A stretch of 64,000 bases of DNA from NCBI RefSeq assembly GCF_012027495.1, contig NZ_SNUK01000001.1, positions 1 to 64,000 of the forward strand. Direction: 5' to 3'. Positions 1-64,000 of this stretch are shown here, piece by piece (within the stretch, counting starts at the first letter, position 1; each line of letters starts with the position of its first letter). The position numbers were made by a program, and so were the translations under genes. A model generated the notes under the pieces. It searched no databases and was not told where the DNA came from. It was given only the letters and a program-made list of their open reading frames with translations. This DNA comes from Thermococcus sp. JdF3. GTDB taxonomy: Archaea > Methanobacteriota_B > Thermococci > Thermococcales > Thermococcaceae.

Positions 1-440
1 TTCTTATCCTCGATGAACCCATGACCGGCCTCGACCCGACGGGGATAGCGGAGTTCAAGGAGATTATTAGAGAGCAGAAAAAGGCCGGGAGGACGGTGTT
101 CTTCTCAAGCCACATTCTCGCGCACGTGGAAGAGGTTTGCGACACGGTTGGGGTAATAGTGAAGGGTAAGCTCCGCGTCGAGGACAACCTCGACAGCATC
201 AAGCGGGAGTTCCTCAGGAAGGCTGGCTACACGATAGTTATTGAAACGAACAGGCCTGTGGACTGGAGTTCAGCGGAATTGAGCGTGAGTCCGCTCGGTG
301 AGAATAAGTACCGCGTTGTTGCTTCGAGGGACGTTAGGGAGGAGCTTCATGACTTTGTGGCGAACCAGGGCGCGAAGATTCTAACAATGCAGGTCAAGGA
401 GCCAAGCCTCGAAGAAATATTCCTCAAACTCGTCGGGTAG
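1..440 (+). CDS. ABC transporter ATP-binding protein, C-terminal part (cut by window edge)
   Basis: The visible reading frame enters from the left edge with the Walker B sequence LILDEPMTGLDP, followed by the H-loop region FFSSHIL, so this is the end of an ABC-type nucleotide-binding subunit. Walker A and the signature motif lie outside the window. After the ATPase core there is a C-terminal extension of about 80 residues ending EPSLEEIFLKLVG; it resembles the tail of the ATPase at 28054-28977 (both have ASRD.REEL and EP.LEE.FL.LV), so the two are probably paralogous ABC-2 exporter ATPases. The downstream membrane genes at 816 and 1384 are plausible permease partners. Substrate unknown. Confidence 0.9.
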   Translation, partial: LILDEPMTGLDPTGIAEFKEIIREQKKAGRTVFFSSHILAHVEEVCDTVGVIVKGKLRVEDNLDSIKREFLRKAGYTIVIETNRPVDWSSAELSVSPLGENKYRVVASRDVREELHDFVANQGAKILTMQVKEPSLEEIFLKLVG

Positions 441-471
441 CCTTTGTTCCAATTTTTCTCGAGGTGATCCC

Positions 472-785
472 ATGGGCCGGGCTATCTCCCGCGCGCTCCT
501 CAACTACCTGATAAACGGCCTAGGCGCATCGACCTCCCTCACCAGGAATCTCGCCTACATGGCCTTCCCGCTGGTGAGGGGCTTCGTCGTTCAGGAGAAG
601 GTCAGGGAGCACGTTGCCGCCACCAGGGCCCTTGGGGCCGGCGACCTCCACATTCTCAGGAGGCATATCCTGAAGCCTGTAATTCCCTACGCCCTGAGCC
701 ACTTCAGCCTCCTGTTCCCAGGGTGGTCGCGCTCGTGGCGATACCAGTTCTCTGGCCGGCACGGTTCGTCCTTGGAATTTCATAA
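472..785 (+). pseudogene. Peptide-type ABC permease (DppC-like) C-terminal fragment, frameshifted
   Basis: The frame from ATG 472 encodes the cytoplasmic coupling region of an oligopeptide permease: REHVAATRALGAGD followed by ILRRHILKPVIPYALSHFSL, closely matching the same region of the DppC-like proteins at 54771 and 58720 (ESLGADRKWILRRHILR). Around position 714 the membrane-like sequence continues only in another frame (PRVVALVAIPVLWPARFVL, stop at 783-785). The N-terminal half of a permease is missing. I read this as a decayed fragment stranded inside an ABC-2 exporter cluster. An ORF in the original frame runs on to 807 but with non-membrane sequence. Confidence 0.6.
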
Positions 786-815
786 ACTTTTTATGGTTTA
801 TTTTTAACCACTACT

Positions 816-1382
816 ATGGGGAAGGGATTGAGCATGTACTGGATTGTTCGTCTGTACCTTAAAAGACTGGCAAACATCACATCTATCCTCTTTGTACTTG
901 GGCTTGTTTACTATTCCCTCTCCCCCTCCACAACACCCGCCATGACGTACTCGCTGTTCATCTTCATTCTCGCTTTCCCGCTCTCTTCGATGGCCTTCAA
1001 AAACACCGTTTTTGAACTTAAGAACCCCGTATCGAGGATTGAATATTCCCTCGCCATGATGGTTTCATACCTTATTGCCCTTCTGATCCCTCTTGTTCCC
1101 CTTGCCCTCTCCAAACACTTTTTGAGCGCCGTTCTCGTAGTGGTTTCCGGAGTTTCCGCAGGTCTTTTCTTCGGGAGTATGGGTCTCGGCCCAAAACTCT
1201 CCCTGGCGCCGCCGATTCTGTTCATTCTCACTTTTGTCTCGCTCCTGAGACTCCCGCCACTCCTCTCGACCTGGAATCCACTCCTTTCCTCCTACCGCGG
1301 TGTTTCCTATCAGCTAATTTCAATTAGCATTTACTCCTCGCTCTACTTTGTCGTGATGAAAAAACGTGAATGGAGGGCTTGA
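816..1382 (+). CDS. Multi-pass membrane protein, possible ABC-2 permease subunit
   Basis: A 188-residue hydrophobic protein with about five to six membrane segments separated by short Arg/Lys-containing loops and ending in the basic tail MKKREWRA. No family signature is recognised. It lies between an exporter ATPase (1-440) and a permease-like gene (1384) and almost abuts the latter, so it may be one subunit of the same transporter. TATA-like sequences near 786-807 lie at about the right distance for transcription starting close to the ATG at 816. An internal ATG at 834, preceded by GGGAAGGGATT, is an alternative start that would shorten the protein by six residues. Confidence 0.65.
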   Translation: MGKGLSMYWIVRLYLKRLANITSILFVLGLVYYSLSPSTTPAMTYSLFIFILAFPLSSMAFKNTVFELKNPVSRIEYSLAMMVSYLIALLIPLVPLALSKHFLSAVLVVVSGVSAGLFFGSMGLGPKLSLAPPILFILTFVSLLRLPPLLSTWNPLLSSYRGVSYQLISISIYSSLYFVVMKKREWRA

Positions 1383-1383
1383 A

Positions 1384-2040
1384 ATGTGGCTGATTGGCTT
1401 GGAATTCAGGAAGTACCTGCACTCGAAGACCCTCTACGGCCTCCTTCTCATAGCGGTTCTCTACACCGTGAGCTTCTTCAGCGACCCGGACAAAGTCCTG
1501 ACACCCGAGATGGTGGTGGGTAACTACACCTTCTTCATGGCCCTTTTCGGGGGAATTCTGATAGCGTTCCATGCGACTGAGATTCCGAGAGAGCCCCTCG
1601 TCCTGTCAAAGCCCGTTAGAAGGTTCTCGGCACTTCTCCAGCACTTTGGGGCGGTTGCGCTGCTCTCGGTGCTCTTTTCAGTAATCGCCATGCCCATCGA
1701 GTGGCACTACTACCCAAACGCCCACGCCGTTGAGCTCTCCGCCGTAGTTCTAATTCTCTTCCTTCTCGGCGTTTCTGCATTCTCCCTTCTGCCCGCTATT
1801 TTCCTCGGCAGGGAGCTTAGGATTCTCTGGTCGGTCGGAGTGGTGTTTCTCTTCTTGGGTGCGATGGCTGGGATATCCTCGCCAAACCTCGCCGAGAAGC
1901 TCCTCCTGCCTGTGCTTTCCCTCAGCGATGCCTTCCTGGACGGAACGCTGTCCTACAGCGATGCACTGACGGCAATTGCTTCGGTTGGGATTTACGTGGC
2001 CATCTCGGTTGCAGTGTTCGGCAAGAAGGATTTGCGGTGA
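1384..2040 (+). CDS. ABC-2 type permease-like membrane protein
   Basis: A 218-residue protein opening MWLIGLEFRKYLHSKTLYG, the typical cytoplasmic amphipathic start of ABC-2 exporter permeases, followed by about six transmembrane segments. The start at 1384 is preferred because GGAGGG lies six bases upstream and the ATG follows the stop of the preceding gene by one base; a GTG at 1366 would overlap that gene. With the ATPase fragment at the left edge and the membrane gene at 816 it probably forms an exporter. Substrate is unknown. Loops EIPREPLVLSKPVRR and LGRELR face the cytoplasm by the positive-inside rule. Confidence 0.7.
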   Translation: MWLIGLEFRKYLHSKTLYGLLLIAVLYTVSFFSDPDKVLTPEMVVGNYTFFMALFGGILIAFHATEIPREPLVLSKPVRRFSALLQHFGAVALLSVLFSVIAMPIEWHYYPNAHAVELSAVVLILFLLGVSAFSLLPAIFLGRELRILWSVGVVFLFLGAMAGISSPNLAEKLLLPVLSLSDAFLDGTLSYSDALTAIASVGIYVAISVAVFGKKDLR

Positions 2041-2112
2041 GAAAAATGCGACTTGAAATCCAACAGCAGGGTCTTTGCCCGTTCTCTTCGTTTTGAAGGA
2101 GGAATACTCTCA

Positions 2113-2142
2113 AACTTAAAAACGTTTTGCAAACTTTAAGTT
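2113..2142. repeat. 8-bp inverted repeat enclosing a 10-bp palindrome
   Basis: AACTTAAA (2113-2120) is repeated inverted as TTTAAGTT (2135-2142) across a 14-base spacer, and AAAACGTTTT (2119-2128) is itself a perfect palindrome. The segment lies in the AT-rich gap after the exporter cluster and just before a possible small gene at 2171. It may be an operator or a terminator hairpin; nothing else in the gap is recognisable. Confidence 0.35.
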
Positions 2143-2170
2143 AAAAACCCGCTATTGGTTACAATTATCC

Positions 2171-2278
2171 GTGCAGAATAAACGGTGGTTTTTGGCCCCT
2201 TTCGTCACGATGGTGCTTCTGAGCGTGGGTTTCGCCCTGCTGTGGGAGGATGAGACTTCAGAGGGGGTGCTGGCATAA
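2171..2278 (+). CDS. Possible small membrane protein (35 aa)
   Basis: A short frame from GTG 2171 encodes a 35-residue peptide with one hydrophobic segment (FVTMVLLSVGFALLW) bounded by a basic N-terminus (QNKRW) and an acidic C-terminus (EDETSEG), a layout typical of single-pass membrane miniproteins. No clear ribosome site precedes it, but TTTAAGTTA at 2135-2143 is about 30 bases upstream, compatible with a leaderless message. It fills an otherwise empty 270-base gap. It could equally be a remnant of the neighbouring exporter cluster. Confidence 0.3.
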   Translation: MQNKRWFLAPFVTMVLLSVGFALLWEDETSEGVLA

Positions 2279-2308
2279 TGGAGAACGGAAGAACGAAGAA
2301 TGAGAGAA

Positions 2309-2536
2309 TCAGATGGCTATCATCGTTGAGGTCATCTGGATCTCGGTCATCTTCCTTATCTTCTCGGTTATGAACTGGTCAAGGTCCTTGAGCGTGTCGG
2401 TTTCGACCTTTACGACAAGGTCGTACTCCCCGTAAACCACGTAGGCCTCCTTAACCTCCGGCATGGCCAGAAGCTTCTCCATAACTTCCCTTTCCTTTCC
2501 AGCGGCCGTCACCATCAAAATAAAAGCCGTCACCAT
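2309..2536 (-). CDS. Lrp/AsnC-type ligand-binding (RAM) domain protein
   Basis: A 75-residue protein consisting only of the regulator-of-amino-acid-metabolism domain of Lrp/AsnC regulators: MVTAFILMVTAAGKE, then VYGEYDLVVKVET and IRKMTEIQMTSTMIAI. It has no DNA-binding helix-turn-helix. Stand-alone RAM proteins are common in Thermococcales and are thought to oligomerise and bind amino acids, possibly modulating full-length Lrp proteins. The start at 2536 is chosen because GGTGAT lies just upstream; a start at 2548 would add four residues. It is transcribed divergently from the kinase-like gene at 2589. Confidence 0.85.
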   Translation of the reverse strand: MVTAFILMVTAAGKEREVMEKLLAMPEVKEAYVVYGEYDLVVKVETDTLKDLDQFITEKIRKMTEIQMTSTMIAI

Positions 2537-2588
2537 GGCTATCACCAAAAGTATTTTATCTTCGGAGTATTTAAGCTTATCGAGGCAT

Positions 2589-3236
2589 ATGTTCGACCAC
2601 TTGATAAGCGAAGCTCAATTGGGGCGGTTTTACTCCCGCCTGAAATCGCTTGGATTCGAGAAAATTCGACCCTACGCCAAGGGAACCACGAGTCTCATCT
2701 TCTGCGCCCGGTTGGATGAAAAAAACGTCATAATAAAGCTCCAGCGGCCGGACTCCCCGAGGCAGAACTTCGCCAGGGAGGCCGAAATTATCCGCGCGGT
2801 GGAGCCATTCGGAATAACCCCCCCGCTCGTGGCTTACGGCGTCTTTGAGGGCCTTGAGTACCTCGTCCGGGAGTTCGCAGAGGGGGAGGTAATCTTCCAC
2901 GCGGACCTCGAAAAGCGACACATCTTTGAGATAGTTGAGAAAACTGCCCTGCTCGACAGGCTCGGTCTCGACCACGGCCAAATTCAGGGGGGAAAGCACG
3001 TAATAGTCGGCGAGAGGGTCTGGCTGATAGATTTCGAAAAGTCCGGCTGGAGGAAGCCGAAGAACCTCACCTCCGCGATGGCAATGGTGTTCCTGAACGA
3101 CAACCACATCTCGCGCCGGGTTCGGAAGAAATTCGGGGTGGACCGGGCATTCCTGGGGGAGATGAGGGAGGAGGTACGAAACTATAAGAGAACCGGAAGG
3201 CTCTCAGGTCTTCTGGGCCTTCTTTCTAGACTTTAG
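2589..3236 (+). CDS. Kinase-like protein (putative serine/threonine protein kinase)
   Basis: A 215-residue protein with a reduced protein-kinase fold. An N-lobe lysine sits in KNVIIKLQRPD after a Gly/Ser-poor loop (AKGTTSLIF), and the C-lobe has GLDHGQIQGGKHV in place of the catalytic HxD loop and VWLIDFEKSGW as the DFG-like metal-binding element (IDFEKS as in RIO/Bud32-type and archaeal kinases). This set is seen in small archaeal kinases of the RIO/Bud32 superfamily; substrate unknown. ATG 2589 is preferred to the longer frame beginning at 2463, which overlaps the Lrp-type gene on the other strand. The 3' end overlaps the convergent gene at 3204 by about 30 bases. Confidence 0.75.
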   Translation: MFDHLISEAQLGRFYSRLKSLGFEKIRPYAKGTTSLIFCARLDEKNVIIKLQRPDSPRQNFAREAEIIRAVEPFGITPPLVAYGVFEGLEYLVREFAEGEVIFHADLEKRHIFEIVEKTALLDRLGLDHGQIQGGKHVIVGERVWLIDFEKSGWRKPKNLTSAMAMVFLNDNHISRRVRKKFGVDRAFLGEMREEVRNYKRTGRLSGLLGLLSRL

Positions 3237-3530
3237 CCTGTCTGCGTAGAGGGCCAGGAGGGGTATCGCCACCGCCATCGCTATCAGGCCCATCCTCGGA
3301 TCCCAGAAGTAGTCAAAGACCAGTATCACGGCTACGGCTATCGCCATCATCAGGAAGAGGTCCCTGTCGAAGAGCCTGGACTTTGACAGGATGTTCTGCT
3401 GCCGGGTGACGTACGCGAGGTAGAGGGGTATCCCGACGGCGGCTATTGTCACCCCTGCGTAGGTTCTGAATGCCACGGAGATGAATATTCCCAGACCGAG
3501 TATTATTCCAACCCCCTGCTCCTCCCTCAT
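3204..3530 (-). CDS. Conserved membrane protein, 108 aa, unknown function
   Basis: Four predicted transmembrane segments (GIILGLGIFISVAF, GVTIAAVGIPLYLAYV, LFLMMAIAVAVILVF, MGLIAMAVAIPLLALY) separated by a basic loop (TRQQNILSKSRLFDRD) and closed by the Lys/Arg-rich tail DRLKSRKKAQKT. No family is recognised. It converges on the kinase-like gene, overlapping its last 33 bases. Confidence 0.65.
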   Translation of the reverse strand: MREEQGVGIILGLGIFISVAFRTYAGVTIAAVGIPLYLAYVTRQQNILSKSRLFDRDLFLMMAIAVAVILVFDYFWDPRMGLIAMAVAIPLLALYADRLKSRKKAQKT

Positions 3531-3605
3531 GCTTCCACCTGACCCCCGCTATCGGTGATGACCTTTTAAACCTTCTCGCGTTTGTTACTGCGCACGATAG
3601 TTAAG

Positions 3606-3614
3606 TTTATATAC
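3606..3614 (+). promoter_or_regulatory. TATA box for the S9 peptidase gene
   Basis: TTTATATAC at 3606-3614 is a near-consensus archaeal TATA box about 40 bases before the ATG at 3647. A start of transcription near 3635 would leave a short leader carrying the ribosome site GGTGAT at 3634-3639. Confidence 0.6.
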
Positions 3615-3646
3615 TTTGGTGTCCATGATAGGCCGGTGATAGCGTT

Positions 3647-5512
3647 ATGAGCAACATCGAATGGGATGAGAAGACCTTTTCTAGGTTTGCGTACCTGGGT
3701 GACCCGAGGGTGCGGGGGAGCTCCGTCGCCTACGTTCTCACCAAGGCCAACCTGCAGGAGGACAAATACGAGAGCACGGTGGTCGTTGAGGATCTTGAGA
3801 CGGGGGCGAGGCGCTTCATCGAGAACGCCTCCATGCCGAGGATCTCGCCGGATGGAAAGAAACTCGCTTTCACGCGTCCCAACGGGGAGAAGAAGGCAAC
3901 GGAGATATGGGTGGCAGACGTTCAGACTCTGAGCGCCAAGAGGGTTTTAACCATCAAGAACGTCCGCTCTGTGGAGTGGAACGACGACTCCAGGAGACTT
4001 TTAGTTGTGGGCTTCAAGAGGAGGGACGATGAGGATTTCGTCTTCGACGACGATGTTCCGGTCTGGTTCGACAGCATGGGGTTCTTCGACGGTGAGAAGA
4101 CGACCTTCTGGGTCCTCGACACGGAGAGCGAGGAGATACTCGAGCAGTTCGAGAAGCCGCGGTTTTCGAGCGGAATCTGGCACGGCGATTCCATAGTCGT
4201 CAACGTCCCGCACAGGGAAGGTTCCAAGCCGGCACTCTTCAAGTTCTGGGACATCTACCTCTGGAAGGACGGAAGCGAGGAGAAGCTCTTCGAGCGCGTT
4301 TCTTTTGAGGCCATCGACTCCGACGGGGAAAGGATACTCCTGAGGGGCAAGGGGGAGAAGAGGTTCATCAGCGAGCACGGGTGGCTCTACATCTACGACG
4401 GCGAGCTCAGGCCCGTTTATGAGGGTCCGCTGGACGTCTACGACGCCAAGCTGGACGGGGGGAAGGTCTACTTCCTGACCCCCGATGCCGGCAGGGTGAA
4501 CCTCTGGCTCTGGGACGGGAAGGCCGAGAGAATCGTTGCCGGCGACCACTGGGTCTACGGCTTCGACGTCCACGATGGCAGGGCAGTTCTGCTGATAGCG
4601 ACCGCGACAAGGGTCGCCGAGCTCTACCTCTACGACGGCGAGCTGAAGCAGCTCACCGACTACAACGGGCCGATATTCGCCAGACTCAGGACCTTTGAGC
4701 CGAGGCACTTCCGCTTTAAGAGCAAGGACCTTGAGATAGACGGCTGGTATATTAAGCCGGAACTCAAGGATGACGAGAAGGCCCCGGTGATAGTCTTCGT
4801 CCACGGCGGGCCCAAGGGCATGTACGGGCACCGCTTCGTCTACGAGATGCAGCTGATGGCGAGCAGGGGGTATTACATAGTCTTCGTGAACCCGCGCGGC
4901 AGCGACGGCTACGACGAGGACTTCGCGCTCCGCGTTCTGGAGAGAACCGGTCTGGAGGATTTCGAGGACATAATGGCCGGAATAGAGGAGTTCTTCAGGC
5001 TCGAACCCCAGGCGGACAGGGAGAGGGTTGGCATAACGGGCATAAGCTACGGCGGCTACATGACCAACTGGGCGCTGACTCAGTCGGACCTCTTCAAGGC
5101 AGGGATAAGCGAGAACGGCATAAGCTACTGGCTTACCAGCTACGCCTTCTCGGACATCGGCCTCTGGTACGACCTTGAGGTTATAGGCCCGAACCCGCTC
5201 GAAAACGAGAACTACCGCAAGCTGAGTCCACTCTTCCACGCGGAGAACGTCAAGGCGCCGATACTCCTCATCCACTCGCTGGAGGACTACCGCTGCCCCC
5301 TCGACCAGAGCCTGATGTTCTACAACGTGCTCAAGGACATGGGCAAGGAGGCCTACATAGCCGTCTTCAGGCGTGGGCCGCACGGTCACAGCGTCCGCGG
5401 AAGTCCAAGGCACAGGGCCAAGCGCTACAGGCTCTTCATCGAGTTCTTTGAGAGGAAGCTGAGGAAGTACGAGGAAGGGTTTGATGTTGAGAAGATACTC
5501 AAGGAGGGCTAA
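3647..5512 (+). CDS. S9 family peptidase, acylaminoacyl-peptidase-like
   Basis: A 621-residue serine peptidase of the prolyl oligopeptidase family: an N-terminal beta-propeller (residues ~1-350) and a C-terminal alpha/beta-hydrolase domain. The nucleophile is Ser467 in GISYGGY, the acid is probably Asp547 in HSLEDYRCP, and the base lies in GPHGHS (His579 or His581). VFVHGGPKG supplies the oxyanion-region HGGP motif. Length and motif set match archaeal acylaminoacyl peptidases, which cleave N-acylated or short peptides in the cytosol; no signal peptide is present. GGTGAT precedes ATG 3647. The 3' end overlaps the convergent gene by 14 bases. Confidence 0.9.
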   Translation: MSNIEWDEKTFSRFAYLGDPRVRGSSVAYVLTKANLQEDKYESTVVVEDLETGARRFIENASMPRISPDGKKLAFTRPNGEKKATEIWVADVQTLSAKRVLTIKNVRSVEWNDDSRRLLVVGFKRRDDEDFVFDDDVPVWFDSMGFFDGEKTTFWVLDTESEEILEQFEKPRFSSGIWHGDSIVVNVPHREGSKPALFKFWDIYLWKDGSEEKLFERVSFEAIDSDGERILLRGKGEKRFISEHGWLYIYDGELRPVYEGPLDVYDAKLDGGKVYFLTPDAGRVNLWLWDGKAERIVAGDHWVYGFDVHDGRAVLLIATATRVAELYLYDGELKQLTDYNGPIFARLRTFEPRHFRFKSKDLEIDGWYIKPELKDDEKAPVIVFVHGGPKGMYGHRFVYEMQLMASRGYYIVFVNPRGSDGYDEDFALRVLERTGLEDFEDIMAGIEEFFRLEPQADRERVGITGISYGGYMTNWALTQSDLFKAGISENGISYWLTSYAFSDIGLWYDLEVIGPNPLENENYRKLSPLFHAENVKAPILLIHSLEDYRCPLDQSLMFYNVLKDMGKEAYIAVFRRGPHGHSVRGSPRHRAKRYRLFIEFFERKLRKYEEGFDVEKILKEG

Positions 5513-6197
5513 GGCCTCTTTCTTTGAGCTTTTCTTTCAGCCTCTTTTCGCTTCCCCGGAAGTAGAAGAGGCACCACCCGTCTCTGCAGGCGATTTTGAA
5601 CTCTCCATCAACGTCGTCGATGTCTCCTTTTAGTTGGGCTACCCCGACGAAGCAGCTCTTATCCCGCCAGATTTCGGGTTTCTCCGGCTTTAGAAGCCCC
5701 ATGTAAAGGGCCTCTCTCATCGTCCAGAACTCGAAGGCGCAGCTGACGGTTCCGGAGCGGTGGTTGTGCTCTATGAGCTTCACCAGGAACCTGAGGTAGT
5801 CCCCGTCCCCGGGCAGGTGGTCCGGGTCGGGGAGGCTCCGGAGGATCTCTGGCGGCACGGGCTTTCCGTCCGCGTAGAGCCTCGCGGCGGTGTGGAACGG
5901 AACCCACCCGTCCACCGTCTCGATCAGCCTCACCCCCTCCCCCTCCGCCTCGGGCAGGAGTTCATCGAGGCGGCTGAACCCGGCATGAACGCCGAGCAGA
6001 ATGCTCTCTCCGAGGTACTTTCCGAAGCAGTCCATGGGCATTCTCACTACCCTTTCGAAGAAGTAGTTCCTCTCGAAGGCCTCCGCAACGGCTTCAAAGG
6101 CCCGGAGGTTGCCCCGGTGAAGCACCCTGCTGGCCGAGACGACGAGCAGGGGGTGGAGCAGGTGCCTCCTCCTGTCCGTGACTATTACCGTCTTCAC
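5499..6197 (-). CDS. Conserved hypothetical protein, 232 aa
   Basis: A soluble protein with no recognised domain. It opens MKTVIVTDRRRHLLHP, contains the short conserved-looking stretches HNHRSGTVSCAFEFW and MREALYMGLLKPEKP, three to four cysteines (CAF, SCFVG, IACRDGWC) and a basic amphipathic C-terminus (GSEKRLKEKLKERGL). The Cys/His content could reflect metal binding, but no standard motif is present. It converges with the S9 peptidase gene and is divergent from the OB-repeat gene cluster at 6353, so it probably has its own promoter in the 155-base gap. Confidence 0.6.
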   Translation of the reverse strand: MKTVIVTDRRRHLLHPLLVVSASRVLHRGNLRAFEAVAEAFERNYFFERVVRMPMDCFGKYLGESILLGVHAGFSRLDELLPEAEGEGVRLIETVDGWVPFHTAARLYADGKPVPPEILRSLPDPDHLPGDGDYLRFLVKLIEHNHRSGTVSCAFEFWTMREALYMGLLKPEKPEIWRDKSCFVGVAQLKGDIDDVDGEFKIACRDGWCLFYFRGSEKRLKEKLKERGLSPP

Positions 6198-6294
6198 GGC
6201 CCGTCTTTTGAGTGAGGCCTTAAATTATTTTCCCCGGTCGTAACGTTCCACCTTATTCAAACCTGGTTACTCCTGTCCCGTTTTGACACGAAAG

Positions 6295-6304
6295 CGTTAA
6301 AAAG
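6295..6304 (+). promoter_or_regulatory. TATA-like element for the OB-repeat cluster
   Basis: CGTTAAAAAG at 6295-6304 is a reasonable archaeal TATA element about 50 bases ahead of ATG 6353; the leader then carries GGAGGT at 6341-6346. The three following genes overlap or nearly abut, so one transcript is likely. Confidence 0.45.
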
Positions 6305-6352
6305 AGCATCCATCAACTGGGTTGCTACGTCAAATAATCCGGAGGTCTGCTC

Positions 6353-9319
6353 ATGTCGGGAAAGAAGGGTGAGAAAAAGCTCTACTACCACGGCTTGAAG
6401 GAGCAGAAGAAGCTCGACGTTTCGAGGCTCAAATACCTCTCGATTCTAATCTCCGTCATCGGCGTTGCCGTTCTGCTCGTTGCCGCCCAGAGCGCCCAGG
6501 CACCGCTCGTCAGGGTGAGCGACGTCTACGGCAACTACCTGATGAACTACGCCGTCGTCAGGATAAACGGAACGGTCGTTACGGTTCCCTACGTCTCCCA
6601 GACCGGCGGAAAGCTTGGCCTCACCTTCACGGTGGACGACGGAACGGGGCAGATCGACGTCCGCGTTTACTCCCCGCTCGCCGACGAGATGATACGGAAG
6701 GGTCTCGTTCCCTTCCCCGGCGACGAGGTGACGGCCGAGGTTCAGCTCCGCGTGAGGGAAACCTACACCTACTCGATGCTTCAGTACCTCGACGGCCTGA
6801 ATTTCCGCTCGAAACTCTACTCCGATAATCCGCCCATCGTCAAGTCCCTCAACGCCAACATGAGCGGCTCCTACGTGGCCGTCGAGGGCATCGTCACCGG
6901 GTTCTCCAACGTCAGTTCCGGGTACCTGATGACCGTCGATACCGGGGATTCCCTCGTTTCGGTGCTCGTTCCGAGGGTTCTGCTCGTCTTCAACAACCTC
7001 TCCGTCAAGGTCGGTGATACTCTCTACGCCCCGGGAATAGTCTACCTCTACAAGGGCACCTCACCGGAGATAGTCGTCAGGAACATCACCCGGCTGTCGA
7101 TTACTCCCATCGAGGAGGCGCCGCTGGTGCCCATAGGCGAGGCACCCAACTATCAGGGAATGGTCATGGCCGTTGAGGGGACGCCCGCCGGAATAACCTA
7201 TGAGAACGGCCGCTACGTGCTGACCATCACCGACGGCCGGGACTACCTCGACGCCCTCGTGCCGCGTGAAGTCCTCGCGAACCTCAACCCCTTCAACGCC
7301 TCCAGCGAGAGCACGGTCAAGGTTGCGGGAAGAATGGGGGACGACGGCAGGCTCGTCGCGGCTTACCTTGAAGTCGTCAGGCCGGTGAAGCCCGAGTTCA
7401 GGCCGATGGGGACGCTGACCACCGACATGCGCGGCTCGTTGGTGGCGGTGAAGGGCAACATCGAGGAGGTCGATAGAATAGGCTCGAACCTCAAGCTCGT
7501 CATCGACGACGGAACCGGAAGGCTGGACGTCTTCATACCCTCGGCCACCCTCGCCGAGCTGTCGAACGAGACGATGGCTCAGCTTAAGGTCGGCCTTGGG
7601 GTCGAGGTCGCCGGCTACCTCGAGGAGTACCGCGGAAAGCTCGAGGTGGTCGTTTACACCGGAGGTGGAATAAAGGCCCTCGGAGAGCCGCTCCCACCGG
7701 AGGAGATAGAGCTCCCGAAGGTCACCGCGGCTCAGCTCGCTGACTATGAGGGCCAGCTCGTGGACTTCGTCGGCTCCCTTGAGGGGGTGACCTACGCAAA
7801 CGGCGCCTACTACCTCACCGTGGACGGCGTTAAGGCTTCGCTCCCGAGGGAGGCCCTGCTGAACATCAACCCGCTCGAGGCCGGAACCGGGAGTCAGGTC
7901 ACGGTCAGGGGCCTGGTCGAGAGCTCAAGCCTCGTGAAGGGCGAGAACCTCACCGTTGAGGTGCCGATAGCCCCGATTCCTCTCAAGCCCGACGAGGTTA
8001 CCCCCGAGATGGAGGGCCAGCTCGTCGCGGTCGTTGGTAAAGTAACCGACATGGCCAACCTCAGCGGCAACCTCAAGATAGTCGTCGGCAACCTTCCGGT
8101 CTTCGTGCCGAGGACGACCGCCAACGAGCTAACCTACGTCCCGGCCAAGGGCGACCTGGTGCAGATTGGAGGATACGTTGAAATCTACCGCGACGAGCCG
8201 GAGGTGGTGCTCTTCAACCCGGCCTCAATCGAGAAGATTGAGCAGGCTGGGCCCGTTGAGGGTACCGTCTCCGACCTGAAGACCGCAATGGAACCCCTCC
8301 TCCTGACGGTTACGTGGGACTCAATTGCCTACCAGAAACCCGACTACGCCTTGACTTTCCACGACTCCACCGGAAGCGCAACCCTGCTTGCCGAGCGCTC
8401 CCTCCTGCCCAACCCGCTGAGCGCGGGAACCGGGAGCGAGCTGAGAATCGTAGCGGATCCGCTCTCCGGCAGGATAACCGCGCTGAACGTCACGAGGGCC
8501 AAGCCGTCACCGCTGGTCAGGACCGGCTCGGTGGACCTCTCGATGAAGGGCAAAACCATAACCGTGAACGGAACGGTTTCGAGCCTCTTCACCCTCGGAA
8601 GCAACCTTAAGCTTACCGTAGATGACGGAAGCGGCGGAATAGCGGTCTTCATACCCGGCGGCGCCAACCTGAGCCTCGAGAAGGGTCAGAGCGTCACCAT
8701 AGCCGGCTACGTGGACGAGTACGACGGCGAGGCTGAGGTTATAGTCTACGACCTCGATGCCGTGGTTATCGGGGAGGAACCCGTGGAGGGGATAGAGGAG
8801 ATAACCGTCTCGGAGCTTTCCGGCGCCACCGGAAGGGGGAACCTCACCGTCACCTGGGACGGGCTGAGCTACGACAATGGCTACGTCATGAAGGTCCACG
8901 ACGACACCGGAAGCGCTGAGCTCTCGGTTTCGAGGGAGCTCCTTCCGGACCCGAGGGAAGCGGGAACTGGAAGCACGCTGAGGATAACCTACGACGCCGA
9001 CGCCGGTGAGGTGGTCTCGATAACCGTCGTTGGAGCGGTTCCGGCGGAGGAATTAAGGACGGGCGACGTCACCCTCGACCTCCTCGGGAAGACCGTGGTC
9101 GTTGAGGGAACCATCACGGACGTCTACACCGGCAGCACCTTCGTCAAGCTGACCATCGACGACGGAAGCGGGGAGCTGGTGGTCTTCATACCGAAGAGCG
9201 TGGTAGGGGACTTAACCTTCAGCGAGGGCCAGACGGTCAGGGTTGCCGGCTACGTCGCCGAGTACAAGGGGGTCGTCGAGGTGATCCCCTACAGGGCCGA
9301 CTGCATCGAGGTGAGGTGA
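6353..9319 (+). CDS. Membrane-anchored protein with ~10 tandem OB-fold-like repeats
   Basis: A 988-residue protein. After a basic cytoplasmic start comes one membrane helix (residues ~28-47, YLSILISVIGVAVLLVAA), with the rest predicted outside the cell. The remainder is a string of ~90-residue OB-fold-like units; hallmark strands read DDGTGQIDVRVY, DDGTGRLDVFIP, DDGSGGIAVFIP and DDGSGELVVFIP, each followed by a closing strand of the form VAGYLEEYRGKLEVVVY. From about residue 260 the units alternate: an A type ending LP.P..AGTGS..R and a B type with the DDG.G..VFIP signature, giving about four A-B pairs. OB folds usually bind nucleic acid or oligosaccharide; the ligand here is unknown. The stop overlaps the start of the TctA-type permease gene (TGATG), indicating translational coupling. 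Confidence 0.85.
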   Translation: MSGKKGEKKLYYHGLKEQKKLDVSRLKYLSILISVIGVAVLLVAAQSAQAPLVRVSDVYGNYLMNYAVVRINGTVVTVPYVSQTGGKLGLTFTVDDGTGQIDVRVYSPLADEMIRKGLVPFPGDEVTAEVQLRVRETYTYSMLQYLDGLNFRSKLYSDNPPIVKSLNANMSGSYVAVEGIVTGFSNVSSGYLMTVDTGDSLVSVLVPRVLLVFNNLSVKVGDTLYAPGIVYLYKGTSPEIVVRNITRLSITPIEEAPLVPIGEAPNYQGMVMAVEGTPAGITYENGRYVLTITDGRDYLDALVPREVLANLNPFNASSESTVKVAGRMGDDGRLVAAYLEVVRPVKPEFRPMGTLTTDMRGSLVAVKGNIEEVDRIGSNLKLVIDDGTGRLDVFIPSATLAELSNETMAQLKVGLGVEVAGYLEEYRGKLEVVVYTGGGIKALGEPLPPEEIELPKVTAAQLADYEGQLVDFVGSLEGVTYANGAYYLTVDGVKASLPREALLNINPLEAGTGSQVTVRGLVESSSLVKGENLTVEVPIAPIPLKPDEVTPEMEGQLVAVVGKVTDMANLSGNLKIVVGNLPVFVPRTTANELTYVPAKGDLVQIGGYVEIYRDEPEVVLFNPASIEKIEQAGPVEGTVSDLKTAMEPLLLTVTWDSIAYQKPDYALTFHDSTGSATLLAERSLLPNPLSAGTGSELRIVADPLSGRITALNVTRAKPSPLVRTGSVDLSMKGKTITVNGTVSSLFTLGSNLKLTVDDGSGGIAVFIPGGANLSLEKGQSVTIAGYVDEYDGEAEVIVYDLDAVVIGEEPVEGIEEITVSELSGATGRGNLTVTWDGLSYDNGYVMKVHDDTGSAELSVSRELLPDPREAGTGSTLRITYDADAGEVVSITVVGAVPAEELRTGDVTLDLLGKTVVVEGTITDVYTGSTFVKLTIDDGSGELVVFIPKSVVGDLTFSEGQTVRVAGYVAEYKGVVEVIPYRADCIEVR

Positions 9320-10647
9320 TGGCCATGGTTCCCCTTTCAGACCTTTTAATCTGGTCCCTCGCGGGGGTGCTCTTCGGCGCCCTCATCTCCTGGATTCCGG
9401 GCTTCCACATATTCAACATAATGGCCCTGCTCGTTGCCGTCTTCGGCGTTGGCGAGCTGATGCCCGTCCAGGCCTTCCCCTTCTTCGCCATCGGCGCCAT
9501 AGTCGCCTACGCCTACGTGAGCGCGATATCGAGCGTCTACTTCAGCGTCGCCGACGAGAGCGCCGTCTTCCTCCTCTTCCCGACTCAGCGCTACCTCCTC
9601 CTCGGCAGGGGCCACGAGGCGGTCCTGCTCTACCTCATCGGAGCGGTGGCGGGAACCCTCTTCCTCGTCCTTGGGGCCCTCTTCCTCTTCCCCAGGGTTC
9701 TCCCGCCCATCTACCAGGCCACGAGTCCGTACATCACTTACTTCCTCGTCGCCATAGTGGTCTTCATGTTCATGAGCGAGTGGCCCAAGGAGGGCGACCG
9801 CGGAAGAACACCCGCTGAGAGGCTCTGGCTGGCCTGGAGACAGATACTCGGCGGAATCCTGGTGTTCTTCCTCTCCGGCCTCCTGGGCTTCATAGTGATG
9901 AACACCAACCTCCTGCCGACGACGAGCGCCTACACCCGCCTTACCCCGATGTTCATAGGCTTCTTCGGAATGTCCTGGGTGATACTCAACATACTCTCCA
10001 ACCCGCCGATGCTCGAGCAGGTTCCCGACGACAGGGTCGAGAGCAGCCTCTACAACACCCTCAAGGCCAGCTTCGGCGGCGCCCTCGGAGGAACAATAGC
10101 GGCCGTTTACCCGATAATCACCGGTGGAATGGGAGCTTTGATAGCGGGCCACATGACGAGCCAGCGCGGAGACGACGCCTTCATCATAAGCCAGGGCGTG
10201 AACAGGGTCATCTACTACGTCGGAGCCTTCACGCTCCTCTTCCTGCCCCAGCTGAGGCTCACGAGGGGAGCAGCGGCGTGGCTCGTCAGCTCCATCTACA
10301 CCCCCAAGAGCTACGCGGAGTACCTGGCCGCGATAGGTGCCATACTGCTCAGCGCGGGCATAAGCTTCCTCTTCACCTATTACCTCTCCAGGTTCATGGC
10401 GAGGAGCTTCAACGTCGTCCACATCAAGAAGCTCTCCTACGTGGTTGCAGTGACGCTCGTCGTGATAAGCTACCTCCTCACCGGCCCGATGGGACTGGCG
10501 GTGCTCTTCGTATCGACGGCGATAGGCCTGATGGCGGCTGCCTTCAACACCAGGAGGAGCTACTGCCTCGGCGGACTCATCCTGCCCGTGCTCATCAGCA
10601 TGACGGGCCACACCGGCTACTTCATGCACCTGCTCGGACTGGGGTGA
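9319..10647 (+). CDS. TctA-family (tripartite tricarboxylate transporter) permease-like protein
   Basis: A 442-residue integral membrane protein with about ten to eleven helices and Gly/Pro-rich breaks (GVLFGALISWIPGFHIFN near the start, ITGGMGALIAGHMTSQRGDD in the middle), the pattern of archaeal members of the TctA/DUF112 family. Bacterial TctA works with TctB and a binding protein TctC; neither is found here, so the substrate and energy coupling are open. ATG 9319 overlaps the stop of the OB-repeat gene and follows GAGGTGAGGTG; GTG 9316 is an alternative. The next gene starts six bases after the stop, so the three genes form one unit and probably one membrane assembly. Confidence 0.75.
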   Translation: MAMVPLSDLLIWSLAGVLFGALISWIPGFHIFNIMALLVAVFGVGELMPVQAFPFFAIGAIVAYAYVSAISSVYFSVADESAVFLLFPTQRYLLLGRGHEAVLLYLIGAVAGTLFLVLGALFLFPRVLPPIYQATSPYITYFLVAIVVFMFMSEWPKEGDRGRTPAERLWLAWRQILGGILVFFLSGLLGFIVMNTNLLPTTSAYTRLTPMFIGFFGMSWVILNILSNPPMLEQVPDDRVESSLYNTLKASFGGALGGTIAAVYPIITGGMGALIAGHMTSQRGDDAFIISQGVNRVIYYVGAFTLLFLPQLRLTRGAAAWLVSSIYTPKSYAEYLAAIGAILLSAGISFLFTYYLSRFMARSFNVVHIKKLSYVVAVTLVVISYLLTGPMGLAVLFVSTAIGLMAAAFNTRRSYCLGGLILPVLISMTGHTGYFMHLLGLG

Positions 10648-10653
10648 TGGAAG

Positions 10654-12051
10654 ATGAGGGGATTCACCCACTACATCTCGGGCCTCGCGGCGGCGACCTT
10701 CTTCGCCGCCCTCGTCGGTGACCTTAGGCTGGGCATACTCATTCCGGTCATCGCGGCTGCTGCCGCTTACTTCCCCGACTTCGTGGACTTTAAGTTCGGA
10801 AAGTTCCTGGCCAGGAGGGACTACGAGATAGACCCCGCCCCCTGGGACGAGAAGAAGCACTACGCGCCGAAGCTCGTCAAGGTAAGCGAGCTGAGCGAGG
10901 AAAACCGCTACCAGTTCTTTGCCATCGAGGGAACGGTGAAGGATATACTCGCCAGGGGCTCCGGGAAGGTCTCCTACAAGGTCCTCCGCGAGGACGGAAG
11001 CGAGGAGACCGTCACGGAGGAGTACAACAGCATAGTCTTCACCCTCAACGACGGAACGGGGAAGATAACCGTCGAGGCCTTCGGCGACGACTACGAGTTC
11101 TTCGAGGAGGAGTTCGGAAAGATTGAGGAGGGCAAGAAGCTGCTTGTCTTCGGCTACGTCGATGTCGGAGAGGAGGGCCTCAAGCTCGTCGTCAGCGATG
11201 CCCCCCACCCGCAGGGCATAGCGGACACCATAGCGAGGGCCATCGAGGAGGCCTATCGCGAGGGCGAGAGGATAGTCAAGATACACAACATTCGCCTGCC
11301 CGGCGACGTTTACAGGCGCTTCCTGGTCCACCTCGATCCGCCCAAGAGGGAAGTCCGCGTCGAGATGGGGCCGATAGTAACCCCGGGCGGTGTCGCGATA
11401 GGCGGTGACGTTCCTGAGTACAGGAAGTACGGCGTGGCCAAGGTGAGCGTGCCCTTCATCAAGACCTACCCCAAGCCCACGAGGATAGACTCCTTTTCGG
11501 GCCCGGAGATAGCCTTCAGGAGGGCCCAGTTCAGGGGCAAGACGGTCGTCAAGGACAGGTTCCTGCCCTGGCACCACGGCTTCAGTCACTCCCTCACGAT
11601 GGGCATGATAATAGGCCTCGTCGTCTTCGCTTTCTTCAAGCTGATCGGCTACGAGCACGCCACCGAGCTCGCACTCGCTTCGATGATAGGTCAGTGGCTC
11701 CACGTCTTCGAGGACCAGCTCGGCTTCATGGGGAGCAACCTGCTCCCGCCGATAACCAAGGACGTCGTTCCGGGCTTCAAGCTCGGCGAGAGCGGTAGTG
11801 GGCTTACCAACTTCTCAACGGCCTGGCTGATGATAGCCTTTATGATATGGAACTTCAACCGCTTCACCGACCCGAGGCCGATACCGATGAGCGACGCCAA
11901 GCTGCTGCTCCTCCTGGCCTGGCCGTCGATAATAGGCTTTGGAATAGCGATAGTCAAGAGCTTCAGGCTTAGAAGGGAGATCTCCGAGCTCATGGACTAC
12001 TACACGAACCTCGAAGCCTTTGAGGAGATGGAGGAGGTCGGAGGGATTTAA
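10654..12051 (+). CDS. Membrane-bound metal-dependent hydrolase (DUF457/YdjM-like) with inserted OB-fold domain
   Basis: A 465-residue protein. The N-terminal part (MRGFTHYISGL then YFPDFVDF) and C-terminal part (WHHGFSHSL, HVFEDQLG) carry the His/Asp ligands and membrane helices of the YdjM/LrgA-neighbour metal-dependent hydrolase family. Between them, residues ~75-190 form an OB-fold-like domain (VFTLNDGTGKITVEAFGDD, then FGYVDVGEEGLKLVV), the same signature as in the OB-repeat protein two genes upstream. A basic linker and a second soluble segment follow. Substrates of this hydrolase family are not established. The shared OB element in two genes of one operon suggests that both recognise the same ligand. 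Confidence 0.75.
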   Translation: MRGFTHYISGLAAATFFAALVGDLRLGILIPVIAAAAAYFPDFVDFKFGKFLARRDYEIDPAPWDEKKHYAPKLVKVSELSEENRYQFFAIEGTVKDILARGSGKVSYKVLREDGSEETVTEEYNSIVFTLNDGTGKITVEAFGDDYEFFEEEFGKIEEGKKLLVFGYVDVGEEGLKLVVSDAPHPQGIADTIARAIEEAYREGERIVKIHNIRLPGDVYRRFLVHLDPPKREVRVEMGPIVTPGGVAIGGDVPEYRKYGVAKVSVPFIKTYPKPTRIDSFSGPEIAFRRAQFRGKTVVKDRFLPWHHGFSHSLTMGMIIGLVVFAFFKLIGYEHATELALASMIGQWLHVFEDQLGFMGSNLLPPITKDVVPGFKLGESGSGLTNFSTAWLMIAFMIWNFNRFTDPRPIPMSDAKLLLLLAWPSIIGFGIAIVKSFRLRREISELMDYYTNLEAFEEMEEVGGI

Positions 12052-12905
12052 TTCTTCCCTCTTTTGTTTTCCGGTTTTCTCGCCACAACTCCAAGCGCTT
12101 CCTCCACCCTTCTAACCCCGACGAAGCCCGCTCTCCTCAGCCTCTCCATGACGCCCCTCTGCAGGTCCTTCCTCCGGTACTTCTTCCCGGGGTTGCCGAC
12201 GTAGTGGAACAGCCTTCCGCCGGGTTTGAGAACCCTGAACAGCTCGCCGTAGAACTCCTCCGAGTAGAGCTGGCCCGCTAAAGAAAAGCGCGGCGGGTCG
12301 TGGATAACCACATCGAAGCTCTCGTCCTTGAACTTCTTCACGACCTCGAAAGCGTCGCCCTGAATCACCTGCACCTTCCCGCCGGTGAAGAGCTCCCTGC
12401 TCCAGGGGTTTATCCTCGCGAGCTCGAGCACGTTCGGGTCCTTCTCGATTGTTATGACGTATGCCCCTCTCTTTGAGGCTTCTATGGCCGTGTAGCCGAG
12501 TCCCATGCAGGTGTCGAGAACCGTTTCGCCCTCTTTCGGCTTTACCGCGTTCACCTTGTTCCTCGTGTCCTGGAGGGGGTTCACTTCCTTTGTCCTGTGC
12601 ATTCTGATGCCGTTTATCTCAATCGTGGGCGGAATCGTCGGGACGAGCTTGTAGTAGTGCTCACCAGCTATGGCGGCTTTGTAAACGCCGTCCCTCACGA
12701 AGTAAACGCTCCCCTCGTCCCTCGCGATTTTCTCTGTGGTCTCCTTCGAGACTCGCGTTCCGTCGGGAAAGATGAACTCGTCGCCCTCCCCTTTTATCTC
12801 CCACGTCCTGTTGGTTTTTCTAAGGTCGAGGTTGAGCCTCGCTCCGCCCTCCGCGAAGAGCAGTCTTCTCGCGTCTCTCGCGGTCAGAAAGTAGAGTTCG
12901 TCCAT
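12048..12905 (-). CDS. Archaeal SAM-dependent methyltransferase (COG2521-like)
   Basis: A 285-residue protein with a ~115-residue N-terminal domain and a class I Rossmann methyltransferase domain. Motif I is ETVLDTCMGLGYTA (residues ~127-140), the acidic ribose-binding loop is ITIEKDPN, and motif IV is IHDPPRF (203-207), a DPPF/Y-type motif usual for enzymes that methylate an exocyclic or ring nitrogen. Family membership points to an RNA or base substrate, but this is inference. ATG 12905 is chosen because GGTGGGAG lies directly upstream; a longer frame reaches into the dipeptidase gene. The C-terminus overlaps the end of the convergent hydrolase gene by four bases. Confidence 0.8.
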   Translation of the reverse strand: MDELYFLTARDARRLLFAEGGARLNLDLRKTNRTWEIKGEGDEFIFPDGTRVSKETTEKIARDEGSVYFVRDGVYKAAIAGEHYYKLVPTIPPTIEINGIRMHRTKEVNPLQDTRNKVNAVKPKEGETVLDTCMGLGYTAIEASKRGAYVITIEKDPNVLELARINPWSRELFTGGKVQVIQGDAFEVVKKFKDESFDVVIHDPPRFSLAGQLYSEEFYGELFRVLKPGGRLFHYVGNPGKKYRRKDLQRGVMERLRRAGFVGVRRVEEALGVVARKPENKRGKN

Positions 12906-12945
12906 AACTCCCACCGTGCAGTGCTGGGGACGGGGGGATAAAAAC

Positions 12946-13881
12946 CTAACCCACGACCCGCTCAAAGACGCGCTCGAAGTTTTCGAAGGTTATCGCTTTA
13001 ACCTCTTTCTCGCTGAGGGTCTCCGAGAGACTCTCTATCAGGTGTGGTATCCTCGATTCGTCCTCGAAGCCATCAACGTTCCTCCCGCTCCAGCCACGGA
13101 GGTAGTAAACGAAGTCGAAGCCGAGGCCAACGTGGCGGTAGCCGGCCAGGTCGACCAGGTACGTTATGTGCTCCACGTACCCCTCCAGCGTTGCCCGCTC
13201 CCGGTGGATAAAGCTCGGGATGGCAACTGCACCTATAACGCCGTCCCTCTCTGCTATCGCCTTTATCTGCTCATCCGTCAGGTTCCGCGGATGGTCGCAC
13301 AGCCTCCTAGCGTTGGAGTGGGACGCTATTACCGGGAACGAAGTCACATCGAGGGCGTCCCAGAAGCCCCTGTCGTTGATGTGGCTGAGGTCGAGCACTA
13401 TGCCAAGCTCCTCGGCCTTTCCGACGACCTCGACGCCGAAGTTGGTAAGCCCTCCGCCGGTTCTCTCAAAGACCCCGTCAGCTATGGCGTTTCTCAGGCT
13501 CCAGGTTAGAGTTAGAACTCTGAGACCGAGGCGGTGGAAGACCTCGAGGAGGTCGAGGCTCTCTCCGATGGGTTCCCCTCCTTCCAGGCCGAGCCAGAGG
13601 GCGACCTTTCTGTCTCCGATGGCATTTTTCATTCCATCGACGGTTGTGACCAGCTCAAAGCGCTCGCTCTCCCCGACGTCCTTAAGCAGGGAGTTCAGGA
13701 CCTCAAAACCGTAGGCCGTTGCGTCTCCCCTTTTCTCCGGCCGCGTCCAGATGGCCATAACCCTGGCCCTAACCCAGGGACCGAAGAACCTCTCGAAGTT
13801 CCTCTCCAGCACAGGGCTCCTTCCGTTCATCCTCTCGTCGTGGATGAGCGTTGGCAGGTCTGAGTGGGCGTCGAATATCAC
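12946..13881 (-). CDS. Membrane dipeptidase family (peptidase M19)
   Basis: A 311-residue TIM-barrel metallopeptidase. Zinc ligands of the M19 family are all visible: His6 and Asp8 in DAHSDLP, the bridging Glu100 in GLEGG, His167 in LDLSHIND and His188 in ASHSN, with GLGFDFV late in the barrel. Family members hydrolyse dipeptides, including D-amino-acid-containing ones. No signal peptide is seen, so a cytosolic role in peptide turnover is likely. It begins at GTG 13881, which overlaps the stop of the preceding helical-repeat gene (GTGA), so the two are translationally coupled. Confidence 0.88.
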   Translation of the reverse strand: MIFDAHSDLPTLIHDERMNGRSPVLERNFERFFGPWVRARVMAIWTRPEKRGDATAYGFEVLNSLLKDVGESERFELVTTVDGMKNAIGDRKVALWLGLEGGEPIGESLDLLEVFHRLGLRVLTLTWSLRNAIADGVFERTGGGLTNFGVEVVGKAEELGIVLDLSHINDRGFWDALDVTSFPVIASHSNARRLCDHPRNLTDEQIKAIAERDGVIGAVAIPSFIHRERATLEGYVEHITYLVDLAGYRHVGLGFDFVYYLRGWSGRNVDGFEDESRIPHLIESLSETLSEKEVKAITFENFERVFERVVG

Positions 13882-14960
13882 AGCTTGCCCCCCCTCAGCG
13901 TCTCGATTTCAATGAGAGCTTCTTCCCTCACCTGGGGGTCCGGGATGTTGATTGCAAGTTTTTCGGCACTGTCGACATCTTCGTTGAGGGCCAGTTCGAT
14001 GGCTATTGCCTTCATTGCCTCGCTCTTCTTTCGAATGTCCTTTATCTTTATGGCGAACGCCAGTGCCCTCTTGAGGCTTCCCAGCGCTGTGAGCAGTTTT
14101 GCTATCTGCTGAACGTTCGCCTCGGTGAAATGCGGATTCTGACAGCTCTCAAAGGCCTTATCCACAACGTCAAGGTACTCCGGGTTGTTCACCCTTTTCA
14201 TCCACAGTGCTATCTCAAGTGCCCCTATGAGTCTAACTACGCCGCTGTAGTTTCTGTCCAGGATTGCCAGCGCGTAGTGATTCTTGCCCTCCAGGAGCGC
14301 CCGCCGAATCTGGGGGAGGCCAACGTCGTAGACGGTTTTCGTTAGCTCTATTTTCTTTTCAACTATGGCTGCCTGCTGGTTAACGTTGAGCTTATCGAAT
14401 ATATCAAAGGACATCTCGTAAAATTTTAGTGCTCTGCTGGAGGGTACGCTGTCTCCCGCCTTTTCCAGAAGTTCTGCAATCTTCAGCAGACAGTCTACTT
14501 TGAGGCGGTACGCCATTTCCGCGTTAATGGTGCTGTCAAAAGCGAGGTTAAAAACCTCCAGAGCCTGCTCCGAGTATCCAGAGAGGGCCATATGGTACGC
14601 AAGGAATGCCAGGGCTATTCCCTTCTCCGTGGTATCTTTCACCCCGTCCAGCTCCTCTATGGCGCTGTTAAAAAAGTCCGCCGCCTCATCATGATACTCC
14701 ATTCTCCCTAGGGCGGAGGCTATCATCGAGTACCCCATAGCCCTGTCCGTTGGGTTATCCATTTTTTGTACTATGTACGTAGCATCATCAATTATGGTGG
14801 GTATCCAATCCGCCGGTCCTCCTTTGGAGTGTATCGTAATGGCCATCTGGGTCATGGCGTCCACTTTGTCCAGCGGGTCGTTGAGCTTTTCTATCTTATC
14901 CAGTGCCTCCTCATAGTAGCCCCGTTCTATCAGGGGAATAACATCCTCAAGCGTCGTCAT
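13878..14960 (-). CDS. Helical-repeat (TPR-like) protein, 360 aa
   Basis: An all-helical protein built from degenerate ~35-residue helix-turn-helix units, with recurring Ala/Leu/Gly positions such as IERGYYEEALDKIEKL, AMGYSMIASALGRMEYHDE and FLAYHMALSGYSEQALEVF. This is the TPR/Sel1-like pattern used for protein binding; there is no enzymatic motif, signal peptide or membrane segment. Similar proteins are widespread in Thermococcales without assigned function. It is the first gene of a minus-strand unit running into the M19 dipeptidase, and shares an AT-rich divergent promoter region (14988-14997) with the DUF531 gene. Confidence 0.7.
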   Translation of the reverse strand: MTTLEDVIPLIERGYYEEALDKIEKLNDPLDKVDAMTQMAITIHSKGGPADWIPTIIDDATYIVQKMDNPTDRAMGYSMIASALGRMEYHDEAADFFNSAIEELDGVKDTTEKGIALAFLAYHMALSGYSEQALEVFNLAFDSTINAEMAYRLKVDCLLKIAELLEKAGDSVPSSRALKFYEMSFDIFDKLNVNQQAAIVEKKIELTKTVYDVGLPQIRRALLEGKNHYALAILDRNYSGVVRLIGALEIALWMKRVNNPEYLDVVDKAFESCQNPHFTEANVQQIAKLLTALGSLKRALAFAIKIKDIRKKSEAMKAIAIELALNEDVDSAEKLAINIPDPQVREEALIEIETLRGGKL

Positions 14961-14987
14961 ACTAACTCTTTAATTCGCTCTAAATCC

Positions 14988-14997
14988 TTATAAATAT
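14988..14997. promoter_or_regulatory. Divergent TATA region
   Basis: TTATAAATAT lies about 36 bases before ATG 15024 on the plus strand, and its complement lies about 28 bases before ATG 14960 on the minus strand. The same near-symmetric AT-rich element may therefore serve both divergent genes. Confidence 0.5.
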
Positions 14998-15023
14998 TTG
15001 TTGATTATCCTGGGTGAGGAGTT

Positions 15024-15575
15024 ATGCTGACGATAGCCCTGTACAACACCTACGACCCCAAGAGGCTCCATGAGGCCCACCTGCGCGCCATAGCCCGGGC
15101 TGGACCCATAGCGCATGCCTACGGCTTTCACCTGGCCCTGGTGGGCTTCCCCTTCGAGGGCAGGCCGGTCGATGTGGCGGAGGAGATAAGCGGCCACACC
15201 ACGATAGGCGAGGGGGGCAGGTACCTCATGGAACTGGCGGAGGGGAACCGCTTTCACCTTCTGGACTTTCCCAGGCGGGGCTTCCCGCCGCAGTTCGGAA
15301 CGCCCGTTGCCACCACCAGGAAGCCCGGTGCTGAGAAGGAGATAACGCCCATTGAGCTCGCCGAACGCGCCCTCCGCGGTGAGAGCTTTCTCCTCCTGGT
15401 GGGCCTTGGACGGCACGGCCTCCCCAAGGAAATCTTTAAGACCGCCCGCCACCACATGGACATAACTGGAAAAAGGGTGAGCCTCGAAACGTGCACCGCC
15501 ATCGGTGCCATTCCCGCGAGGATAAGCACCCTCATGGAGGCTCTGAGATGGAAGACGGGTGGAAGAAAGATCTAG
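15024..15575 (+). CDS. DUF531 family protein
   Basis: A 183-residue protein that matches the archaeal DUF531 family in length and in its features: the start MLTIALYNTYDPKRLHEAHL, a glycine-rich region GHTTIGEGGRYL, FLLLVGLGRHGLPKE, and the closing GKRVSLETCTAIGAIPARI. The glycine-rich C-terminal half with an L.VGLG.HG.P pattern recalls SPOUT-type methyltransferase cofactor knots; that link is inference. GAGGAG precedes the ATG. The last 28 bases overlap the signal peptidase gene, so the two are co-transcribed. Confidence 0.8.
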   Translation: MLTIALYNTYDPKRLHEAHLRAIARAGPIAHAYGFHLALVGFPFEGRPVDVAEEISGHTTIGEGGRYLMELAEGNRFHLLDFPRRGFPPQFGTPVATTRKPGAEKEITPIELAERALRGESFLLLVGLGRHGLPKEIFKTARHHMDITGKRVSLETCTAIGAIPARISTLMEALRWKTGGRKI

Positions 15576-16024
15576 CATGGGTGCTGATAGCGGTCATAGT
15601 TGTCTTCATCTTCCAGTTCGGCCTTAAGGTTGCGCTCCACACTGACTCCCCCCTCGTCATAGTCGTTAGCGGCTCGATGGAGCCCGTCTTCTACCGCGGG
15701 GACGTCGTCCTGCTGAAGGGGATAAGCGAGGAGAACATCAACGATGTTCACATCAACGACGTCATCGTTTACAAGCGTCCCGGCTACGAGTATCCCATCA
15801 TCCATCGCGTTAGGGAGATAAGCGAGGTGAACCTCGGCGGTAAGACCGAGAAGTGCTTCCTCACATGGGGCGACAACAACTGGGCGCCCGACCCCGAATA
15901 CCCGACCCCCTACGGTATGGTGCCGTGCGTCCCGGCCTACGCCGTCGAGGACAAGGCCCTGCTGGTGCTCCCGAAGATAGGCCTCATTCCCCTTGAAATC
16001 AGGGAGAACCTGGGCCTGGGATGA
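15548..16024 (+). CDS. Signal peptidase I, archaeal type
   Basis: A 158-residue membrane-anchored serine protease that removes Sec signal peptides on the outer face of the membrane. It has one N-terminal helix (LAWVLIAVIVVFIFQFGLKV), the nucleophile in SGSMEP (Ser43), box II with His86 in YPIIHRVRE in place of the bacterial lysine (as in archaeal and ER enzymes), and the conserved acids in TWGDNNWAPDPE (Asp109, Asp115). ATG 15548 follows GGAGG and overlaps the end of the DUF531 gene; a longer upstream frame lacks homology. Exported lipoproteins and Ig-like proteins elsewhere in the window are potential substrates. Confidence 0.9.
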   Translation: MEDGWKKDLAWVLIAVIVVFIFQFGLKVALHTDSPLVIVVSGSMEPVFYRGDVVLLKGISEENINDVHINDVIVYKRPGYEYPIIHRVREISEVNLGGKTEKCFLTWGDNNWAPDPEYPTPYGMVPCVPAYAVEDKALLVLPKIGLIPLEIRENLGLG

Positions 16025-16136
16025 TGTGAGGGTAGGTGGCCGAGCGGTGCGATGAGGAACTAATCGGCCCCTGACCGGGAACTTTGCTCGGCGGAGGCGT
16101 GATCTAAATTCGTTTTTATTTTGTTAGAACATCCCT

Positions 16137-16540
16137 GACCTCCTCCCTGCCGTGAGGGGCGAGGGTTCCAGCGAATTAACCCCTCGCTAATGACGGGGAG
16201 GTTTGCGGGCCCATCGCCTACTCCCGTCGCCGGTTTCAGTTCAGCCCGCAGGCCCGGTCTCGGGCCCGTTACCCCTACCAGCAAGACCGGATTGGGGTTA
16301 TCGCCAAGAGGCCACCCGACGGGTTTGAATCGCCCAACGGTGGACTTTGAAAGACGCCTTACGGCGTCAACCACTCCAAGATGGAGTGGTAACGTAAACC
16401 CCTCGTCTCATTGGGTTGTTCTTAGGTGGCCTCTTCGAGGCCGTGTTACTTGCAAGAGTTTAAAAGGGTTTCGGCATTCCAACGCACTTGGATATTTATT
16501 GCATCCCACCGCGGACGGCGAGGCTTTCAAAAGAAAAATG
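16137..16540 (-). mobile_element. Hairpin-rich non-coding segment, putative degraded IS200/IS605-type element
   Basis: The 540-base gap between the signal peptidase gene and the small gene at 16566 has no convincing protein. Read on the minus strand, one end (16540 inward) is TTTTTCTTTTGAAAGCC, also found at 61151, preceded by TTAC, a tetranucleotide used as target by some IS200/IS605 elements. The other end (near 16137) reads CACGGCAGGGAGGAGGTCAG, resembling IS605-type right ends as I remember them from Thermococcales. Inside are three perfect hairpins: 16353-16368 (6-bp stem), 16370-16390 (8-bp stem) and 16428-16442 (6-bp stem). No transposase remains. A stable structured RNA is the alternative. 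Confidence 0.35.
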
Positions 16541-16565
16541 TAACCGCCGGGACTGGGGAGATGCC

Positions 16566-16694
16566 TCAGTTTTTCACCTCCACCTTAAACTCCCGCGCCT
16601 TTCTCTTCATTCTCCACTCCTCGATCTTCCTCACGAACGGGCAGCGGGAGCGCCAGCGCCAGTAGGCCCTTTTCAGTCCATCCAGCATTTTCAT
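16566..16694 (-). CDS. Small basic protein, 42 aa, downstream of PLD-like lipoprotein
   Basis: A short frame from ATG 16694 to TGA 16566 encodes a very basic, Trp-rich peptide (KMLDGLKRAYWRWRSRCPF followed by VRKIEEWRMKRKAREF). It starts four bases after the stop of the PLD-like lipoprotein gene on the same strand, so translational coupling is likely. It has no membrane segment or known domain. The charge suggests contact with nucleic acid or acidic lipid heads, but this is speculation. Confidence 0.5.
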   Translation of the reverse strand: MKMLDGLKRAYWRWRSRCPFVRKIEEWRMKRKAREFKVEVKN

Positions 16695-16698
16695 CGAC

Positions 16699-17484
16699 CT
16701 AATACCCCCTTTTAATCTCCTCGAAGTACTCCAGGAGCGTCTCCGCTATTTCCTGGGACTCGATCCTAACGCTCACCTCGTGGTTCCAGTCCAGCGCGGC
16801 CTCGCTCCAGTTGTGACTTCCGATGTAAACCACCCCGCCGTCTATCACCACCATCTTGGTGTGGAGGGTTACCGCGGGGGAATCAAAGACCACGTCGACC
16901 CCGTTGGAGCGGAGGTAGTCGTAGGCCTTCCTGTTATCCTCGATGCTGTTTTCGAGTATCACGTGGACGCTCACGCCCCTCTTCCTGGCCTCCACCAGCG
17001 CCCTTATCAGGTCGTTGGCGTGATCGTAGCTATCGTTGGGATCGTACTTCATCAGGAACATAGTGACGTAAACGCTCTCCCGCGCACCCCGTATGTCCTC
17101 GATGAGGCTCCTGTAATACGCGTCGTCCACCAGCAGCTTCACAGGAGGAACGTTCTCCTCCCTTTTTGACTTCTCCAGCAGGCAGTCGCGGTACTTCGCG
17201 CTGAGCTCCTCCAGGCTCTCACTCGTCCTGTTCAGCGTCGCGTTCAAAAGCCTCAGGTTCTCCAGGCAGGCTGTTAAGTTTTTCCTTAGCTCCGTTTCGG
17301 CACCCTGGTTTACGATGTACTCAGTCTCAGTTACGGTGACGGTTTTCGTGATGGTCTCGGTTCTCTCCACCGGTACCGTCTTTTCGGTGGTGGCGGTTCC
17401 GACTGTTGAGGTGCTCCCGAGACAGCCCGCCACCGCGAGCATCGCTGCCACCAGTATGGCCGCTAGGTACACTTTTGATCGCAT
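16699..17484 (-). CDS. Phospholipase D-like lipoprotein (single HKD motif)
   Basis: A 261-residue exported protein. The signal peptide ends in a lipobox LAVAGC with Cys21 as the likely lipid anchor, followed by a Ser/Thr-rich linker and a coiled-coil stretch (~60-105). Residues ~115-258 form a PLD-like domain with one HKD motif, HTKMVVIDGGVVYIGSHNW. Typical PLD phosphodiesterases have two HKD motifs or dimerise with one each, as Nuc-type endonucleases do; the latter fits here. The enzyme would act outside the cell on nucleic acid or phospholipid. A coupled 42-residue gene follows. Confidence 0.8.
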   Translation of the reverse strand: MRSKVYLAAILVAAMLAVAGCLGSTSTVGTATTEKTVPVERTETITKTVTVTETEYIVNQGAETELRKNLTACLENLRLLNATLNRTSESLEELSAKYRDCLLEKSKREENVPPVKLLVDDAYYRSLIEDIRGARESVYVTMFLMKYDPNDSYDHANDLIRALVEARKRGVSVHVILENSIEDNRKAYDYLRSNGVDVVFDSPAVTLHTKMVVIDGGVVYIGSHNWSEAALDWNHEVSVRIESQEIAETLLEYFEEIKRGY

Positions 17485-17618
17485 GAAGGGCCATAGGAAG
17501 CACCGCCTTAAAGCTTTAGCGGGTGAAACCTTTTAACGTCCCCGCCGTATCCCCTATGGTTGGGATGATGAGTCTGGAGCCCCCTGATCGGTGAGGAGGT
17601 TTCGCGGGGCTGACCGGG

Positions 17619-17915
17619 ATGATAAGGGAACGCCTCTGTCGGGAGTACCTTGAGGAAATCGACCGGCTGGAGCGCTCGCTCCGGGAGCTGGAGGAGGAGC
17701 TTATAGAGCTGAGGATGCAGCTGAACCTCAAGGTGGACGAGGCCAACCGTCTGGCGATAGAGAATGCGAGCTTAAGGCACAGGGTTGAGATGATGGAGCG
17801 GCGCGAGAAACGGCTGGTCGAATTTCTCCGGAAGTTGAAGATCCCCCTGATATACATCGACGAGGAGCGGTTCGAGGACGTTGATGTGGACCTCGGTCCC
17901 GATTCGAAGGACTGA
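17619..17915 (+). CDS. Coiled-coil protein, 98 aa
   Basis: A soluble protein whose residues ~5-70 form a continuous Leu-heptad coiled coil (REYLEEIDRLERSLRELEEE, then NRLAIENASLRHRVEMMERR), ending in a short acidic tail (DEERFEDVDVDLGPDSKD). No enzymatic motif is present. GGAGGT at 17595 lies 18 bases upstream of ATG 17619, farther than usual; no other ATG, GTG or TTG is available after the in-frame stop at 17592, so start placement is uncertain. It sits just ahead of alaS in the same direction. Confidence 0.6.
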   Translation: MIRERLCREYLEEIDRLERSLRELEEELIELRMQLNLKVDEANRLAIENASLRHRVEMMERREKRLVEFLRKLKIPLIYIDEERFEDVDVDLGPDSKD

Positions 17916-17970
17916 GGAAAACCTTAATAGCCCAACTTCCTTTTCTACTTCAGTTTAAGAGGTGAGGCTA

Positions 17971-20712
17971 ATGAGCATGGACATGACCACGAGGATGTTT
18001 AAGGAAGAGGGGTGGATAAGAAAGCGGTGCCCCAAGTGCGGAAAGTTCTTCTGGACGCTCGACCCGGACAGGAAGACCTGCGGTGACCCGCCGTGTGACG
18101 AGTACTCCTTCATCGGAAAGCCTGGAATCCCGAAGAAGTACAGCCTGGAGGAAATGAGGGAGGCGTTCCTGAGCTTCTTTGAGAGAAAGGGCCACGGGAG
18201 GGTAAAGCGCTTCCCGGTTCTCCCCCGCTGGCGTGATGACGTTCTCCTCGTCGGGGCTTCGATCATGGACTTCCAGCCATGGGTCATAAGCGGTGAAGCG
18301 GACCCGCCGGCCAACCCTCTCACGATAAGCCAGCCGTCGATTCGCTTCACCGACATAGACAACGTCGGAATCACGGGCAGGCACTTCACGATATTCGAGA
18401 TGATGGCGCACCACGCCTTCAACTACCCTGGCAGGCCGGTTTACTGGATGGACGAGACCGTTGAGCTTGCCTTTGAGTTCTTCACCCGGGAGCTTGGGAT
18501 GAAGCCAGAAGACATAACCTTCAAGGAGAACCCCTGGGCCGGCGGAGGAAACGCGGGCCCGGCCTTCGAGGTGCTCTACCGCGGTCTTGAGGTTGCTACC
18601 CTGGTTTTCATGCAGTATAAGAAGGCGCCAAAGGACGCCGACCCGGCTCAGGTTGTGGAGATCAAGGGCGACTACTACGTCCCGATGGAGACGAGGGTCG
18701 TTGACACCGGATATGGCCTTGAGAGGCTCGTCTGGATGAGCCACGGGACGCCTACCGCCTACGACGCCGTCCTCGGCTACGTGGTGGAGCCGCTCAAGAA
18801 GATGGCAGGGGTTGAAAAGATAGACGAGAGAATTCTGATGGAGAACTCCCGCCTGGCGGGTATGTTCGACATCGAGGACATGGGCGACCTGAGGTACCTC
18901 CGCGAGCAGGTGGCCAAACGCGTCGGAATCAGCGTTGAGGAGCTTACAAAGGCTGTGAGGCCCTACGAGCTGATATACGCGGTGGCCGACCACACCAAGG
19001 CTTTAACCTTCATGCTCGCCGACGGCGTTATCCCGTCCAACGTCAAGGCGGGCTACCTCGCGAGGCTCCTGATAAGGAAGAGCATAAGGCACCTCCGTGA
19101 GCTCGGCCTCGAGGTCCCGCTGGCGGAGATAGTGGCCATGCACATCAGGGAGCTCTCGCCGACCTATCCCGAGTTCAAGGAGATGGAGGACGTCATTCTC
19201 GACATCGTCAACGTCGAGGAGAGGCGCTACCAGGAGACCCTCAGGCGCGGAAGCGACCTCGTGAAGCGAGAGGTGGCCAAGCTCAAGAAGGCCGGCAGGG
19301 ATGAGATTCCGCTCGAAAGGCTCCTCCTGTTCTACGAGAGCCACGGACTGACGCCGGAGATCGTCGCGGAGGTGGCGCAGAAGGAGGGAATCAGGGTCGA
19401 GATCCCCGACAACTTCTACACGCTGGTCGCTAAGGAAGCGGAGAGGGCAGAGAAGAAGGCCGCCGCTGAATACGCCGTTGACTTCGAACTGGTCAAGGAT
19501 CTCCCTGACACGAGGACGCTCTACTACGAGGATCCGTTCATGAGGGAGTTCGATGCCGAGGTTCTCAAGGTCATAGACGACTGGGTGGTGCTCAACCAGA
19601 CCGCCTTCTATCCGGAGGGCGGCGGCCAGCCGTGCGACCTCGGTGAGCTCGAAGTTGAGGGGGAGAAGGTCGAGGTCAGGGACGTTCAGAAGATAGGCAA
19701 GGTCATCCTCCACAGGGTCGAGAGGCCGGAGCTCTTCAGGCCCGGTGCGAAGGTTCACGGAAGGATTGACTGGGACAGGAGAATCCAGCACATGCGCCAC
19801 CACACCGGAACCCACGTCCTCATGGGTGCCCTCGTAAGGGTTCTCGGAAAGCACGTCTGGCAGGCCGGTTCACAGCTCCACACTGACTGGGCCAGGCTGG
19901 ACATAAGCCACTACAAGCGCATAAGTGAGGATGAGCTCAGGGAGATTGAGAGGCTCGCCAACAGGGCCGTCATGGAGAACAGGAAGGTGACCTGGGAGTG
20001 GCTTCCGAGGACCGAGGCCGAGATGAAGTACGGCTTCCGCCTCTACCAGGGCGGTGTCGTTCCGGGAAGGACTATTAGGGTCCTTAAGATTGAGGACTGG
20101 GACGTCCAGGCCTGCGGTGGAACGCACCTGCCCAACACCGGCCTAATCGGTCCGATCAAGATTCTGAGAACCGAGCGTATACAGGACGGTGTTGAGAGGA
20201 TAATCTTCGCCGCCGGAGAGGCCGCGGTTGACTGGATGCAGGAGACCGAGAGGCTTCTCAAGAGAACCGCCGAGACCTTCCGCGTCCCGCCCGAGAAGGT
20301 GCCGGAGACGGCCGAGCGCTTCTTCAGCGAGTGGAAGGAGGCAAGAAAGGAGGTCGAGAAGCTCAGGAAGGAGCTGGCCAAGCTCCTCGTCTACGAGCTC
20401 GAGGGGAAGGTCGAGAAGGTTGGGGAGGTTGAGTTCATCGGAGCCGTCGTTGAGGGCGCGATGGACGACCTCCGCGAGGCGGCCAACAAGCTCAGGAAGG
20501 AGAAGCGCGTCGTCGTCCTCATCAGCAGGGAGGGCCACTTCGTCGTTGCCGTTGGCGACGGCCTGGACGTAAAGGCCGGGGAGCTGGCCAGGGCAGTAAC
20601 CTCAGTCGCCGGCGGTGGCGGTGGCGGAAGGAAGGAGCTCGCCCAGGGCAGGGTGAAGAACCCGCTGAAGGCGGAGGAGGCGATAGAGGAGGTTAAGAGA
20701 AGTCTCGGCTGA
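17971..20712 (+). CDS. alaS: Alanyl-tRNA synthetase, archaeal type
   Basis: A 913-residue enzyme charging tRNA-Ala. The archaeal N-terminal zinc motif is present (Cys20, Cys23, Cys37, Cys42), then the class II aminoacylation core (motif 2 region [20 protein letters not shown]), the editing domain with HHTGTH (His611, His615) and CGGTH (Cys715, His719), and the C-terminal DHHA1/C-Ala domain with the glycine run [14 protein letters not shown]. Length matches archaeal AlaRS (about 900-920). ATG 17971 follows GAGGTGAG; a GTG at 17962 would add three residues. CCTTAATAG near 17920 may be the TATA element. A free-standing editing homologue lies at 53547. Confidence 0.97.
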
Positions 20713-20747
20713 GCCCCCGTTCTTTCTTCCCTTCTTTTATCAGGGGA

Positions 20748-21116
20748 GTGATTTGCATCAAGGTCAAAACCCTCACCCGACAGGTCGTTGCTCTCTGCGG
20801 GGAACTGGGCCTTAGAGCCGTTCCGGAATACCGAACGCCCGACGGCACGAGGATAGACATAGCGATTCTTGATGGTGAGCGAAAGCTCCTCGCGATAGAG
20901 CTTGAGGCCTCCTTCAAGTGGTTCCCACAGAGGGTGCTCTACGATGTGGTCAAGGCCCACCGAGCGGGTTTCCCGGAGCTCTGGGTTGTCACACCCTTCC
21001 GAGGCAACCCTGGGTGGGTTCGGGGGTACGCTGAGGAGCTCGGGCTGACCCTCAGGATAATGGGAGAAGAGGAGGCAATTTCAAGGCTCAAGACTTGCTC
21101 TCCTTGCGGTACTTGA
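20748..21116 (+). CDS. PD-(D/E)XK nuclease-fold-like protein, 122 aa
   Basis: A small alpha/beta protein with the layout of restriction-endonuclease-like folds: PDGTRIDIAILDGE carries the first catalytic-type Asp, and LLAIELEASFKW follows at the usual distance as the second acidic strand, with Glu-X-Glu in place of the canonical Glu-X-Lys. FPELWVVTPF is the next core strand. A Holliday-junction-resolvase-like or restriction-like role is possible, but the missing lysine makes activity uncertain. It starts at GTG 20748, 35 bases after alaS, and its end overlaps the convergent gene at 21088 by 29 bases. Confidence 0.55.
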   Translation: MICIKVKTLTRQVVALCGELGLRAVPEYRTPDGTRIDIAILDGERKLLAIELEASFKWFPQRVLYDVVKAHRAGFPELWVVTPFRGNPGWVRGYAEELGLTLRIMGEEEAISRLKTCSPCGT

Positions 21117-21552
21117 TGTATATGACGTCCTCCGCATGCCACATGGGTATCTTGTCGCCGGTTATCAGTATTTCAGCCTGGCCCTTCTGGTAAACTATCT
21201 CCCTGGTAAGCTCCGGTGGGAGCTGGAACTGTACGTAAACTTCACCGGGGAGGCTGTCCTTCTCGACCTGGATTCTGAATTCGTCGCTGCCCCTGTAGCT
21301 CATATCTCCGTAGCGCACTAGGTATGAGGTTCCCTTGGGAAACGCTATCTTCAGCTCAAAGGAGTCCACGTGAGGCTCTATTCTCATGGTGAACAATCCG
21401 ACGCCGTCCTTCGTTACGAATGTGACGCTTTGATTGTCAGTGTAAAATACCTCTTTGTACTCTATACTGGCGGGTGGTATCTGGGCAGTGTGGAACGCGT
21501 AGGCCACCAGGGCTACAGTGATGACCGCCATGATTACCAGTGCCTTGTTCAC
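21088..21552 (-). CDS. Membrane-anchored extracytoplasmic protein, 154 aa
   Basis: One N-terminal hydrophobic helix (ALVIMAVITVALVAYAF) acts as signal anchor, and the rest is a beta-rich extracytoplasmic domain (SFELKIAFPKGTSYLVRYG, LPGEVYVQFQLPPEL) with no recognised family. It starts at GTG 21552 with GGAGGGGG upstream. Its layout resembles the tandem paralogues at 29183 and 29770 (short N-terminus, one helix, beta domain), but I see no clear sequence similarity. Function unknown. Confidence 0.6.
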   Translation of the reverse strand: MNKALVIMAVITVALVAYAFHTAQIPPASIEYKEVFYTDNQSVTFVTKDGVGLFTMRIEPHVDSFELKIAFPKGTSYLVRYGDMSYRGSDEFRIQVEKDSLPGEVYVQFQLPPELTREIVYQKGQAEILITGDKIPMWHAEDVIYIKYRKESKS

Positions 21553-21638
21553 GAGTATCCCCCTCCATAAGACTCTTCCGGAAGGTTATTAACACTTTTG
21601 TGTAGGTGTTTACGAGGGCAAAATGAAACGTGTCGGTT

Positions 21639-22391
21639 TCAAAGCCCAGTCGGCTCGTCTATGAAGATAACCTCCACGTCAAACTTTTCTCTGAGGACCC
21701 GCATCAGAGCCTTGACTCCGAGAGTCTCGGTCTTGTAGTGGCCGGCGACGAGGACGCTCTGGGGCAGATCGATGGCCGTTAGATAATCCGCGTGGGTGAA
21801 TTCGCCCGTTACGAGCAGGTCGATTCCCTTTCTGTGCGCCTCCTCAAGTGCGAAGGCCCCGGCGCCGCTCACGGCACCGACAGTTTTTATCTCCCTCTCC
21901 CCGAACTCGTAGGTTCTGACGGTCGTGCCGAGCTTCTCGGCGATTATCTGCGCCACCTTCTCGATCGACTGCAGCTCGTCGAACTCCCCATAGAAACCCA
22001 CGCTCAGCCCCCTGTACTCGCCGAAGGGGCCCCTGGGCTCAATGCCGAGGAGGCGGAGCAGTTCGACGTTGTTGCCGACCCCGGGGTGGGCGTCGAGGGG
22101 CAGGTGGGCGGCGTAGAGGTTTATCCCGCTCTCCATGAGGGCCTTCAGGCGTCTGTAGTGTATCCCGGTGATGTATCCGAGGCCGCCCCATATCATGCCG
22201 TGGTGGACCACCATCATGTCGGCTCCGGCCTTTGCGGCCCTCTCGATTGTTCTTAGAGTGGTATCAACTGCAAAGGCGACCCTTTCGACCTCCGCCTTCC
22301 CCTCCACCTGGAGGCCGTTGCTCGACTTGTCGGGGTAAGCCTGAACGTTGAGGTATTCGTCAAGGAACGCCACCAGCTCGTCGCGGTTCAT
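21639..22391 (-). CDS. Nif3-like dinuclear metal centre protein
   Basis: A 250-residue member of the NIF3/YbgI family, which forms a toroidal hexamer with a two-metal site per subunit. Visible ligand regions are MMVVHHGMIWGG, AAHLPLDAHPG and the C-terminal VAGHYKTETLG. Family members are annotated inconsistently (GTP cyclohydrolase-like); the physiological reaction is not settled. GGGGGG precedes ATG 22391. Its start overlaps the stop of a decayed reading frame immediately upstream (22388-22534). Confidence 0.88.
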   Translation of the reverse strand: MNRDELVAFLDEYLNVQAYPDKSSNGLQVEGKAEVERVAFAVDTTLRTIERAAKAGADMMVVHHGMIWGGLGYITGIHYRRLKALMESGINLYAAHLPLDAHPGVGNNVELLRLLGIEPRGPFGEYRGLSVGFYGEFDELQSIEKVAQIIAEKLGTTVRTYEFGEREIKTVGAVSGAGAFALEEAHRKGIDLLVTGEFTHADYLTAIDLPQSVLVAGHYKTETLGVKALMRVLREKFDVEVIFIDEPTGL

Positions 22392-22534
22392 TCTTTTCCC
22401 CCCAGCATGTTTTTTATCGCGTTCTCATCCAGGGCTATAACGTTTCCGAATGTTTCATCTTCCCCCTGTGGGTTTATAATCTCTAATGTGTAGGACCTTT
22501 TCTTGTGCGTTTTCCTTTTGTTTTGAAGAAACTG
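22388..22534 (-). pseudogene. Remnant reading frame upstream of the Nif3-like gene
   Basis: The frame between 22534 and 22388 has no start codon but reads like coding sequence at its end (SYTLEIINPQGEDETFG, then NVIALDENAIKNMLGGKE), with its stop overlapping the Nif3 ATG (ATGA). Upstream the same strand is broken by an in-frame TAA directly before 22534, and a different frame (KELGLTVSSKQKENAQEK) looks coding, suggesting a frameshift. A possible original start is ATG 22564. The disruption abuts the low-GC gene at 22636, so an insertion may have damaged it. Confidence 0.35.
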
Positions 22535-22605
22535 TTAACCCGAGTTCCTTTCGATGAAGTTCATCCTGCCTCTGTTTTTAATAACTTCTTGAAATACTCC
22601 GGAAG

Positions 22606-22614
22606 TTATATAAA
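22606..22614 (+). promoter_or_regulatory. TATA box for the channel-like gene
   Basis: TTATATAAA at 22606-22614 is a consensus archaeal TATA box. Transcription would start near 22636, which coincides with a GTG codon, so the message is probably leaderless. Confidence 0.55.
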
Positions 22615-22635
22615 TCCTTGATCCTTCGTGTCACC

Positions 22636-23280
22636 GTGTGGGAAGGAAGCTTTATAGTCGATTTATGGGATAGGATTTTTAGAGTACTCTCCAAGATATC
22701 TTGGTTCTACTTGGTTAAACGTTTTTATTTTGGAGGAAAAGTTACCCATGATTTCGTTGATAAATGGGTGCTCTCTAATACAATACTGTCTCTTCTGGGT
22801 GTTTTTGTCATTTATCTCGCACCTCTGCGCTGGATTGTTTATGTTCTCCTCGTCTACGGCTCAGTTCGTATCTTTGAGGTTATCGTATACCAAGTCAATG
22901 TTCTTCTCTTTGATCCATATAGGGCCTACAAGAGAGGTCGTGAGTACTCAATAAAGTCTCCTGTTCGAACGGTCGTACTTCTTCTTCACAACCTCCTTGA
23001 GATAATAGCGTGGTACGCTGTTATTTACATGGGTATTGTTGTCCTGAGCAATGGAACTTTAACTCATGGCCCAGGATTTTACTTTATGGGTAGTGCACTT
23101 TGCATGACAACGTTTGATCCCGCCATTAGTTCTGAAATATCCTCTGGAACTACCGTATCCCTTGTTAGAACCATCGCCTTCTTTGAAGTTGAAACAGGAG
23201 TAATCATGACGGTTATTTCCCTTGCACGATTCTTGGGCCTTCTTCCGGATGTCTCACCAAAATCAAAATTCAAAGGATAA
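22636..23280 (+). CDS. Low-GC membrane protein resembling 2-TM ion channels without a selectivity filter
   Basis: About 214 residues with four hydrophobic segments. The C-terminal part (GPGFYFMGSALCMTTFDPAI, then FFEVETGVIMTVISLARFLG) has the spacing of the pore helix and second pore-lining helix of small K+ channels, but CMTTFDP replaces the TxGYG filter, so K+ selectivity is not expected. The start is uncertain: GTG 22636 is favoured by the TATA spacing and a leaderless message; TTG 22618 is also open. Base composition is clearly more AT-rich than the flanking genes and no operon partner is present, which suggests recent acquisition. Confidence 0.6.
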   Translation: MWEGSFIVDLWDRIFRVLSKISWFYLVKRFYFGGKVTHDFVDKWVLSNTILSLLGVFVIYLAPLRWIVYVLLVYGSVRIFEVIVYQVNVLLFDPYRAYKRGREYSIKSPVRTVVLLLHNLLEIIAWYAVIYMGIVVLSNGTLTHGPGFYFMGSALCMTTFDPAISSEISSGTTVSLVRTIAFFEVETGVIMTVISLARFLGLLPDVSPKSKFKG

Positions 23281-23330
23281 CGGCAAACCCTTTTAAAACC
23301 GAGCCTCAACTCCAGCCGAGAGGTGTTGAG

Positions 23331-25106
23331 ATGGGTGAGGGTGAGTTTAGGAAGGCCGTTGAAGAACTCGCGAGACTGGTTATGTCAGGTGAGATAAAGA
23401 GTAAGGAGGAGCTCAACCGCTGGAAGATCAAGGTCTCGCGTAAGTATCATCTCTCAAAGATTCCCGGTAACTCGGACATCCTCAGGGCCATCCCGGAGGA
23501 CAGGCGCGAGGAGTTCAGGGATCTGCTCAAGCGAAAGCCGACGAGGACGATAAGCGGCGTTGCGGTAGTGGCCATGATGACCAAGCCCTTCCCGTGCCCA
23601 CACGGGCGCTGCATCTACTGTCCGGGCGGTCCGAGCGTTGGCTCTCCCCAGAGCTACACCGGAAGGGAGCCCTCTGCCCTGAGGGCCGTTCAGAGCGCCT
23701 ACCATCCGTACATCATCATGATGCGTCGCCTAAAGCAGCTCACCGACATAGGCCACGACGTGGACAAGGTCGAGGTCATAATCCAGGGCGGAACATTCCC
23801 GGCCGTTGATCTGGACTATCAGGAGTGGTTCGTCAAGTGCGCCTTCAAAGCGATGAACGACTTCCCGCACTTCAGGGAGGTAGAAAACCTTGAGGAGAAG
23901 CTCGTCAGGCTGATAGTCCACAGTGATGAGTCCGTCTTGGAGGAGGATCCGAAGTTCAAGGAGGCCTGGGAGAAAACCCACGCAAAGCCCTACTACTACC
24001 TCGAAGACGAGCAGAGGAGGAACGAGAGGGCTAAGGTCAGAATGGTCGGGCTTACGATAGAAACGCGCCCCGACTGGGCCTTTGAGAGGCACATAGACAG
24101 GATGCTGAAACTCGGAACGACGAGGGTTGAGCTCGGCGTTCAGACGGTATTCAACTTCATCCACGAGAGGACCAGAAGGGGACACGGCGTCGAGGAGATA
24201 GTCAGGGCCACCCAGCTTTTGCGCGACGCGGGCCTTAAAATCAACTACCACATAATGCCGGGCCTGCCGGGAAGCAACTTCGAGAGGGACCTCTACACCT
24301 TCCGCGCCATCTTCGAGGATCCCCGCTTCCGCCCGGACATGCTGAAGGTGTATCCCACCCTGGTTACGGCAGATGCGCCGCTCTACCGCTGGTGGAAGGA
24401 GGGTAAATACCGCCCCTACCGCACGGAGGAGGCGGTGGAACTTCTCGTCGAGGCCTACAGGTTCTTCCCGAAGTGGGTTCGCGTGATGAGAATCCAGCGC
24501 GATATACCGGTTCAGCTCATCGTTGATGGGGTCAGGCACTCCAATCTGGGCCAGCTCGTCTTCAACGAACTCGTAAAGCGCGGGGTAAGGCCGAGGGAGA
24601 TCAGGTTTAGAGAAGTCGGCCACATGATGGAGAAGTTCGGGGTTCAGCCCGAGGTCGAGCACATAAAGCTCCTCCGCGAGGACTACGATGCCGCCGGGGG
24701 AAGGGAGATATTCCTGAGCTTCGAGGACACAAAGAACGACGTTCTTATCGGCTTCATCCGCCTCAGGATTCCGAGTGAAAAGGCCCACAGGAAGGAGATA
24801 AACTGCTGTCCCTCCTCGATAGTCAGGGAGCTCCACGTTTATGGCCCTCTCGTCCCGATTGGGGGCAAGCCCAGGTACGAGTGGCAGCACAGGGGCTACG
24901 GAAGGGAACTGCTGGCGGAGGCCGAGAGGATAGCGAGAGAGGAGTTCGACGTGAAGAAGATGCTCGTTATAAGCGGCGTCGGTGTTAGGAACTACTACAG
25001 GAAGTTCGGCTACCGGAAGAACGGGCCCTACGTCGCCAAGAGGCTCGATAGGGGCTATGCGGACTTTGAGACGGGAGGCCACTTCGATGGACACCTGAAC
25101 ACATAG
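23331..25106 (+). CDS. Elp3-type tRNA uridine(34) carboxymethyl-transferase (radical SAM plus acetyltransferase)
   Basis: A 591-residue archaeal Elp3. The radical SAM [4Fe-4S] cysteines are Cys89, Cys94 and Cys97 in CPHGRCIYCPGG; VEVIIQGGTFPAVD and the TRVELGVQTV strand belong to the same barrel. The C-terminal ~150 residues are a GNAT acetyltransferase (QHRGYGRELLAEAERIA for the acetyl-CoA loop). The protein forms cm5U at the wobble position of tRNAs using SAM and acetyl-CoA, alone rather than in a six-subunit Elongator complex as in eukaryotes. CTTTTAAAACC near 23290 may be the TATA element. It stands alone, with a convergent gene 16 bases after its end. Confidence 0.95.
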   Translation: MGEGEFRKAVEELARLVMSGEIKSKEELNRWKIKVSRKYHLSKIPGNSDILRAIPEDRREEFRDLLKRKPTRTISGVAVVAMMTKPFPCPHGRCIYCPGGPSVGSPQSYTGREPSALRAVQSAYHPYIIMMRRLKQLTDIGHDVDKVEVIIQGGTFPAVDLDYQEWFVKCAFKAMNDFPHFREVENLEEKLVRLIVHSDESVLEEDPKFKEAWEKTHAKPYYYLEDEQRRNERAKVRMVGLTIETRPDWAFERHIDRMLKLGTTRVELGVQTVFNFIHERTRRGHGVEEIVRATQLLRDAGLKINYHIMPGLPGSNFERDLYTFRAIFEDPRFRPDMLKVYPTLVTADAPLYRWWKEGKYRPYRTEEAVELLVEAYRFFPKWVRVMRIQRDIPVQLIVDGVRHSNLGQLVFNELVKRGVRPREIRFREVGHMMEKFGVQPEVEHIKLLREDYDAAGGREIFLSFEDTKNDVLIGFIRLRIPSEKAHRKEINCCPSSIVRELHVYGPLVPIGGKPRYEWQHRGYGRELLAEAERIAREEFDVKKMLVISGVGVRNYYRKFGYRKNGPYVAKRLDRGYADFETGGHFDGHLNT

Positions 25107-25121
25107 AAATGGAAAGAGGGA

Positions 25122-27059
25122 TCAGCGCCTTCCGTATCTCCTCAGCAGGAGCCCCAGCACCAGGAGCGCTCCGAGGATTATGGCCAGCCCCAGGTACGTC
25201 TGACCGCTTCCCTTGCTCACGGTAACCCTGATGCTCGCTTCCTTAGTTTTCTGGTCGCTGATGGCGTTGACGGTGATGAGATAGTCCCCGGCATCCACGT
25301 TCTCGGGAACCGCCACCTCAATTGTGAACTCTACCTCGTCATCCCTCCCCAGGGAAGGCACTTTCCGCGGCTCCACCTTTACGTTCCATCCCTTGGGAGC
25401 CTTGACCTCCAGCCTGACATTGGTCAGCGGACTGGTGCCCGTGTTATATGCCCTGACCGTGGTTTTCGCCTCGTCTCCAGCGTCCACCTTCAAACTGTAC
25501 CTTTCTAGAGTCACCGTCAGTCCGTAGCTGCCGGTCAGTTTTGCCGTGAGGTTTATCTCCCGCTCTTCCCCGCTCCCAGTTGAGACCACACGGAGGGTTG
25601 AACGGTACGTTCCGAGCTCCGCCGTGTCGGGGGGTATCAGGAGCACGTAAAACTGCTTTTCTTCCCCGGACCTGACGTATGCGCTGGTTATCCCCGTGCG
25701 TGAGGCCGGATCTTCCACCACCATTCCGCCCCAGTTCTGGGGCACACTTAGGCTCAGTGAGTACGTATCGTCCTCTGTTCCAAGATTCTTTAGAACCACG
25801 GTGTAGGTGAAGCTTCTCCCGAGCACCTGACTCTTCGACGGCTCAGGAACACTGATGTCCATGTAGTAAGGCAGTCTGCGCATGCTCACATAGAGCTCCT
25901 TTCTCCTGCCGGCCTTTATCTCAACGTTTTTCTCGACCTTGCGGTAGGATTCCTTTGAGATCCTCACTGTGTAGTGTCCCTCTGGAGCTTCGATTGAGGC
26001 GGTCCCATCGGAAAGTGTCTTTGCTTCCGTCACAGTCTTCCCGTCCCGAAGGAGCTCCACCTTGGCACCGGCCACGTAGGTTCCTGAGCCTTCATCCGTG
26101 ACCTTGACTGAGAGGGTGCCGTTTTCACCGGCGTGGGTTTTGTTCACGTAGACTCCAAGCGTCTCCTCTGCATTCCCGGCCTTCACTTTAATTTCATACT
26201 CGCCGACGGATGCGTCGCTGGGCACGCTGACGACTACCTCTACCAGGGCCTCTCCTGAAACCTTAACTGCCCTCACAGGCTGTCCATCGGCCATGAATTT
26301 CGCATTCCAGCTCTCGGGGACTTCTGCGCTTAGCGGCAGTATGACGGGCGTTGAAGAACTTATGTGGAGCTGGAAGGACACCTTTTCACCGGCTTCAACT
26401 TCCTTTGCCGGATAGTTGCAGTAAATATCCACTCCACTCGCCTCAACGGTAACGATGAGCCTCAACTCGCTCTCCCCAGCGTGAAGGGTTACCGGGAATT
26501 TACCGGTTCTCCGGGAGGTTTTGACAGCAACGGTCACCTGGGTGCTCTCTCCCTGTTGGAGGTAAACTCCATTGATTTCCGAATCTCCTGCTGTTATCTT
26601 GGTATCCCATCCTGCAGGGGCATCTATGGAGAGGGGAATAAAGGCGTCCTTTCCCCTGTTCTTTATGGTTATGGTGAAGGTAACCTGTCCCCCGGGTTTG
26701 GTTATCTTGCTGGGGAACTGGGTTTCCAGTGCTATGTTGTCGGGGGGACTTTCTACGCGGATATCGTCGCCGGAGAGTATGATATGAACCGCACCCTCCC
26801 CTGGCTTAAGGCTGCCCGCCGTCATGTTCAGGCCTTCCGTAACCTTCACAGTGTCCCCGAATGAGAGAACATACGTGGTTCCGTTTATCCTGAAGGCGGC
26901 TTTCCCATCGCTTGAAAAGTCCGCGAACTCTATGGGGATCCCGTTGACCGTTACGCTCTGCCCCACGTGAAGGGTTAGGCTGATGGTTTCAGCGGACGCC
27001 GCGGGGACGGCCAGAAGGAGGAAAAAAAGGACCGCCGTGAGGGCCTTCTTCATCTCCAT
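25122..27059 (-). CDS. Extracytoplasmic NEW3/Ig-like protein with C-terminal membrane anchor
   Basis: A 645-residue exported protein: signal peptide (TAVLFFLLLAVPAASA), then about four ~100-residue beta-sandwich units of the NEW3/CARDB type (recurring ...F.I.IKNRG...., P.GW....), a carboxypeptidase-regulatory-like unit at ~320-400 (AGAKVELLRDGKTVTEAKT), and a C-terminal helix (YLGLAIILGALLVLGLLL) followed by RRYGRR, so it is anchored with the domains outside. Its ATG overlaps the stop of the ABC-2 permease gene (TGATG), placing it third in an ATPase-permease-NEW3 operon. It is probably an accessory or receptor component of that exporter. Confidence 0.8.
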   Translation of the reverse strand: MEMKKALTAVLFFLLLAVPAASAETISLTLHVGQSVTVNGIPIEFADFSSDGKAAFRINGTTYVLSFGDTVKVTEGLNMTAGSLKPGEGAVHIILSGDDIRVESPPDNIALETQFPSKITKPGGQVTFTITIKNRGKDAFIPLSIDAPAGWDTKITAGDSEINGVYLQQGESTQVTVAVKTSRRTGKFPVTLHAGESELRLIVTVEASGVDIYCNYPAKEVEAGEKVSFQLHISSSTPVILPLSAEVPESWNAKFMADGQPVRAVKVSGEALVEVVVSVPSDASVGEYEIKVKAGNAEETLGVYVNKTHAGENGTLSVKVTDEGSGTYVAGAKVELLRDGKTVTEAKTLSDGTASIEAPEGHYTVRISKESYRKVEKNVEIKAGRRKELYVSMRRLPYYMDISVPEPSKSQVLGRSFTYTVVLKNLGTEDDTYSLSLSVPQNWGGMVVEDPASRTGITSAYVRSGEEKQFYVLLIPPDTAELGTYRSTLRVVSTGSGEEREINLTAKLTGSYGLTVTLERYSLKVDAGDEAKTTVRAYNTGTSPLTNVRLEVKAPKGWNVKVEPRKVPSLGRDDEVEFTIEVAVPENVDAGDYLITVNAISDQKTKEASIRVTVSKGSGQTYLGLAIILGALLVLGLLLRRYGRR

Positions 27060-28057
27060 CACCTTATTTCCGCCCGTACGAATCCAAGATACGCCGCGAC
27101 AAAGCCTATTATCAGATACGCCAGCAGGAAGACGATTTCCCTCTTGGCGAAGGACAGGCTCTCGGCCAGACTGTACGTTGGCTGTTCGGGGCCCTCAATT
27201 CCCGGGGAATACATCGCGTCCTCCCAGGACTGTGCGTGGGGATTGAGCACGTACACCGATATCTGCTGGAAGTCCGCCCTTGGGGACAGGCTGTTGACAG
27301 TTTCAACGATGTTAAAGTATTTCTTGCTCCACTCCTGTATCAGTTCGTCGTACTCCTCCCACAGCTTTTCCTGTGCCTGCAGTTCCTCCAGGGTCACGTT
27401 CTCGGAATAGTCCATGAACGCTTCCTGTGGGGGCTGGGGCTTTGGTCCCGCCATATGATTCGCCACGATCGGCGCCAGGGATTCAAACACCACCGTGACG
27501 GCCAGGAAGAGAACCAGGGCGTACATCAGGGCGCTGCCGCTGGACTTGGAGTGTGCCGAAAACGCAACGGCTATCCCGAAGAACACCAGCAGGTACAGGT
27601 AGGCGAAAAAGAAGTACACCGCCAGTCTGGTGATTGAAGTGCCGTCCACTGTGACCCCCATCCACATCAGCGTTCCTAGAACGACGAGGAACGTTATTAC
27701 CACCGCCACCGCCAGTGTCATGGCGCCCCCGAGGAGTTTTCCTAGTATCACCTGATCCCTGTAGACCGGATGGCCCATGAGGACCTTGAGAGTCCTGTTC
27801 TCCTTCTCACGGGTTATCGCGTCAAAACCGAGTGCGAGGGCGAATATTCCCCCGATGAGTCCCAGGTAATATGTGACCCCCCACATGACGTCGTAGACCT
27901 TTGGACTTTCCCCTTCCATGCCCTGCCACGTCATCATGCCTGTCTTTACCTGTGCCAGTGCGAGCAGGGTTATGAGAAGCAAAAATCCAAACAGAACCAG
28001 AAAACGCCTGCTGGTCATATAGTCACGGAACTCCTTGCTCGCTATTGCCCCTATCAT
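27059..28057 (-). CDS. ABC-2 type transporter permease
   Basis: A 332-residue permease: an amphipathic start (MIGAIASKEFRDYMTSRRF), about six helices, and a large extracytoplasmic loop between helices 5 and 6 (residues ~190-300) containing EELQAQEKLWEEYDELIQEW, a coiled-coil-like segment. ITREKENRTLKVLMGHP is the coupling helix typical of NosY/ABC-2 exporters. Both ends overlap neighbours (ATPase upstream, NEW3 protein downstream), so the three form one operon. Substrate unknown. Confidence 0.85.
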   Translation of the reverse strand: MIGAIASKEFRDYMTSRRFLVLFGFLLLITLLALAQVKTGMMTWQGMEGESPKVYDVMWGVTYYLGLIGGIFALALGFDAITREKENRTLKVLMGHPVYRDQVILGKLLGGAMTLAVAVVITFLVVLGTLMWMGVTVDGTSITRLAVYFFFAYLYLLVFFGIAVAFSAHSKSSGSALMYALVLFLAVTVVFESLAPIVANHMAGPKPQPPQEAFMDYSENVTLEELQAQEKLWEEYDELIQEWSKKYFNIVETVNSLSPRADFQQISVYVLNPHAQSWEDAMYSPGIEGPEQPTYSLAESLSFAKREIVFLLAYLIIGFVAAYLGFVRAEIR

Positions 28058-28977
28058 TCTTCCTCCCTCCCGTAAACCAGCTCGAGGAAGACCTCCTCCA
28101 GCGTTGGTTCATGCAGGTGAACATCGATGACGGTGTAGCCCATGCCCGTTAGTTCCTCTACCAGCTCCTCTCTGATGTCCCTGGATGCGTAGACGGTCAG
28201 TCTGTTGCTTCCCGCTTTGCGCCACTCTATCACTTCTGTGTTCAGGTCATTAAGAACGAGCGGCTGCTTTGTTTCCACCGTTATAAAGACCCTTCCCTCA
28301 ATGAATTTCCGCTTTATCTCCTCCTGGCTGCCGCTTATGAGGAGTTTTCCCCCGGATATTATCCCTATCTCATCGCTTACCTCCTCGACCTCCGAGAGGA
28401 TGTGGGATGAGAAGAATACCGTCTTTCCATCTTTCTTCAATCTGCGTATCAGTTCCCTCATTTCCACAGCGCCCCTGGGGTCAAGACCGTTGGTCGGTTC
28501 ATCGAGGAAGAGAACCTCCGGGTCGTTTAGAAGAGCCTGGGCCAGCAGAAGGCGCTGCTTCATACCGGTGGAGAATCCCCCCACCTTTCTGTCCGCGGCG
28601 TCTTCGAGTCCCACAAGCTCGAGCAGTTCCCTTGCCCTTCTCCTGGCATCTTCTTTGGGAATCCTGTAGAATTTGGATATGTACATGAGGTTATCGAAGG
28701 CCGTCAGATTGGGGTAGAGTCCGCCCTCCGCGGGCATGAACCCGCTTATCCTTTTGACCTCCACCGGTTTTTCCTGAACGTCTATTCCTGCCACGTAGGC
28801 CCTGCCCTCCGTTGGCTGAATGAGGCCCAGGAGGAGAAGTATCGTCGTTGTTTTTCCCGCCCCATTTGGTCCCAGAAATCCGTAGACAGTCCCTTTTTTC
28901 ACGGTTAGGTTCAGGCGATCCACGGCGGCAATGCCGTCATAAACTTTCGTGAGGTTTTCAGTTTCGATTATGTTCAT
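28054..28977 (-). CDS. ABC transporter ATP-binding protein
   Basis: A 307-residue ATPase with Walker A GPNGAGKTT (~36-44), signature FSTGMKQR (~135-142), Walker B VLFLDEP (~155-161) and an ~85-residue C-terminal extension ending EPTLEEVFLELVYG. Start at ATG 28977 because GGGTGATT lies just upstream; the longer frame to 29049 is not needed. The C-terminal extension resembles that of the ATPase at the left edge of the window, so these are paralogues. It energises the ABC-2 permease encoded next. Confidence 0.92.
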   Translation of the reverse strand: MNIIETENLTKVYDGIAAVDRLNLTVKKGTVYGFLGPNGAGKTTTILLLLGLIQPTEGRAYVAGIDVQEKPVEVKRISGFMPAEGGLYPNLTAFDNLMYISKFYRIPKEDARRRARELLELVGLEDAADRKVGGFSTGMKQRLLLAQALLNDPEVLFLDEPTNGLDPRGAVEMRELIRRLKKDGKTVFFSSHILSEVEEVSDEIGIISGGKLLISGSQEEIKRKFIEGRVFITVETKQPLVLNDLNTEVIEWRKAGSNRLTVYASRDIREELVEELTGMGYTVIDVHLHEPTLEEVFLELVYGREEE

Positions 28978-29008
28978 CTTAATCACCCAACATAGTGGAA
29001 AGTTCACT

Positions 29009-29019
29009 TTAATATAAGC
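29009..29019 (-). promoter_or_regulatory. TATA box for the ABC/NEW3 operon
   Basis: On the minus strand GCTTATATTAA occupies 29019-29009, roughly 35 bases before ATG 28977, leaving a short leader that contains GGGTGATT. Confidence 0.5.
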
Positions 29020-29182
29020 GTTTTGGTTTGGATGGGTGAAGGTAAACAATACTTATTTCGTGCGTTGTTTTTGTGATGCGTTGATTTGCTTTAGTGTTTC
29101 TCCTCAGCGCTGGGATAAAACCTTTTCAGTTCAGTAAACCTTTTAAGCACCGCTGAACAAGTATGGACCGGGGTGTGTTTGA

Positions 29183-29758
29183 ATGGAGAAGGGTGGTAAA
29201 CCCCGGATATCATATGAGACAACCTTCAGGATGAAGGTTCTCATCCTGACCCTCATCTTTGGAATCGCTATATTCATGATAGTCTATTACCCCATCATCT
29301 CCCACCAGGTCGACCCGTTTAAAGTGGAGTCCCCCAGGGGTCAGGTACTGCTTGCCCGGAACCTCTCCATTGCGGGAGTTACCTATACGAACGCAGTTCC
29401 GTTCACTGCCGAGAACAACGCCCTCGTCCTTGGGGGAAGCGATGAGCTGGACGATACCCTCACGATTACCGTGTCCACACCGCAGTGGTGCGTTGACCTG
29501 TGGGCGTGGGGAGGCTCGGCCAAGGGCTGGGTGAGGAAGTACGATTGTGCGGAGGAGCTTCAGCTGAGCAAGTACGCCTTCAATAGGGTTCCAACCCATG
29601 AGGCTAAGGAGATAGCCACATGGAACCTGGAGCCGGGCTATATCATCGTCTTCCACAAAAGCGGTCCGGTTCAGAAATATGAGTTCGTCAACTTCACCGT
29701 GACTTACGGGGGAGAGACAGATTGGGGAGCCTTCAAAGTGTCTGTTAAAAGCTCGTGA
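29183..29758 (+). CDS. Membrane-anchored extracytoplasmic protein, paralogue 1
   Basis: A 191-residue protein: short basic N-terminus, one helix (LILTLIFGIAIFMIVYYPII) and a beta-rich outer domain (PRGQVLLARNLSIAG ... FVNFTVTYGGETDWGAFKV). The next gene encodes a protein with the same framework: SYETTFRMKVL here against SYETSFRLKVL there, and a shared end .LVNFTVTYG..SDWGAFK. A Cys pair (WCVDLW and YDCAEEL) is conserved in both and may form a disulfide. CTTTTAAGC near 29140 is a possible TATA element and GGGGTG precedes the ATG. Function unknown. Confidence 0.65.
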   Translation: MEKGGKPRISYETTFRMKVLILTLIFGIAIFMIVYYPIISHQVDPFKVESPRGQVLLARNLSIAGVTYTNAVPFTAENNALVLGGSDELDDTLTITVSTPQWCVDLWAWGGSAKGWVRKYDCAEELQLSKYAFNRVPTHEAKEIATWNLEPGYIIVFHKSGPVQKYEFVNFTVTYGGETDWGAFKVSVKSS

Positions 29759-29769
29759 GGTGGTTTTTT

Positions 29770-30297
29770 ATGAAACTCTCCTACGAAACCTCTTTTCGTC
29801 TTAAGGTTCTTCTCATAGCATCGCTATTCGGGCTGGTGATATTCTACATCGTGTACTATCCGATAATATCTTACAACCCGGTGCCGTACGGGGTTGCCTC
29901 GCCCAAGGGGCAGCTGCTGGTTATGGAGAACATGACGTTCGGCGATATGAGCTGGAAGAACGCCGTCGATCTTTACAACAACCTGGTTCTGAAGGGTGAC
30001 GAGGACTACGGGGACTACGTGACTCTTGAGCTCAAGACCCCCGGCTGGTGCATGGACGTGGTCGTGTGGAGCGGGACTGCATATACGAGGAAGGCGGAAT
30101 GCGTTAGGAAGGTCACGATATCCAAGTACACCTTCCGCATACCCCCCGGCTCCTACTGGTACCTCGACGGCTCCTATCACCTGATACTCTACAAGCCTGA
30201 AGGCGCTCCAGAGAACTACGAGCTGGTGAACTTCACCGTCACCTACGGCCCGAAGTCCGATTGGGGGGCCTTTAAGGCGACCTATCCAAAGGACTGA
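29770..30297 (+). CDS. Membrane-anchored extracytoplasmic protein, paralogue 2
   Basis: A 175-residue tandem duplicate of the preceding gene with the same layout: MKLSYETSFRLKVLL, one helix (LLIASLFGLVIFYIVYYPII), then the outer beta domain starting SPKGQLLVMENMTFG, the conserved cysteines in WCMDVVVW and ECVRKV, and the end VNFTVTYGPKSDWGAFKA. ATG 29770 follows GAGGTG, which itself overlaps the stop of the first copy, so the pair is co-translated. An alternative GTG at 29755 would add five residues. Confidence 0.65.
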   Translation: MKLSYETSFRLKVLLIASLFGLVIFYIVYYPIISYNPVPYGVASPKGQLLVMENMTFGDMSWKNAVDLYNNLVLKGDEDYGDYVTLELKTPGWCMDVVVWSGTAYTRKAECVRKVTISKYTFRIPPGSYWYLDGSYHLILYKPEGAPENYELVNFTVTYGPKSDWGAFKATYPKD

Positions 30298-30364
30298 TGG
30301 TCAAAAGAAGGGAACAGGAAAAGGAAGCGGTTTTGTTCTTTATCGTTTCTTTCGCTTTCCTGGC

Positions 30365-30997
30365 TCATGCCTGAGCCTCTGGCTTGTTCTTCATCGACCT
30401 CGCCCCGAGGGACAGTGCTATGAAGCTCGCACCGGCGACTATAAGCTCGATAGCCACGAAGATTCCTATGACCCACGGGCTCCATTCGGGCCAGTTGGCG
30501 AGTATCATGACTCCTATGAAGAAGTCGATGACGCCCGAGAACACCACTATGCCCCCGCCTTCGGTCTTGAAGCCCATGAGAACCTTAACGATACCGAAGA
30601 TGAAGTACGCGCCGCCCAGTATGAACGTCAGGATCTGGGCCGAGAGGAGGGGCTCCTCCAGCATTGCCGCTCCGGCCAGGATGTAAAGGGCCGCCAGTAG
30701 AAGCTGGAGCATCCGCGTTCCTCCGCTCTCACCGCGGGTGAAGATGGCAACGGCTATGAGGATGACGCCACCGATTATCAGGAAAACCCCAAAGACCGCG
30801 ATGCTGGCAAGGGTGACGAACGGGAGTATGCCGAGACCGACGATACCGAGAACGAGCAGAACGATTCCCAGGACCAGATACCACTGCCAGTGCGCCATCA
30901 GGCTGGCCACCTGCTTCCTGGCCATCTCTTCCCTGTACTCATCCGGGGTCATAGGCTTATTCTCCTCATCCCCGGCGGGTTCTTTAATCTCATCCAT
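30365..30997 (-). CDS. DUF308/HdeD-like membrane protein
   Basis: A 210-residue protein: a charged cytoplasmic N-terminus (DEIKEPAGDEENKPMTPDEY) followed by six helices arranged as short hairpins with Gly-rich turns (LVLGIVLLVLGIVGLGIL, GVFLIIGGVILIAVAIF, LLLAALYILAGAAML), the pattern of the HdeD/DUF308 family. In bacteria HdeD is linked to acid stress; no function is known in archaea. ATG 30997 is chosen because GGAGGT lies nine bases upstream; the frame continues further but without a ribosome site. Confidence 0.72.
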   Translation of the reverse strand: MDEIKEPAGDEENKPMTPDEYREEMARKQVASLMAHWQWYLVLGIVLLVLGIVGLGILPFVTLASIAVFGVFLIIGGVILIAVAIFTRGESGGTRMLQLLLAALYILAGAAMLEEPLLSAQILTFILGGAYFIFGIVKVLMGFKTEGGGIVVFSGVIDFFIGVMILANWPEWSPWVIGIFVAIELIVAGASFIALSLGARSMKNKPEAQA

Positions 30998-31120
30998 GGG
31001 TATTACCTCCAAACTCCTTTTTGCAAATGTAGTGTACATTTCAAACTCATAAAAACCTTTCGTCGAATAGTTTTCGGGAACATCCGGTGCATTTTTAACT
31101 GCTTTTTTGAATGGGATTAT

Positions 31121-31636
31121 ATGAGGTTCAAACCCAAACCCTTCAGGGAACCGGTACCCTTCAGGTGTCTCTACTGCCTCGACTGCTGCAGGGGGAGGCA
31201 CGTCTATCTAACTCTAAATGATATAGAGAGAATAGCGAGGGCGGGTCACGACCCCCAGGACTTCGTGACATTCTCCGTTGAGGGGGACAAAATACGCTTC
31301 GTCCTCGCGGTGAGGGAGTGGGACCTGGGCTGCTTCTTCCACGACCCGGAGACCGGAAAGTGCCGTGTTCACGATGCGAACCCGATAATCTGCCGCATCT
31401 ATCCGTTCATGGTCTCCCGCAGGCCCCTCGGTGTTGATGGAGAGATGCCCTTTGAGTACATGGGTCAGAGGCTGTGGCTCTACTACGACGAGAGCTGCCC
31501 GGGAATAAACGCGGAGGAGCCGGAAATAACTATAACGCCGGAGGAGATAGCTGAGCTGGGTCTTAGGTTCGAGGAAGAATTCCTGGGAACGGACATGGCG
31601 GGGTTCGCCGAGCTGCTCGATAAACTCGAAAGCTGA
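31121..31636 (+). CDS. YkgJ-like cysteine cluster protein
   Basis: A 171-residue protein with an N-terminal Cys cluster (Cys16, Cys19, Cys22, Cys23 in FRCLYCLDCCRG) and later cysteines in DLGCFFHDPETGKCRVHD and NPIICRIYPF, the layout of the CxxCxxCC/YkgJ family, which probably binds zinc or an Fe-S cluster. The biochemical role is unknown. ATTTTTAACT at 31091-31100 lies about 25 bases upstream of ATG 31121 and no ribosome site is present, so the message is probably leaderless. Confidence 0.78.
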   Translation: MRFKPKPFREPVPFRCLYCLDCCRGRHVYLTLNDIERIARAGHDPQDFVTFSVEGDKIRFVLAVREWDLGCFFHDPETGKCRVHDANPIICRIYPFMVSRRPLGVDGEMPFEYMGQRLWLYYDESCPGINAEEPEITITPEEIAELGLRFEEEFLGTDMAGFAELLDKLES

Positions 31637-31641
31637 CTCCT

Positions 31642-31678
31642 TTCCGCCCTGATGGGCGGGGCTTTCGGGGGAGGAAAA
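31642..31678. repeat. Intergenic hairpin element, related to the repeats at 16517 and 61151
   Basis: CCGCCC and GGGCGG (31644-31659) form a perfect six-base stem with a TGAT loop. On the minus strand the element reads CCCGAAAGCCCCGCCC, sharing the GAAAGCC.CGCC core with the two 24-base repeats at 16517-16540 and 61151-61174. It may be a terminator or a mobile-element end. Confidence 0.4.
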
Positions 31679-31688
31679 GTAAATATAC
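31679..31688 (+). promoter_or_regulatory. TATA box for the membrane protein gene at 31710
   Basis: GTAAATATAC at 31679-31688 is a good archaeal TATA box about 26 bases before ATG 31710, supporting that ATG as the start of a leaderless message. Confidence 0.5.
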
Positions 31689-31709
31689 ATGTCTGGACGA
31701 ACGTCTATT

Positions 31710-32270
31710 ATGGCCGACTGGAAGTCCCACCTGCTGCCCGCTCTCTTTCTCCTTCATGGGGGGATTAACCTGATGTTCTACGGCTTTCCAGCGGTTATGT
31801 TCTCGGCGGTCATTCCTGCGAGCCTATACGGAAAGCTGGCCTGGGCTCTGCCCTTCCTTATACTCGGCTACTTTGCCCTCGGGATACTGGCTCTCTACCA
31901 CCTCTTGATCCATAACGTCCGTAGGGGAAAGCTCCTTGGACTTTTGTATTTCGGCGCCGGGGCGCTGGGTTCGGCCGTGGTTCTCTCGGAGTCCCTTCAC
32001 GAGATGCCCCTGCTTCCTGCCATTTTTGCTCTCTGGCTGGCGCTGTCCCTCCTCGGAATGCTCCTTCTTTTCCGTGGAATCGGGGTTTCGTGGAAGCTTT
32101 CGCTCGTGGCGATGACCCTCCTTGGCATATCTGCACTCGTCAGCGCCTCTACCGCACAGTGGGTCGTTGAGGACTACTACGCTCACGTCCACATAGGGGA
32201 AATTCCCGAGAACGCCACCGTTATTGTAGCCTACCCCGAAAACGTCAGTCCCCCGAACGGGACGGGCTAA
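31710..32270 (+). CDS. Multi-pass membrane protein, 186 aa, unknown function
   Basis: Five hydrophobic segments (LLPALFLLHGGINLMFYGF, KLAWALPFLILGYFALGILA, LLGLLYFGAGALGSAVVL, LPAIFALWLALSLLGMLLLF, SLVAMTLLGISALVSAS) and an outer C-terminal tail with HVHIGEIPENA. No family recognised. TATA spacing supports ATG 31710 over ATG 31689, which would add seven residues and lies inside the promoter. Confidence 0.6.
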   Translation: MADWKSHLLPALFLLHGGINLMFYGFPAVMFSAVIPASLYGKLAWALPFLILGYFALGILALYHLLIHNVRRGKLLGLLYFGAGALGSAVVLSESLHEMPLLPAIFALWLALSLLGMLLLFRGIGVSWKLSLVAMTLLGISALVSASTAQWVVEDYYAHVHIGEIPENATVIVAYPENVSPPNGTG

Positions 32271-32300
32271 GCTTTTAAGCTCGGTATCGAGGCTGGAATC

Positions 32301-32831
32301 ATGGAGAGGGAACTCAGATACAGACGCGCCTCCTCGTGGGAGTACGATTTAATCCTCCGCGAGGCCGAGAAGTACGGCGAGCTCAGGCACCACTTCTTTG
32401 CCGTGGTTGAGGGGAAGTTCCGCGACGTCTACGCGGTAAACGAAACCCTCTGGGGGGAGCTTGAGAGACTTGAACTCAGGCCCTACGCCTACGGAACCTT
32501 CATCGGCACGATAAAGGTGGACAGAAACCTGGTCGAAAAGTTCTACCCCAACGTCGAGTTCTTCTACTTCGTTGACGTTCTGAAGAACTACGCCGTTCTA
32601 ACACCCAGGGCCGGCTTTCTCTTCACGACAGGTAAGGATGTTCCCAGGAGCGGCGTAAGGAGGTACGACTGGCAGGGTACGAAGAAGCTGGTGATTTACG
32701 ATGATAACGGCGTTGTTCTGGGCATTGGCAGGATAAACCCGGAGAGCAGGGGGAAGTTCCTGCTGAACGTGACCGACATAGGGGAGTTTCTGAGGAGAAA
32801 AAGATGGTCCCGCGTTTTTCATAAATTATAA
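32301..32831 (+). CDS. PUA-domain protein (NIP7-like)
   Basis: A 176-residue protein with the two-part layout of NIP7-type proteins: an alpha/beta N-terminal domain (residues ~1-95) and a C-terminal PUA domain (~96-176) with the RNA-binding signature [15 protein letters not shown] and [20 protein letters not shown] in the first domain fits archaeal NIP7 homologues, which assist assembly of the large ribosomal subunit. Function by family resemblance only. The T-rich sequence after the stop may terminate transcription. Confidence 0.75.
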
Positions 32832-32869
32832 CTTCTTTGACGAATAAATATTTTTGTTTGCTGGAGAAC

Positions 32870-32878
32870 TTTATATAC
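32870..32878 (+). promoter_or_regulatory. TATA box ahead of the small secreted protein and exporter operon
   Basis: TTTATATAC at 32870-32878 is identical to the TATA box at 3606. Transcription would start near 32900, just before the candidate starts at 32912 and 32918. The following six genes are spaced by 15 bases or overlap, so this may drive the whole unit. Confidence 0.55.
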
Positions 32879-32911
32879 TTTTGGCTATCTACAATACAAT
32901 GAACACCTTGG

Positions 32912-33313
32912 ATGGGGGTGGCACATACGAAAAAGCTCGTAAAACTAAGCTTGCTCCCCTGTCTCGTGAGTTTGGTTTCCATAGCCAGTGTGTCCGCGTG
33001 GACCTCAAAGACCGTCATCCCGTCGTCTGGATGCCGGAGAATGTACGACCACGATGCGGATACCCCTCAGTGGAGCCAAGATGAGTGGGTCTGGGCCAGC
33101 GTCTCTGGATGGCTGAACATCTGCGACGGAAGAATAACCGTCGATACTTCAACCGTGAAACATGTTGCGGACTGGTCCGGTGTCAAGGTGGACAGGTCCG
33201 GGGTACAGAGATACAGGGGAGCCAGGGTTTCTTTCACAAAGATACCCTACGAGAGGTATAACGGCGAGAGGGGAGTGGCTTTTGCATTGATTCCCCACTT
33301 CTACAAGCACTGA
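32912..33313 (+). CDS. Small secreted protein, unknown function
   Basis: A ~131-133-residue protein with a Sec signal peptide (KKLVKLSLLPCLVSLVSIAS then VSAWTS, probable cleavage after VSA) and a mature part of ~105 residues rich in Trp, Tyr, Arg and Val with no membrane segment. Motif-like stretches are DEWVWASVSGWLNICDG and YRGARVSFTKIPYERYNG; two cysteines remain (CRRM, ICDG). No family is recognised. GTG 32918 with GGATGGGG upstream is an alternative start. It sits 15 bases before a five-gene exporter operon, so it could be a substrate or accessory factor of that exporter. Confidence 0.55.
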   Translation: MGVAHTKKLVKLSLLPCLVSLVSIASVSAWTSKTVIPSSGCRRMYDHDADTPQWSQDEWVWASVSGWLNICDGRITVDTSTVKHVADWSGVKVDRSGVQRYRGARVSFTKIPYERYNGERGVAFALIPHFYKH

Positions 33314-33328
33314 CCTGGGTGACGTCGG

Positions 33329-34357
33329 GTGCGGACTAAAATAATGCTAACCTTGTATGTTTTGATTTTTTATCTGGGGGCCACTACAGTATCGGCCACA
33401 GCCCCAGCCTGGCTCACACCCGGGACTTACGCGACCTACGCGGTCGTCGTTCCGAAGGACGCGAGGTTCGGGATAAACAGCGTCATGGTCAAGCTTGACA
33501 TGCTCAACGAGTGCTCCTTTGAGGCGCTCTATCCCTACCTCGTCAAGGCGGAGGGGCGGAACGTCTCGCGGGACGAGAACTACGTTACCGCCCTCTGGCC
33601 AACCGGAACCTCTTACCTCACCTTCAGGGTTCTCTCCGTGGACAACGACACGGCCAAAATCCTCGTCAGGCTTGAGCTCCACGACGTGGCGATTGAAAGG
33701 CCCGACCTCGCGAACGCGAGCGTGCTCGTGCTTTCCGAGGTTCTCACCCTCGACCTGAGAACCGGCATGTACGTTCGCAACGGCACGCCCGCCGGCAGGC
33801 CGAGTTTTTTCATCAACCCCTCCAATCCGCCGGACCCCGGCGCCGTCCTCCTGAACGTCACTGTTCCGGAAGGGGGAACCTGGCTGATGACGGTCAAAAA
33901 CCTTAGCTACTCCCGCTACCGGGGCTTTGAAGTCCTGACACACCTGCGCACCTTCCATCCACCCTTCATCTACCTCGAATCCGACGTGGTGCAGTTCAAC
34001 CTCCACGGCCCGGACTACAGCTTCTCCGGAGGCACGGCCTTTTCGGCCCTCTACGACCCCTCAACCGGTTTGATGATAGCGTCCGACATGTCCTCAACCC
34101 CTCCCGAACTCGTTCTCATGGGCGTGGTTGGCTCCACGATGGAGGACGTGAACGCCTCGCGGGCCCTCCGCAAACTCCTCGCCGAGAACTCCAACAGGCG
34201 CTGGCTCCAGGGCTGGAACCTCTACGCGACCAACGTGGAGTTTCAGGATGAACATCCCTTCGAGAGGCCCGGCAGTCCCCTCGTGTACTACTTTGCCCTC
34301 TCCGTCCTCATAGCCATCGCGGTCGGCATCAGGGACTTTTGGAGGTGGGTTCGATGA
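33329..34357 (+). CDS. Membrane-anchored extracytoplasmic component of an exporter operon
   Basis: A 342-residue protein: signal peptide (IMLTLYVLIFYLGATTVSA), a ~285-residue outer beta-rich domain with many N-glycosylation-type sequons (NVS, NDT, NAS, NVT, NLS) and a C-terminal helix (LVYYFALSVLIAIAVGI) followed by RDFWRWVR, so it is anchored facing out. No family is recognised. It starts at GTG 33329, with GGGTGA upstream; ATG 33344 is an alternative. The stop overlaps the permease ATG. Its place next to ABC subunits suggests an accessory subunit. Confidence 0.65.
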   Translation: MRTKIMLTLYVLIFYLGATTVSATAPAWLTPGTYATYAVVVPKDARFGINSVMVKLDMLNECSFEALYPYLVKAEGRNVSRDENYVTALWPTGTSYLTFRVLSVDNDTAKILVRLELHDVAIERPDLANASVLVLSEVLTLDLRTGMYVRNGTPAGRPSFFINPSNPPDPGAVLLNVTVPEGGTWLMTVKNLSYSRYRGFEVLTHLRTFHPPFIYLESDVVQFNLHGPDYSFSGGTAFSALYDPSTGLMIASDMSSTPPELVLMGVVGSTMEDVNASRALRKLLAENSNRRWLQGWNLYATNVEFQDEHPFERPGSPLVYYFALSVLIAIAVGIRDFWRWVR

Positions 34358-35124
34358 AAATCCTCCGCTGGGAGCTCGAAGACCCGCTCAACCTGGCGGT
34401 TTTCGCCTTCGGCTTCCTCCTCATTGGAACTTCCCTCTTCCTCAGGGGAATTCGGGTCTCAAATCACTTCATGGTATCCCCGCCGAGCGAGGACCTCATC
34501 AGGACTTTCTCCTGGAGAGCCATGGGCATCAGCGTTCCCCTCCTGTCCGATGAAGTTTACACCGCTTTTATGCTAACTGCAGTTCTCCTCTCCTCGCTCG
34601 TCCTGCGGAACGACAGGGACACGCGCTTTGCCCTCTCGCTCTACTCCCTCCCCGTAGAGAGAAAGAGGCTGGTTCTCTCCAAGGTTCTGGCGGTTTTCAT
34701 AGTGCTCTTCACGGCCTCCTTCCTCCCGTTCATTCTGACGGTCACCTACATCTTCGGCGACACCGGGAACTTCCTTCTCACGGCCTTCCTCTCAAAGGGC
34801 CTGCTCCCCCTCTACCTGCTCTACTGGGCTTTGGCCGTTCTCTACGCGGTCGCGGTTTCCTCCCTTGTGGCGTTGATCTCTCCCAACACCTTCGTCTCAA
34901 TAATGGCCGGGCTCGCCCTTCTTTACGTCCCGTACTCCCTGGGAGCATCTTCCCTGCCTCCGGCGGTTCTCAACACGGCGATATTCCACGCCTACACTTC
35001 AGGCGTTTCCCCTTCCGGCTGGCTCTCCGAGCTGGTCTCGTCCGCTTTCCTCTCCTGCGTTCTCCTCCCCGTTTTCCTCATCGCCCTGGCTCTCTACCTC
35101 GCGGAAAGGAGGGATGTCAGGTGA
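34354..35124 (+). CDS. ABC-2 type permease
   Basis: A 256-residue permease with about six helices. The N-terminal amphipathic part MKILRWELEDPLNLAVFAFG precedes the first helix, and FALSLYSLPVERKRLVLSK forms the cytoplasmic coupling region common in ABC-2 exporters. ATG 34354 overlaps the stop of the preceding gene (ATGA), with GGAGGTG upstream, and the stop overlaps the next start. Its ATPase partner is at 35537. Confidence 0.78.
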   Translation: MKILRWELEDPLNLAVFAFGFLLIGTSLFLRGIRVSNHFMVSPPSEDLIRTFSWRAMGISVPLLSDEVYTAFMLTAVLLSSLVLRNDRDTRFALSLYSLPVERKRLVLSKVLAVFIVLFTASFLPFILTVTYIFGDTGNFLLTAFLSKGLLPLYLLYWALAVLYAVAVSSLVALISPNTFVSIMAGLALLYVPYSLGASSLPPAVLNTAIFHAYTSGVSPSGWLSELVSSAFLSCVLLPVFLIALALYLAERRDVR

Positions 35125-35540
35125 GGTTCATCAGGCTCATCCTCTTCCTCGTCGCGGCCTTCACGCTGGTGACGCTCGCCGTTCAGCACGTTGAGCTCTC
35201 AAAGCCCTACTCGGACTTCGCAGTGGAGGCATCGTGTGCTGTCGTCCCTTCCGCAAGGGTTCTTGTCCTCAACATGAACGGTCAGGGCAACTACTCGGTG
35301 GCTTTCTACGACCCGGTCGAGGGCAGGGTCATCTACTCCTCCTCCCTCCCTGGCCCGGGGAGGGCGGTCGTGGAGTTCAACCATTCCGGCCCCTACTGCG
35401 TTCTCGTTTCCTCGGAGGCACCGGCTTCCGTGGCAATCTCCGGCCGGGAGGGCTACCCGTCTTCGAGGGCCCTATCAATTGAGTACCTCGTGGGCGGCAC
35501 CTCGGCGCTCCTCTTCGCCCTCCTGGGGGTGAGGAGATGA
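35121..35540 (+). CDS. Small membrane protein of the exporter operon, 139 aa
   Basis: An N-terminal helix (LILFLVAAFTLVTLAVQHV), an outer beta domain (SARVLVLNMNGQGNYSVAF, HSGPYCVLVSSEAP) with two cysteines (EASCAVV and GPYCVLV) that could pair, and a C-terminal helix (YLVGGTSALLFALLGV). No family recognised. GTG 35121 overlaps the permease stop and follows GGAGGG; its stop overlaps the ATPase start. Probably a subunit of the same exporter. Confidence 0.62.
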   Translation: MRFIRLILFLVAAFTLVTLAVQHVELSKPYSDFAVEASCAVVPSARVLVLNMNGQGNYSVAFYDPVEGRVIYSSSLPGPGRAVVEFNHSGPYCVLVSSEAPASVAISGREGYPSSRALSIEYLVGGTSALLFALLGVRR

Positions 35541-36193
35541 TAATCCGTGCAAAGCACCTCACGAAGCGCTTCGGCCACGTAATCGCGCTCGACTCGGTGA
35601 GCGTTGGAATCGGCGAGGGCGTCACCCTGATCCTCGGGCCCAACGGTGGGGGCAAGAGCACGTTCCTGAACCTCTGCGCCGGAACTTACAGGCCGACGGC
35701 CGGGACGGTCAGGGTGTTCGGTGGCGACCCGTGGGCCGATGAGAAGGTTAGGGCAAGGTTCGGCGTCTCCTTCGACCCGCCGGCCCTTCCGAGACATAGA
35801 ACGGGCCGCGAGTGGCTTGAGTTCCTGGCCGAAATCCGCGGGGGTTCAATCTCCGATATCGTTGAGGCTTTCTCCCTTGGGGGCTTTCTCGAGAGGAGGA
35901 TTTCAACTTACTCGGCCGGCATGGCGAAGCGCCTGAGCATAGCCTCGGCCTTCGTTGGGGAGCCGGAGCTCGTTCTGCTGGATGAGCCGCTCGCGAACCT
36001 TGACTTTGACGCGATACCCGAAATTGCCGGCCTGCTGAGGCGTTTTGCCTCCGAGGGCGTCTCGATGGTTGCCGTTTCCCACATATGGAAGCCCTTCGTC
36101 GAGTTCGCCGACAGGGCAGTCGTTATAGCTGGAGGGGAGGTGAAGCTCGATGGTGATGTTGAGGAGGTTGTTTCTGCTCTCAGTCTTATTTAG
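35537..36193 (+). CDS. ABC transporter ATP-binding protein
   Basis: A compact 218-residue ATPase: Walker A GPNGGGKST (34-42), signature YSAGMAKR (~125-132), Walker B LVLLDEP (~145-151) and a switch His in AVSHIW. It lacks the C-terminal extension found in the ATPases at 1-440 and 28054. It overlaps the preceding gene by four bases and the following PEGA gene by 44 bases, so expression is tightly coupled. Confidence 0.92.
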   Translation: MIIRAKHLTKRFGHVIALDSVSVGIGEGVTLILGPNGGGKSTFLNLCAGTYRPTAGTVRVFGGDPWADEKVRARFGVSFDPPALPRHRTGREWLEFLAEIRGGSISDIVEAFSLGGFLERRISTYSAGMAKRLSIASAFVGEPELVLLDEPLANLDFDAIPEIAGLLRRFASEGVSMVAVSHIWKPFVEFADRAVVIAGGEVKLDGDVEEVVSALSLI

Positions 36194-37772
36194 CATGCTG
36201 TTCGTGCCTTTCGCGTCCCCAACGCCGGTTCTCTTTGAATTTGGTGGTCAAGTAAAGGTTGGGGATTTAAACGCGACTGCTCCGACCGTGCTGAACCTGA
36301 GCGCCGGCAGGTGGCCGGTTGAGCTGTCCGTCGGGAACGTCACCTTCATCTTTAACCTGAGCGTTGGCGATGCGCCCCTCGTGGTGGAGGTGAACGGGTC
36401 CCTTCTGAACGAATCCCTGGGCGGCTTCTCGACCGCGACCGTTTTCTTGGGGGGAAGAAAAGTCCCCACGCCGGAGTCCGAGGAAACACCATGTATACCT
36501 GCCCCCAACTGGACCGCTGGGGAAGGTGTGGACTCAGCGATGGGGCCATCAAAGCCCGTCCCGATGGAAACGGTTCTCTTCGCATCGTGCCGCGTGAGGG
36601 ACTACCTCCTCCTTCCCAGCGGCCTTCCGGTGGTTGCCGAGTACGCAGGAGTTAAAAAATACTGCCTCGTCAAAATTTCGGCAAGTGAAGGCGGCTGGAG
36701 CTCCTACGGCGGCTGCTCCCGCCGGCCCATTGGGAGCGCGGTGGTTCCTCTCCCCGTGAGAATCCTCTCGAGACCGGCCAACGCCACCGTTTACGTCAAC
36801 GACTTTCACCTTTTCGGGGAGTGGTTTACCCCGATGAGGCTCTACCTTCCATTTACCTCCGAGCTGAGCTCGTACAACGTCTCGCTCGGCGCCAACGGCT
36901 ACCCCTTTGTCTCCGGCGTCGTGGTTTCCGCCGGGGGGAACATCACCCTTCACGCTGACCTCTCAGCGCTGTCGCGGGCGGTTTCGGTTCATCCGGAGGC
37001 CGGAACCCTCAAAGTCTCGACGAGGCCCTCCAACGCAAGTCTGGCGATTTTTGCGGGAAATCGGAAGGTTTTCTCCGGCAGGAGTCCGCTCAGGCTGGCC
37101 CTTCCTGCGGGTACCTATACCGTCAGCGCTTCCCTCGCCGGCTACGGAGGCGTCGTGAAGAACGTGACGGTTCCGGCCAACGGAAGCGTCTCGCTGAACC
37201 TGACCCTTAGCCCCCTGCCGGCTGAGCTCAACGTTGCCACGGTTCCTCCGGGAGCGGAGGTGAGGGTCGGGAACAGAACGTGCACCTCTCCCTGCTCCCT
37301 GAACCTGACTGCCGGTGTTTACAACGTTTCGGCCTCCCTTCGGGGCTACCTTCCAAATTCCACTCTTGTTCTACTGTCCCCGGGGGATTTACGGAACATT
37401 TCACTGCGGCTCGTACGGAGGCCTATCCTCAGAATCCTAACGTCGCCAGCAGGTGCCACCGTCACGGTTGGCGAAAAGAGGTGTGTCACACCCTGCAACA
37501 TCTCCCTGATACCGGGTAACTACAGTGTGACCGTGGAGAAAGAAGGTTACGAGAAAGTCTTTCTCATGGTTTCCCTTCACGTTGGTGACGTGACCATGGT
37601 TAATGTTTCCCTGAGGGAAAGGCTTCCCCTCACGTCGTCATCCGAAACGGCCTCTCATGAAACCACCGGGACGGTGCCACGGTCTGTGGGGGGAGATTGG
37701 GAACCAGTGCTGGCAGTTCTTGCATTGCTAATTGTTGCGGCTCTGTTTATTAAAATACGGAGGGGAGGCTAA
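36150..37772 (+). CDS. Extracytoplasmic PEGA-repeat protein with C-terminal anchor
   Basis: A 540-residue exported protein: signal peptide (RRLFLLSVLFSMLFVPFAS), an outer domain of ~250 residues, then three tandem PEGA units (each opening with a P-x-[GN]-A element as in STRPSNASLAIFAGN, TVPPGAEVRVGN, TSPAGATVTVGE and closing with a GY motif such as ASLAGYGG, ASLRGYLP, EKEGYEK), a Ser/Thr linker and a C-terminal helix (VLAVLALLIVAALFI). Units two and three carry a CxxPC pair (CTSPC, CVTPC). PEGA domains are thought to contact envelope polymers. GGAGGTGA precedes ATG 36150. Last gene of the exporter operon. Confidence 0.78.
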   Translation: MVMLRRLFLLSVLFSMLFVPFASPTPVLFEFGGQVKVGDLNATAPTVLNLSAGRWPVELSVGNVTFIFNLSVGDAPLVVEVNGSLLNESLGGFSTATVFLGGRKVPTPESEETPCIPAPNWTAGEGVDSAMGPSKPVPMETVLFASCRVRDYLLLPSGLPVVAEYAGVKKYCLVKISASEGGWSSYGGCSRRPIGSAVVPLPVRILSRPANATVYVNDFHLFGEWFTPMRLYLPFTSELSSYNVSLGANGYPFVSGVVVSAGGNITLHADLSALSRAVSVHPEAGTLKVSTRPSNASLAIFAGNRKVFSGRSPLRLALPAGTYTVSASLAGYGGVVKNVTVPANGSVSLNLTLSPLPAELNVATVPPGAEVRVGNRTCTSPCSLNLTAGVYNVSASLRGYLPNSTLVLLSPGDLRNISLRLVRRPILRILTSPAGATVTVGEKRCVTPCNISLIPGNYSVTVEKEGYEKVFLMVSLHVGDVTMVNVSLRERLPLTSSSETASHETTGTVPRSVGGDWEPVLAVLALLIVAALFIKIRRGG

Positions 37773-37806
37773 TCCTGAGTCGGAACAGTTCCCTAATTCC
37801 CCGTAA

Positions 37807-37817
37807 CTTTTTTAAGG
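37807..37817 (+). promoter_or_regulatory. TATA-like element for the KaiC-like gene
   Basis: CTTTTTTAAGG at 37807-37817 lies about 60 bases upstream of ATG 37873; GGGGTGAT at the ribosome site follows in the leader. Confidence 0.4.
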
Positions 37818-37872
37818 TCATGCCCCCATGAACTAATTGATAACAAAAAGTAACTAAAGGGGGTGATGCCCG

Positions 37873-38619
37873 ATGGTGGGGAGGGTGAGAACGGGCATCC
37901 CCGGGATGGACGAGGTTCTCCACGGAGGGATTCCGGAGAGGAACGTGGTTCTTCTCAGCGGCGGGCCGGGGACAGGAAAGACCATATTCAGCCAGCAGTT
38001 TCTGTGGAGCGGGCTTCAGAACGGCGAGCCCGGCATATACGTAGCACTGGAGGAGCACCCGGTTCAGGTTAGGCAGAATATGGCCGGGTTCGGCTGGGAC
38101 GTGCGGAAGTACGAGGGGGAAGGCCTGTTTGCGATGGTGGACGCGTTCACAGCGGGTGTGGGAAAGAGCAGGGAGTACGGGAGGTACATCGTCCACGACC
38201 TGACGGATATCAGAGAGTTCATAGACGTCCTGAGAACGGCTATCAAGGACATCGGCGCCAGGAGAGTGGTGATAGACTCCGTCACTACCCTCTACATTAA
38301 CAAGCCCGCGATGGCAAGGAGCGTGGTCATGCAGCTCAAGCGCGTTCTGGCAGGCCTCGGAGTTACGGGCATACTCGTGAGCCAGATAAGCGTTGGTGAG
38401 CGCGGCTTTGGAGGGCCGGGCGTTGAGCACGGTGTTGATGGCATAATAAGGCTCGACCTCGACGAGATTGACGGCGAGCTGAAGCGCTCGCTGATAGTCT
38501 GGAAGATGCGCGGAACTAGTCACAGCATGAGGAGGCACCCCTTCGAGATAACGGACAGGGGAATCGTCGTTTACCCGGACAGGGTTCTCATGAGGAAAAC
38601 AGTTGTGGAGCTCGATTAA
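37873..38619 (+). CDS. KaiC/RadA-like RecA-superfamily ATPase
   Basis: A 248-residue single-domain ATPase of the KaiC-like archaeal group. Walker A is GGPGTGKT (residues 30-37), preceded by the [19 protein letters not shown] element typical of this family; Walker B ends [13 protein letters not shown] and [11 protein letters not shown] follows as the sensor strand. The protein lacks the second ATPase domain of KaiC. These ATPases often pair with signalling or DNA-binding proteins; here an HTH/coiled-coil protein follows 20 bases downstream. Role unknown. Confidence 0.85.
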
Positions 38620-38639
38620 AAACGGGAGGGGGTGAGAGA

Positions 38640-39164
38640 ATGGAGGTCCCGCTGAACCCCCTCGGGAGGGAGGAGATACACAGGCTTGAGAGCGTGCTCC
38701 TATTCGCTACCCTCTTCAGACCGGAGGTCATAGGGCTGATTAAGGATCCGGCAGAGAGGCTGACCTGGGTGGACAGCCTTGCCGTTGCCGCTGGAGCCAT
38801 AGCGAGGGAGAAGGCGGGAATGACAGTAAGTGAAATCGCGGAGGAACTCGGCAGGACTGAGGCAACGATAAGGAAGCACCTAAAGGGCGAGACCAAGGCC
38901 GGTCAGCTCGTCAGGGAGACCTACGAGCTCATAAAGCGGGGCAGGCTCGACGAACTGGTCAGAAACATTGAGGTCCTTGCCGAAGGCGGCCGACCGGCTG
39001 GGCTTGAGGAGTGTGAGAAGCTTAGGAGGGAGAACGAGGAGCTTAGGGAGCGAATCATGGCCCTTGAGGAAAAGAACCGCGAGCTGGTTGCGAAGCTCGA
39101 GAACGTCAAGAGAATACTGGACGATGCATTGGACAGGGTAAAAGATATAGAAAAGCTTCTATGA
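38640..39164 (+). CDS. HTH and coiled-coil protein, likely partner of the KaiC-like ATPase
   Basis: A 174-residue protein: an N-terminal helical part (residues 1-55), a helix-turn-helix (MTVSEIAEELGRTEATIRKH, about 61-80) and a C-terminal coiled coil from ~118 (EECEKLRRENEELRERI, then LEEKNRELVAKLENVK). The layout fits a dimeric DNA-binding regulator. It is co-directional with, and close to, the KaiC-like gene. A regulatory pair in which the ATPase controls DNA binding is plausible; no target site is known. Confidence 0.72.
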   Translation: MEVPLNPLGREEIHRLESVLLFATLFRPEVIGLIKDPAERLTWVDSLAVAAGAIAREKAGMTVSEIAEELGRTEATIRKHLKGETKAGQLVRETYELIKRGRLDELVRNIEVLAEGGRPAGLEECEKLRRENEELRERIMALEEKNRELVAKLENVKRILDDALDRVKDIEKLL

Positions 39165-39170
39165 GGCCTC

Positions 39171-39596
39171 TTATCCCTTCCCGTTCTTTCTGAGGGCCTC
39201 TTCCCACGTCATTATCATGTGGGTGTAGGTGTCGTCGTCCTCCTCTATTCCGCGCTTTATCTCCGAGACGTGGGCGTATTTGGCCTTGAACTGCTCGAGT
39301 ATGTAATCGACGGCCTTCTCCGGGTCGGCCTTGGTGCCGCAGGTGTAGACGTCCAGGGCGGCATAGCCCCTCTCTGGCCAGGTGTGGACCGAGATGTGGC
39401 TTTCAGCGACTATGACGACGCCGCTGACGCCGGTCGGCGAGAATTTGAAGAAGTAGCTTGACTTGACCTCCATGTTGCCCACTTTAGCCGCGTCGAGGAA
39501 TATCTGCCTTATTCTGTCAGCGTCACCTAGAACCTCAGGATCGCAACCGGCGGCCTCAACAACGTAGTGGAACCCGATGGTCTCTATCTCGCTCAT
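39171..39596 (-). CDS. speH: S-adenosylmethionine decarboxylase proenzyme
   Basis: A 141-residue proenzyme of the small prokaryotic class. Self-cleavage before Ser66 in AESHISVHTWPE would create the pyruvoyl cofactor; the conserved His in SVHTWPERG and Cys in DVYTCG are also present. The enzyme makes decarboxylated SAM for aminopropylated polyamines, which are abundant in hyperthermophiles. It converges with the HTH gene upstream and has its own upstream region in the following gap. Confidence 0.95.
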   Translation of the reverse strand: MSEIETIGFHYVVEAAGCDPEVLGDADRIRQIFLDAAKVGNMEVKSSYFFKFSPTGVSGVVIVAESHISVHTWPERGYAALDVYTCGTKADPEKAVDYILEQFKAKYAHVSEIKRGIEEDDDTYTHMIMTWEEALRKNGKG

Positions 39597-39865
39597 GGTC
39601 TCTCACCTCTTGTTGCTCCTATTACGTACCCTTTTTAAAGTTAAGCCCTTGAGCGGGGAACTATGGGCGGGCCGTTCTGCCGTTGAACTGCTCTGAATTG
39701 GCCTGGAATGCATTGAACTGCTAAATTCTGGCTGTTATCGAAATTTTCCGAAAGCTCCTGGGGGATTGGGCTTAGTCCCGATTTGAAGGCTATTTCATGA
39801 ATTAAGCCCCCTCTCCGCCCCCGTTTGGTCTGCTCATCGCTGGCCATTTTCAGGCATGAACCACT

Positions 39866-39876
39866 AATTTTAAAAC
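39866..39876 (+). promoter_or_regulatory. TATA-like element for secF-secD-trkA
   Basis: AATTTTAAAAC at 39866-39876 lies about 55-60 bases before ATG 39930. Transcription would start near 39900, between the two copies of the direct repeat at 39887-39918. Confidence 0.4.
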
Positions 39877-39886
39877 TCATGCTTCC

Positions 39887-39918
39887 AACTAACGACAAGT
39901 TTTGCAAAAACTAACGAC
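39887..39918. repeat. Direct repeat pair with 22-base period upstream of secF
   Basis: AACTAACGAC occurs at 39887-39896 and 39909-39918, a period of 22 bases (two DNA turns), with AAGTTTTGCAAA between. The second copy ends just before the ribosome site GGGGTGA. Phased repeats over a start site look like an operator for a dimeric regulator. Confidence 0.4.
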
Positions 39919-39929
39919 GGGGTGAAGCT

Positions 39930-40844
39930 ATGTCGAAGCCTAAAACCAAGGGGAAGCCCACGGCCGGCGATGCCGTCAGGGCGAAGAAACAAAAAAGATT
40001 GAGCGTTTTGGCTCAGATGGAATACAGGAAGATGATCCTGTACCCACTGATGGTATTCCTAGTAGCTCTGATCCTTCTCGCGGTTAACTTCCCCACGCTT
40101 GGAATAGACCTCCAGGGTGGTGTGGTCGTCACCGCCTATGGAATCGATGCGAACCCCGATGAGCTCGCCAAGACCCTGAGCGCCCAGCTTGGGGCTGACG
40201 TGAGAGTCGAGAGCTTCACCAGCGTTGATACCAGCGGCATCAGGGTCTACGCTCCCGTCGGTACCGATCCAGCGGAGATAATAATGATACTGAAGCACGA
40301 CTATCCAAACGCGGAGTACACCCACAGTGAGGTTCAGCCCACCTTCGGTAAAATCGCCCAGCAGCAGGGCATCAGGGCCCTTGTCTTCGCGTTCCTTGCA
40401 ATGGCGGTGGTGGTCTTCCTGTTCTTCAGGAACCTCGTGCCGTCAATGACGATAATATTTTCCGCCCTCTCGGACATGGCAATAGCCGTCGCCCTCATGG
40501 GGCTCTTTGGCATCGAGCTGACAACGGCCACGATAGCGGCTCTGCTCATGCTCATAGGTTACACCGTTGACAGCAACATCCTCCTGACCACCAAACTCCT
40601 CCGGAGGAAGGAGGACACGCTTGACGAGGCGTATCTCAGCGCGGTCTCCACAGGATTCACGATGAGCACCACCACCCTCGGTGCCCTGCTCGTGCTCTGG
40701 ATCATATCCACCAGCCAGACCATCGACAACATAGCCATCGTCCTCATCTTCGGTCTGCTCGCCGACTTCATGAACACATGGGTTCTTAACGCCGGCGTGC
40801 TGAAGTGGTACCTCTCAAACCCGGCAAGGGGTGGTAGCGAATGA
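39930..40844 (+). CDS. secF: Protein-export membrane protein SecF
   Basis: A 304-residue protein with a basic cytoplasmic start (SKPKTKGKPTAGDAVRAKKQ), six helices and the D1-type signature LGIDLQGGVVVTAYG after helix 1. FSALSDMAIAVALMGLFGIE and LLMLIGYTVDSNILLTTKLL carry the conserved Asp and Gly positions of the SecF core. With SecD it forms a membrane complex that assists export in archaea, which lack SecA. GGGGTGA precedes the ATG. Its stop overlaps secD by four bases. Confidence 0.95.
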   Translation: MSKPKTKGKPTAGDAVRAKKQKRLSVLAQMEYRKMILYPLMVFLVALILLAVNFPTLGIDLQGGVVVTAYGIDANPDELAKTLSAQLGADVRVESFTSVDTSGIRVYAPVGTDPAEIIMILKHDYPNAEYTHSEVQPTFGKIAQQQGIRALVFAFLAMAVVVFLFFRNLVPSMTIIFSALSDMAIAVALMGLFGIELTTATIAALLMLIGYTVDSNILLTTKLLRRKEDTLDEAYLSAVSTGFTMSTTTLGALLVLWIISTSQTIDNIAIVLIFGLLADFMNTWVLNAGVLKWYLSNPARGGSE

Positions 40845-42364
40845 AGAGACGAACCAGGAACCTTCTCCTCAACTGGAGGATAATCCTGCTCACCCTGTTC
40901 CTCGTGGGCTCCGTGGCTACTCTGGCCTTCAAACCCCTGACGTATGGAATCGATATATCCGGTGGTGTTGCCCTCGTCGCCCAGACGGAGCACCCCGTTG
41001 ACAGTGATACGATGCAGCTCGTCGTCAGCTCGCTCCAGAAGAGGCTCAACACCCTTGGATTGAGGGACATCACCGTCGAGGCGCAGGGAGACCAGATAGT
41101 GCTTATCAAGGTCGCTAACGTGAGCACTGCGGAGGAAGCCAACCAGATAAAGTCCGTCATCGAGAGTCAGGGTGTATTCTACATGGAGTTCACCGGGACC
41201 GTGTTCGGAACCGGCGAGGACGTTGAGTACGTTGGAATATATCAGATAAAACCCGACAACAGCTGGGCCGTTCCGTTCAGGATCTCGAAATCCGCCGCCG
41301 AGAAATTTGCCGAGCTCGCCTACGGTAAGAAGGGCTGGCCGGTTGACATGTTCCTCGATCCCCCTGTTGACTCCCTGATGGTGGTTCCTGACTCGGTCTA
41401 CAGGCTCATGAACAGCACGGACTTCAACGCCGAGGCCCCGGACGCCCCGACCCTCATGGAGAGGGTTGGCAGGGCCTTCAACGTAACCGTCGTCGCCTAC
41501 GCCAACCAGAGTGCCGATGAGATAGCCAAACTCGCGGAGGACAAGGATAAGATAGTTCTCGTCGATGTCCCGCAGGACCTGCAGACCCAGCTCGAGGGAA
41601 TGAACCTCACGGTTCGCTACGTTCCGAGGGCCCCCGGTGAGAGCGATCACTCCCTCGTGGTCAGGGTTCTCGGGCTCTACGGCCCCTACTCCTTAGGGGA
41701 GGGCCTCACGGTCGGTGAACCCCAGCAGGATGTTCAGATCACAGGAACCGCCCCTGACAGGCTCACGGCCGAGCAGGAGGCCAGCACCATCTACACCGTC
41801 CTCAAGAGCGGCTCGCTCCCGGTCAAGCTCAACGTCGTCGGCATGGAGTTCATATCCCCGCGCCTCGGTGAGAACTTCAGGACGCAGGCCCTCTACGCCG
41901 GCCTCGCCGCCCTGATAGCGGTGCTCCTGATCGTGTACTTCCACTACAGGAACTGGAGGATTGCCGTCCCCATCGCGAGCACCAGCCTCTTTGAGGTTGT
42001 AATAATCCTCGGCTTCGCCGCGCTGATAAACTGGAACCTCGACCTCCCGAGCATCGCGGGTATCATCGCGGCGATTGGTACCGGCGTCGATCAGCAGATA
42101 GTCATAACCGACGAGCTGCTCAGCGGCGAGAGGAGCACCAGGATAACCCGGCGCGCCAGCGTCCTCAGGAGAATGGGAAGGGCGTTCTTCGTCATCTTCG
42201 CCTCCGCGGCAACCACTATAGCGGCCATGAGCTTCCTGCTGGTGTACTTCGTCGGAACGCTCAAGGGCTTCGCCTTCACCACGATACTCGGCGTCCTCAT
42301 CGGAATCCTCGTCACCAGGCCTGCCTACGCCGAGATGGCAAAATACCTGCTCGGTGAGGACTGA
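40841..42364 (+). CDS. secD: Protein-export membrane protein SecD
   Basis: A 507-residue protein: helix 1, then the signature YGIDISGGVALVAQ, a large external P1 region (residues ~60-320), and five C-terminal helices with AIGTGVDQQIVITDELLSGE, the conserved Asp-containing SecD core. Length is usual for archaea. ATG 40841 overlaps secF, and its TGA overlaps the start of the TrkA-like gene (TGATG), so three genes are translationally linked. Confidence 0.95.
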   Translation: MKRRTRNLLLNWRIILLTLFLVGSVATLAFKPLTYGIDISGGVALVAQTEHPVDSDTMQLVVSSLQKRLNTLGLRDITVEAQGDQIVLIKVANVSTAEEANQIKSVIESQGVFYMEFTGTVFGTGEDVEYVGIYQIKPDNSWAVPFRISKSAAEKFAELAYGKKGWPVDMFLDPPVDSLMVVPDSVYRLMNSTDFNAEAPDAPTLMERVGRAFNVTVVAYANQSADEIAKLAEDKDKIVLVDVPQDLQTQLEGMNLTVRYVPRAPGESDHSLVVRVLGLYGPYSLGEGLTVGEPQQDVQITGTAPDRLTAEQEASTIYTVLKSGSLPVKLNVVGMEFISPRLGENFRTQALYAGLAALIAVLLIVYFHYRNWRIAVPIASTSLFEVVIILGFAALINWNLDLPSIAGIIAAIGTGVDQQIVITDELLSGERSTRITRRASVLRRMGRAFFVIFASAATTIAAMSFLLVYFVGTLKGFAFTTILGVLIGILVTRPAYAEMAKYLLGED

Positions 42365-43056
42365 TGTTCGTCGTGATAATGGGTGCCGGAAGGGTCGGCT
42401 TCCTCGTCGCCAAGATGCTCGAGGAGGACGGCCACGACGTCACCATAATCGAGATGGACAAGGCGAGGGCCAAGGAGCTCTCCCTCCTCATCAACGGCCT
42501 GGTTATCGAGGGCGACGCGACCGACCCGAAGACCCTCGAGGAGGCCAACATCAAGCAGGCGGACGCCTTCGCGGCGCTGACCGGCAAGGACGACGCCAAT
42601 CTGCTGGCCTGCATACTGGCAAAGCACCTGAACCCCAAGGTGAAAACCTCCCTCAGGCTGGGGAACCCCAAGAACAGGCGCATCTTCGAGGAGGTAACCG
42701 ACCTCAAGCGCTACTTCGACTTCGTCATCAGCCCCGAGGAAATAGCGGCGGAGTACATAAGCAGGAACATAGTCACGCCGGGCTTTGATCGCGTCCTCTT
42801 CCCGAAGGAGGGCGCCGAGATAGTCCGTTTCACCATCGACGAAAACAGCGAGATAGCGGGCAAGTACGTCCGCGACCTCAAACTGCCCAGGGACGCCCTC
42901 ATGATAGCCGTTTACGACGAGAAGGGCAACCTGATAATTCCGTCCGGCGACACGAAGCTCCCCGAGCGGGGTCAGGTCATAGTCTTCGCCAAGAACAGCA
43001 TACTGGACAGCGTGAAGGGTCTCCTCGAGAGGAGAAAACCAGACAATGAAAGTTAA
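42364..43056 (+). CDS. TrkA-like K+ channel/transporter regulatory protein (RCK)
   Basis: A 230-residue cytosolic protein: an RCK_N Rossmann domain starting MFVVIMGAGRVGFLVAKML (GxGxxG nucleotide-binding loop, acidic residue in IIEMDKARAKE), and an RCK_C domain from ~140 (EIVRFTIDENSEIAGKYVRD, then LMIAVYDEKGNLIIPSGDT). It senses NAD(H) or a nucleotide to gate a K+ transporter. No channel gene is adjacent; instead its ATG overlaps the secD stop, an unusual genetic link. Confidence 0.9.
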   Translation: MFVVIMGAGRVGFLVAKMLEEDGHDVTIIEMDKARAKELSLLINGLVIEGDATDPKTLEEANIKQADAFAALTGKDDANLLACILAKHLNPKVKTSLRLGNPKNRRIFEEVTDLKRYFDFVISPEEIAAEYISRNIVTPGFDRVLFPKEGAEIVRFTIDENSEIAGKYVRDLKLPRDALMIAVYDEKGNLIIPSGDTKLPERGQVIVFAKNSILDSVKGLLERRKPDNES

Positions 43057-43130
43057 TATGACATTTTTTTCAACTTTCATGTCCACTTCTGTTCTTTCCT
43101 CGTCATATCTTTGGTGTGGGGGCCAAAAAC

Positions 43131-43140
43131 TATTTAAACC
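43131..43140 (+). promoter_or_regulatory. TATA element for the ATP synthase operon
   Basis: TATTTAAACC at 43131-43140 is about 70 bases before ATG 43204 and is the only good TATA element in the 147-base gap, so it probably drives the nine-gene operon. Confidence 0.5.
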
Positions 43141-43203
43141 GGTTAGGGAAGCCAAAAGCGACGTGTGAGGAAACCTGTTTTCAGGGTCATTGGGGGGCTA
43201 ATC

Positions 43204-43515
43204 ATGGAGGACGTCATCAAGCAGATTGTTGATGCAGAGAAGCAGGCCGAGGCACGCATTGAGAAGGCCAAGGAGGACGCCAGGGAGATAGTGCTTAAGG
43301 CCCGTGAGGAGGCCAAGCTTCTCGAGATGGAGATCATCCAGAACGCTGAGACTCAGGCCGAAGCCCTCGTTGAGAAGGCCCGCGCCGAAGGCGAGGAGGA
43401 GGCCAAAAAGGTTCTCGAGCAGGGAAACGTTGAGATAGAGGAGCTTAAGGTGAAGGCCACCAACAACTTTGAGAGGGCCATCTCGGCTGGTATAGCACTC
43501 GTGAGAGGGAGCTGA
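43204..43515 (+). CDS. A-type ATP synthase subunit H
   Basis: A 103-residue, almost entirely helical coiled-coil protein (EKQAEARIEKAKEDAREI, then EEAKLLEMEIIQNAETQAEA). Subunit H forms the peripheral stalk with subunit E. ATG 43204 follows GGGGGGCT; a longer frame from 43165 lacks a ribosome site. First gene of the operon; the next starts two bases after its stop. Confidence 0.9.
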   Translation: MEDVIKQIVDAEKQAEARIEKAKEDAREIVLKAREEAKLLEMEIIQNAETQAEALVEKARAEGEEEAKKVLEQGNVEIEELKVKATNNFERAISAGIALVRGS

Positions 43516-43517
43516 CG

Positions 43518-45497
43518 ATGTTCAAGCCTGAAGAGATGGTCAAAATAGAGGTCATCACGCTCAACCGCTATAAGGACAGTCTTCTCACCTATCTCCACGA
43601 GAACGGCGTGATCGAGATAAGGGAGCTCAGCGTTGACGTGGCTCAGAAGGACTCGCCGAACGAGTACCACAGGAAGGCCGCCTCGTACAGCATAACCATA
43701 TCCAGGCTCGTCGATTTTCTCAAGGCGTATAAGAAGCAGACCGGTGGGGGCATAAGGGAGTTCATCTTCCCGAGTGAGAGGGCGAAGAAGAAGTACCGGT
43801 ACGAGGGAGTGGAGAGGCTCATCAAGGACGTTGAGGCGTTCCTGGCCACGGTCGAGCCCGAGATAAAGGCGGTTGAGGGCAAGATAACCTCCACCCAGAC
43901 CGAGATCGAGAGGATAAAGAACGACATCGCGATTCTTGAGCTGCTCTCGGCAATTAACCTCGACGTGTCCTACCTCAAATCGACGGACATGCTTGAAATC
44001 GTAGTCGGCACCGTGGACAGGAACAAGTTCAGGCCCCTCGTTGAGGAGGTCGAGAAGGCCACGGAGGGAAGGGCCGTCGTTGTCTCCAAGGAGTTCAAGG
44101 ACAAGATTCTGGCGGTCTTCGCTTTCCTCAAGCGCGACTACGAGAAGGCCAACCCGATACTCGCCAAGTATTCCCTTGAGAGGCTCGAGGTTCCCGCGGG
44201 GGAGGGAACACCGAGGGAGCTCATAGCGGTTTACGAGGAAAAGCTCCGCGCCAAGGAGAAAGAGCTCGAGAGCGCCAGGAAGGACGCCGAGATGCTGGCA
44301 GAGAAGTACTACGACGACGTCGTCTTCTACCAGGAGCTGATGGAGAACGAGCGTGACAAATCCACGGTGCTTCCGATGCTCGCCAGAACCAACATGACGT
44401 TCGCCCTCGTCGGCTGGCTCCCCAGGGCCGATGTCCCCAGGGTTCTCGAGGGAATAAAGAGGGTTACCGAGAACAAGGCCTACATCAACGTCCGCGAGCC
44501 GAGTGCGGAGGAGCTTGACGAGATTCCGATAAAGCTCAGGAACCCCGGATGGGCCAGGCCCTTCGAGATGCTCACCGAGATGTACGGCGTTCCCAAGTAC
44601 GACGAGATAGACCCGACTCCGATAATAACCTTCACGTACTCGTTCTTCTTCGGATTCATGCTCACCGACTTCATGTACGGTCTCATCATAGCCATAATCG
44701 CGGCGCTCCTCGTCAAGGGACACAAAAAGTTCAACGACGGCACCTACAAGTTCTCCTACACCCTGCTCATCAGTTCGTTCTTCACCATGATAATGGGTGC
44801 CCTCTTCGGCAGCTACTTCGGCAACGCCCTCGACCTGGCCGGCTTCACCGTCCCGCGCGTCTGGGACACCTTCCAGGACGCCCTCGTGGTGCTCCAGCTC
44901 GCCCTGGCGATAGGCATAGCCCACCTCTTCCTGGGCTACACCCTTGGCTTCGTGGTCAAGTTCAAGAACGGCGACAGGAAGGGGGCGGTGCTCGATCAGT
45001 TCTCATGGATGCTCATAATACTTGGAATAGTCACCCTAGTGCTCGGAAGCGGCAGCCCGAGCGCCGGAACGGTTGGCAAGGCCCTCTTCGGATTCGGCCT
45101 GGTGCTCTTCGCGATAGGGGAGATAGTCAACAACGGCGGGCTGGCGGTGCTGCTGATAATCTCGGACTTCTTCGGCTTCGTGGGAAGCTGGCTCAGCTAC
45201 GCGAGGCTGATGGCGCTGGCCCTGGCGACGGCAGGAATAGCAATGGTCATCAACATCCTCGTGCAGATGGTCTGGGGCATAAGCATAGGCCCCGTTCCGA
45301 TAGGAATGGTCATAGGTCTCATACTCTTTGCCGGCGGCCAGCTGTTTTCGGTCGCCATCAACGCCCTCGGAGCGTTCGTCCACTCGCTCCGTCTCCAGTA
45401 CGTTGAATTTTTCGGTACGTTCTATTCAGGTGAAGGTAAACCCTTCGAGCCCTTCAGGGCAAAAAGAGAAGTTTCCGAGTTGGAGTTTGAAGCTTGA
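43518..45497 (+). CDS. A-type ATP synthase subunit I (a)
   Basis: A 659-residue protein: a cytosolic half (~1-345) with long coiled coils (VEPEIKAVEGKITSTQTEIE) that connects to the peripheral stalks, and a membrane half with about seven to eight helices. SWLSYARLMALALATAGIAM carries the essential half-channel Arg (YARLMAL), and FVHSLRLQYVEFFGTFYSG the second conserved Arg/Glu region. It forms the ion path with subunit K. Confidence 0.95.
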   Translation: MFKPEEMVKIEVITLNRYKDSLLTYLHENGVIEIRELSVDVAQKDSPNEYHRKAASYSITISRLVDFLKAYKKQTGGGIREFIFPSERAKKKYRYEGVERLIKDVEAFLATVEPEIKAVEGKITSTQTEIERIKNDIAILELLSAINLDVSYLKSTDMLEIVVGTVDRNKFRPLVEEVEKATEGRAVVVSKEFKDKILAVFAFLKRDYEKANPILAKYSLERLEVPAGEGTPRELIAVYEEKLRAKEKELESARKDAEMLAEKYYDDVVFYQELMENERDKSTVLPMLARTNMTFALVGWLPRADVPRVLEGIKRVTENKAYINVREPSAEELDEIPIKLRNPGWARPFEMLTEMYGVPKYDEIDPTPIITFTYSFFFGFMLTDFMYGLIIAIIAALLVKGHKKFNDGTYKFSYTLLISSFFTMIMGALFGSYFGNALDLAGFTVPRVWDTFQDALVVLQLALAIGIAHLFLGYTLGFVVKFKNGDRKGAVLDQFSWMLIILGIVTLVLGSGSPSAGTVGKALFGFGLVLFAIGEIVNNGGLAVLLIISDFFGFVGSWLSYARLMALALATAGIAMVINILVQMVWGISIGPVPIGMVIGLILFAGGQLFSVAINALGAFVHSLRLQYVEFFGTFYSGEGKPFEPFRAKREVSELEFEA

Positions 45498-46001
<504 letters not shown>

Positions 46002-46043
46002 CTCCGTCCAAAACTTTCTTTATGGCAGCGAGGAGGAAGGAGG

Positions 46044-46655
46044 ATGGATGGAGCAGAGCTGATCATTCAGGAGATAAACAGGGAAGCGGAGCAGAAGATA
46101 CAGTACATCCTCAGTGAGGCCCAGAAGGAAGCGGAGCAGATCAGGGAGGAAGCGAGGAAGAGGGCCGAGGCCAGGGCAGAGTGGATAATGAGGAAGGCCC
46201 AGACTCAGGCAGAGATAGAGAAGCAGAGGATAATAGCCAACGCCCGCCTCGAGGTCAGGAAAAAGAGGCTCGCCGTTCAGGAGGAGCTCATCCAGGAGGT
46301 CATTACCGCGCTTCGTGAGAGGCTTGCGGAGCTTCCCGACGAGGAGTACTTCCCGATGCTCGTTGACCTTGCGGTTCAGGCGGTTGGGGAGCTCGGTTCC
46401 GAGAGCGTCGTCGTTCGCTCCAACGAGAGGACTCTGAAGCTCCTCTCAGAGAGGGCCGATGAGTTCAGAAAAGCCCTCGGCGAGAGGCTCGGCAGGGAGA
46501 TTGAGGTGAGCCTCGGGGAGCCGGTCGGCACCATAGGCGGCCTCGTCGTTGAGACCCCCGACGGCGCCGTCAGGGTTGACAATACCTTCGAGGCCAGGAT
46601 AGAGAGGTTTGAAGGCGAGCTCAGGGCGGAAATAGCCAAGGCTCTCTTCGGGTGA
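46044..46655 (+). CDS. A-type ATP synthase subunit E
   Basis: A 203-residue peripheral stalk protein: N-terminal coiled coil (~1-85, IQYILSEAQKEAEQIREEAR) and a C-terminal globular domain ending GVRVDNTFEARIERF-like sequence (AVRVDNTFEARIERFEGEL). It pairs with subunit H and caps the A3B3 head. GGAGGAAGGAGG lies upstream of ATG 46044. Its stop overlaps a possible GTG of the next gene. Confidence 0.93.
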   Translation: MDGAELIIQEINREAEQKIQYILSEAQKEAEQIREEARKRAEARAEWIMRKAQTQAEIEKQRIIANARLEVRKKRLAVQEELIQEVITALRERLAELPDEEYFPMLVDLAVQAVGELGSESVVVRSNERTLKLLSERADEFRKALGERLGREIEVSLGEPVGTIGGLVVETPDGAVRVDNTFEARIERFEGELRAEIAKALFG

Positions 46656-46660
46656 GGGCG

Positions 46661-47761
46661 ATGGAACCAGGAGCGGTGAGCGGAATACTGGACACTACCC
46701 TTGCAGTGGTGTTCACGTGGGTAGGATACAAAACGGCCAGGATAATCTGGAAGTACACCCCCTACTCTTATCCCAACGCCAGGATAAGGGCGATGGAGGC
46801 GAAGCTCCTCACCGAGCAGAGGTTCAACGAGCTGGCGGAGAGCAGGACGCTCCAGAACTTCGTCGTCGGTCTTGAGGACACCGACTACAGGGATTACTTC
46901 GCCGATCTCTCCAGCTACGACGTTGAATCCATAGAGAGGGCCCTGGAGAGAGCCCTGGCCGGAACCTATGAGCTGATGATTAAAATCCTCCCGAAGAGGT
47001 CCGCCCCCTTCTTCAGGCTCATGCTTGAGGAGTGGGACGTCAGGAACGTGGCGAGCGTCGTTAAGGCCAAGCTGGCAGGAGAGCCGGCGGCGGACTACGT
47101 CATCGAAATCGGAACCATGCTCCCGAAGATCAAGGCCATCGCAGGGGCCAAGACCATGGAGGAGATACTCGTCGTGCTCGAGGGCACCCCCTACGAGGAG
47201 CCCTACCAGAAGCTCATCCTCGGGGAGATAACCCCCAGGGAGTTTGAGACCGAGCTCTACAGGATGCACTACGGCAAGCTGCTCAGCTACGCCCTCTCCA
47301 GGAAGGAGGATGAACGCATAATCCTTGAGGAGTTCGTCAGGCTGAGGATAGACAGACTGAACATCCTCACAGTCCTGAGGGCGAAGGCTGCAGGAATGTC
47401 TGCAGAGGACATCAGGCCCATGATCATCTCCGGTGGAAGCGTCAGGCTCGACCCGCTCCTGCACGTGGACGACCTCGGCATGGCGCTGGCGGAGCTGGAC
47501 TCCACCAAATACGGCCAGGTCATCAGGGACGTCAGGGAGGATGTCGAGAGGGATCTGAGCGTCCTCGAGAGGGCCCTCGAGAGGCACATCCTCACGCGGG
47601 TGAACGAGCTCAACAGGTTCTACCCGCTCAGCGTGGCCGCACCGCTCGGCTACGTCCTCCAGAAGGAGCGTGAGGTCAGGAAGCTCAGGGCCATAGCCAA
47701 GCTCATCAGCGACGGCCTCGAGCCCGAGAGGATAAAGGAGATGGCGGGTGATGCCGCATGA
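46661..47761 (+). CDS. A-type ATP synthase subunit C (d)
   Basis: A 366-residue helical protein of the AtpC/V-ATPase subunit d family, the funnel that couples the central stalk to the K ring. Typical stretches are [20 protein letters not shown] and [22 protein letters not shown] 46661 is preferred (GGTGAGG upstream); GTG 46652 overlaps the subunit E stop and would add three residues. Overlaps the subunit F gene by four bases. Confidence 0.93.
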
Positions 47762-48066
47762 AGATAGCCGTGCTCGGGGACAGGGACACGGCGCTGGGGT
47801 TCAGACTCGCCGGCGCCCATGAGGTTTATTCCTTTGAGGACACGCCTCTGGAGATTGAGAGGCTCAGGAACAAGCTCAGGGAGCTTATCGAGAGGGGCGA
47901 CGTGGGAATAATACTCATAACGGAGAGGTTCGCCCAGAAGGTTGAGATACCCGAGGTTACGCTTCCGATCATCCTTCAGGTGCCGGACAAGTCCGGCTCT
48001 AAGCTGGGAGAAGAGGCAATTAAGGAGATAGTTAGGAGGGCAATTGGTGTTGAGCTGAAGAGGTGA
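47758..48066 (+). CDS. A-type ATP synthase subunit F
   Basis: A 102-residue protein with a Rossmann-like start ([19 protein letters not shown]), a loop [14 protein letters not shown] and a C-terminal helix. Subunit F sits on the central stalk with D. ATG 47758 overlaps the subunit C stop; subunit A begins six bases after its end. Confidence 0.93.
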
Positions 48067-48072
48067 AAGGAA

Positions 48073-49830
48073 ATGGGAAGGATAATTCGTGTTACGGGTC
48101 CCCTGGTCGTCGCCGACGATATGAAGGGCTCCAAGATGTACGAGGTCGTTCGCGTCGGCGAAATGGGTCTCATCGGAGAAATCATCCGCCTTGAGGGTGA
48201 CAGGGCCGTTATCCAGGTCTACGAGGAGACTGCAGGTATAAAGCCCGGCGAGCCGGTTGAGGGAACCGGTGCCTCGCTGAGCGTTGAGCTCGGCCCGGGA
48301 CTTCTTACTGCAATGTACGATGGTATTCAGAGGCCTCTTGAGGCCCTCCGGGACCTCAGCGGAGACTTCATAGCCAGAGGTCTCACCGCCCCGGCCCTTC
48401 CGAGGGACAAGAAGTGGCACTTCACGCCCAGGGTCAAGGTCGGCGACAGGGTCGTTGGCGGCGACGTGCTCGGCGTCGTTCCCGAGACGAGCATCATCGA
48501 GCACAAGATCCTCGTTCCCCCGTGGGTGGAGGGTGAGATAGTCGAGATAGCAGGGGAGGGTGACTACACCGTCGAGGAGGTCATTGCGAAGGTCAAGAAG
48601 CCCGATGGAACCATCGAGGAGCTCAAGATGTACCACCGCTGGCCGGTTCGTGTTAAGAGGCCCTACAAGAACAAGCTCCCGCCGGAGGTTCCGCTCATCA
48701 CCGGACAGAGGACCATAGACACCTTCTTCAGCCAGGCCAAGGGTGGAACCGCCGCCATTCCCGGTCCGTTCGGAAGCGGAAAGACCGTTACCCAGCACCA
48801 GCTCGCCAAGTGGAGTGACGCCCAGATCGTCGTTTACATAGGTTGCGGCGAGCGCGGAAACGAGATGACCGACGTCCTTGAGGAGTTCCCGAAGCTCAAG
48901 GACCCGAAGACCGGAAAGCCGCTCATGGAGAGGACCGTTCTCATAGCCAACACCTCGAACATGCCGGTCGCGGCGCGTGAGGCTTCCATCTACACCGGAA
49001 TCACCATAGCCGAGTACTTCCGCGACCAGGGCTACGACGTGGCCCTGATGGCAGACTCCACCTCGAGATGGGCCGAGGCTCTCCGTGAGATTTCGGGTCG
49101 TCTCGAGGAGATGCCGGGTGAGGAGGGTTACCCGGCCTACCTCGCGAGCAAGATTGCAGAGTTCTACGAGCGTGCCGGCCGTGTCGTGACCCTCGGAAGC
49201 GAGGAGAGGATTGGAAGCGTTTCGGTCATAGGTGCAGTTTCGCCGCCCGGTGGAGACTTCAGCGAGCCGGTCGTTCAGAACACCCTCCGTGTCGTCAAGG
49301 TCTTCTGGGCGCTCGACGCAGACCTTGCTCGTAGGAGGCACTTCCCGGCCATCAACTGGCTCAGGAGCTACTCGCTCTACGTCGACGCTATCAAGGACTG
49401 GTGGCACCAGAACGTTGATCCGGAATGGAAGGCCATGCGCGACAGGGCCATGGAACTCCTCCAGAAGGAGGCCGAGCTCCAGGAGATCGTCAGGATCGTC
49501 GGTCCGGACGCCCTCCCGGACAGGGAGAAGGCGGTGCTCATCGTCACCAGGATGATACGTGAGGACTTCCTCCAGCAGGACGCCTTCGACGAGGTTGACA
49601 CCTACTGCCCGCCGAGGAAGCAGGTCACCATGCTCAGGGTTATCCTCAACTTCTACGACAAGACCATGGAGGCCGTGGACAGGGGCGTTCCTGTTGACGA
49701 GATAGCCAAGCTCCCCGTCAGGGAAAAGATAGGTCGTATGAAGTACGAGCCCGAGCTTGAGAACGTCAGGGCTCTCATGGATGAGACGAACGCTCAGTTT
49801 GAGGAGCTCTTCAAGAGGTACGGGGCGTGA
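48073..49830 (+). CDS. A-type ATP synthase catalytic subunit A
   Basis: A 585-residue catalytic subunit. The P-loop is GPFGSGKT (231-238), the non-homologous insert follows the N-terminal beta-barrel (around 115-200), and [20 protein letters not shown] is the conserved arginine-region helix. The P-loop is uninterrupted, so no VMA intein is present, unlike some other Thermococcales. The stop overlaps subunit B's start. Confidence 0.97.
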
Positions 49831-51227
49831 TGTCGATGCCGGGAATGGAGTACTCAACCGTTAGCAAGATTTACGGACCGCTCATGATCGTCGAGGGTGT
49901 CAAGGGCGTCGCCTACGGTGAGGTCGTTGAGATAGAGACCGAGGGCGGAGAGAAGAGGAAGGGACAGGTCCTCGAGGCAAGGGAGAACCTTGCCATCGTC
50001 CAGGTCTTCGAGGGAACGAGAGACCTCGACGTCAAAACGACCCGCGTCCGCTTCACCGGAGAGACCCTCAAGGTTCCGGTCAGCATGGACATGCTCGGAA
50101 GGGTCTTCAACGGTATCGGAAAGCCGATCGACGGCGGACCGGAGATCATCCCGGAGGACAGGCGCGACGTCCACGGTGCTCCCCTCAACCCGGTTGCTCG
50201 TGCCTATCCGAGGGACTTCATCCAGACCGGTGTCTCGGCCATAGATGGAATGAACACCCTCATCCGCGGCCAGAAGCTGCCCATCTTCAGCGGTTCCGGT
50301 CTTCCGCACAACATGCTCGCGGCTCAGATAGCGAGGCAGGCAAAGGTCCTCGGTGAGGAGGAGCAGTTCGCCGTCGTCTTCGCGGCCATGGGTATCACCT
50401 ACGAGGAAGCCAACTTCTTCAAGAAGAGCTTCGAGGAGACCGGTGCGATAGAGAGGGCAGTCCTGTTCCTCAACCTCGCGGACGACCCGGCCATCGAGCG
50501 TATCATCACCCCGCGTATGGCGCTGACGGTTGCCGAGTACCTCGCCTTCGACTACGACATGCAGGTGCTCGTCATCCTCACGGACATGACCAACTACGCC
50601 GAGGCCCTGCGTGAGATTTCCGCCGCCCGTGAAGAGGTTCCGGGCAGGCGCGGTTATCCGGGTTACATGTACACCGACCTGGCCACCATCTACGAGCGTG
50701 CCGGTCGTGTCAGGGGCAGGAAGGGTTCCATCACCCAGGTGCCCATCCTGACGATGCCGGACGACGACATAACCCACCCGATTCCCGACCTGACCGGATA
50801 CATCACCGAGGGTCAGATAGTCCTCAGCAGGGACCTCCACAGGAAGGGTATCTACCCGCCCATTGATGTCCTTCCGTCGCTCAGCCGTCTGATGAAGGAC
50901 GGTATCGGTAAGGGCATGACCAGGGACGACCACCCGCAGCTCAGCCAGCAGCTCTACGCCGCCTACGCGGAGGGCAGGTCGCTCAGGGACCTCGTCGCCG
51001 TCGTTGGTGAAGAGGCCCTCAGCGAGACCGACAGGAAGTACCTCAAGTTCGCCGAGCGCTTCGAGAAGGAGTTCGTCGCCCAGCGCTACGACGAGGACAG
51101 GAGCATCGAGGAGACCCTCGACCTCGGCTGGGAGCTCCTCGCCGAGCTTCCGGAGGGAGAGCTCAAGCGTGTCAGGAAGGAGTACATCCTCAAGTACCAC
51201 CCCAAGTACAGAAAGAGGGAGGGCTGA
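49830..51227 (+). CDS. A-type ATP synthase subunit B
   Basis: A 465-residue non-catalytic nucleotide-binding-like subunit. The P-loop is degenerate ([20 protein letters not shown]), as in all A/V-type B subunits; [19 protein letters not shown] and [16 protein letters not shown] are also conserved. ATG 49830 overlaps the stop of subunit A (TGATG) with GAGGTA upstream; ATG 49836 is an alternative. Confidence 0.97.
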
Positions 51228-51254
51228 CCTCCCTTCAACCCTTAGGTGGTCGAG

Positions 51255-51908
51255 ATGGCAGAGCTGCTCAACGTCAAGCCCACCCGTATGGAGCTCCTGA
51301 ACCTCAAGAGGCGCATCAAGCTGGCCAAGAAGGGTCACAAGCTCCTCAAGGACAAGCAGGATGCGCTCATCATGGAGTTCTTCACGATATACGATGAGGC
51401 GCTCCGGCTCAGGGAGGAGCTTGGGAGGAAAATGGACGAGGCCTTCAGAGCCCTTCAGGCGGCGGAGATAGACATGGGAATGCTCCGTCTCAAGGAGATA
51501 AGCCTCAGCGTCGAGCCCAACAGGGAGGTCGAGATAAAGCGGAGGAACGTCATGGGCGTCCCGGTTCCCCTCATAGAGGCGGACTCCTTCAGAAGGAACA
51601 CGAACGAGCGCGGCTACGCCTTTGTCTCCAGCTCCGCCAAGGTCGACCTCGCCGCCGAGAAGTTCGAGGAGGTTCTCGACCTGGCCGTCCGCCTCGCCGA
51701 GGTTGAGGAGACACTCAAGAGGCTCGCGAGGGAGATAGAGGTCACAAAGAGGCGCGTTAATGCCCTCGAATACATCATAATCCCCCGCATGGAGGCCACG
51801 GTGAAGTTCATCAAGCAGCGTCTCGACGAGATGGAGCGCGAGAACTTCTTCAGGCTCAAGAGGGTTAAGGCCCTCATCGAGGCCAGGACCCGGGCAGAGG
51901 GCTTCTGA
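51255..51908 (+). CDS. A-type ATP synthase subunit D
   Basis: A 217-residue central-stalk protein: two long antiparallel helices ([20 protein letters not shown] at the start, [20 protein letters not shown] at the end) around a small middle region. ATG 51255 follows AGGTGG; GTG 51246 would add three residues. Last gene of the operon. Confidence 0.94.
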
Positions 51909-51955
51909 TGCTTTTTTATCCCATTCGTTTATGTAGGTAGCTGTGTAGGCAAATT

Positions 51956-51967
51956 GCTTAAATATTA
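51956..51967 (+). promoter_or_regulatory. TATA element for the ODP-MCP pair
   Basis: GCTTAAATATTA at 51956-51967 lies about 35 bases before ATG 51998, leaving a short leader with GGTGGTGGGG. It separates this gene pair from the ATP synthase operon. Confidence 0.5.
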
Positions 51968-51997
51968 CCTCTTCGTAGTTCTCTTCCGGTGGTGGGG

Positions 51998-52765
51998 ATG
52001 GGAGAGTACTTTATAGAACCCGGGCTTGATCCAAGGAAGGACCACGTTCTCTACCGTGATGATGAGCACCTCGTCGTCTATCTTGGAACCCAGGAGGGAG
52101 GAGAAGACGTTGATGTCAACAGCTATCTCATAGTAAGCAGAGGGAAGGGGATCCTCATAGACCCCGGAGGGTACAAGATTTTTTCGAAGGTTCTTGCCAA
52201 CGCTTCCAAGTACATAGACCCGAGGGACATCGAGTACGTTTACATCTGTCACCAGGACCCCGATGTTGCGGGAAGCCTTCCCCTCTGGAGGGAGGTCAGC
52301 AACGCGCGGATAATAACCCACTGGCTCTGGACGAGGTTCCTGCCTCACTTTGGCTTTGAGGATGCTAGGGCCGTTACACACGAACTGCCCGACGAGGGAG
52401 AGTCGATTGCCTTTGGTGCAACGACCCTCGAGTTCATCCCCGCTCACTTCCTCCACAGTCCGGGCCACTTTACCATATACGACAGGAGGAGCAAGTTCCT
52501 CTTTAGCGGGGACATAGGCATAGCAATTCTCGATGATCCATACATCGTTGTTGAGAGCATGGAGCGGCATATACAGGCGATGAAACCAGTCCACGAGAGG
52601 CTGATGCCGACGAGCAGGGCCATAAAAGCCTGGCTCGATCGCGTCAGCTACCTTGACGTCGAGGCAATACTGCCACAGCATGGGGCGATTATACCGAAGA
52701 AGTTCATACCACGCTTTTACGACTTCCTGAGAAACCTCAAATGCGGTGTTGACCTCTACCGCTGA
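51998..52765 (+). CDS. ODP-type di-iron metallo-beta-lactamase-fold protein
   Basis: A 255-residue stand-alone metallo-beta-lactamase domain of the flavodiiron (FprA) superfamily without a flavodoxin domain. The metal motif is CHQDPDVAGS (His85, Asp87, Asp89) rather than the hydrolase HxHxDH, with further ligands in PAHFLHSPGHF, LFSGDIG and LPQHGAI. HQDPDV is the signature of oxygen-binding di-iron proteins (ODP), which bind O2 or sense redox state rather than hydrolyse substrates. Start at ATG 51998 after GGTGGGG. The next gene, nine bases downstream, encodes a chemotaxis-type signalling protein, so it is probably the sensor of that module. Confidence 0.85.
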   Translation: MGEYFIEPGLDPRKDHVLYRDDEHLVVYLGTQEGGEDVDVNSYLIVSRGKGILIDPGGYKIFSKVLANASKYIDPRDIEYVYICHQDPDVAGSLPLWREVSNARIITHWLWTRFLPHFGFEDARAVTHELPDEGESIAFGATTLEFIPAHFLHSPGHFTIYDRRSKFLFSGDIGIAILDDPYIVVESMERHIQAMKPVHERLMPTSRAIKAWLDRVSYLDVEAILPQHGAIIPKKFIPRFYDFLRNLKCGVDLYR

Positions 52766-52774
52766 GGTGGTACC

Positions 52775-53536
52775 ATGAACGTCAGAAGCATCGAGAAGGC
52801 ATCGAGCGCGCTGGCCCAGTCCGTCCGTATAAAGACGTCCAGCCGGGAGTCCAGCAAAATCATAAACGAGCTGGCGGAGGAAATAAGCGGTCAGTTTATA
52901 GACAACAACATGGTGATAATTGAGAACATCGAGAAGCTATCCCAGGTGATGAAGGAGCTTGAAAGGTTTCAGGAGGAGTTTCTGCCTTTCTTCCAGCGCT
53001 TTGAGGTCTTTGCCAGAGAGTTCAATACCCTGGTTGAGAACCTTGAGTACGTTTCGAGGATAAGTGACTCGATAGCGGGTGTCGCCAAGCAAACGAACCT
53101 CGTTGCCCTCAATGCATCGATAGAAGCTGCCCGTGCTGGTGAAGCGGGTAGGGGCTTCGCCGTCGTCGCCGACGAGATTAGGAAGATGGCGGTTCAAACG
53201 ATGAACCTCGCCAAGGAGATCAAAGACTTCAACACCCGCGTTATGGGCCAGCTCGAAACCCTCAGGGATGCCCTGGCAGTCATGGATAGGATCCGGGAGG
53301 GAACCGAAATACTCGGCAGGGACATCGAGACTATAGTGGAGATAAGCTCCGTTCTCGATGAGATTTCCAGGGAGCAGGAGGAAATAGTCAACGATATCAG
53401 ACGGCTCAAAGGGATAGCCCTGGCCTTGAGGAAGTTCGCCGATATGCAGGACAGGTACAACAAAGAACTCGCTTCCCTCCTTCGGATGATGGTTAGTGAG
53501 TATGCAAAGGAGCAGGGGGAATTGGGTGAATCGTGA
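52775..53536 (+). CDS. Soluble methyl-accepting-type signalling protein
   Basis: A 253-residue helical protein without membrane segments. Residues ~95-145 contain the conserved hairpin tip of chemoreceptors ([20 protein letters not shown], then [17 protein letters not shown]), where CheA and CheW bind. No periplasmic or PAS/HAMP domain is present; the N-terminal ~95 residues are coiled coil. Paired with the upstream ODP-type protein, it probably relays an oxygen or redox signal to the chemotaxis machinery. No CheA or CheW gene is in the window. Confidence 0.88.
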
Positions 53537-53546
53537 GGTGCTGGTT

Positions 53547-54767
53547 ATGACAGAAAAGCTTTACTATTTGGATCCATATGTTAGGGAGACCACCGCGAAG
53601 ATCGTTGAGGTTAAGAATTTGGGCAACGGTCTCGTGGAGGTTCTTCTGGACAGAACGATTTTCTACCCTGAAGGCGGGGGCCAGCCCTCCGATCGGGGAC
53701 TCATAGAGGGAGACGGCTTTGTTATAGAGATTGCAAGGGTTAAAGAGCGGAAAGAAATCTGGCATGAGGGAACCCTCATCGGAAGGCTTCCGGGGGAAGG
53801 CGAGGAGGTACGGCTCAGATTGGACTGGGAGTGGAGATACGAGAACATGAAAAACCACACCGGCCAGCACATCTTATCGGCTGTTCTCAAGAGGCTTTAC
53901 AACCTCGACACGACCGGATTTCAGATCTTCGAGAACTACAACAAGATTGAGGTGAACGGTGAACTCGACTGGGGGATGGTAACTGCTGCTGAAATAGAGG
54001 CAAACGGGATAATCTCGGAGGGAATTCCTGTCACGGTTGATGAGTTCAAGTACCTGCCGGATGATATAGCGGAGACCCTGAGGAAGCACGTGAGCAAGGT
54101 GACGGACAGGGTTCGGATAGTCACTATTGGGGACATTGACAGAACCCCCTGCGGAGGAACGCACGTGGAAAACACCTCCGAGATTGGCCTCATAAAGGTG
54201 CTTCGTTTCTATAAGAAGTCCCGGGACCTCTGGCGCATCGAGTTCGTCTGCGGGAACAGGGCTCTAAAACACCTGAACAGGCTTCTTGAAGATTACTGGA
54301 GGGCCCTGGACGAGATGCCCAACAAGAACCGCCCGCTGGTCGAGCGCGTGGGGGAGCTGAAGACTGAGATAGAACGGCTTGAAAGGGAGAAGGAGGGCCT
54401 TAGGAGGGAACTCTGGAGGTGGAAGGCCAGGGCGCTCCTGGAAGAGGCCAGGGAAATCGGTGGGGTGAGGGTGGTCTCGTACGTTGAGGACGCCCCCATG
54501 AAGGACGCCCAGGCCTTCGTGGTGTACCTCGTGGACAAGAATCCGAACACGGTGGCCCTGGTGGCCGGGGAGAACTACGTGATATTTGCCAAGAACGAGA
54601 ACGTTGGGGCGGTCTCAATGAAGGAACTGCTCGGGGAGGTTCTGTCAGAGGCCGGTGGCGGCGGAGGTGGCAGTGAAGTGCTCGCGAGGGGGGGCGGCTT
54701 TGCAGCATCGCCGGGGGAGGTTCTGGAGCTGGCCCTTGAAAAATTGAGGGGGAAGCTTTCCCCCTGA
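53547..54767 (+). CDS. Alanyl-tRNA editing protein, long AlaX type
   Basis: A 406-residue trans-editing protein: an N-terminal part and the AlaRS-like editing domain with zinc ligands His104/His108 in NHTGQHIL and Cys202/His206 in PCGGTH, then a coiled coil (~275-305) and a C-terminal DHHA1-like domain ending SEAGGGGGGSEVLARGGG. It removes mischarged Ser or Gly from tRNA-Ala. ATG 53547 follows GAGGTG. Its C-terminal domain parallels that of alaS at 17971. The ten-base gap to the signalling gene suggests read-through, although a functional link is unlikely. Confidence 0.92.
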   Translation: MTEKLYYLDPYVRETTAKIVEVKNLGNGLVEVLLDRTIFYPEGGGQPSDRGLIEGDGFVIEIARVKERKEIWHEGTLIGRLPGEGEEVRLRLDWEWRYENMKNHTGQHILSAVLKRLYNLDTTGFQIFENYNKIEVNGELDWGMVTAAEIEANGIISEGIPVTVDEFKYLPDDIAETLRKHVSKVTDRVRIVTIGDIDRTPCGGTHVENTSEIGLIKVLRFYKKSRDLWRIEFVCGNRALKHLNRLLEDYWRALDEMPNKNRPLVERVGELKTEIERLEREKEGLRRELWRWKARALLEEAREIGGVRVVSYVEDAPMKDAQAFVVYLVDKNPNTVALVAGENYVIFAKNENVGAVSMKELLGEVLSEAGGGGGGSEVLARGGGFAASPGEVLELALEKLRGKLSP

Positions 54768-54770
54768 ACT

Positions 54771-56039
54771 CTACCCCCTCGACAGGAACCTCTCCTCCAG
54801 CTCACGGTTTATCAGGACGAAGGCGAGGGCGAATACCACGAGGGCGAGGCCGATTGGCACTATCATCCACCAGGCCATGCTGTATATCGCGTTCTGGCTG
54901 AGCACCATTCCCAGCATCGTTCCCCAGTTGAATCCGGGTGCGACCCTGAAGAAGCCCAGTATCGATATCAGCGCGATGACCTTGGGTGCGAAGAGCGAGA
55001 GCTGGTAGATTGAGTATGGCCCGACTATCCTCAGTATGTGCCTCCGGAGTATCCACTTCCTGTCGGCGCCCAGACTTTCGGCCGCGGCCACGTACTCCTT
55101 GTTGAGCTCTGTCCTGACTATAGCCCCCACGTTCCTGGCTATCTTCCCGAAGAGCAGAAACGCCAGCGCCGGCACGAAGGCCCACATGGGTATCGTTATC
55201 CTGGCGTTGTAGGACACGCTCCCGGTCAGGGGTATGAGGGCTATCATGAAGGGTATGACTGGGATTATTGTGGAGAGCTTCGATATGGAATCCACGGCCG
55301 TTCCGGCTTTTCCCCTAAGTGAGGCGGCGAGGCCGGCGAGCGTTCCAAGGGCCACAGCCACCACCGCCGTGAGGTAGACGAGGATTACCGTCTGCCTCGC
55401 CCCCCACAGGAATGCCGCACCGACGTCCCTGCCGTAGGTGTCGGTTCCCAGGATACCGTAGGTGGCTCCCACTATTTTGACCGTTGAGTTGATTGCTCCC
55501 TCAACGGTTATCGTGTAAACCCCGTGCTCCGGAACGACCTCTCCGCTCCGGTTCACGAAGAACAGCGGCTTCAGGCCCATTCTAAAGGCCGTGTCCTCCA
55601 TTCTGAACTCCACTCCCCTGTCTTCAGCTATCTCCATCAGCACCTGCCACTGATAGGCGAGGGAGACTTCATCGGAGGTTCCCCTGTAGAACTGGTAGCT
55701 CTCCCCTGAGGGCGTCGTCACCGTTACCGTCACGGGCCTTCCCTCGGTTCTGTTGAACTTCACTATTATATCCTGGGGTGGCTTTGAGTACCTGAAGTCG
55801 TACTCGAAGGTCTGAAGGCCAGGCTGACTCTTTACAGGGGCCAGTTCCTCCGTTGGAGGCAGGCTCTTTCCGAAGAGGTTCACCCACGAGGGCGGAACGA
55901 GCTTGGGGTTGTCCTTCCAGTAGAGGCCGTTGTACCAGTTCTCTATCTTCTCCTCGTTCACGAAGTAGGGGGCGATGAACGCTGCGATGGTGTATATCAC
56001 GATGATGGCCACTCCCAGCCTGAGCTTGCTGGTTCTCAT
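54771..56039 (-). CDS. DppC-like ABC permease with large extracytoplasmic insert
   Basis: A 422-residue permease. The C-terminal ~230 residues match the peptide/nickel permease DppC (LGTDTYGRDVGAAFLWGARQ, then the coupling motif YVAAAESLGADRKWILRRHI). Between helix 1 (~10-28) and helix 2 there is an insert of about 150 residues (~40-190) with a beta-rich look, absent from typical ~300-residue DppC. It probably faces out and may replace or receive a binding protein. ATG 56039 overlaps the stop of the DppB-like gene. No ATPase or binding-protein gene is adjacent. Confidence 0.88.
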   Translation of the reverse strand: MRTSKLRLGVAIIVIYTIAAFIAPYFVNEEKIENWYNGLYWKDNPKLVPPSWVNLFGKSLPPTEELAPVKSQPGLQTFEYDFRYSKPPQDIIVKFNRTEGRPVTVTVTTPSGESYQFYRGTSDEVSLAYQWQVLMEIAEDRGVEFRMEDTAFRMGLKPLFFVNRSGEVVPEHGVYTITVEGAINSTVKIVGATYGILGTDTYGRDVGAAFLWGARQTVILVYLTAVVAVALGTLAGLAASLRGKAGTAVDSISKLSTIIPVIPFMIALIPLTGSVSYNARITIPMWAFVPALAFLLFGKIARNVGAIVRTELNKEYVAAAESLGADRKWILRRHILRIVGPYSIYQLSLFAPKVIALISILGFFRVAPGFNWGTMLGMVLSQNAIYSMAWWMIVPIGLALVVFALAFVLINRELEERFLSRG

Positions 56040-57001
56040 TGCCTCTCCCCTCCCGAGCGCGGGTCCAGGTAGAGGTACAGGCCCTCCATCACCACGGCGT
56101 TGATGAAGTAGAACAGCATCATAACCGCCGTCGCGAAGAACAGGATCTCGGGTGCATAGGCAAAACCGAACCCGTCCCCAATGCGGGTCAGCCCGAATGA
56201 AATCGCCATCAGATAGCCGAGGCCGTGTATGTTGAATATAACCTCGATGAGCATCATTCCTGTCAGTATCTCCAGGAAGTTGTACGTCGTGAATGTCAGG
56301 AACGCCGGTAAAGCGGTTCTGAGGAGTTTGCGCATTATCCTCCCCTCTGGCAGTCCCCTCGCGACGTCGTAGAGCACGTGGTCGCCGTTGCGCTCGTTCA
56401 CTATCATGTTCCTGACGTTGAACGCGTACTCCCACAGGCTCGAGAACACCAGCGTGAGCACCGGAAGGGCCAGGGCCCTGAGGTAGGTGCTCGTGGATAG
56501 GGTTCCGTGCACCTCCGCCCAGTTGATGGTGCCCTCGAAGTTGATGGGGAACAGGGAGAGCTTCCAGTAGAAGAGGAACAGGAACACCACGCCTATGAAC
56601 CAGGAGGGCATGGCCGAGAGGGTTGGGGCCAGGACGGAGACCACCTTATCGATCCACCCCCGGTAGTAGCCTGCCCTCAGCCCCAGGAAAAGCCCTACCG
56701 CGAGGAGGAAGACCTCGGTCAGCACGAGGAGGGCGAAGCTCTTGACGACGAAGGTCTCCAGGCTCTCCCCCCTCACCTCCGGCGGGTCCCTCAGGAACTT
56801 CCATGTGGCGGAGAAGTAGCCGCCTATAGTGTCCAGCAGGCTACTGTCGTTTTTCGGGTAGAACTTGTAGACCTTTCCGAGGTCGTTCCTTTCAATCCGC
56901 AGTTCTCCACCCGCTATGATGGTTCCGACCACGAGAAGGGCGAGGAACAGGATTAAAAGATTCCTCGTGATTATCCTGGCAACGGCTCCGGCTTTAGCCA
57001 T
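56036..57001 (-). CDS. DppB-like ABC permease
   Basis: A 321-residue permease of the DppB family with about six helices and an extracytoplasmic loop after helix 1 (NDLGKVYKFYPKNDSSLLDT). The coupling motif is VLYDVARGLPEGRIMRKLLR. ATG 57001 is chosen because GGGTGGGA lies just upstream; ATG 57022 would add seven residues. Pairs with the DppC-like gene immediately downstream. Substrate unknown; peptides are the family norm. Confidence 0.88.
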   Translation of the reverse strand: MAKAGAVARIITRNLLILFLALLVVGTIIAGGELRIERNDLGKVYKFYPKNDSSLLDTIGGYFSATWKFLRDPPEVRGESLETFVVKSFALLVLTEVFLLAVGLFLGLRAGYYRGWIDKVVSVLAPTLSAMPSWFIGVVFLFLFYWKLSLFPINFEGTINWAEVHGTLSTSTYLRALALPVLTLVFSSLWEYAFNVRNMIVNERNGDHVLYDVARGLPEGRIMRKLLRTALPAFLTFTTYNFLEILTGMMLIEVIFNIHGLGYLMAISFGLTRIGDGFGFAYAPEILFFATAVMMLFYFINAVVMEGLYLYLDPRSGGERQ

Positions 57002-57114
57002 GTTCCCACCCGGAAGTGACATCGATGTACTCTTTAAAACATTTACGAACCTGAGTAATTTTCGTCCGGTAGAAGAAGGAAATATAAATCAACGGTTCCC
57101 GGAAAATTAAAGCG

Positions 57115-57945
57115 TCACTCCGGGAAGAGCGTATCAAGCCCCAATTTCCGGTATACGAACTTTTTCTGCTCCGCGGGTACCACAGGCCTTGAGGTTTCCT
57201 TCTCCGCCTTCTCCCTGTCCATGAGGCCGTAGCGAACCAGGGCGGCTATTCTGCGGTGCTCGAAGCTATGGCCGTGCTTCTCCCAGTAGCGCTCCAGGGC
57301 CGGACCGAGGACGAGGCAGTTGGTGGTGTAGCCAGGCAGCTCGGGGAACTCGAAGGGGAGCCTCTCCAGGATTTCAAGCCTCTCCTTCTCGGTCATCATG
57401 GAGAGGAGTCTTATCTGGGTCACCCCGCCGCTCATGAGCCTGTACGAGTGGTGGCCGAAGGGAAGCTCGTGGCCGGTGATGATGTACTTATAGCCGTTTT
57501 TGAGGGCGTACTTCCTCAGCTTCTCCATCGTTCTCCTGGAGCAGCGTCTGCAGGGCGATTCTGCCTTGAGAAGGGCCTCGCGGAAGATGTCGGAGTAGTC
57601 GTAGCGGAGAACCTTGAACGGAACGCCCAGCGCTCTGGCGGTTCTTTCAGCGTTCTCTATGGCCTCCCTTGCCATCAGGCCGTGGTCTATCATCACCGCC
57701 TCCAGCTTCGGGACCTTGTAGACCCCCTTTGCCAGATAGAGCGCCACGGTACTGTCCTTTCCGCCGGAGTAGGCAACGATTGCCCTGTCCACGTTCCTCA
57801 TAATCTCCTCGAGCTCGGCGCGGATCCTTTCCCGGTCCACGGGGTGTCTCAGGTAAACCTGGCACTCCCTGCACACGGGCTTTCCGTCGATTACGTCTAT
57901 CTTTGCCGTCCTCTCGTCGTGAATGCAGATTGAGCACTTGAGCAT
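57115..57945 (-). CDS. PP-loop ATPase of the TtuA/TtcA tRNA-thiolation type
   Basis: A 276-residue protein. The N-terminal zinc ribbon is Cys4/Cys7 and Cys25/Cys28; the PP-loop is YSGGKDST (59-66). Cys132, Cys135 (SPCRRC) and Cys210 (YTTNC) match the three Fe-S cluster cysteines of TtuA-type 2-thiouridine synthetases. The second, C-terminal zinc ribbon of TtuA is absent. It probably modifies tRNA with sulfur; the exact position is uncertain. It sits alone between two permease operons. Confidence 0.82.
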   Translation of the reverse strand: MLKCSICIHDERTAKIDVIDGKPVCRECQVYLRHPVDRERIRAELEEIMRNVDRAIVAYSGGKDSTVALYLAKGVYKVPKLEAVMIDHGLMAREAIENAERTARALGVPFKVLRYDYSDIFREALLKAESPCRRCSRRTMEKLRKYALKNGYKYIITGHELPFGHHSYRLMSGGVTQIRLLSMMTEKERLEILERLPFEFPELPGYTTNCLVLGPALERYWEKHGHSFEHRRIAALVRYGLMDREKAEKETSRPVVPAEQKKFVYRKLGLDTLFPE

Positions 57946-57976
57946 GATTGGAAGGGAGGGAAAGTTCTTAAAAGCT

Positions 57977-58660
57977 TTATCTGGGCAGTTTTGGCACCTT
58001 GGACTTGAGCTTCCCCGTGGTGTCCTTCGCCCTCTTCACGGTCTCGTCTGTCTTTTTCTTGCCCTTCTTCGTCGCGAAGAAGCCCACCGTGGCTATGGCA
58101 TTCTGGAGGAGTATCCCTCTGTTGTTTCTGGCGATGAACCAGCCGAAGAGCAGACCGAATGCCAATCCGGAGAACCAGAGCGAGAGAATGAAGGTGTTGG
58201 CGCTCATACCGTTTGGACTGAGGGTTACGGAGAAAGCCTTGTAGGCGAGGGCAAAGGCGACGACGAAGATCGTTTCGAGCAGTATCGACAGCTTGGTCGC
58301 CATTCCGATTATTCCCAGAACCGTGCTGTCCTCGGTGTACTCCTCTATGACCCTCTGGTCGTGGAGGCCGTAGACTAGAGTCCTGGTTATGTTGGCCCCG
58401 CTCCTGAAGGCGAGGAAACCGAAGAAGGCCGCGCTCCAGCTGGCCCCCCAGAGCTTCCAGAACGCCCAGGCTCCAACGGCTATCCAGACAAGGGTGTAGA
58501 GTCTCTCGATGCCCTTCTTCTCGTTCTCAGGAACCTCGAGGCGGAGAACCTTCCTCCAGGCCATTCCCGTCAGGCTTCCAAAGGCCCGCATCAGCATCAG
58601 GGATAGGTTGATGAAGAGAAATGCCGTCAGGAAGAGGAATGCAAAGAGCTCCCGCAGCAC
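57977..58660 (-). CDS. Membrane protein, 227 aa, unknown function
   Basis: Five to six helices (LFAFLFLTAFLFINLSLMLM, LVWIAVGAWAFWKLWGAS, ILLETIFVVAFALAYKAF, LSLWFSGLAFGLLFGWFI) and a Lys-rich tail (KKGKKKTDETVKRAKDTTGK). No family recognised. GTG 58660 is preferred because GGGGGAT lies six bases upstream; a GTG at 58702 would add 14 residues and lies inside the likely TATA sequence (TTAAATAA). Shares no clear link with the permeases on either side. Confidence 0.6.
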   Translation of the reverse strand: MLRELFAFLFLTAFLFINLSLMLMRAFGSLTGMAWRKVLRLEVPENEKKGIERLYTLVWIAVGAWAFWKLWGASWSAAFFGFLAFRSGANITRTLVYGLHDQRVIEEYTEDSTVLGIIGMATKLSILLETIFVVAFALAYKAFSVTLSPNGMSANTFILSLWFSGLAFGLLFGWFIARNNRGILLQNAIATVGFFATKKGKKKTDETVKRAKDTTGKLKSKVPKLPR

Positions 58661-58719
58661 GGGGTATCCCCCCTGTCCCTCTGGTTTTATTTTGCTCAGC
58701 ACTTATTTAACGCTTCCCC

Positions 58720-59997
58720 TCAGCGCTTCAGGAACTCCTCCTCTATCTTCCTGCTCAGCGACACGAAGGAGAGCGCCAGAAGGCCTATGGAAACGCCCAC
58801 CGGAACCACCTGCCACCACGCCAGCCTGTAGGTTGCTCCCTCCCTTATCGTCTGGCTCATTATGGTGCCCCAGTTGAAGCCCGGCACGATGTTGAAGAAG
58901 CCCAGGAGAGTTATGAACGCTATCGTTCCGGGGACGGCCAGGGCGAACTGGTAGATGGCGTAGGGCACCAGAACCCTTGAGACGTGCTTCCGGAGAATCC
59001 AGAGGGAACTCCCGCCGAGCGCCTTGGCCGATTCGACGTACTCCTTTCTGAGCTCCTCCTCGACCATCGAGCGGACGTTCCTCGAGACGTTTCCCATCAT
59101 GAGAACTCCTACGATAAGGGCTATTGCGAGGGGGCTGGCCTTGATGACGTAGTTCTCGTCTATCGCCGCCACCAGGACCACCGCGGACACCGCCACCGGA
59201 AGAACCGGGGTTACCGTCACGAGCCGTGAGATGAAATCCGCTATCCTACCCACCCAGCTGGAGAGGACGCTCAGCGTTCCCAGAATCAGGGCCAGACCAA
59301 CCGTTGCGAGGGAGCCGAGGATAGCTATGGTTATGGTTTCTCTCATTCCCCATATGAAGCCGGTCCAGACGTCTCTCCCGACGGTGTCGGTTCCCAGGAA
59401 GCCGTAGCTCTTTCCGAGCACCCTTATCTTCGGCTCTTTCTCCGGACCTTCGACCACTATCAGGTACCGCCCCTTCAGGAATTCCGGGTGATCCAGGCAG
59501 TCTTCGGTGGGCTTCGAGAATATTATGTTAAAGGCATCGTGGAACAGCAGGTTCCCGCCTTCGGGCGTCACGTTGCACTTCTCCTCGGCTATTCTGACGA
59601 ACACGCCGGGGTTCTTGGAGAAGTGTATCTCACCGAAAACGTAGCCGTCCCAGAGGACGTATTCCCGCCCGTCTGGTCCGATTATCTTTATCCTCATCAC
59701 TCCCGTCGAGTTCGGAATGAAGATTATGTCCGAGGGTGCGGAGGAGTAGTGGAAGTCGTAGGTGAAGACGAACTCTCCGGCCTGACGCTCCCCCTGGAGC
59801 CACTCCGTCCTCGGCAATCCTGCAAGCTCGCCGTACCATTCCGGGGGAACGCCTATCGGGTTAAGACGCCAGTAGCCCAGGTTGTCCCAGTTCTCAACGT
59901 CCTCGCGGTTCAGGGTGAGGGGGCCGATGATGGAGACGATGAGGAAGGAGACGATTATCACCACCGCCGCCGGGGTCGAGATGTTTCTCTCAAACAT
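58720..59997 (-). CDS. DppC-like ABC permease with large extracytoplasmic insert
   Basis: A 425-residue paralogue of the DppC-like protein at 54771 with the same layout: helix 1, a ~160-residue outer insert (~30-200) with two cysteines (EEKCNVTPEG, TEDCLDHP), then the DppC core (FLGTDTVGRDVWTGFIWGMR, coupling motif YVESAKALGGSSLWILRKHV). ATG 59997 overlaps the DppB-like gene. Probably the second half of a permease pair. No ATPase is present here. Confidence 0.88.
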   Translation of the reverse strand: MFERNISTPAAVVIIVSFLIVSIIGPLTLNREDVENWDNLGYWRLNPIGVPPEWYGELAGLPRTEWLQGERQAGEFVFTYDFHYSSAPSDIIFIPNSTGVMRIKIIGPDGREYVLWDGYVFGEIHFSKNPGVFVRIAEEKCNVTPEGGNLLFHDAFNIIFSKPTEDCLDHPEFLKGRYLIVVEGPEKEPKIRVLGKSYGFLGTDTVGRDVWTGFIWGMRETITIAILGSLATVGLALILGTLSVLSSWVGRIADFISRLVTVTPVLPVAVSAVVLVAAIDENYVIKASPLAIALIVGVLMMGNVSRNVRSMVEEELRKEYVESAKALGGSSLWILRKHVSRVLVPYAIYQFALAVPGTIAFITLLGFFNIVPGFNWGTIMSQTIREGATYRLAWWQVVPVGVSIGLLALSFVSLSRKIEEEFLKR

Positions 59998-61036
59998 TCC
60001 GCCTCACCCTGGGGTCGAGCTTCAGGTAGAGGGCCTCCATAACCGTCGAGTTGATGAAGTATAGCAGAACCATGACGAGGGCGACGAAGAATATGTACCT
60101 GCCGTTGAAGGTGAACGTCTGTGTTATCTCGCCGCTGGGTGACGGGTGGTAGTTCTTTCCAGCGGAGCAGGCGAAGACGTAGCCTATGCCGTTCACGTTG
60201 AAGAGCTTCTCGACGGCCATCGCGTTTATCAGGAGGCTGAGGAAGTTGTAGCTTGTAAAGGTTAGGAAAGATGGAAGGACTGTTCTGAGGAGTTTTTTCA
60301 TGATCCTTTTGTCGGGAAGGCCCTTGAGCACGTCCGCGAAGAAGTGCTCCTCGTGGGTTTCCCTCTTCACCAGGGTTCTCACGTTGAAAGCGTATATGAC
60401 GACGTTGGCGAAGGTCAGCGTCAGGACCGGGAGGAGAAGGGCGTTCAGATAGGTGAAAACGCTTATCTCCCCGGTCGCCTTGGCGCGGGCGATGTAGTTC
60501 ATGTAGTCTATCGTGGAAAGATCCAGCCGCCACCAGAGCGTCCACAGGAGAAATATTGCCCAGAACCAGCCGGGAATTGCGGAGAATATCGGTGCCAGTG
60601 TGGAAAGAACCTTGTCCCACCGGCCTCCCCGATAGCCAGCCTTCAAGCCCCAGTAGAGGCCCAGCAGGAACACCATGGCCATAGTCAGGAGGAGAACGAT
60701 GAAGGTCGTCAGGATAGCCTTTTCCGGCGTCGTCATGAAGACCTCCTCGAAACTCTCCCTGGGGCTGGGGTTGTATATCCTGGCCTCCATGTCGCCCTGC
60801 TTCGCGACGATGACCGTTCCGTTCTTCCTGCTGAAGAGTGCGAACGAAAAGTTGGCGTACTCGTAGGTTTTTTCCAGGCTTTCTCTTATCCCCATCTTCC
60901 CTTCCACGGGAACGCCGAGCTTGTTCATCTCGATCGAGTTTATCTTGTGCTCGGCCTGGGCGATTAGGACACCCGTGATGACGAGAACAATTATTAGCAG
61001 TGTTACGTTCTCCAGGACTTTACCAATGAATCTCAT
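59990..61036 (-). CDS. DppB-like ABC permease
   Basis: A 348-residue DppB family permease with the coupling motif FADVLKGLPDKRIMKKLLR and a long loop after helix 1 (KINSIEMNKLGVPVEGKMG). Overlaps the DppC-like gene downstream by eight bases. It is the first gene of the minus-strand run; an AT-rich region upstream (61040-61140) probably holds the promoter. Confidence 0.88.
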   Translation of the reverse strand: MRFIGKVLENVTLLIIVLVITGVLIAQAEHKINSIEMNKLGVPVEGKMGIRESLEKTYEYANFSFALFSRKNGTVIVAKQGDMEARIYNPSPRESFEEVFMTTPEKAILTTFIVLLLTMAMVFLLGLYWGLKAGYRGGRWDKVLSTLAPIFSAIPGWFWAIFLLWTLWWRLDLSTIDYMNYIARAKATGEISVFTYLNALLLPVLTLTFANVVIYAFNVRTLVKRETHEEHFFADVLKGLPDKRIMKKLLRTVLPSFLTFTSYNFLSLLINAMAVEKLFNVNGIGYVFACSAGKNYHPSPSGEITQTFTFNGRYIFFVALVMVLLYFINSTVMEALYLKLDPRVRRNV

Positions 61037-61150
61037 TCCTGGAGCACCGTGGTAAAATACTCACCTCGCTTAAAAAGCTTTCCATCTGTGAATAAACCGA
61101 AAAATTTGGGCGTGTTTGGACATTTGATGTAAAAATAGTGATTGAGGTCA

Positions 61151-61174
61151 TATTTTTCTTTTGAAAGCCTCGCC
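61151..61174. repeat. 24-base intergenic repeat
   Basis: The plus strand reads TATTTTTCTTTTGAAAGCCT followed by CGCC; the minus strand at 16540-16517 is identical at 23 of 24 positions. It lies between two minus-strand genes just after the radical SAM gene and is followed by GCCCCCATGTCAGGGC, which can form a short hairpin. Confidence 0.55.
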
Positions 61175-61189
61175 CCCATGTCAGGGCTG

Positions 61190-62092
61190 TCAGGCTCTCT
61201 CCCTCTTCATCGCCGGTGCGACGTCCCTGGCAACGCGCCTCGCGCTGAACAGCGTCAATGGATCCATCGTCCTGTAGATTGCGAGCTGACAGCCGCTTAT
61301 GCGGACGTCTATGTACTTCTTTGCCTCCATCGCGGCCTTCAGGTAGTCCCTTACGCTCTCGGCCCGCTCGAAGTCGAGGCCGGCCTTTCTCAACCGCTCG
61401 ACGTTCAGCTCGTGAATCGTGAGGGGCTGGAGCATCATCTCGTCTATTCCGAGGGAAGCCGCAAGCTCTGCTATCTTCGGTATGTCCTCGTTGTTTATGC
61501 CGGGCATGAATATAGTCCTCACAGCCGAGCGGACGCTCTTATCTCTTCCGACTATCCTCAAGGCGTTTACAACCGCATCGAAGGTGTCGGCGTTGGTAAT
61601 TTTGAGGTGCTTTTCCCTCGTTGATGCATCGAGGCTTATCATCACGAGGTCGAAGTCGAGCTTCTCCCACAGCTCCTCGGTGAGAAGGGAACCGTTCGTC
61701 TGAAGATCGAGCCTCGCCTCGGGAAAGCGCTCGCGGAGTATCTTGTTCACTTCAACTATGCGCGGGCTTATGAGCGGCTCGCCGTACTGTGAAACGGTTA
61801 TGGCGTATGGCCTCTCCCAGCCGTAGTAGCCGGGCTTTGGGGCCTTTCCGAGCTTCACCGCGACGTTTGAGTAGCAGAATATGCAGTCGTGGTTGCACGC
61901 CGGCGTGAGCTCGTAGCTCGGGTGGTGAACGGGATTGGGGTTGCTCAGATCGAGCCCCTGGCAGCCCTGACAGTGGGTGGGGAACTTCAAATCCATCACG
62001 AACTTCTTTAACAGCCTCGCCTCCTCGTTCTCGAGGATTTGCGGCTCCACTCCCATGCTCCTCGCGAACTCCTCCCAGCTCATCTTCTTCAT
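61190..62092 (-). CDS. Radical SAM protein, archaeal
   Basis: A 300-residue radical SAM protein with CX3CX2C cluster ligands (Cys66, Cys70, Cys73 in ACNHDCIFCYSN) and an extra N-terminal Cys pair (Cys41, Cys44 in HCQGCQG). QYGEPLISPRIVEV and DLQTNGSLL belong to the SAM-binding barrel. The reaction is unknown. ATG 62092 is chosen because GGTGAG lies upstream. It lies 47 bases after pyrK on the same strand, which may be chance. Confidence 0.85.
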   Translation of the reverse strand: MKKMSWEEFARSMGVEPQILENEEARLLKKFVMDLKFPTHCQGCQGLDLSNPNPVHHPSYELTPACNHDCIFCYSNVAVKLGKAPKPGYYGWERPYAITVSQYGEPLISPRIVEVNKILRERFPEARLDLQTNGSLLTEELWEKLDFDLVMISLDASTREKHLKITNADTFDAVVNALRIVGRDKSVRSAVRTIFMPGINNEDIPKIAELAASLGIDEMMLQPLTIHELNVERLRKAGLDFERAESVRDYLKAAMEAKKYIDVRISGCQLAIYRTMDPLTLFSARRVARDVAPAMKRERA

Positions 62093-62139
62093 TCTCTCAC
62101 CGGCCGAAACAGAGAAAAGGGGTTTAAAAACCTGATTGG

Positions 62140-62841
62140 TCAGAGCAGTCCCCTGAGCTGGAAGCCGTCGAAAACCGGCCCGTCGCGGCAGACGAGGTAC
62201 TTTCCAAGGTTGCAGGAGCCGCAGACACCGATTCCACACTTCATGTAGCGCTCCGCCGAAACCTGGACGTTCCTGTGGTCCATAACCCCCAGCACCGCTT
62301 TGAGCATCGGCTCCGGGCCGCAGGCGTAGACTTGGTCGAACTCGTTCTTTCTCTCCGCCAGCACGTCCGTTGGGAAGCCCTTTCTGCCAGCGGAGCCGTC
62401 ATCGGTCGTGATTACCACTTCGTCCACGTAGTTCTCGATGTCCATCAGTGCCAGCTCCTCTCTGCTTCTTGCCCCGTAGAGGAGTGTTATCCTCTCAAAT
62501 CTGCGCCGGTGCTGTTTTGCGAAGGCGTAGAGTGGTGGAATCCCTATGCCGCCGCCGATCAGGGCTATCTTCTCTCCCCTTGGCTCGAAGCCCCTGCCGT
62601 ACGGCCCGCGGATCCAGAGGTGGTCTCCCTCAGCCAGCTCGAAGAGCCTCGACGTGAAGGGGCCAACGCGCTTGACGACTATCAAGTCCCTCCAGGCCAG
62701 GCTGAAGGGTTTTTCCCCGACTCCCGGGAGCCATGTCATTATGAACTGTCCGGCGGTAAATTCGAGCCTCTTATCGAAGCGGAAGGCTTTAACGTCCCTG
62801 GCAGCGTCCCAAACTTCCCTAAGTGTTACCCTTTCCAGCAT
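62140..62841 (-). CDS. pyrK: Dihydroorotate dehydrogenase electron-transfer subunit
   Basis: A 233-residue ferredoxin-reductase-like protein: FAD domain (FTAGQFIMTW), NAD-binding domain (LIGGGIGIPPLYA, YACGPEPML) and the C-terminal [2Fe-2S] cysteines Cys202, Cys207, Cys210 and Cys218 (KCGIGVCGSCNLGKYLVC). It passes electrons between NAD(H) and PyrD. ATG 62841 overlaps pyrC by 23 bases, supporting a pyrimidine operon; pyrD itself is not in the window. Confidence 0.93.
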   Translation of the reverse strand: MLERVTLREVWDAARDVKAFRFDKRLEFTAGQFIMTWLPGVGEKPFSLAWRDLIVVKRVGPFTSRLFELAEGDHLWIRGPYGRGFEPRGEKIALIGGGIGIPPLYAFAKQHRRRFERITLLYGARSREELALMDIENYVDEVVITTDDGSAGRKGFPTDVLAERKNEFDQVYACGPEPMLKAVLGVMDHRNVQVSAERYMKCGIGVCGSCNLGKYLVCRDGPVFDGFQLRGLL

Positions 62842-64000
62842 TTATCCTGACCCCCTCCGGCTTTCCCACGATTTCATCTTCCTCCATAACAACCCTTCCT
62901 CTGAGAAGGGTCATCAATACCTTTCCCTTCAGCTTTCTTCCCTCCCACGGGCTCCATTTTGCCTTCGTGTAGAAGTCCTCCGGTTTAACCGTCCACTCCC
63001 TCTTGAGGTCCACCACGGTGAAGTCCGCGTCCTTTCCCACCTCAAACCCCTTGTTCCTTATTCCAAATATTCTAATTGGATTCGTGTGCATCTTTTCAAC
63101 GATGTCGGAAAGCTCGAGCATTCCCCTGTTCACGGCGTCGAGGAGAAGCGCCACCTCCGTTTCCAGTCCCGGTATCCCCGCCGCCCCCGATTCCTTGTCC
63201 TCCGGCGTGTGGGGTGCGTGGTCGCTGGCTATGAGTGGAATGCGGGAAAAGTTCCTCCAGAGTGCCCTCCTATGTTCTTCGTCCCTCAGCGGAGGATAAA
63301 CCCTGAGGAGCGGGTTCCCCTCGAAGTCCTTTCTCGTCAGAAAGAGATGGTGGGGAGTAACCTCGAAGCTTACCCACGGAAGGTTTCTCCGCAGTATCGC
63401 CTCGATTCCACCAGTAGTTGATACATGGCAGACGTTGAGGGGCTTCCCCAGCTTTTCTGCCGCGTTCAATGCCCTTTTTATTGCCCTGATTTCGGCTTCC
63501 GGCGGTCTTTCGGGATTTTGGGCGATAATTTCGGCGTCCTCCGCGTGGACGCTAACGATGCTTGGAGCGCAGGAGTAATCCCCTTCAAAATCCTCCGAAA
63601 AGACTCCCCCCGTTGAGGCCCCCATGAAGATTTTGTAGAAGTCCGCACCGGCCTTCACAGCATCCCCGCAGTTGTTTCTTATCAGAAAGCCCAGGGCGTA
63701 GTCAGCGTATGCGGTCCCCTCGAACAGTGCTTTCCTCCGTTCAAATGTCTTAACGTCCAAGACGGGCGGCTGGGTGTTGGGCATGTCGAAGACCGTGGTT
63801 ATTCCCCCGTGAACCGCCGCCATCGTGCCAGTTTCGACAGTTTCTTTTTTTCTTTGGTCAAAATCCCTCAGGTGGACGTGCACGTCTATCAAGCCAGGGA
63901 GTATGACCTTTCCACGACCAATTTGAATGGTTTCTTCTCCCTTCAGCTCGCCCGTTGAGACGCGCAGGATCCTGCCGCCAGAAACCCCTATGCTCCCTTC
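62819..64000 (-). CDS. pyrC: Dihydroorotase (5' end beyond window)
   Basis: The frame is open to the right edge, giving 393 residues without the very N-terminus. The metal motif is LIDVHVHLRDF, with ASDHAPHTPEDK near the C-terminus and VCHVSTTGGIEA in the middle, all typical of type I dihydroorotase. Upstream residues (GGRILRVSTGEL, GRGKVILPGLIDVH) form the start of the amidohydrolase fold. It converts carbamoyl-aspartate to dihydroorotate in pyrimidine synthesis. Confidence 0.95.
   Translation of the reverse strand, partial: EGSIGVSGGRILRVSTGELKGEETIQIGRGKVILPGLIDVHVHLRDFDQRKKETVETGTMAAVHGGITTVFDMPNTQPPVLDVKTFERRKALFEGTAYADYALGFLIRNNCGDAVKAGADFYKIFMGASTGGVFSEDFEGDYSCAPSIVSVHAEDAEIIAQNPERPPEAEIRAIKRALNAAEKLGKPLNVCHVSTTGGIEAILRRNLPWVSFEVTPHHLFLTRKDFEGNPLLRVYPPLRDEEHRRALWRNFSRIPLIASDHAPHTPEDKESGAAGIPGLETEVALLLDAVNRGMLELSDIVEKMHTNPIRIFGIRNKGFEVGKDADFTVVDLKREWTVKPEDFYTKAKWSPWEGRKLKGKVLMTLLRGRVVMEEDEIVGKPEGVRINAGKGNT

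What the first reader, a model, noticed from the sequence alone, without database searches (positions are those of the whole stretch)
6353..12051. Three-gene OB-repeat / TctA-permease / DUF457-hydrolase cluster
Seen: three genes overlap or abut; gene 1 has one membrane helix and about ten external OB-fold-like repeats, gene 2 is a TctA-family permease without TctB or TctC, gene 3 is a membrane metal-dependent hydrolase with an inserted OB fold of the same signature (NDGTGKI here, DDGTGRL/DDGSGEL there). Inference: the external repeats capture an extracellular polymer (nucleic acid or glycan), which the hydrolase cuts and the permease moves. No such system is known to me.
Basis: partly seen in the sequence, partly recalled or inferred. 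Interest (0 to 1): 0.75.

Follow-up and report, generated by a model that had tools for sequence, protein, structure and literature searches.

The report
Archaeal OB-array, TctA and membrane-hydrolase operon
Many Thermococcus species and two unrelated groups of archaea share a three-part cell-surface machine (an external chain of OB domains, a membrane channel and a membrane hydrolase) whose simpler two-part cousin is needed for taking up DNA in another archaeon, so it is a testable candidate for an archaeal DNA-uptake or DNA-scavenging device.

Summary
Gene 1 (6353-9319) has one N-terminal membrane helix and ten OB repeats. Gene 2 (9316-10647) is a TctA-family permease without TctB or TctC. 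Gene 3 (10654-12051) is a YdjM/DUF457 membrane protein with an inserted RPA-like OB fold. The link is real and old: all 30 Thermococcus genomes with this permease have gene 3 beside it, and the same gene order occurs in Aciduliprofundum and in four genomes of another archaeal phylum, where gene 3 lacks the OB insert.

Most archaea, including this genome, carry another TctA, often directly behind a membrane-anchored OB gene; in Methanococcus maripaludis that pair (MMJJ_13020/13030) is essential for natural transformation (PMC10133366). The window permease is a separate clade (100/100), so a paralogue, not the orthologue.

Best reading: a nucleic-acid uptake or processing machine with the logic of ComEC (OB domains, channel, metal-dependent phosphodiesterase) built from other parts. 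Main evidence against: the external OB array is strongly acidic (pI 4.45). The cluster is accessory: half of the genus lacks it and five genomes keep deletion scars. No published description of the three-gene set was found. Substrate, transport direction and nuclease activity are untested.

The parts
6353..9319 (+). Gene 1: membrane-anchored array of ten OB domains, 988 aa
6353..6433 (+). Gene 1 basic cytoplasmic tail, residues 1-27 (net charge +6)
6428..6487 (+). Gene 1 single transmembrane helix, about residues 26-45
   Evidence: hydropathy peak at residue 35
6506..9316 (+). Ten OB repeats starting at 6506, 6827, 7112, 7385, 7700, 7976, 8255, 8510, 8783 and 9044, alternating between two subtypes
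   Evidence: leave-one-out profiles against shuffles
9316..10647 (+). Gene 2: TctA-family permease of a separate clade (called TctA2 here)
10654..12051 (+). Gene 3: YdjM/DUF457-family membrane protein
10849..11205 (+). RPA-like OB domain inserted in gene 3, about residues 66-184; absent from the Aciduliprofundum and G132-phylum homologues
10669..11715 (+). Stretch holding the conserved gene 3 residues H6, D42, D45, H307, H312, H350, D354, invariant in 15 sequences; putative metal site
6290..6346 (+). Probable archaeal promoter (GAAAGCGTTAAAAAG) and ribosome-binding site GGAGGT before gene 1, by eye
   Evidence: sequence; not tested statistically
12040..12058 (+). Terminator-like hairpin with T-rich tail at the end of the operon
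   Evidence: no clear excess of such sites over shuffles, so weak

Best explanation
The three genes form one operon for a cell-envelope machine that captures, imports and processes nucleic acid, most likely DNA. SHOWN HERE OR IN PRINT: the OB array follows one membrane helix with a basic tail; the permease is an archaeal TctA-like protein without TctB or TctC; gene 3 keeps seven invariant His/Asp residues; the three genes stay together across three archaeal lineages; a related OB+TctA pair is essential for natural transformation in M. maripaludis. INFERRED: the ten extracellular OB domains hold the strand at the surface, TctA2 is the membrane path, and the YdjM hydrolase (reported relative of the phospholipase C/P1-nuclease group) with its basic domain and RPA-like OB fold receives and trims the strand on the cytoplasmic side. 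This is the division of labour of bacterial ComEC, built from unrelated channel and nuclease parts. It is accessory: it probably scavenges DNA or adds to uptake beside the universal OB+TctA pair that Thermococcus keeps.
For: (1) Linkage: 30 of 30 Thermococcus genomes with TctA2 have gene 3 beside it; the same order and strand occurs in two Aciduliprofundum genomes and four of 28 genomes of a third phylum, with extra anchored OB genes upstream. (2) MMJJ_13020 (anchored OB) and MMJJ_13030 (TctA) deletions abolish transformation and are complemented; the M. thermophilus TctA deletion abolishes it too. (3) TctA2 aligns to MMJJ_13030 at profile probability 98.8, E 9.5e-17, and gene 1 to the universal OB-partner family at 94.9, E 4.4e-8. 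(4) Best PDB fold matches of gene 3 are P. abyssi RPA and other ssDNA-binding OB folds; the universal OB partners match RPA32, Teb1, Stn1 and RPA2 chains as well as aminoacyl-tRNA synthetases. (5) 7 of 32 OB partners match DUF4131, the ComEC OB domain, best E 1.7e-6, and there is no ComEC channel in this genome. (6) Gene 1 weakly matches ExeM/NucH extracellular endonucleases in one stretch (4.9e-5, far below the curated cut-off). (7) Published profile comparison puts YdjM with alpha-toxin phospholipase C, HET-C and S1-P1 nuclease.
Against: The external array is acidic (net -52, pI 4.45) and so is the gene 3 OB insert (net -11), unusual for binding a polyanion, although MMJJ_13020 is acidic too. 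TctA2 is a paralogous clade, not the orthologue of MMJJ_13030, so function may have shifted. Thermococcales that can be transformed but lack the cluster exist. The DUF4131 matches are weak (the two seen individually lie below Pfam's cut-off), and a direct profile comparison with E. coli YcaI failed. My models of gene 3 found no P1-nuclease or phospholipase fold. YdjM could act on lipids.
Confidence: 0.48

Rival explanations
1. The cluster moves or remodels something other than nucleic acid: the acidic OB array binds an extracellular glycan, peptide or cation, TctA2 is a symporter for a small organic anion released from it, and the YdjM protein is a membrane-facing phosphodiesterase or lipase.
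For: OB folds bind oligosaccharides, peptides and metals as well as nucleic acid (established knowledge). The array is acidic, pI 4.45. TctA is by family an organic-anion permease (PMC5898192). YdjM has been proposed to be a phospholipase.
Against: No TctC-type binding protein is present. A true TctCBA set exists in T. litoralis and its TctA lies far away in the tree. The related OB+TctA pair has a DNA-uptake phenotype, and the inserted OB of gene 3 is RPA-like.
Confidence: 0.32
2. The machine works outward: it exports or secretes DNA or another polymer (for example DNA released into vesicles or biofilm), with the cytoplasmic YdjM and its OB fold loading or cutting the strand and the external OB array holding it.
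For: The hydrolase and its OB fold probably face the cytoplasm (hydropathy and charge reading), which suits substrate entry from inside as well as arrival from outside.
Against: The only phenotype of a related pair is loss of uptake. No ATPase is encoded in the operon.
Confidence: 0.1
3. The gene order is an inherited accident of Thermococcus and the three proteins do not work together.
For: The Thermococcus loci read in full share one chromosomal site between an S9 peptidase and a methyltransferase, so within the genus the linkage is one event.
Against: The same order recurs at 33-37% protein identity in Aciduliprofundum and a third phylum in different surroundings. Losses in Thermococcus remove the three genes together.
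Confidence: 0.05

Closest known systems
Archaeal OB+TctA natural-transformation pair (M. maripaludis MMJJ_13020/MMJJ_13030; arCOG04469-type TctA)
   Same: Single-helix anchored OB protein encoded directly before a TctA-like permease; no TctB or TctC; detectable homology of both proteins
   Different: The window permease is a separate, paralogous clade; ten OB repeats instead of one; a third gene, YdjM, is added; no phenotype known
ComEC/Rec2 bacterial DNA channel
   Same: Same three kinds of part: OB domain, polytopic channel, metal-dependent phosphodiesterase; weak DUF4131 similarity of some OB partners
   Different: No Competence domain and no metallo-beta-lactamase domain; three polypeptides; hydrolase of another superfamily and probably on the other face of the membrane (ComEC description: PMC12455585)
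TctABC tripartite tricarboxylate transporter
   Same: PF01970 permease fold
   Different: No TctB, no TctC; true TctA of T. litoralis is a distant outlier in the tree
YdjM/DUF457 membrane proteins (reported relatives of phospholipase C and S1-P1 nuclease)
   Same: PF04307 above cut-off and conserved His/Asp set
   Different: A long soluble domain between the first two helices and the rest, and in Thermococcus an inserted OB fold; two ordinary YdjM proteins lie elsewhere in the genome

Membership tests
OB-fold proteins (genes 1 and 3) | Match to OB-fold profiles above curated cut-off | tested here: met
   PF01336 91.1 bits (gene 1) and 31.1 bits (gene 3), cut-off 27; repeats validated; fold match to RPA for gene 3
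TctABC tricarboxylate transporter | TctA permease fold | tested here: met
   PF01970 149 bits, full length
TctABC tricarboxylate transporter | Accompanying TctB and TctC | tested here: not met
   None beside gene 2 or beside any TctA2 examined; present in the T. litoralis control
Archaeal OB+TctA transformation pair | Anchored OB gene directly upstream of a TctA-like gene | tested here: met
   profile matches
Archaeal OB+TctA transformation pair | Permease orthologous to MMJJ_13030 | tested here: not met
   TctA2 forms its own clade, 100/100; the genome has a separate universal TctA
Archaeal OB+TctA transformation pair | Required for DNA uptake | not testable with these tools
   needs a knockout
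YdjM/DUF457 | PF04307 match and conserved His/Asp residues | tested here: met
   46.1 bits, cut-off 29; H6, D42, D45, H307, H312, H350, D354 invariant in 15 sequences
Phospholipase C/S1-P1 nuclease superfamily | Shared fold or profile similarity | tested here: inconclusive
   No such hit with moderate-confidence models or profile; relation reported in PMC8557891
ComEC | Competence domain PF03772 in the genome | tested here: not met
   absent; the same search finds it in 10 of 14 control genomes
ComEC | DUF4131 OB domain | tested here: inconclusive
   7 of 32 OB partners match, best E 1.7e-6; the window gene 1 itself does not; YcaI comparison negative

The most novel reading that the evidence does not exclude
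The cluster is a split archaeal counterpart of ComEC: an OB array, a TctA-type DNA channel and a cytoplasmic-side metal-dependent nuclease, evolved from unrelated channel and nuclease families, that imports DNA in hydrothermal-vent archaea for food or genetic exchange.
Probability: 0.3. Interest if true: 0.88.

Novelty: new variant of a known kind. Interest (0 to 1): 0.64.

Why it matters
How archaea bring DNA across the membrane is an open question: the Methanococcus screen paper notes that archaea lack identifiable ComEC, and its only candidate channel is the TctA-like protein (PMC10133366). This cluster joins that candidate to a larger apparatus that looks built for handling nucleic acid, including a possible nuclease. 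Thermococcus kodakarensis (identified here by its genome length; known to be naturally transformable) carries both the universal pair and this three-gene cluster. Single and double deletions there would directly test whether archaeal TctA proteins are DNA channels.

Tried and rejected
TctABC transporter: rejected for lack of TctB and TctC and by the tree. Anti-phage defence system: no PADLOC match to any of the three proteins. Chance repeats in gene 1: rejected by shuffles. P1-nuclease or phospholipase fold of gene 3: two AlphaFold models, with and without the OB insert (pLDDT 74.6 and 71.7), gave no such hit in the PDB, and a profile search of PDB sequences gave none; left open rather than rejected, as the alignments were shallow. 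ComEC OB homology by direct profile comparison with E. coli YcaI: nothing. Sequence search of the PDB with gene 1 or gene 2: no hit. Plasmid collection: only two bacterial TctA relatives. Literature: no paper held DUF457 with OB-fold and archaea; a combined search led to the Methanococcus screen.

Full report
WHAT IS THERE. The window is Thermococcus DNA (genome G000; nearest named records are Thermococcus MAGs). Three genes on the + strand overlap or abut: 6353-9319, 9316-10647 and 10654-12051. Gene 1 matches OB-fold profile PF01336 at 4.2e-26, gene 2 matches TctA PF01970 at 1.5e-43 over its whole length, and gene 3 matches YdjM PF04307 at 5.1e-12 plus PF01336 at 2.3e-7. Gene 1 has a basic tail (+6 in 27 residues), one strong hydrophobic helix and then ten OB repeats. 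A profile of the other nine finds each left-out repeat better than any of 500 shuffles of it; repeats 1 and 9 are the weakest. The repeats alternate between two kinds, as if a two-OB unit had been multiplied (read from the alignment).

TOPOLOGY (inference from hydropathy and charge; no dedicated predictor was available). Gene 1 is N-in with the OB array outside. In the distant relatives the tail before the helix is a zinc ribbon, which also fits a cytoplasmic position. In gene 3 the conserved residues H6, D42, D45, H307, H312, H350, D354 all fall on one side of the predicted helices, together with the soluble domain and the inserted OB fold. The arginine-containing C-terminal tail favours the cytoplasm for that side, but the margin is small. 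So the order is probably: OB array outside, channel, hydrolase with OB inside.

THE LINK IS REAL. In the Thermococcaceae, 30 genomes carry the window-type permease and all 30 carry gene 3 beside it; they are about half of the members of the genus searched. No other genus of the family has the window-type permease or gene 3. The Thermococcus loci read in full share one site between an S9 peptidase and a methyltransferase. Five further Thermococcus genomes keep only the last 40-90 or so codons of gene 3 at that site, so the cluster has been lost in place several times and is dispensable. A profile of gene 3 finds close relatives elsewhere only in Aciduliprofundum (two genomes) and in four of 28 genomes of another phylum. 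In all six, an anchored OB gene, the permease and the YdjM gene stand in the same order, with one or two further anchored OB genes in front. Their YdjM lacks the OB insert, so the insert looks like a Thermococcus addition.

THE MISSING CONTEXT. Every genome of the family at least 90% complete has a TctA; all of them have one 24-32% identical to this one or are covered by the family tally, and the window's genome has both kinds. In the window's genome the second TctA overlaps the end of an upstream signal-anchored 388-aa gene; Pfam gives no OB match for that protein, so its OB nature rests on its resemblance in layout and on the wider family. Across archaea, TctA-like genes occur in 208 of 297 genomes. 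Of 36 loci outside the family where the upstream side could be read, 16 have a membrane-anchored OB gene directly in front (counted by hand from its list). One of those genomes is M. maripaludis: the permease lies at 1193577-1194716, and the paper's transposon site in MMJJ_13030 is 1,194,079, with MMJJ_13020 hit at 1,193,041-1,193,089. In that paper both deletions abolish natural transformation and are complemented, and deletion of the TctA homologue of M. thermophilus abolishes transformation too (PMC10133366). The window proteins are related to this pair: permease profile probability 98.8, E 9.5e-17; gene 1 to the OB-partner family 94.9, E 4.4e-8. But the tree of 58 permeases puts the window type in its own clade (100/100), apart from MMJJ_13030 and from the universal Thermococcaceae type; a true TctA from a TctCBA set in T. 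litoralis is far from both. It is therefore a paralogue.

WHY NUCLEIC ACID. Besides the phenotype of the related pair, the gene 3 OB insert is closest in fold to P. abyssi RPA and other ssDNA-binding OB folds. The universal OB partners match RPA32, Teb1, Stn1 and RPA2 chains, and also aminoacyl-tRNA synthetases. Seven of 32 OB partners match DUF4131, the OB domain of ComEC, with best E 1.7e-6; that domain is described as a DNA-binding OB fold (PMC5031224) and ComEC joins OB fold, channel and nuclease (PMC12455585). This genome has no ComEC channel domain. YdjM has been linked by others to phospholipase C, HET-C and S1-P1 nuclease (PMC8557891).

WHY NOT SURE. The external array is acidic, pI 4.45, net -52, as is the inserted OB. 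The three Thermococcaceae universal partners tested are basic, so the universal pair looks the more DNA-like of the two; yet MMJJ_13020, which is needed for DNA uptake, is acidic too. My models of gene 3 did not show a nuclease fold. YdjM might be a lipase. Naming genomes by length rests on my own memory of published lengths, except M. maripaludis, which is supported by coordinates.

VERDICT. A real, conserved three-gene system, not described in the papers I could search, that extends the archaeal OB+TctA DNA-uptake pair by an OB array and a membrane hydrolase. Works like: probably a DNA capture, channel and processing machine. Member of: the wider archaeal OB+TctA kind, as a new paralogous variant; not TctABC and not ComEC.

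Noticed in passing
L081:2812-3558, L106:7227-7985, L050:1737-3244: A KaiC/RecA-like ATPase gene stands just before the universal OB+TctA pair in the window's genome and in T. kodakarensis, and two such genes lie near the universal TctA of Aciduliprofundum; a possible energy partner.
   Followed up: no
L108:3955-7209: The A. boonei operon starts with a 1084-aa anchored protein with a PKD domain and OB folds, in front of two zinc-ribbon/OB proteins.
   Followed up: partly
L110:13509-14915 and L114:12320-13732: In some Thermococcus an extra lipoprotein of about 470 aa with OB folds stands before a shorter gene 1.
   Followed up: partly
L091-L095: Five Thermococcus genomes keep only the 3' end of gene 3 (about 40-90 codons) between the same flanking genes, with different break points: scars of repeated loss.
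   Followed up: yes
L041:4954-5565: MMJJ_13020 ends in a Cys/His motif (HTFEDCPYG...CSYCEE) that looks like a small metal-binding domain after its OB fold.
   Followed up: no
L042:5312-6505: M. jannaschii TctA has no OB gene next to it, although it is the closest relative of the M. maripaludis one in the tree.
   Followed up: no
L061:3590-6658: T. litoralis carries a genuine TctC-TctB-TctA set next to a sugar-kinase-like gene.
   Followed up: no
window 5499-6197 (-): A 232-aa gene between the S9 peptidase and gene 1 has no Pfam or NCBIfam match and is present in only some relatives.
   Followed up: no
G000:C7:25133-25675 and G000:C5:38855-39352: Two ordinary short YdjM proteins exist elsewhere in the genome.
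   Followed up: no
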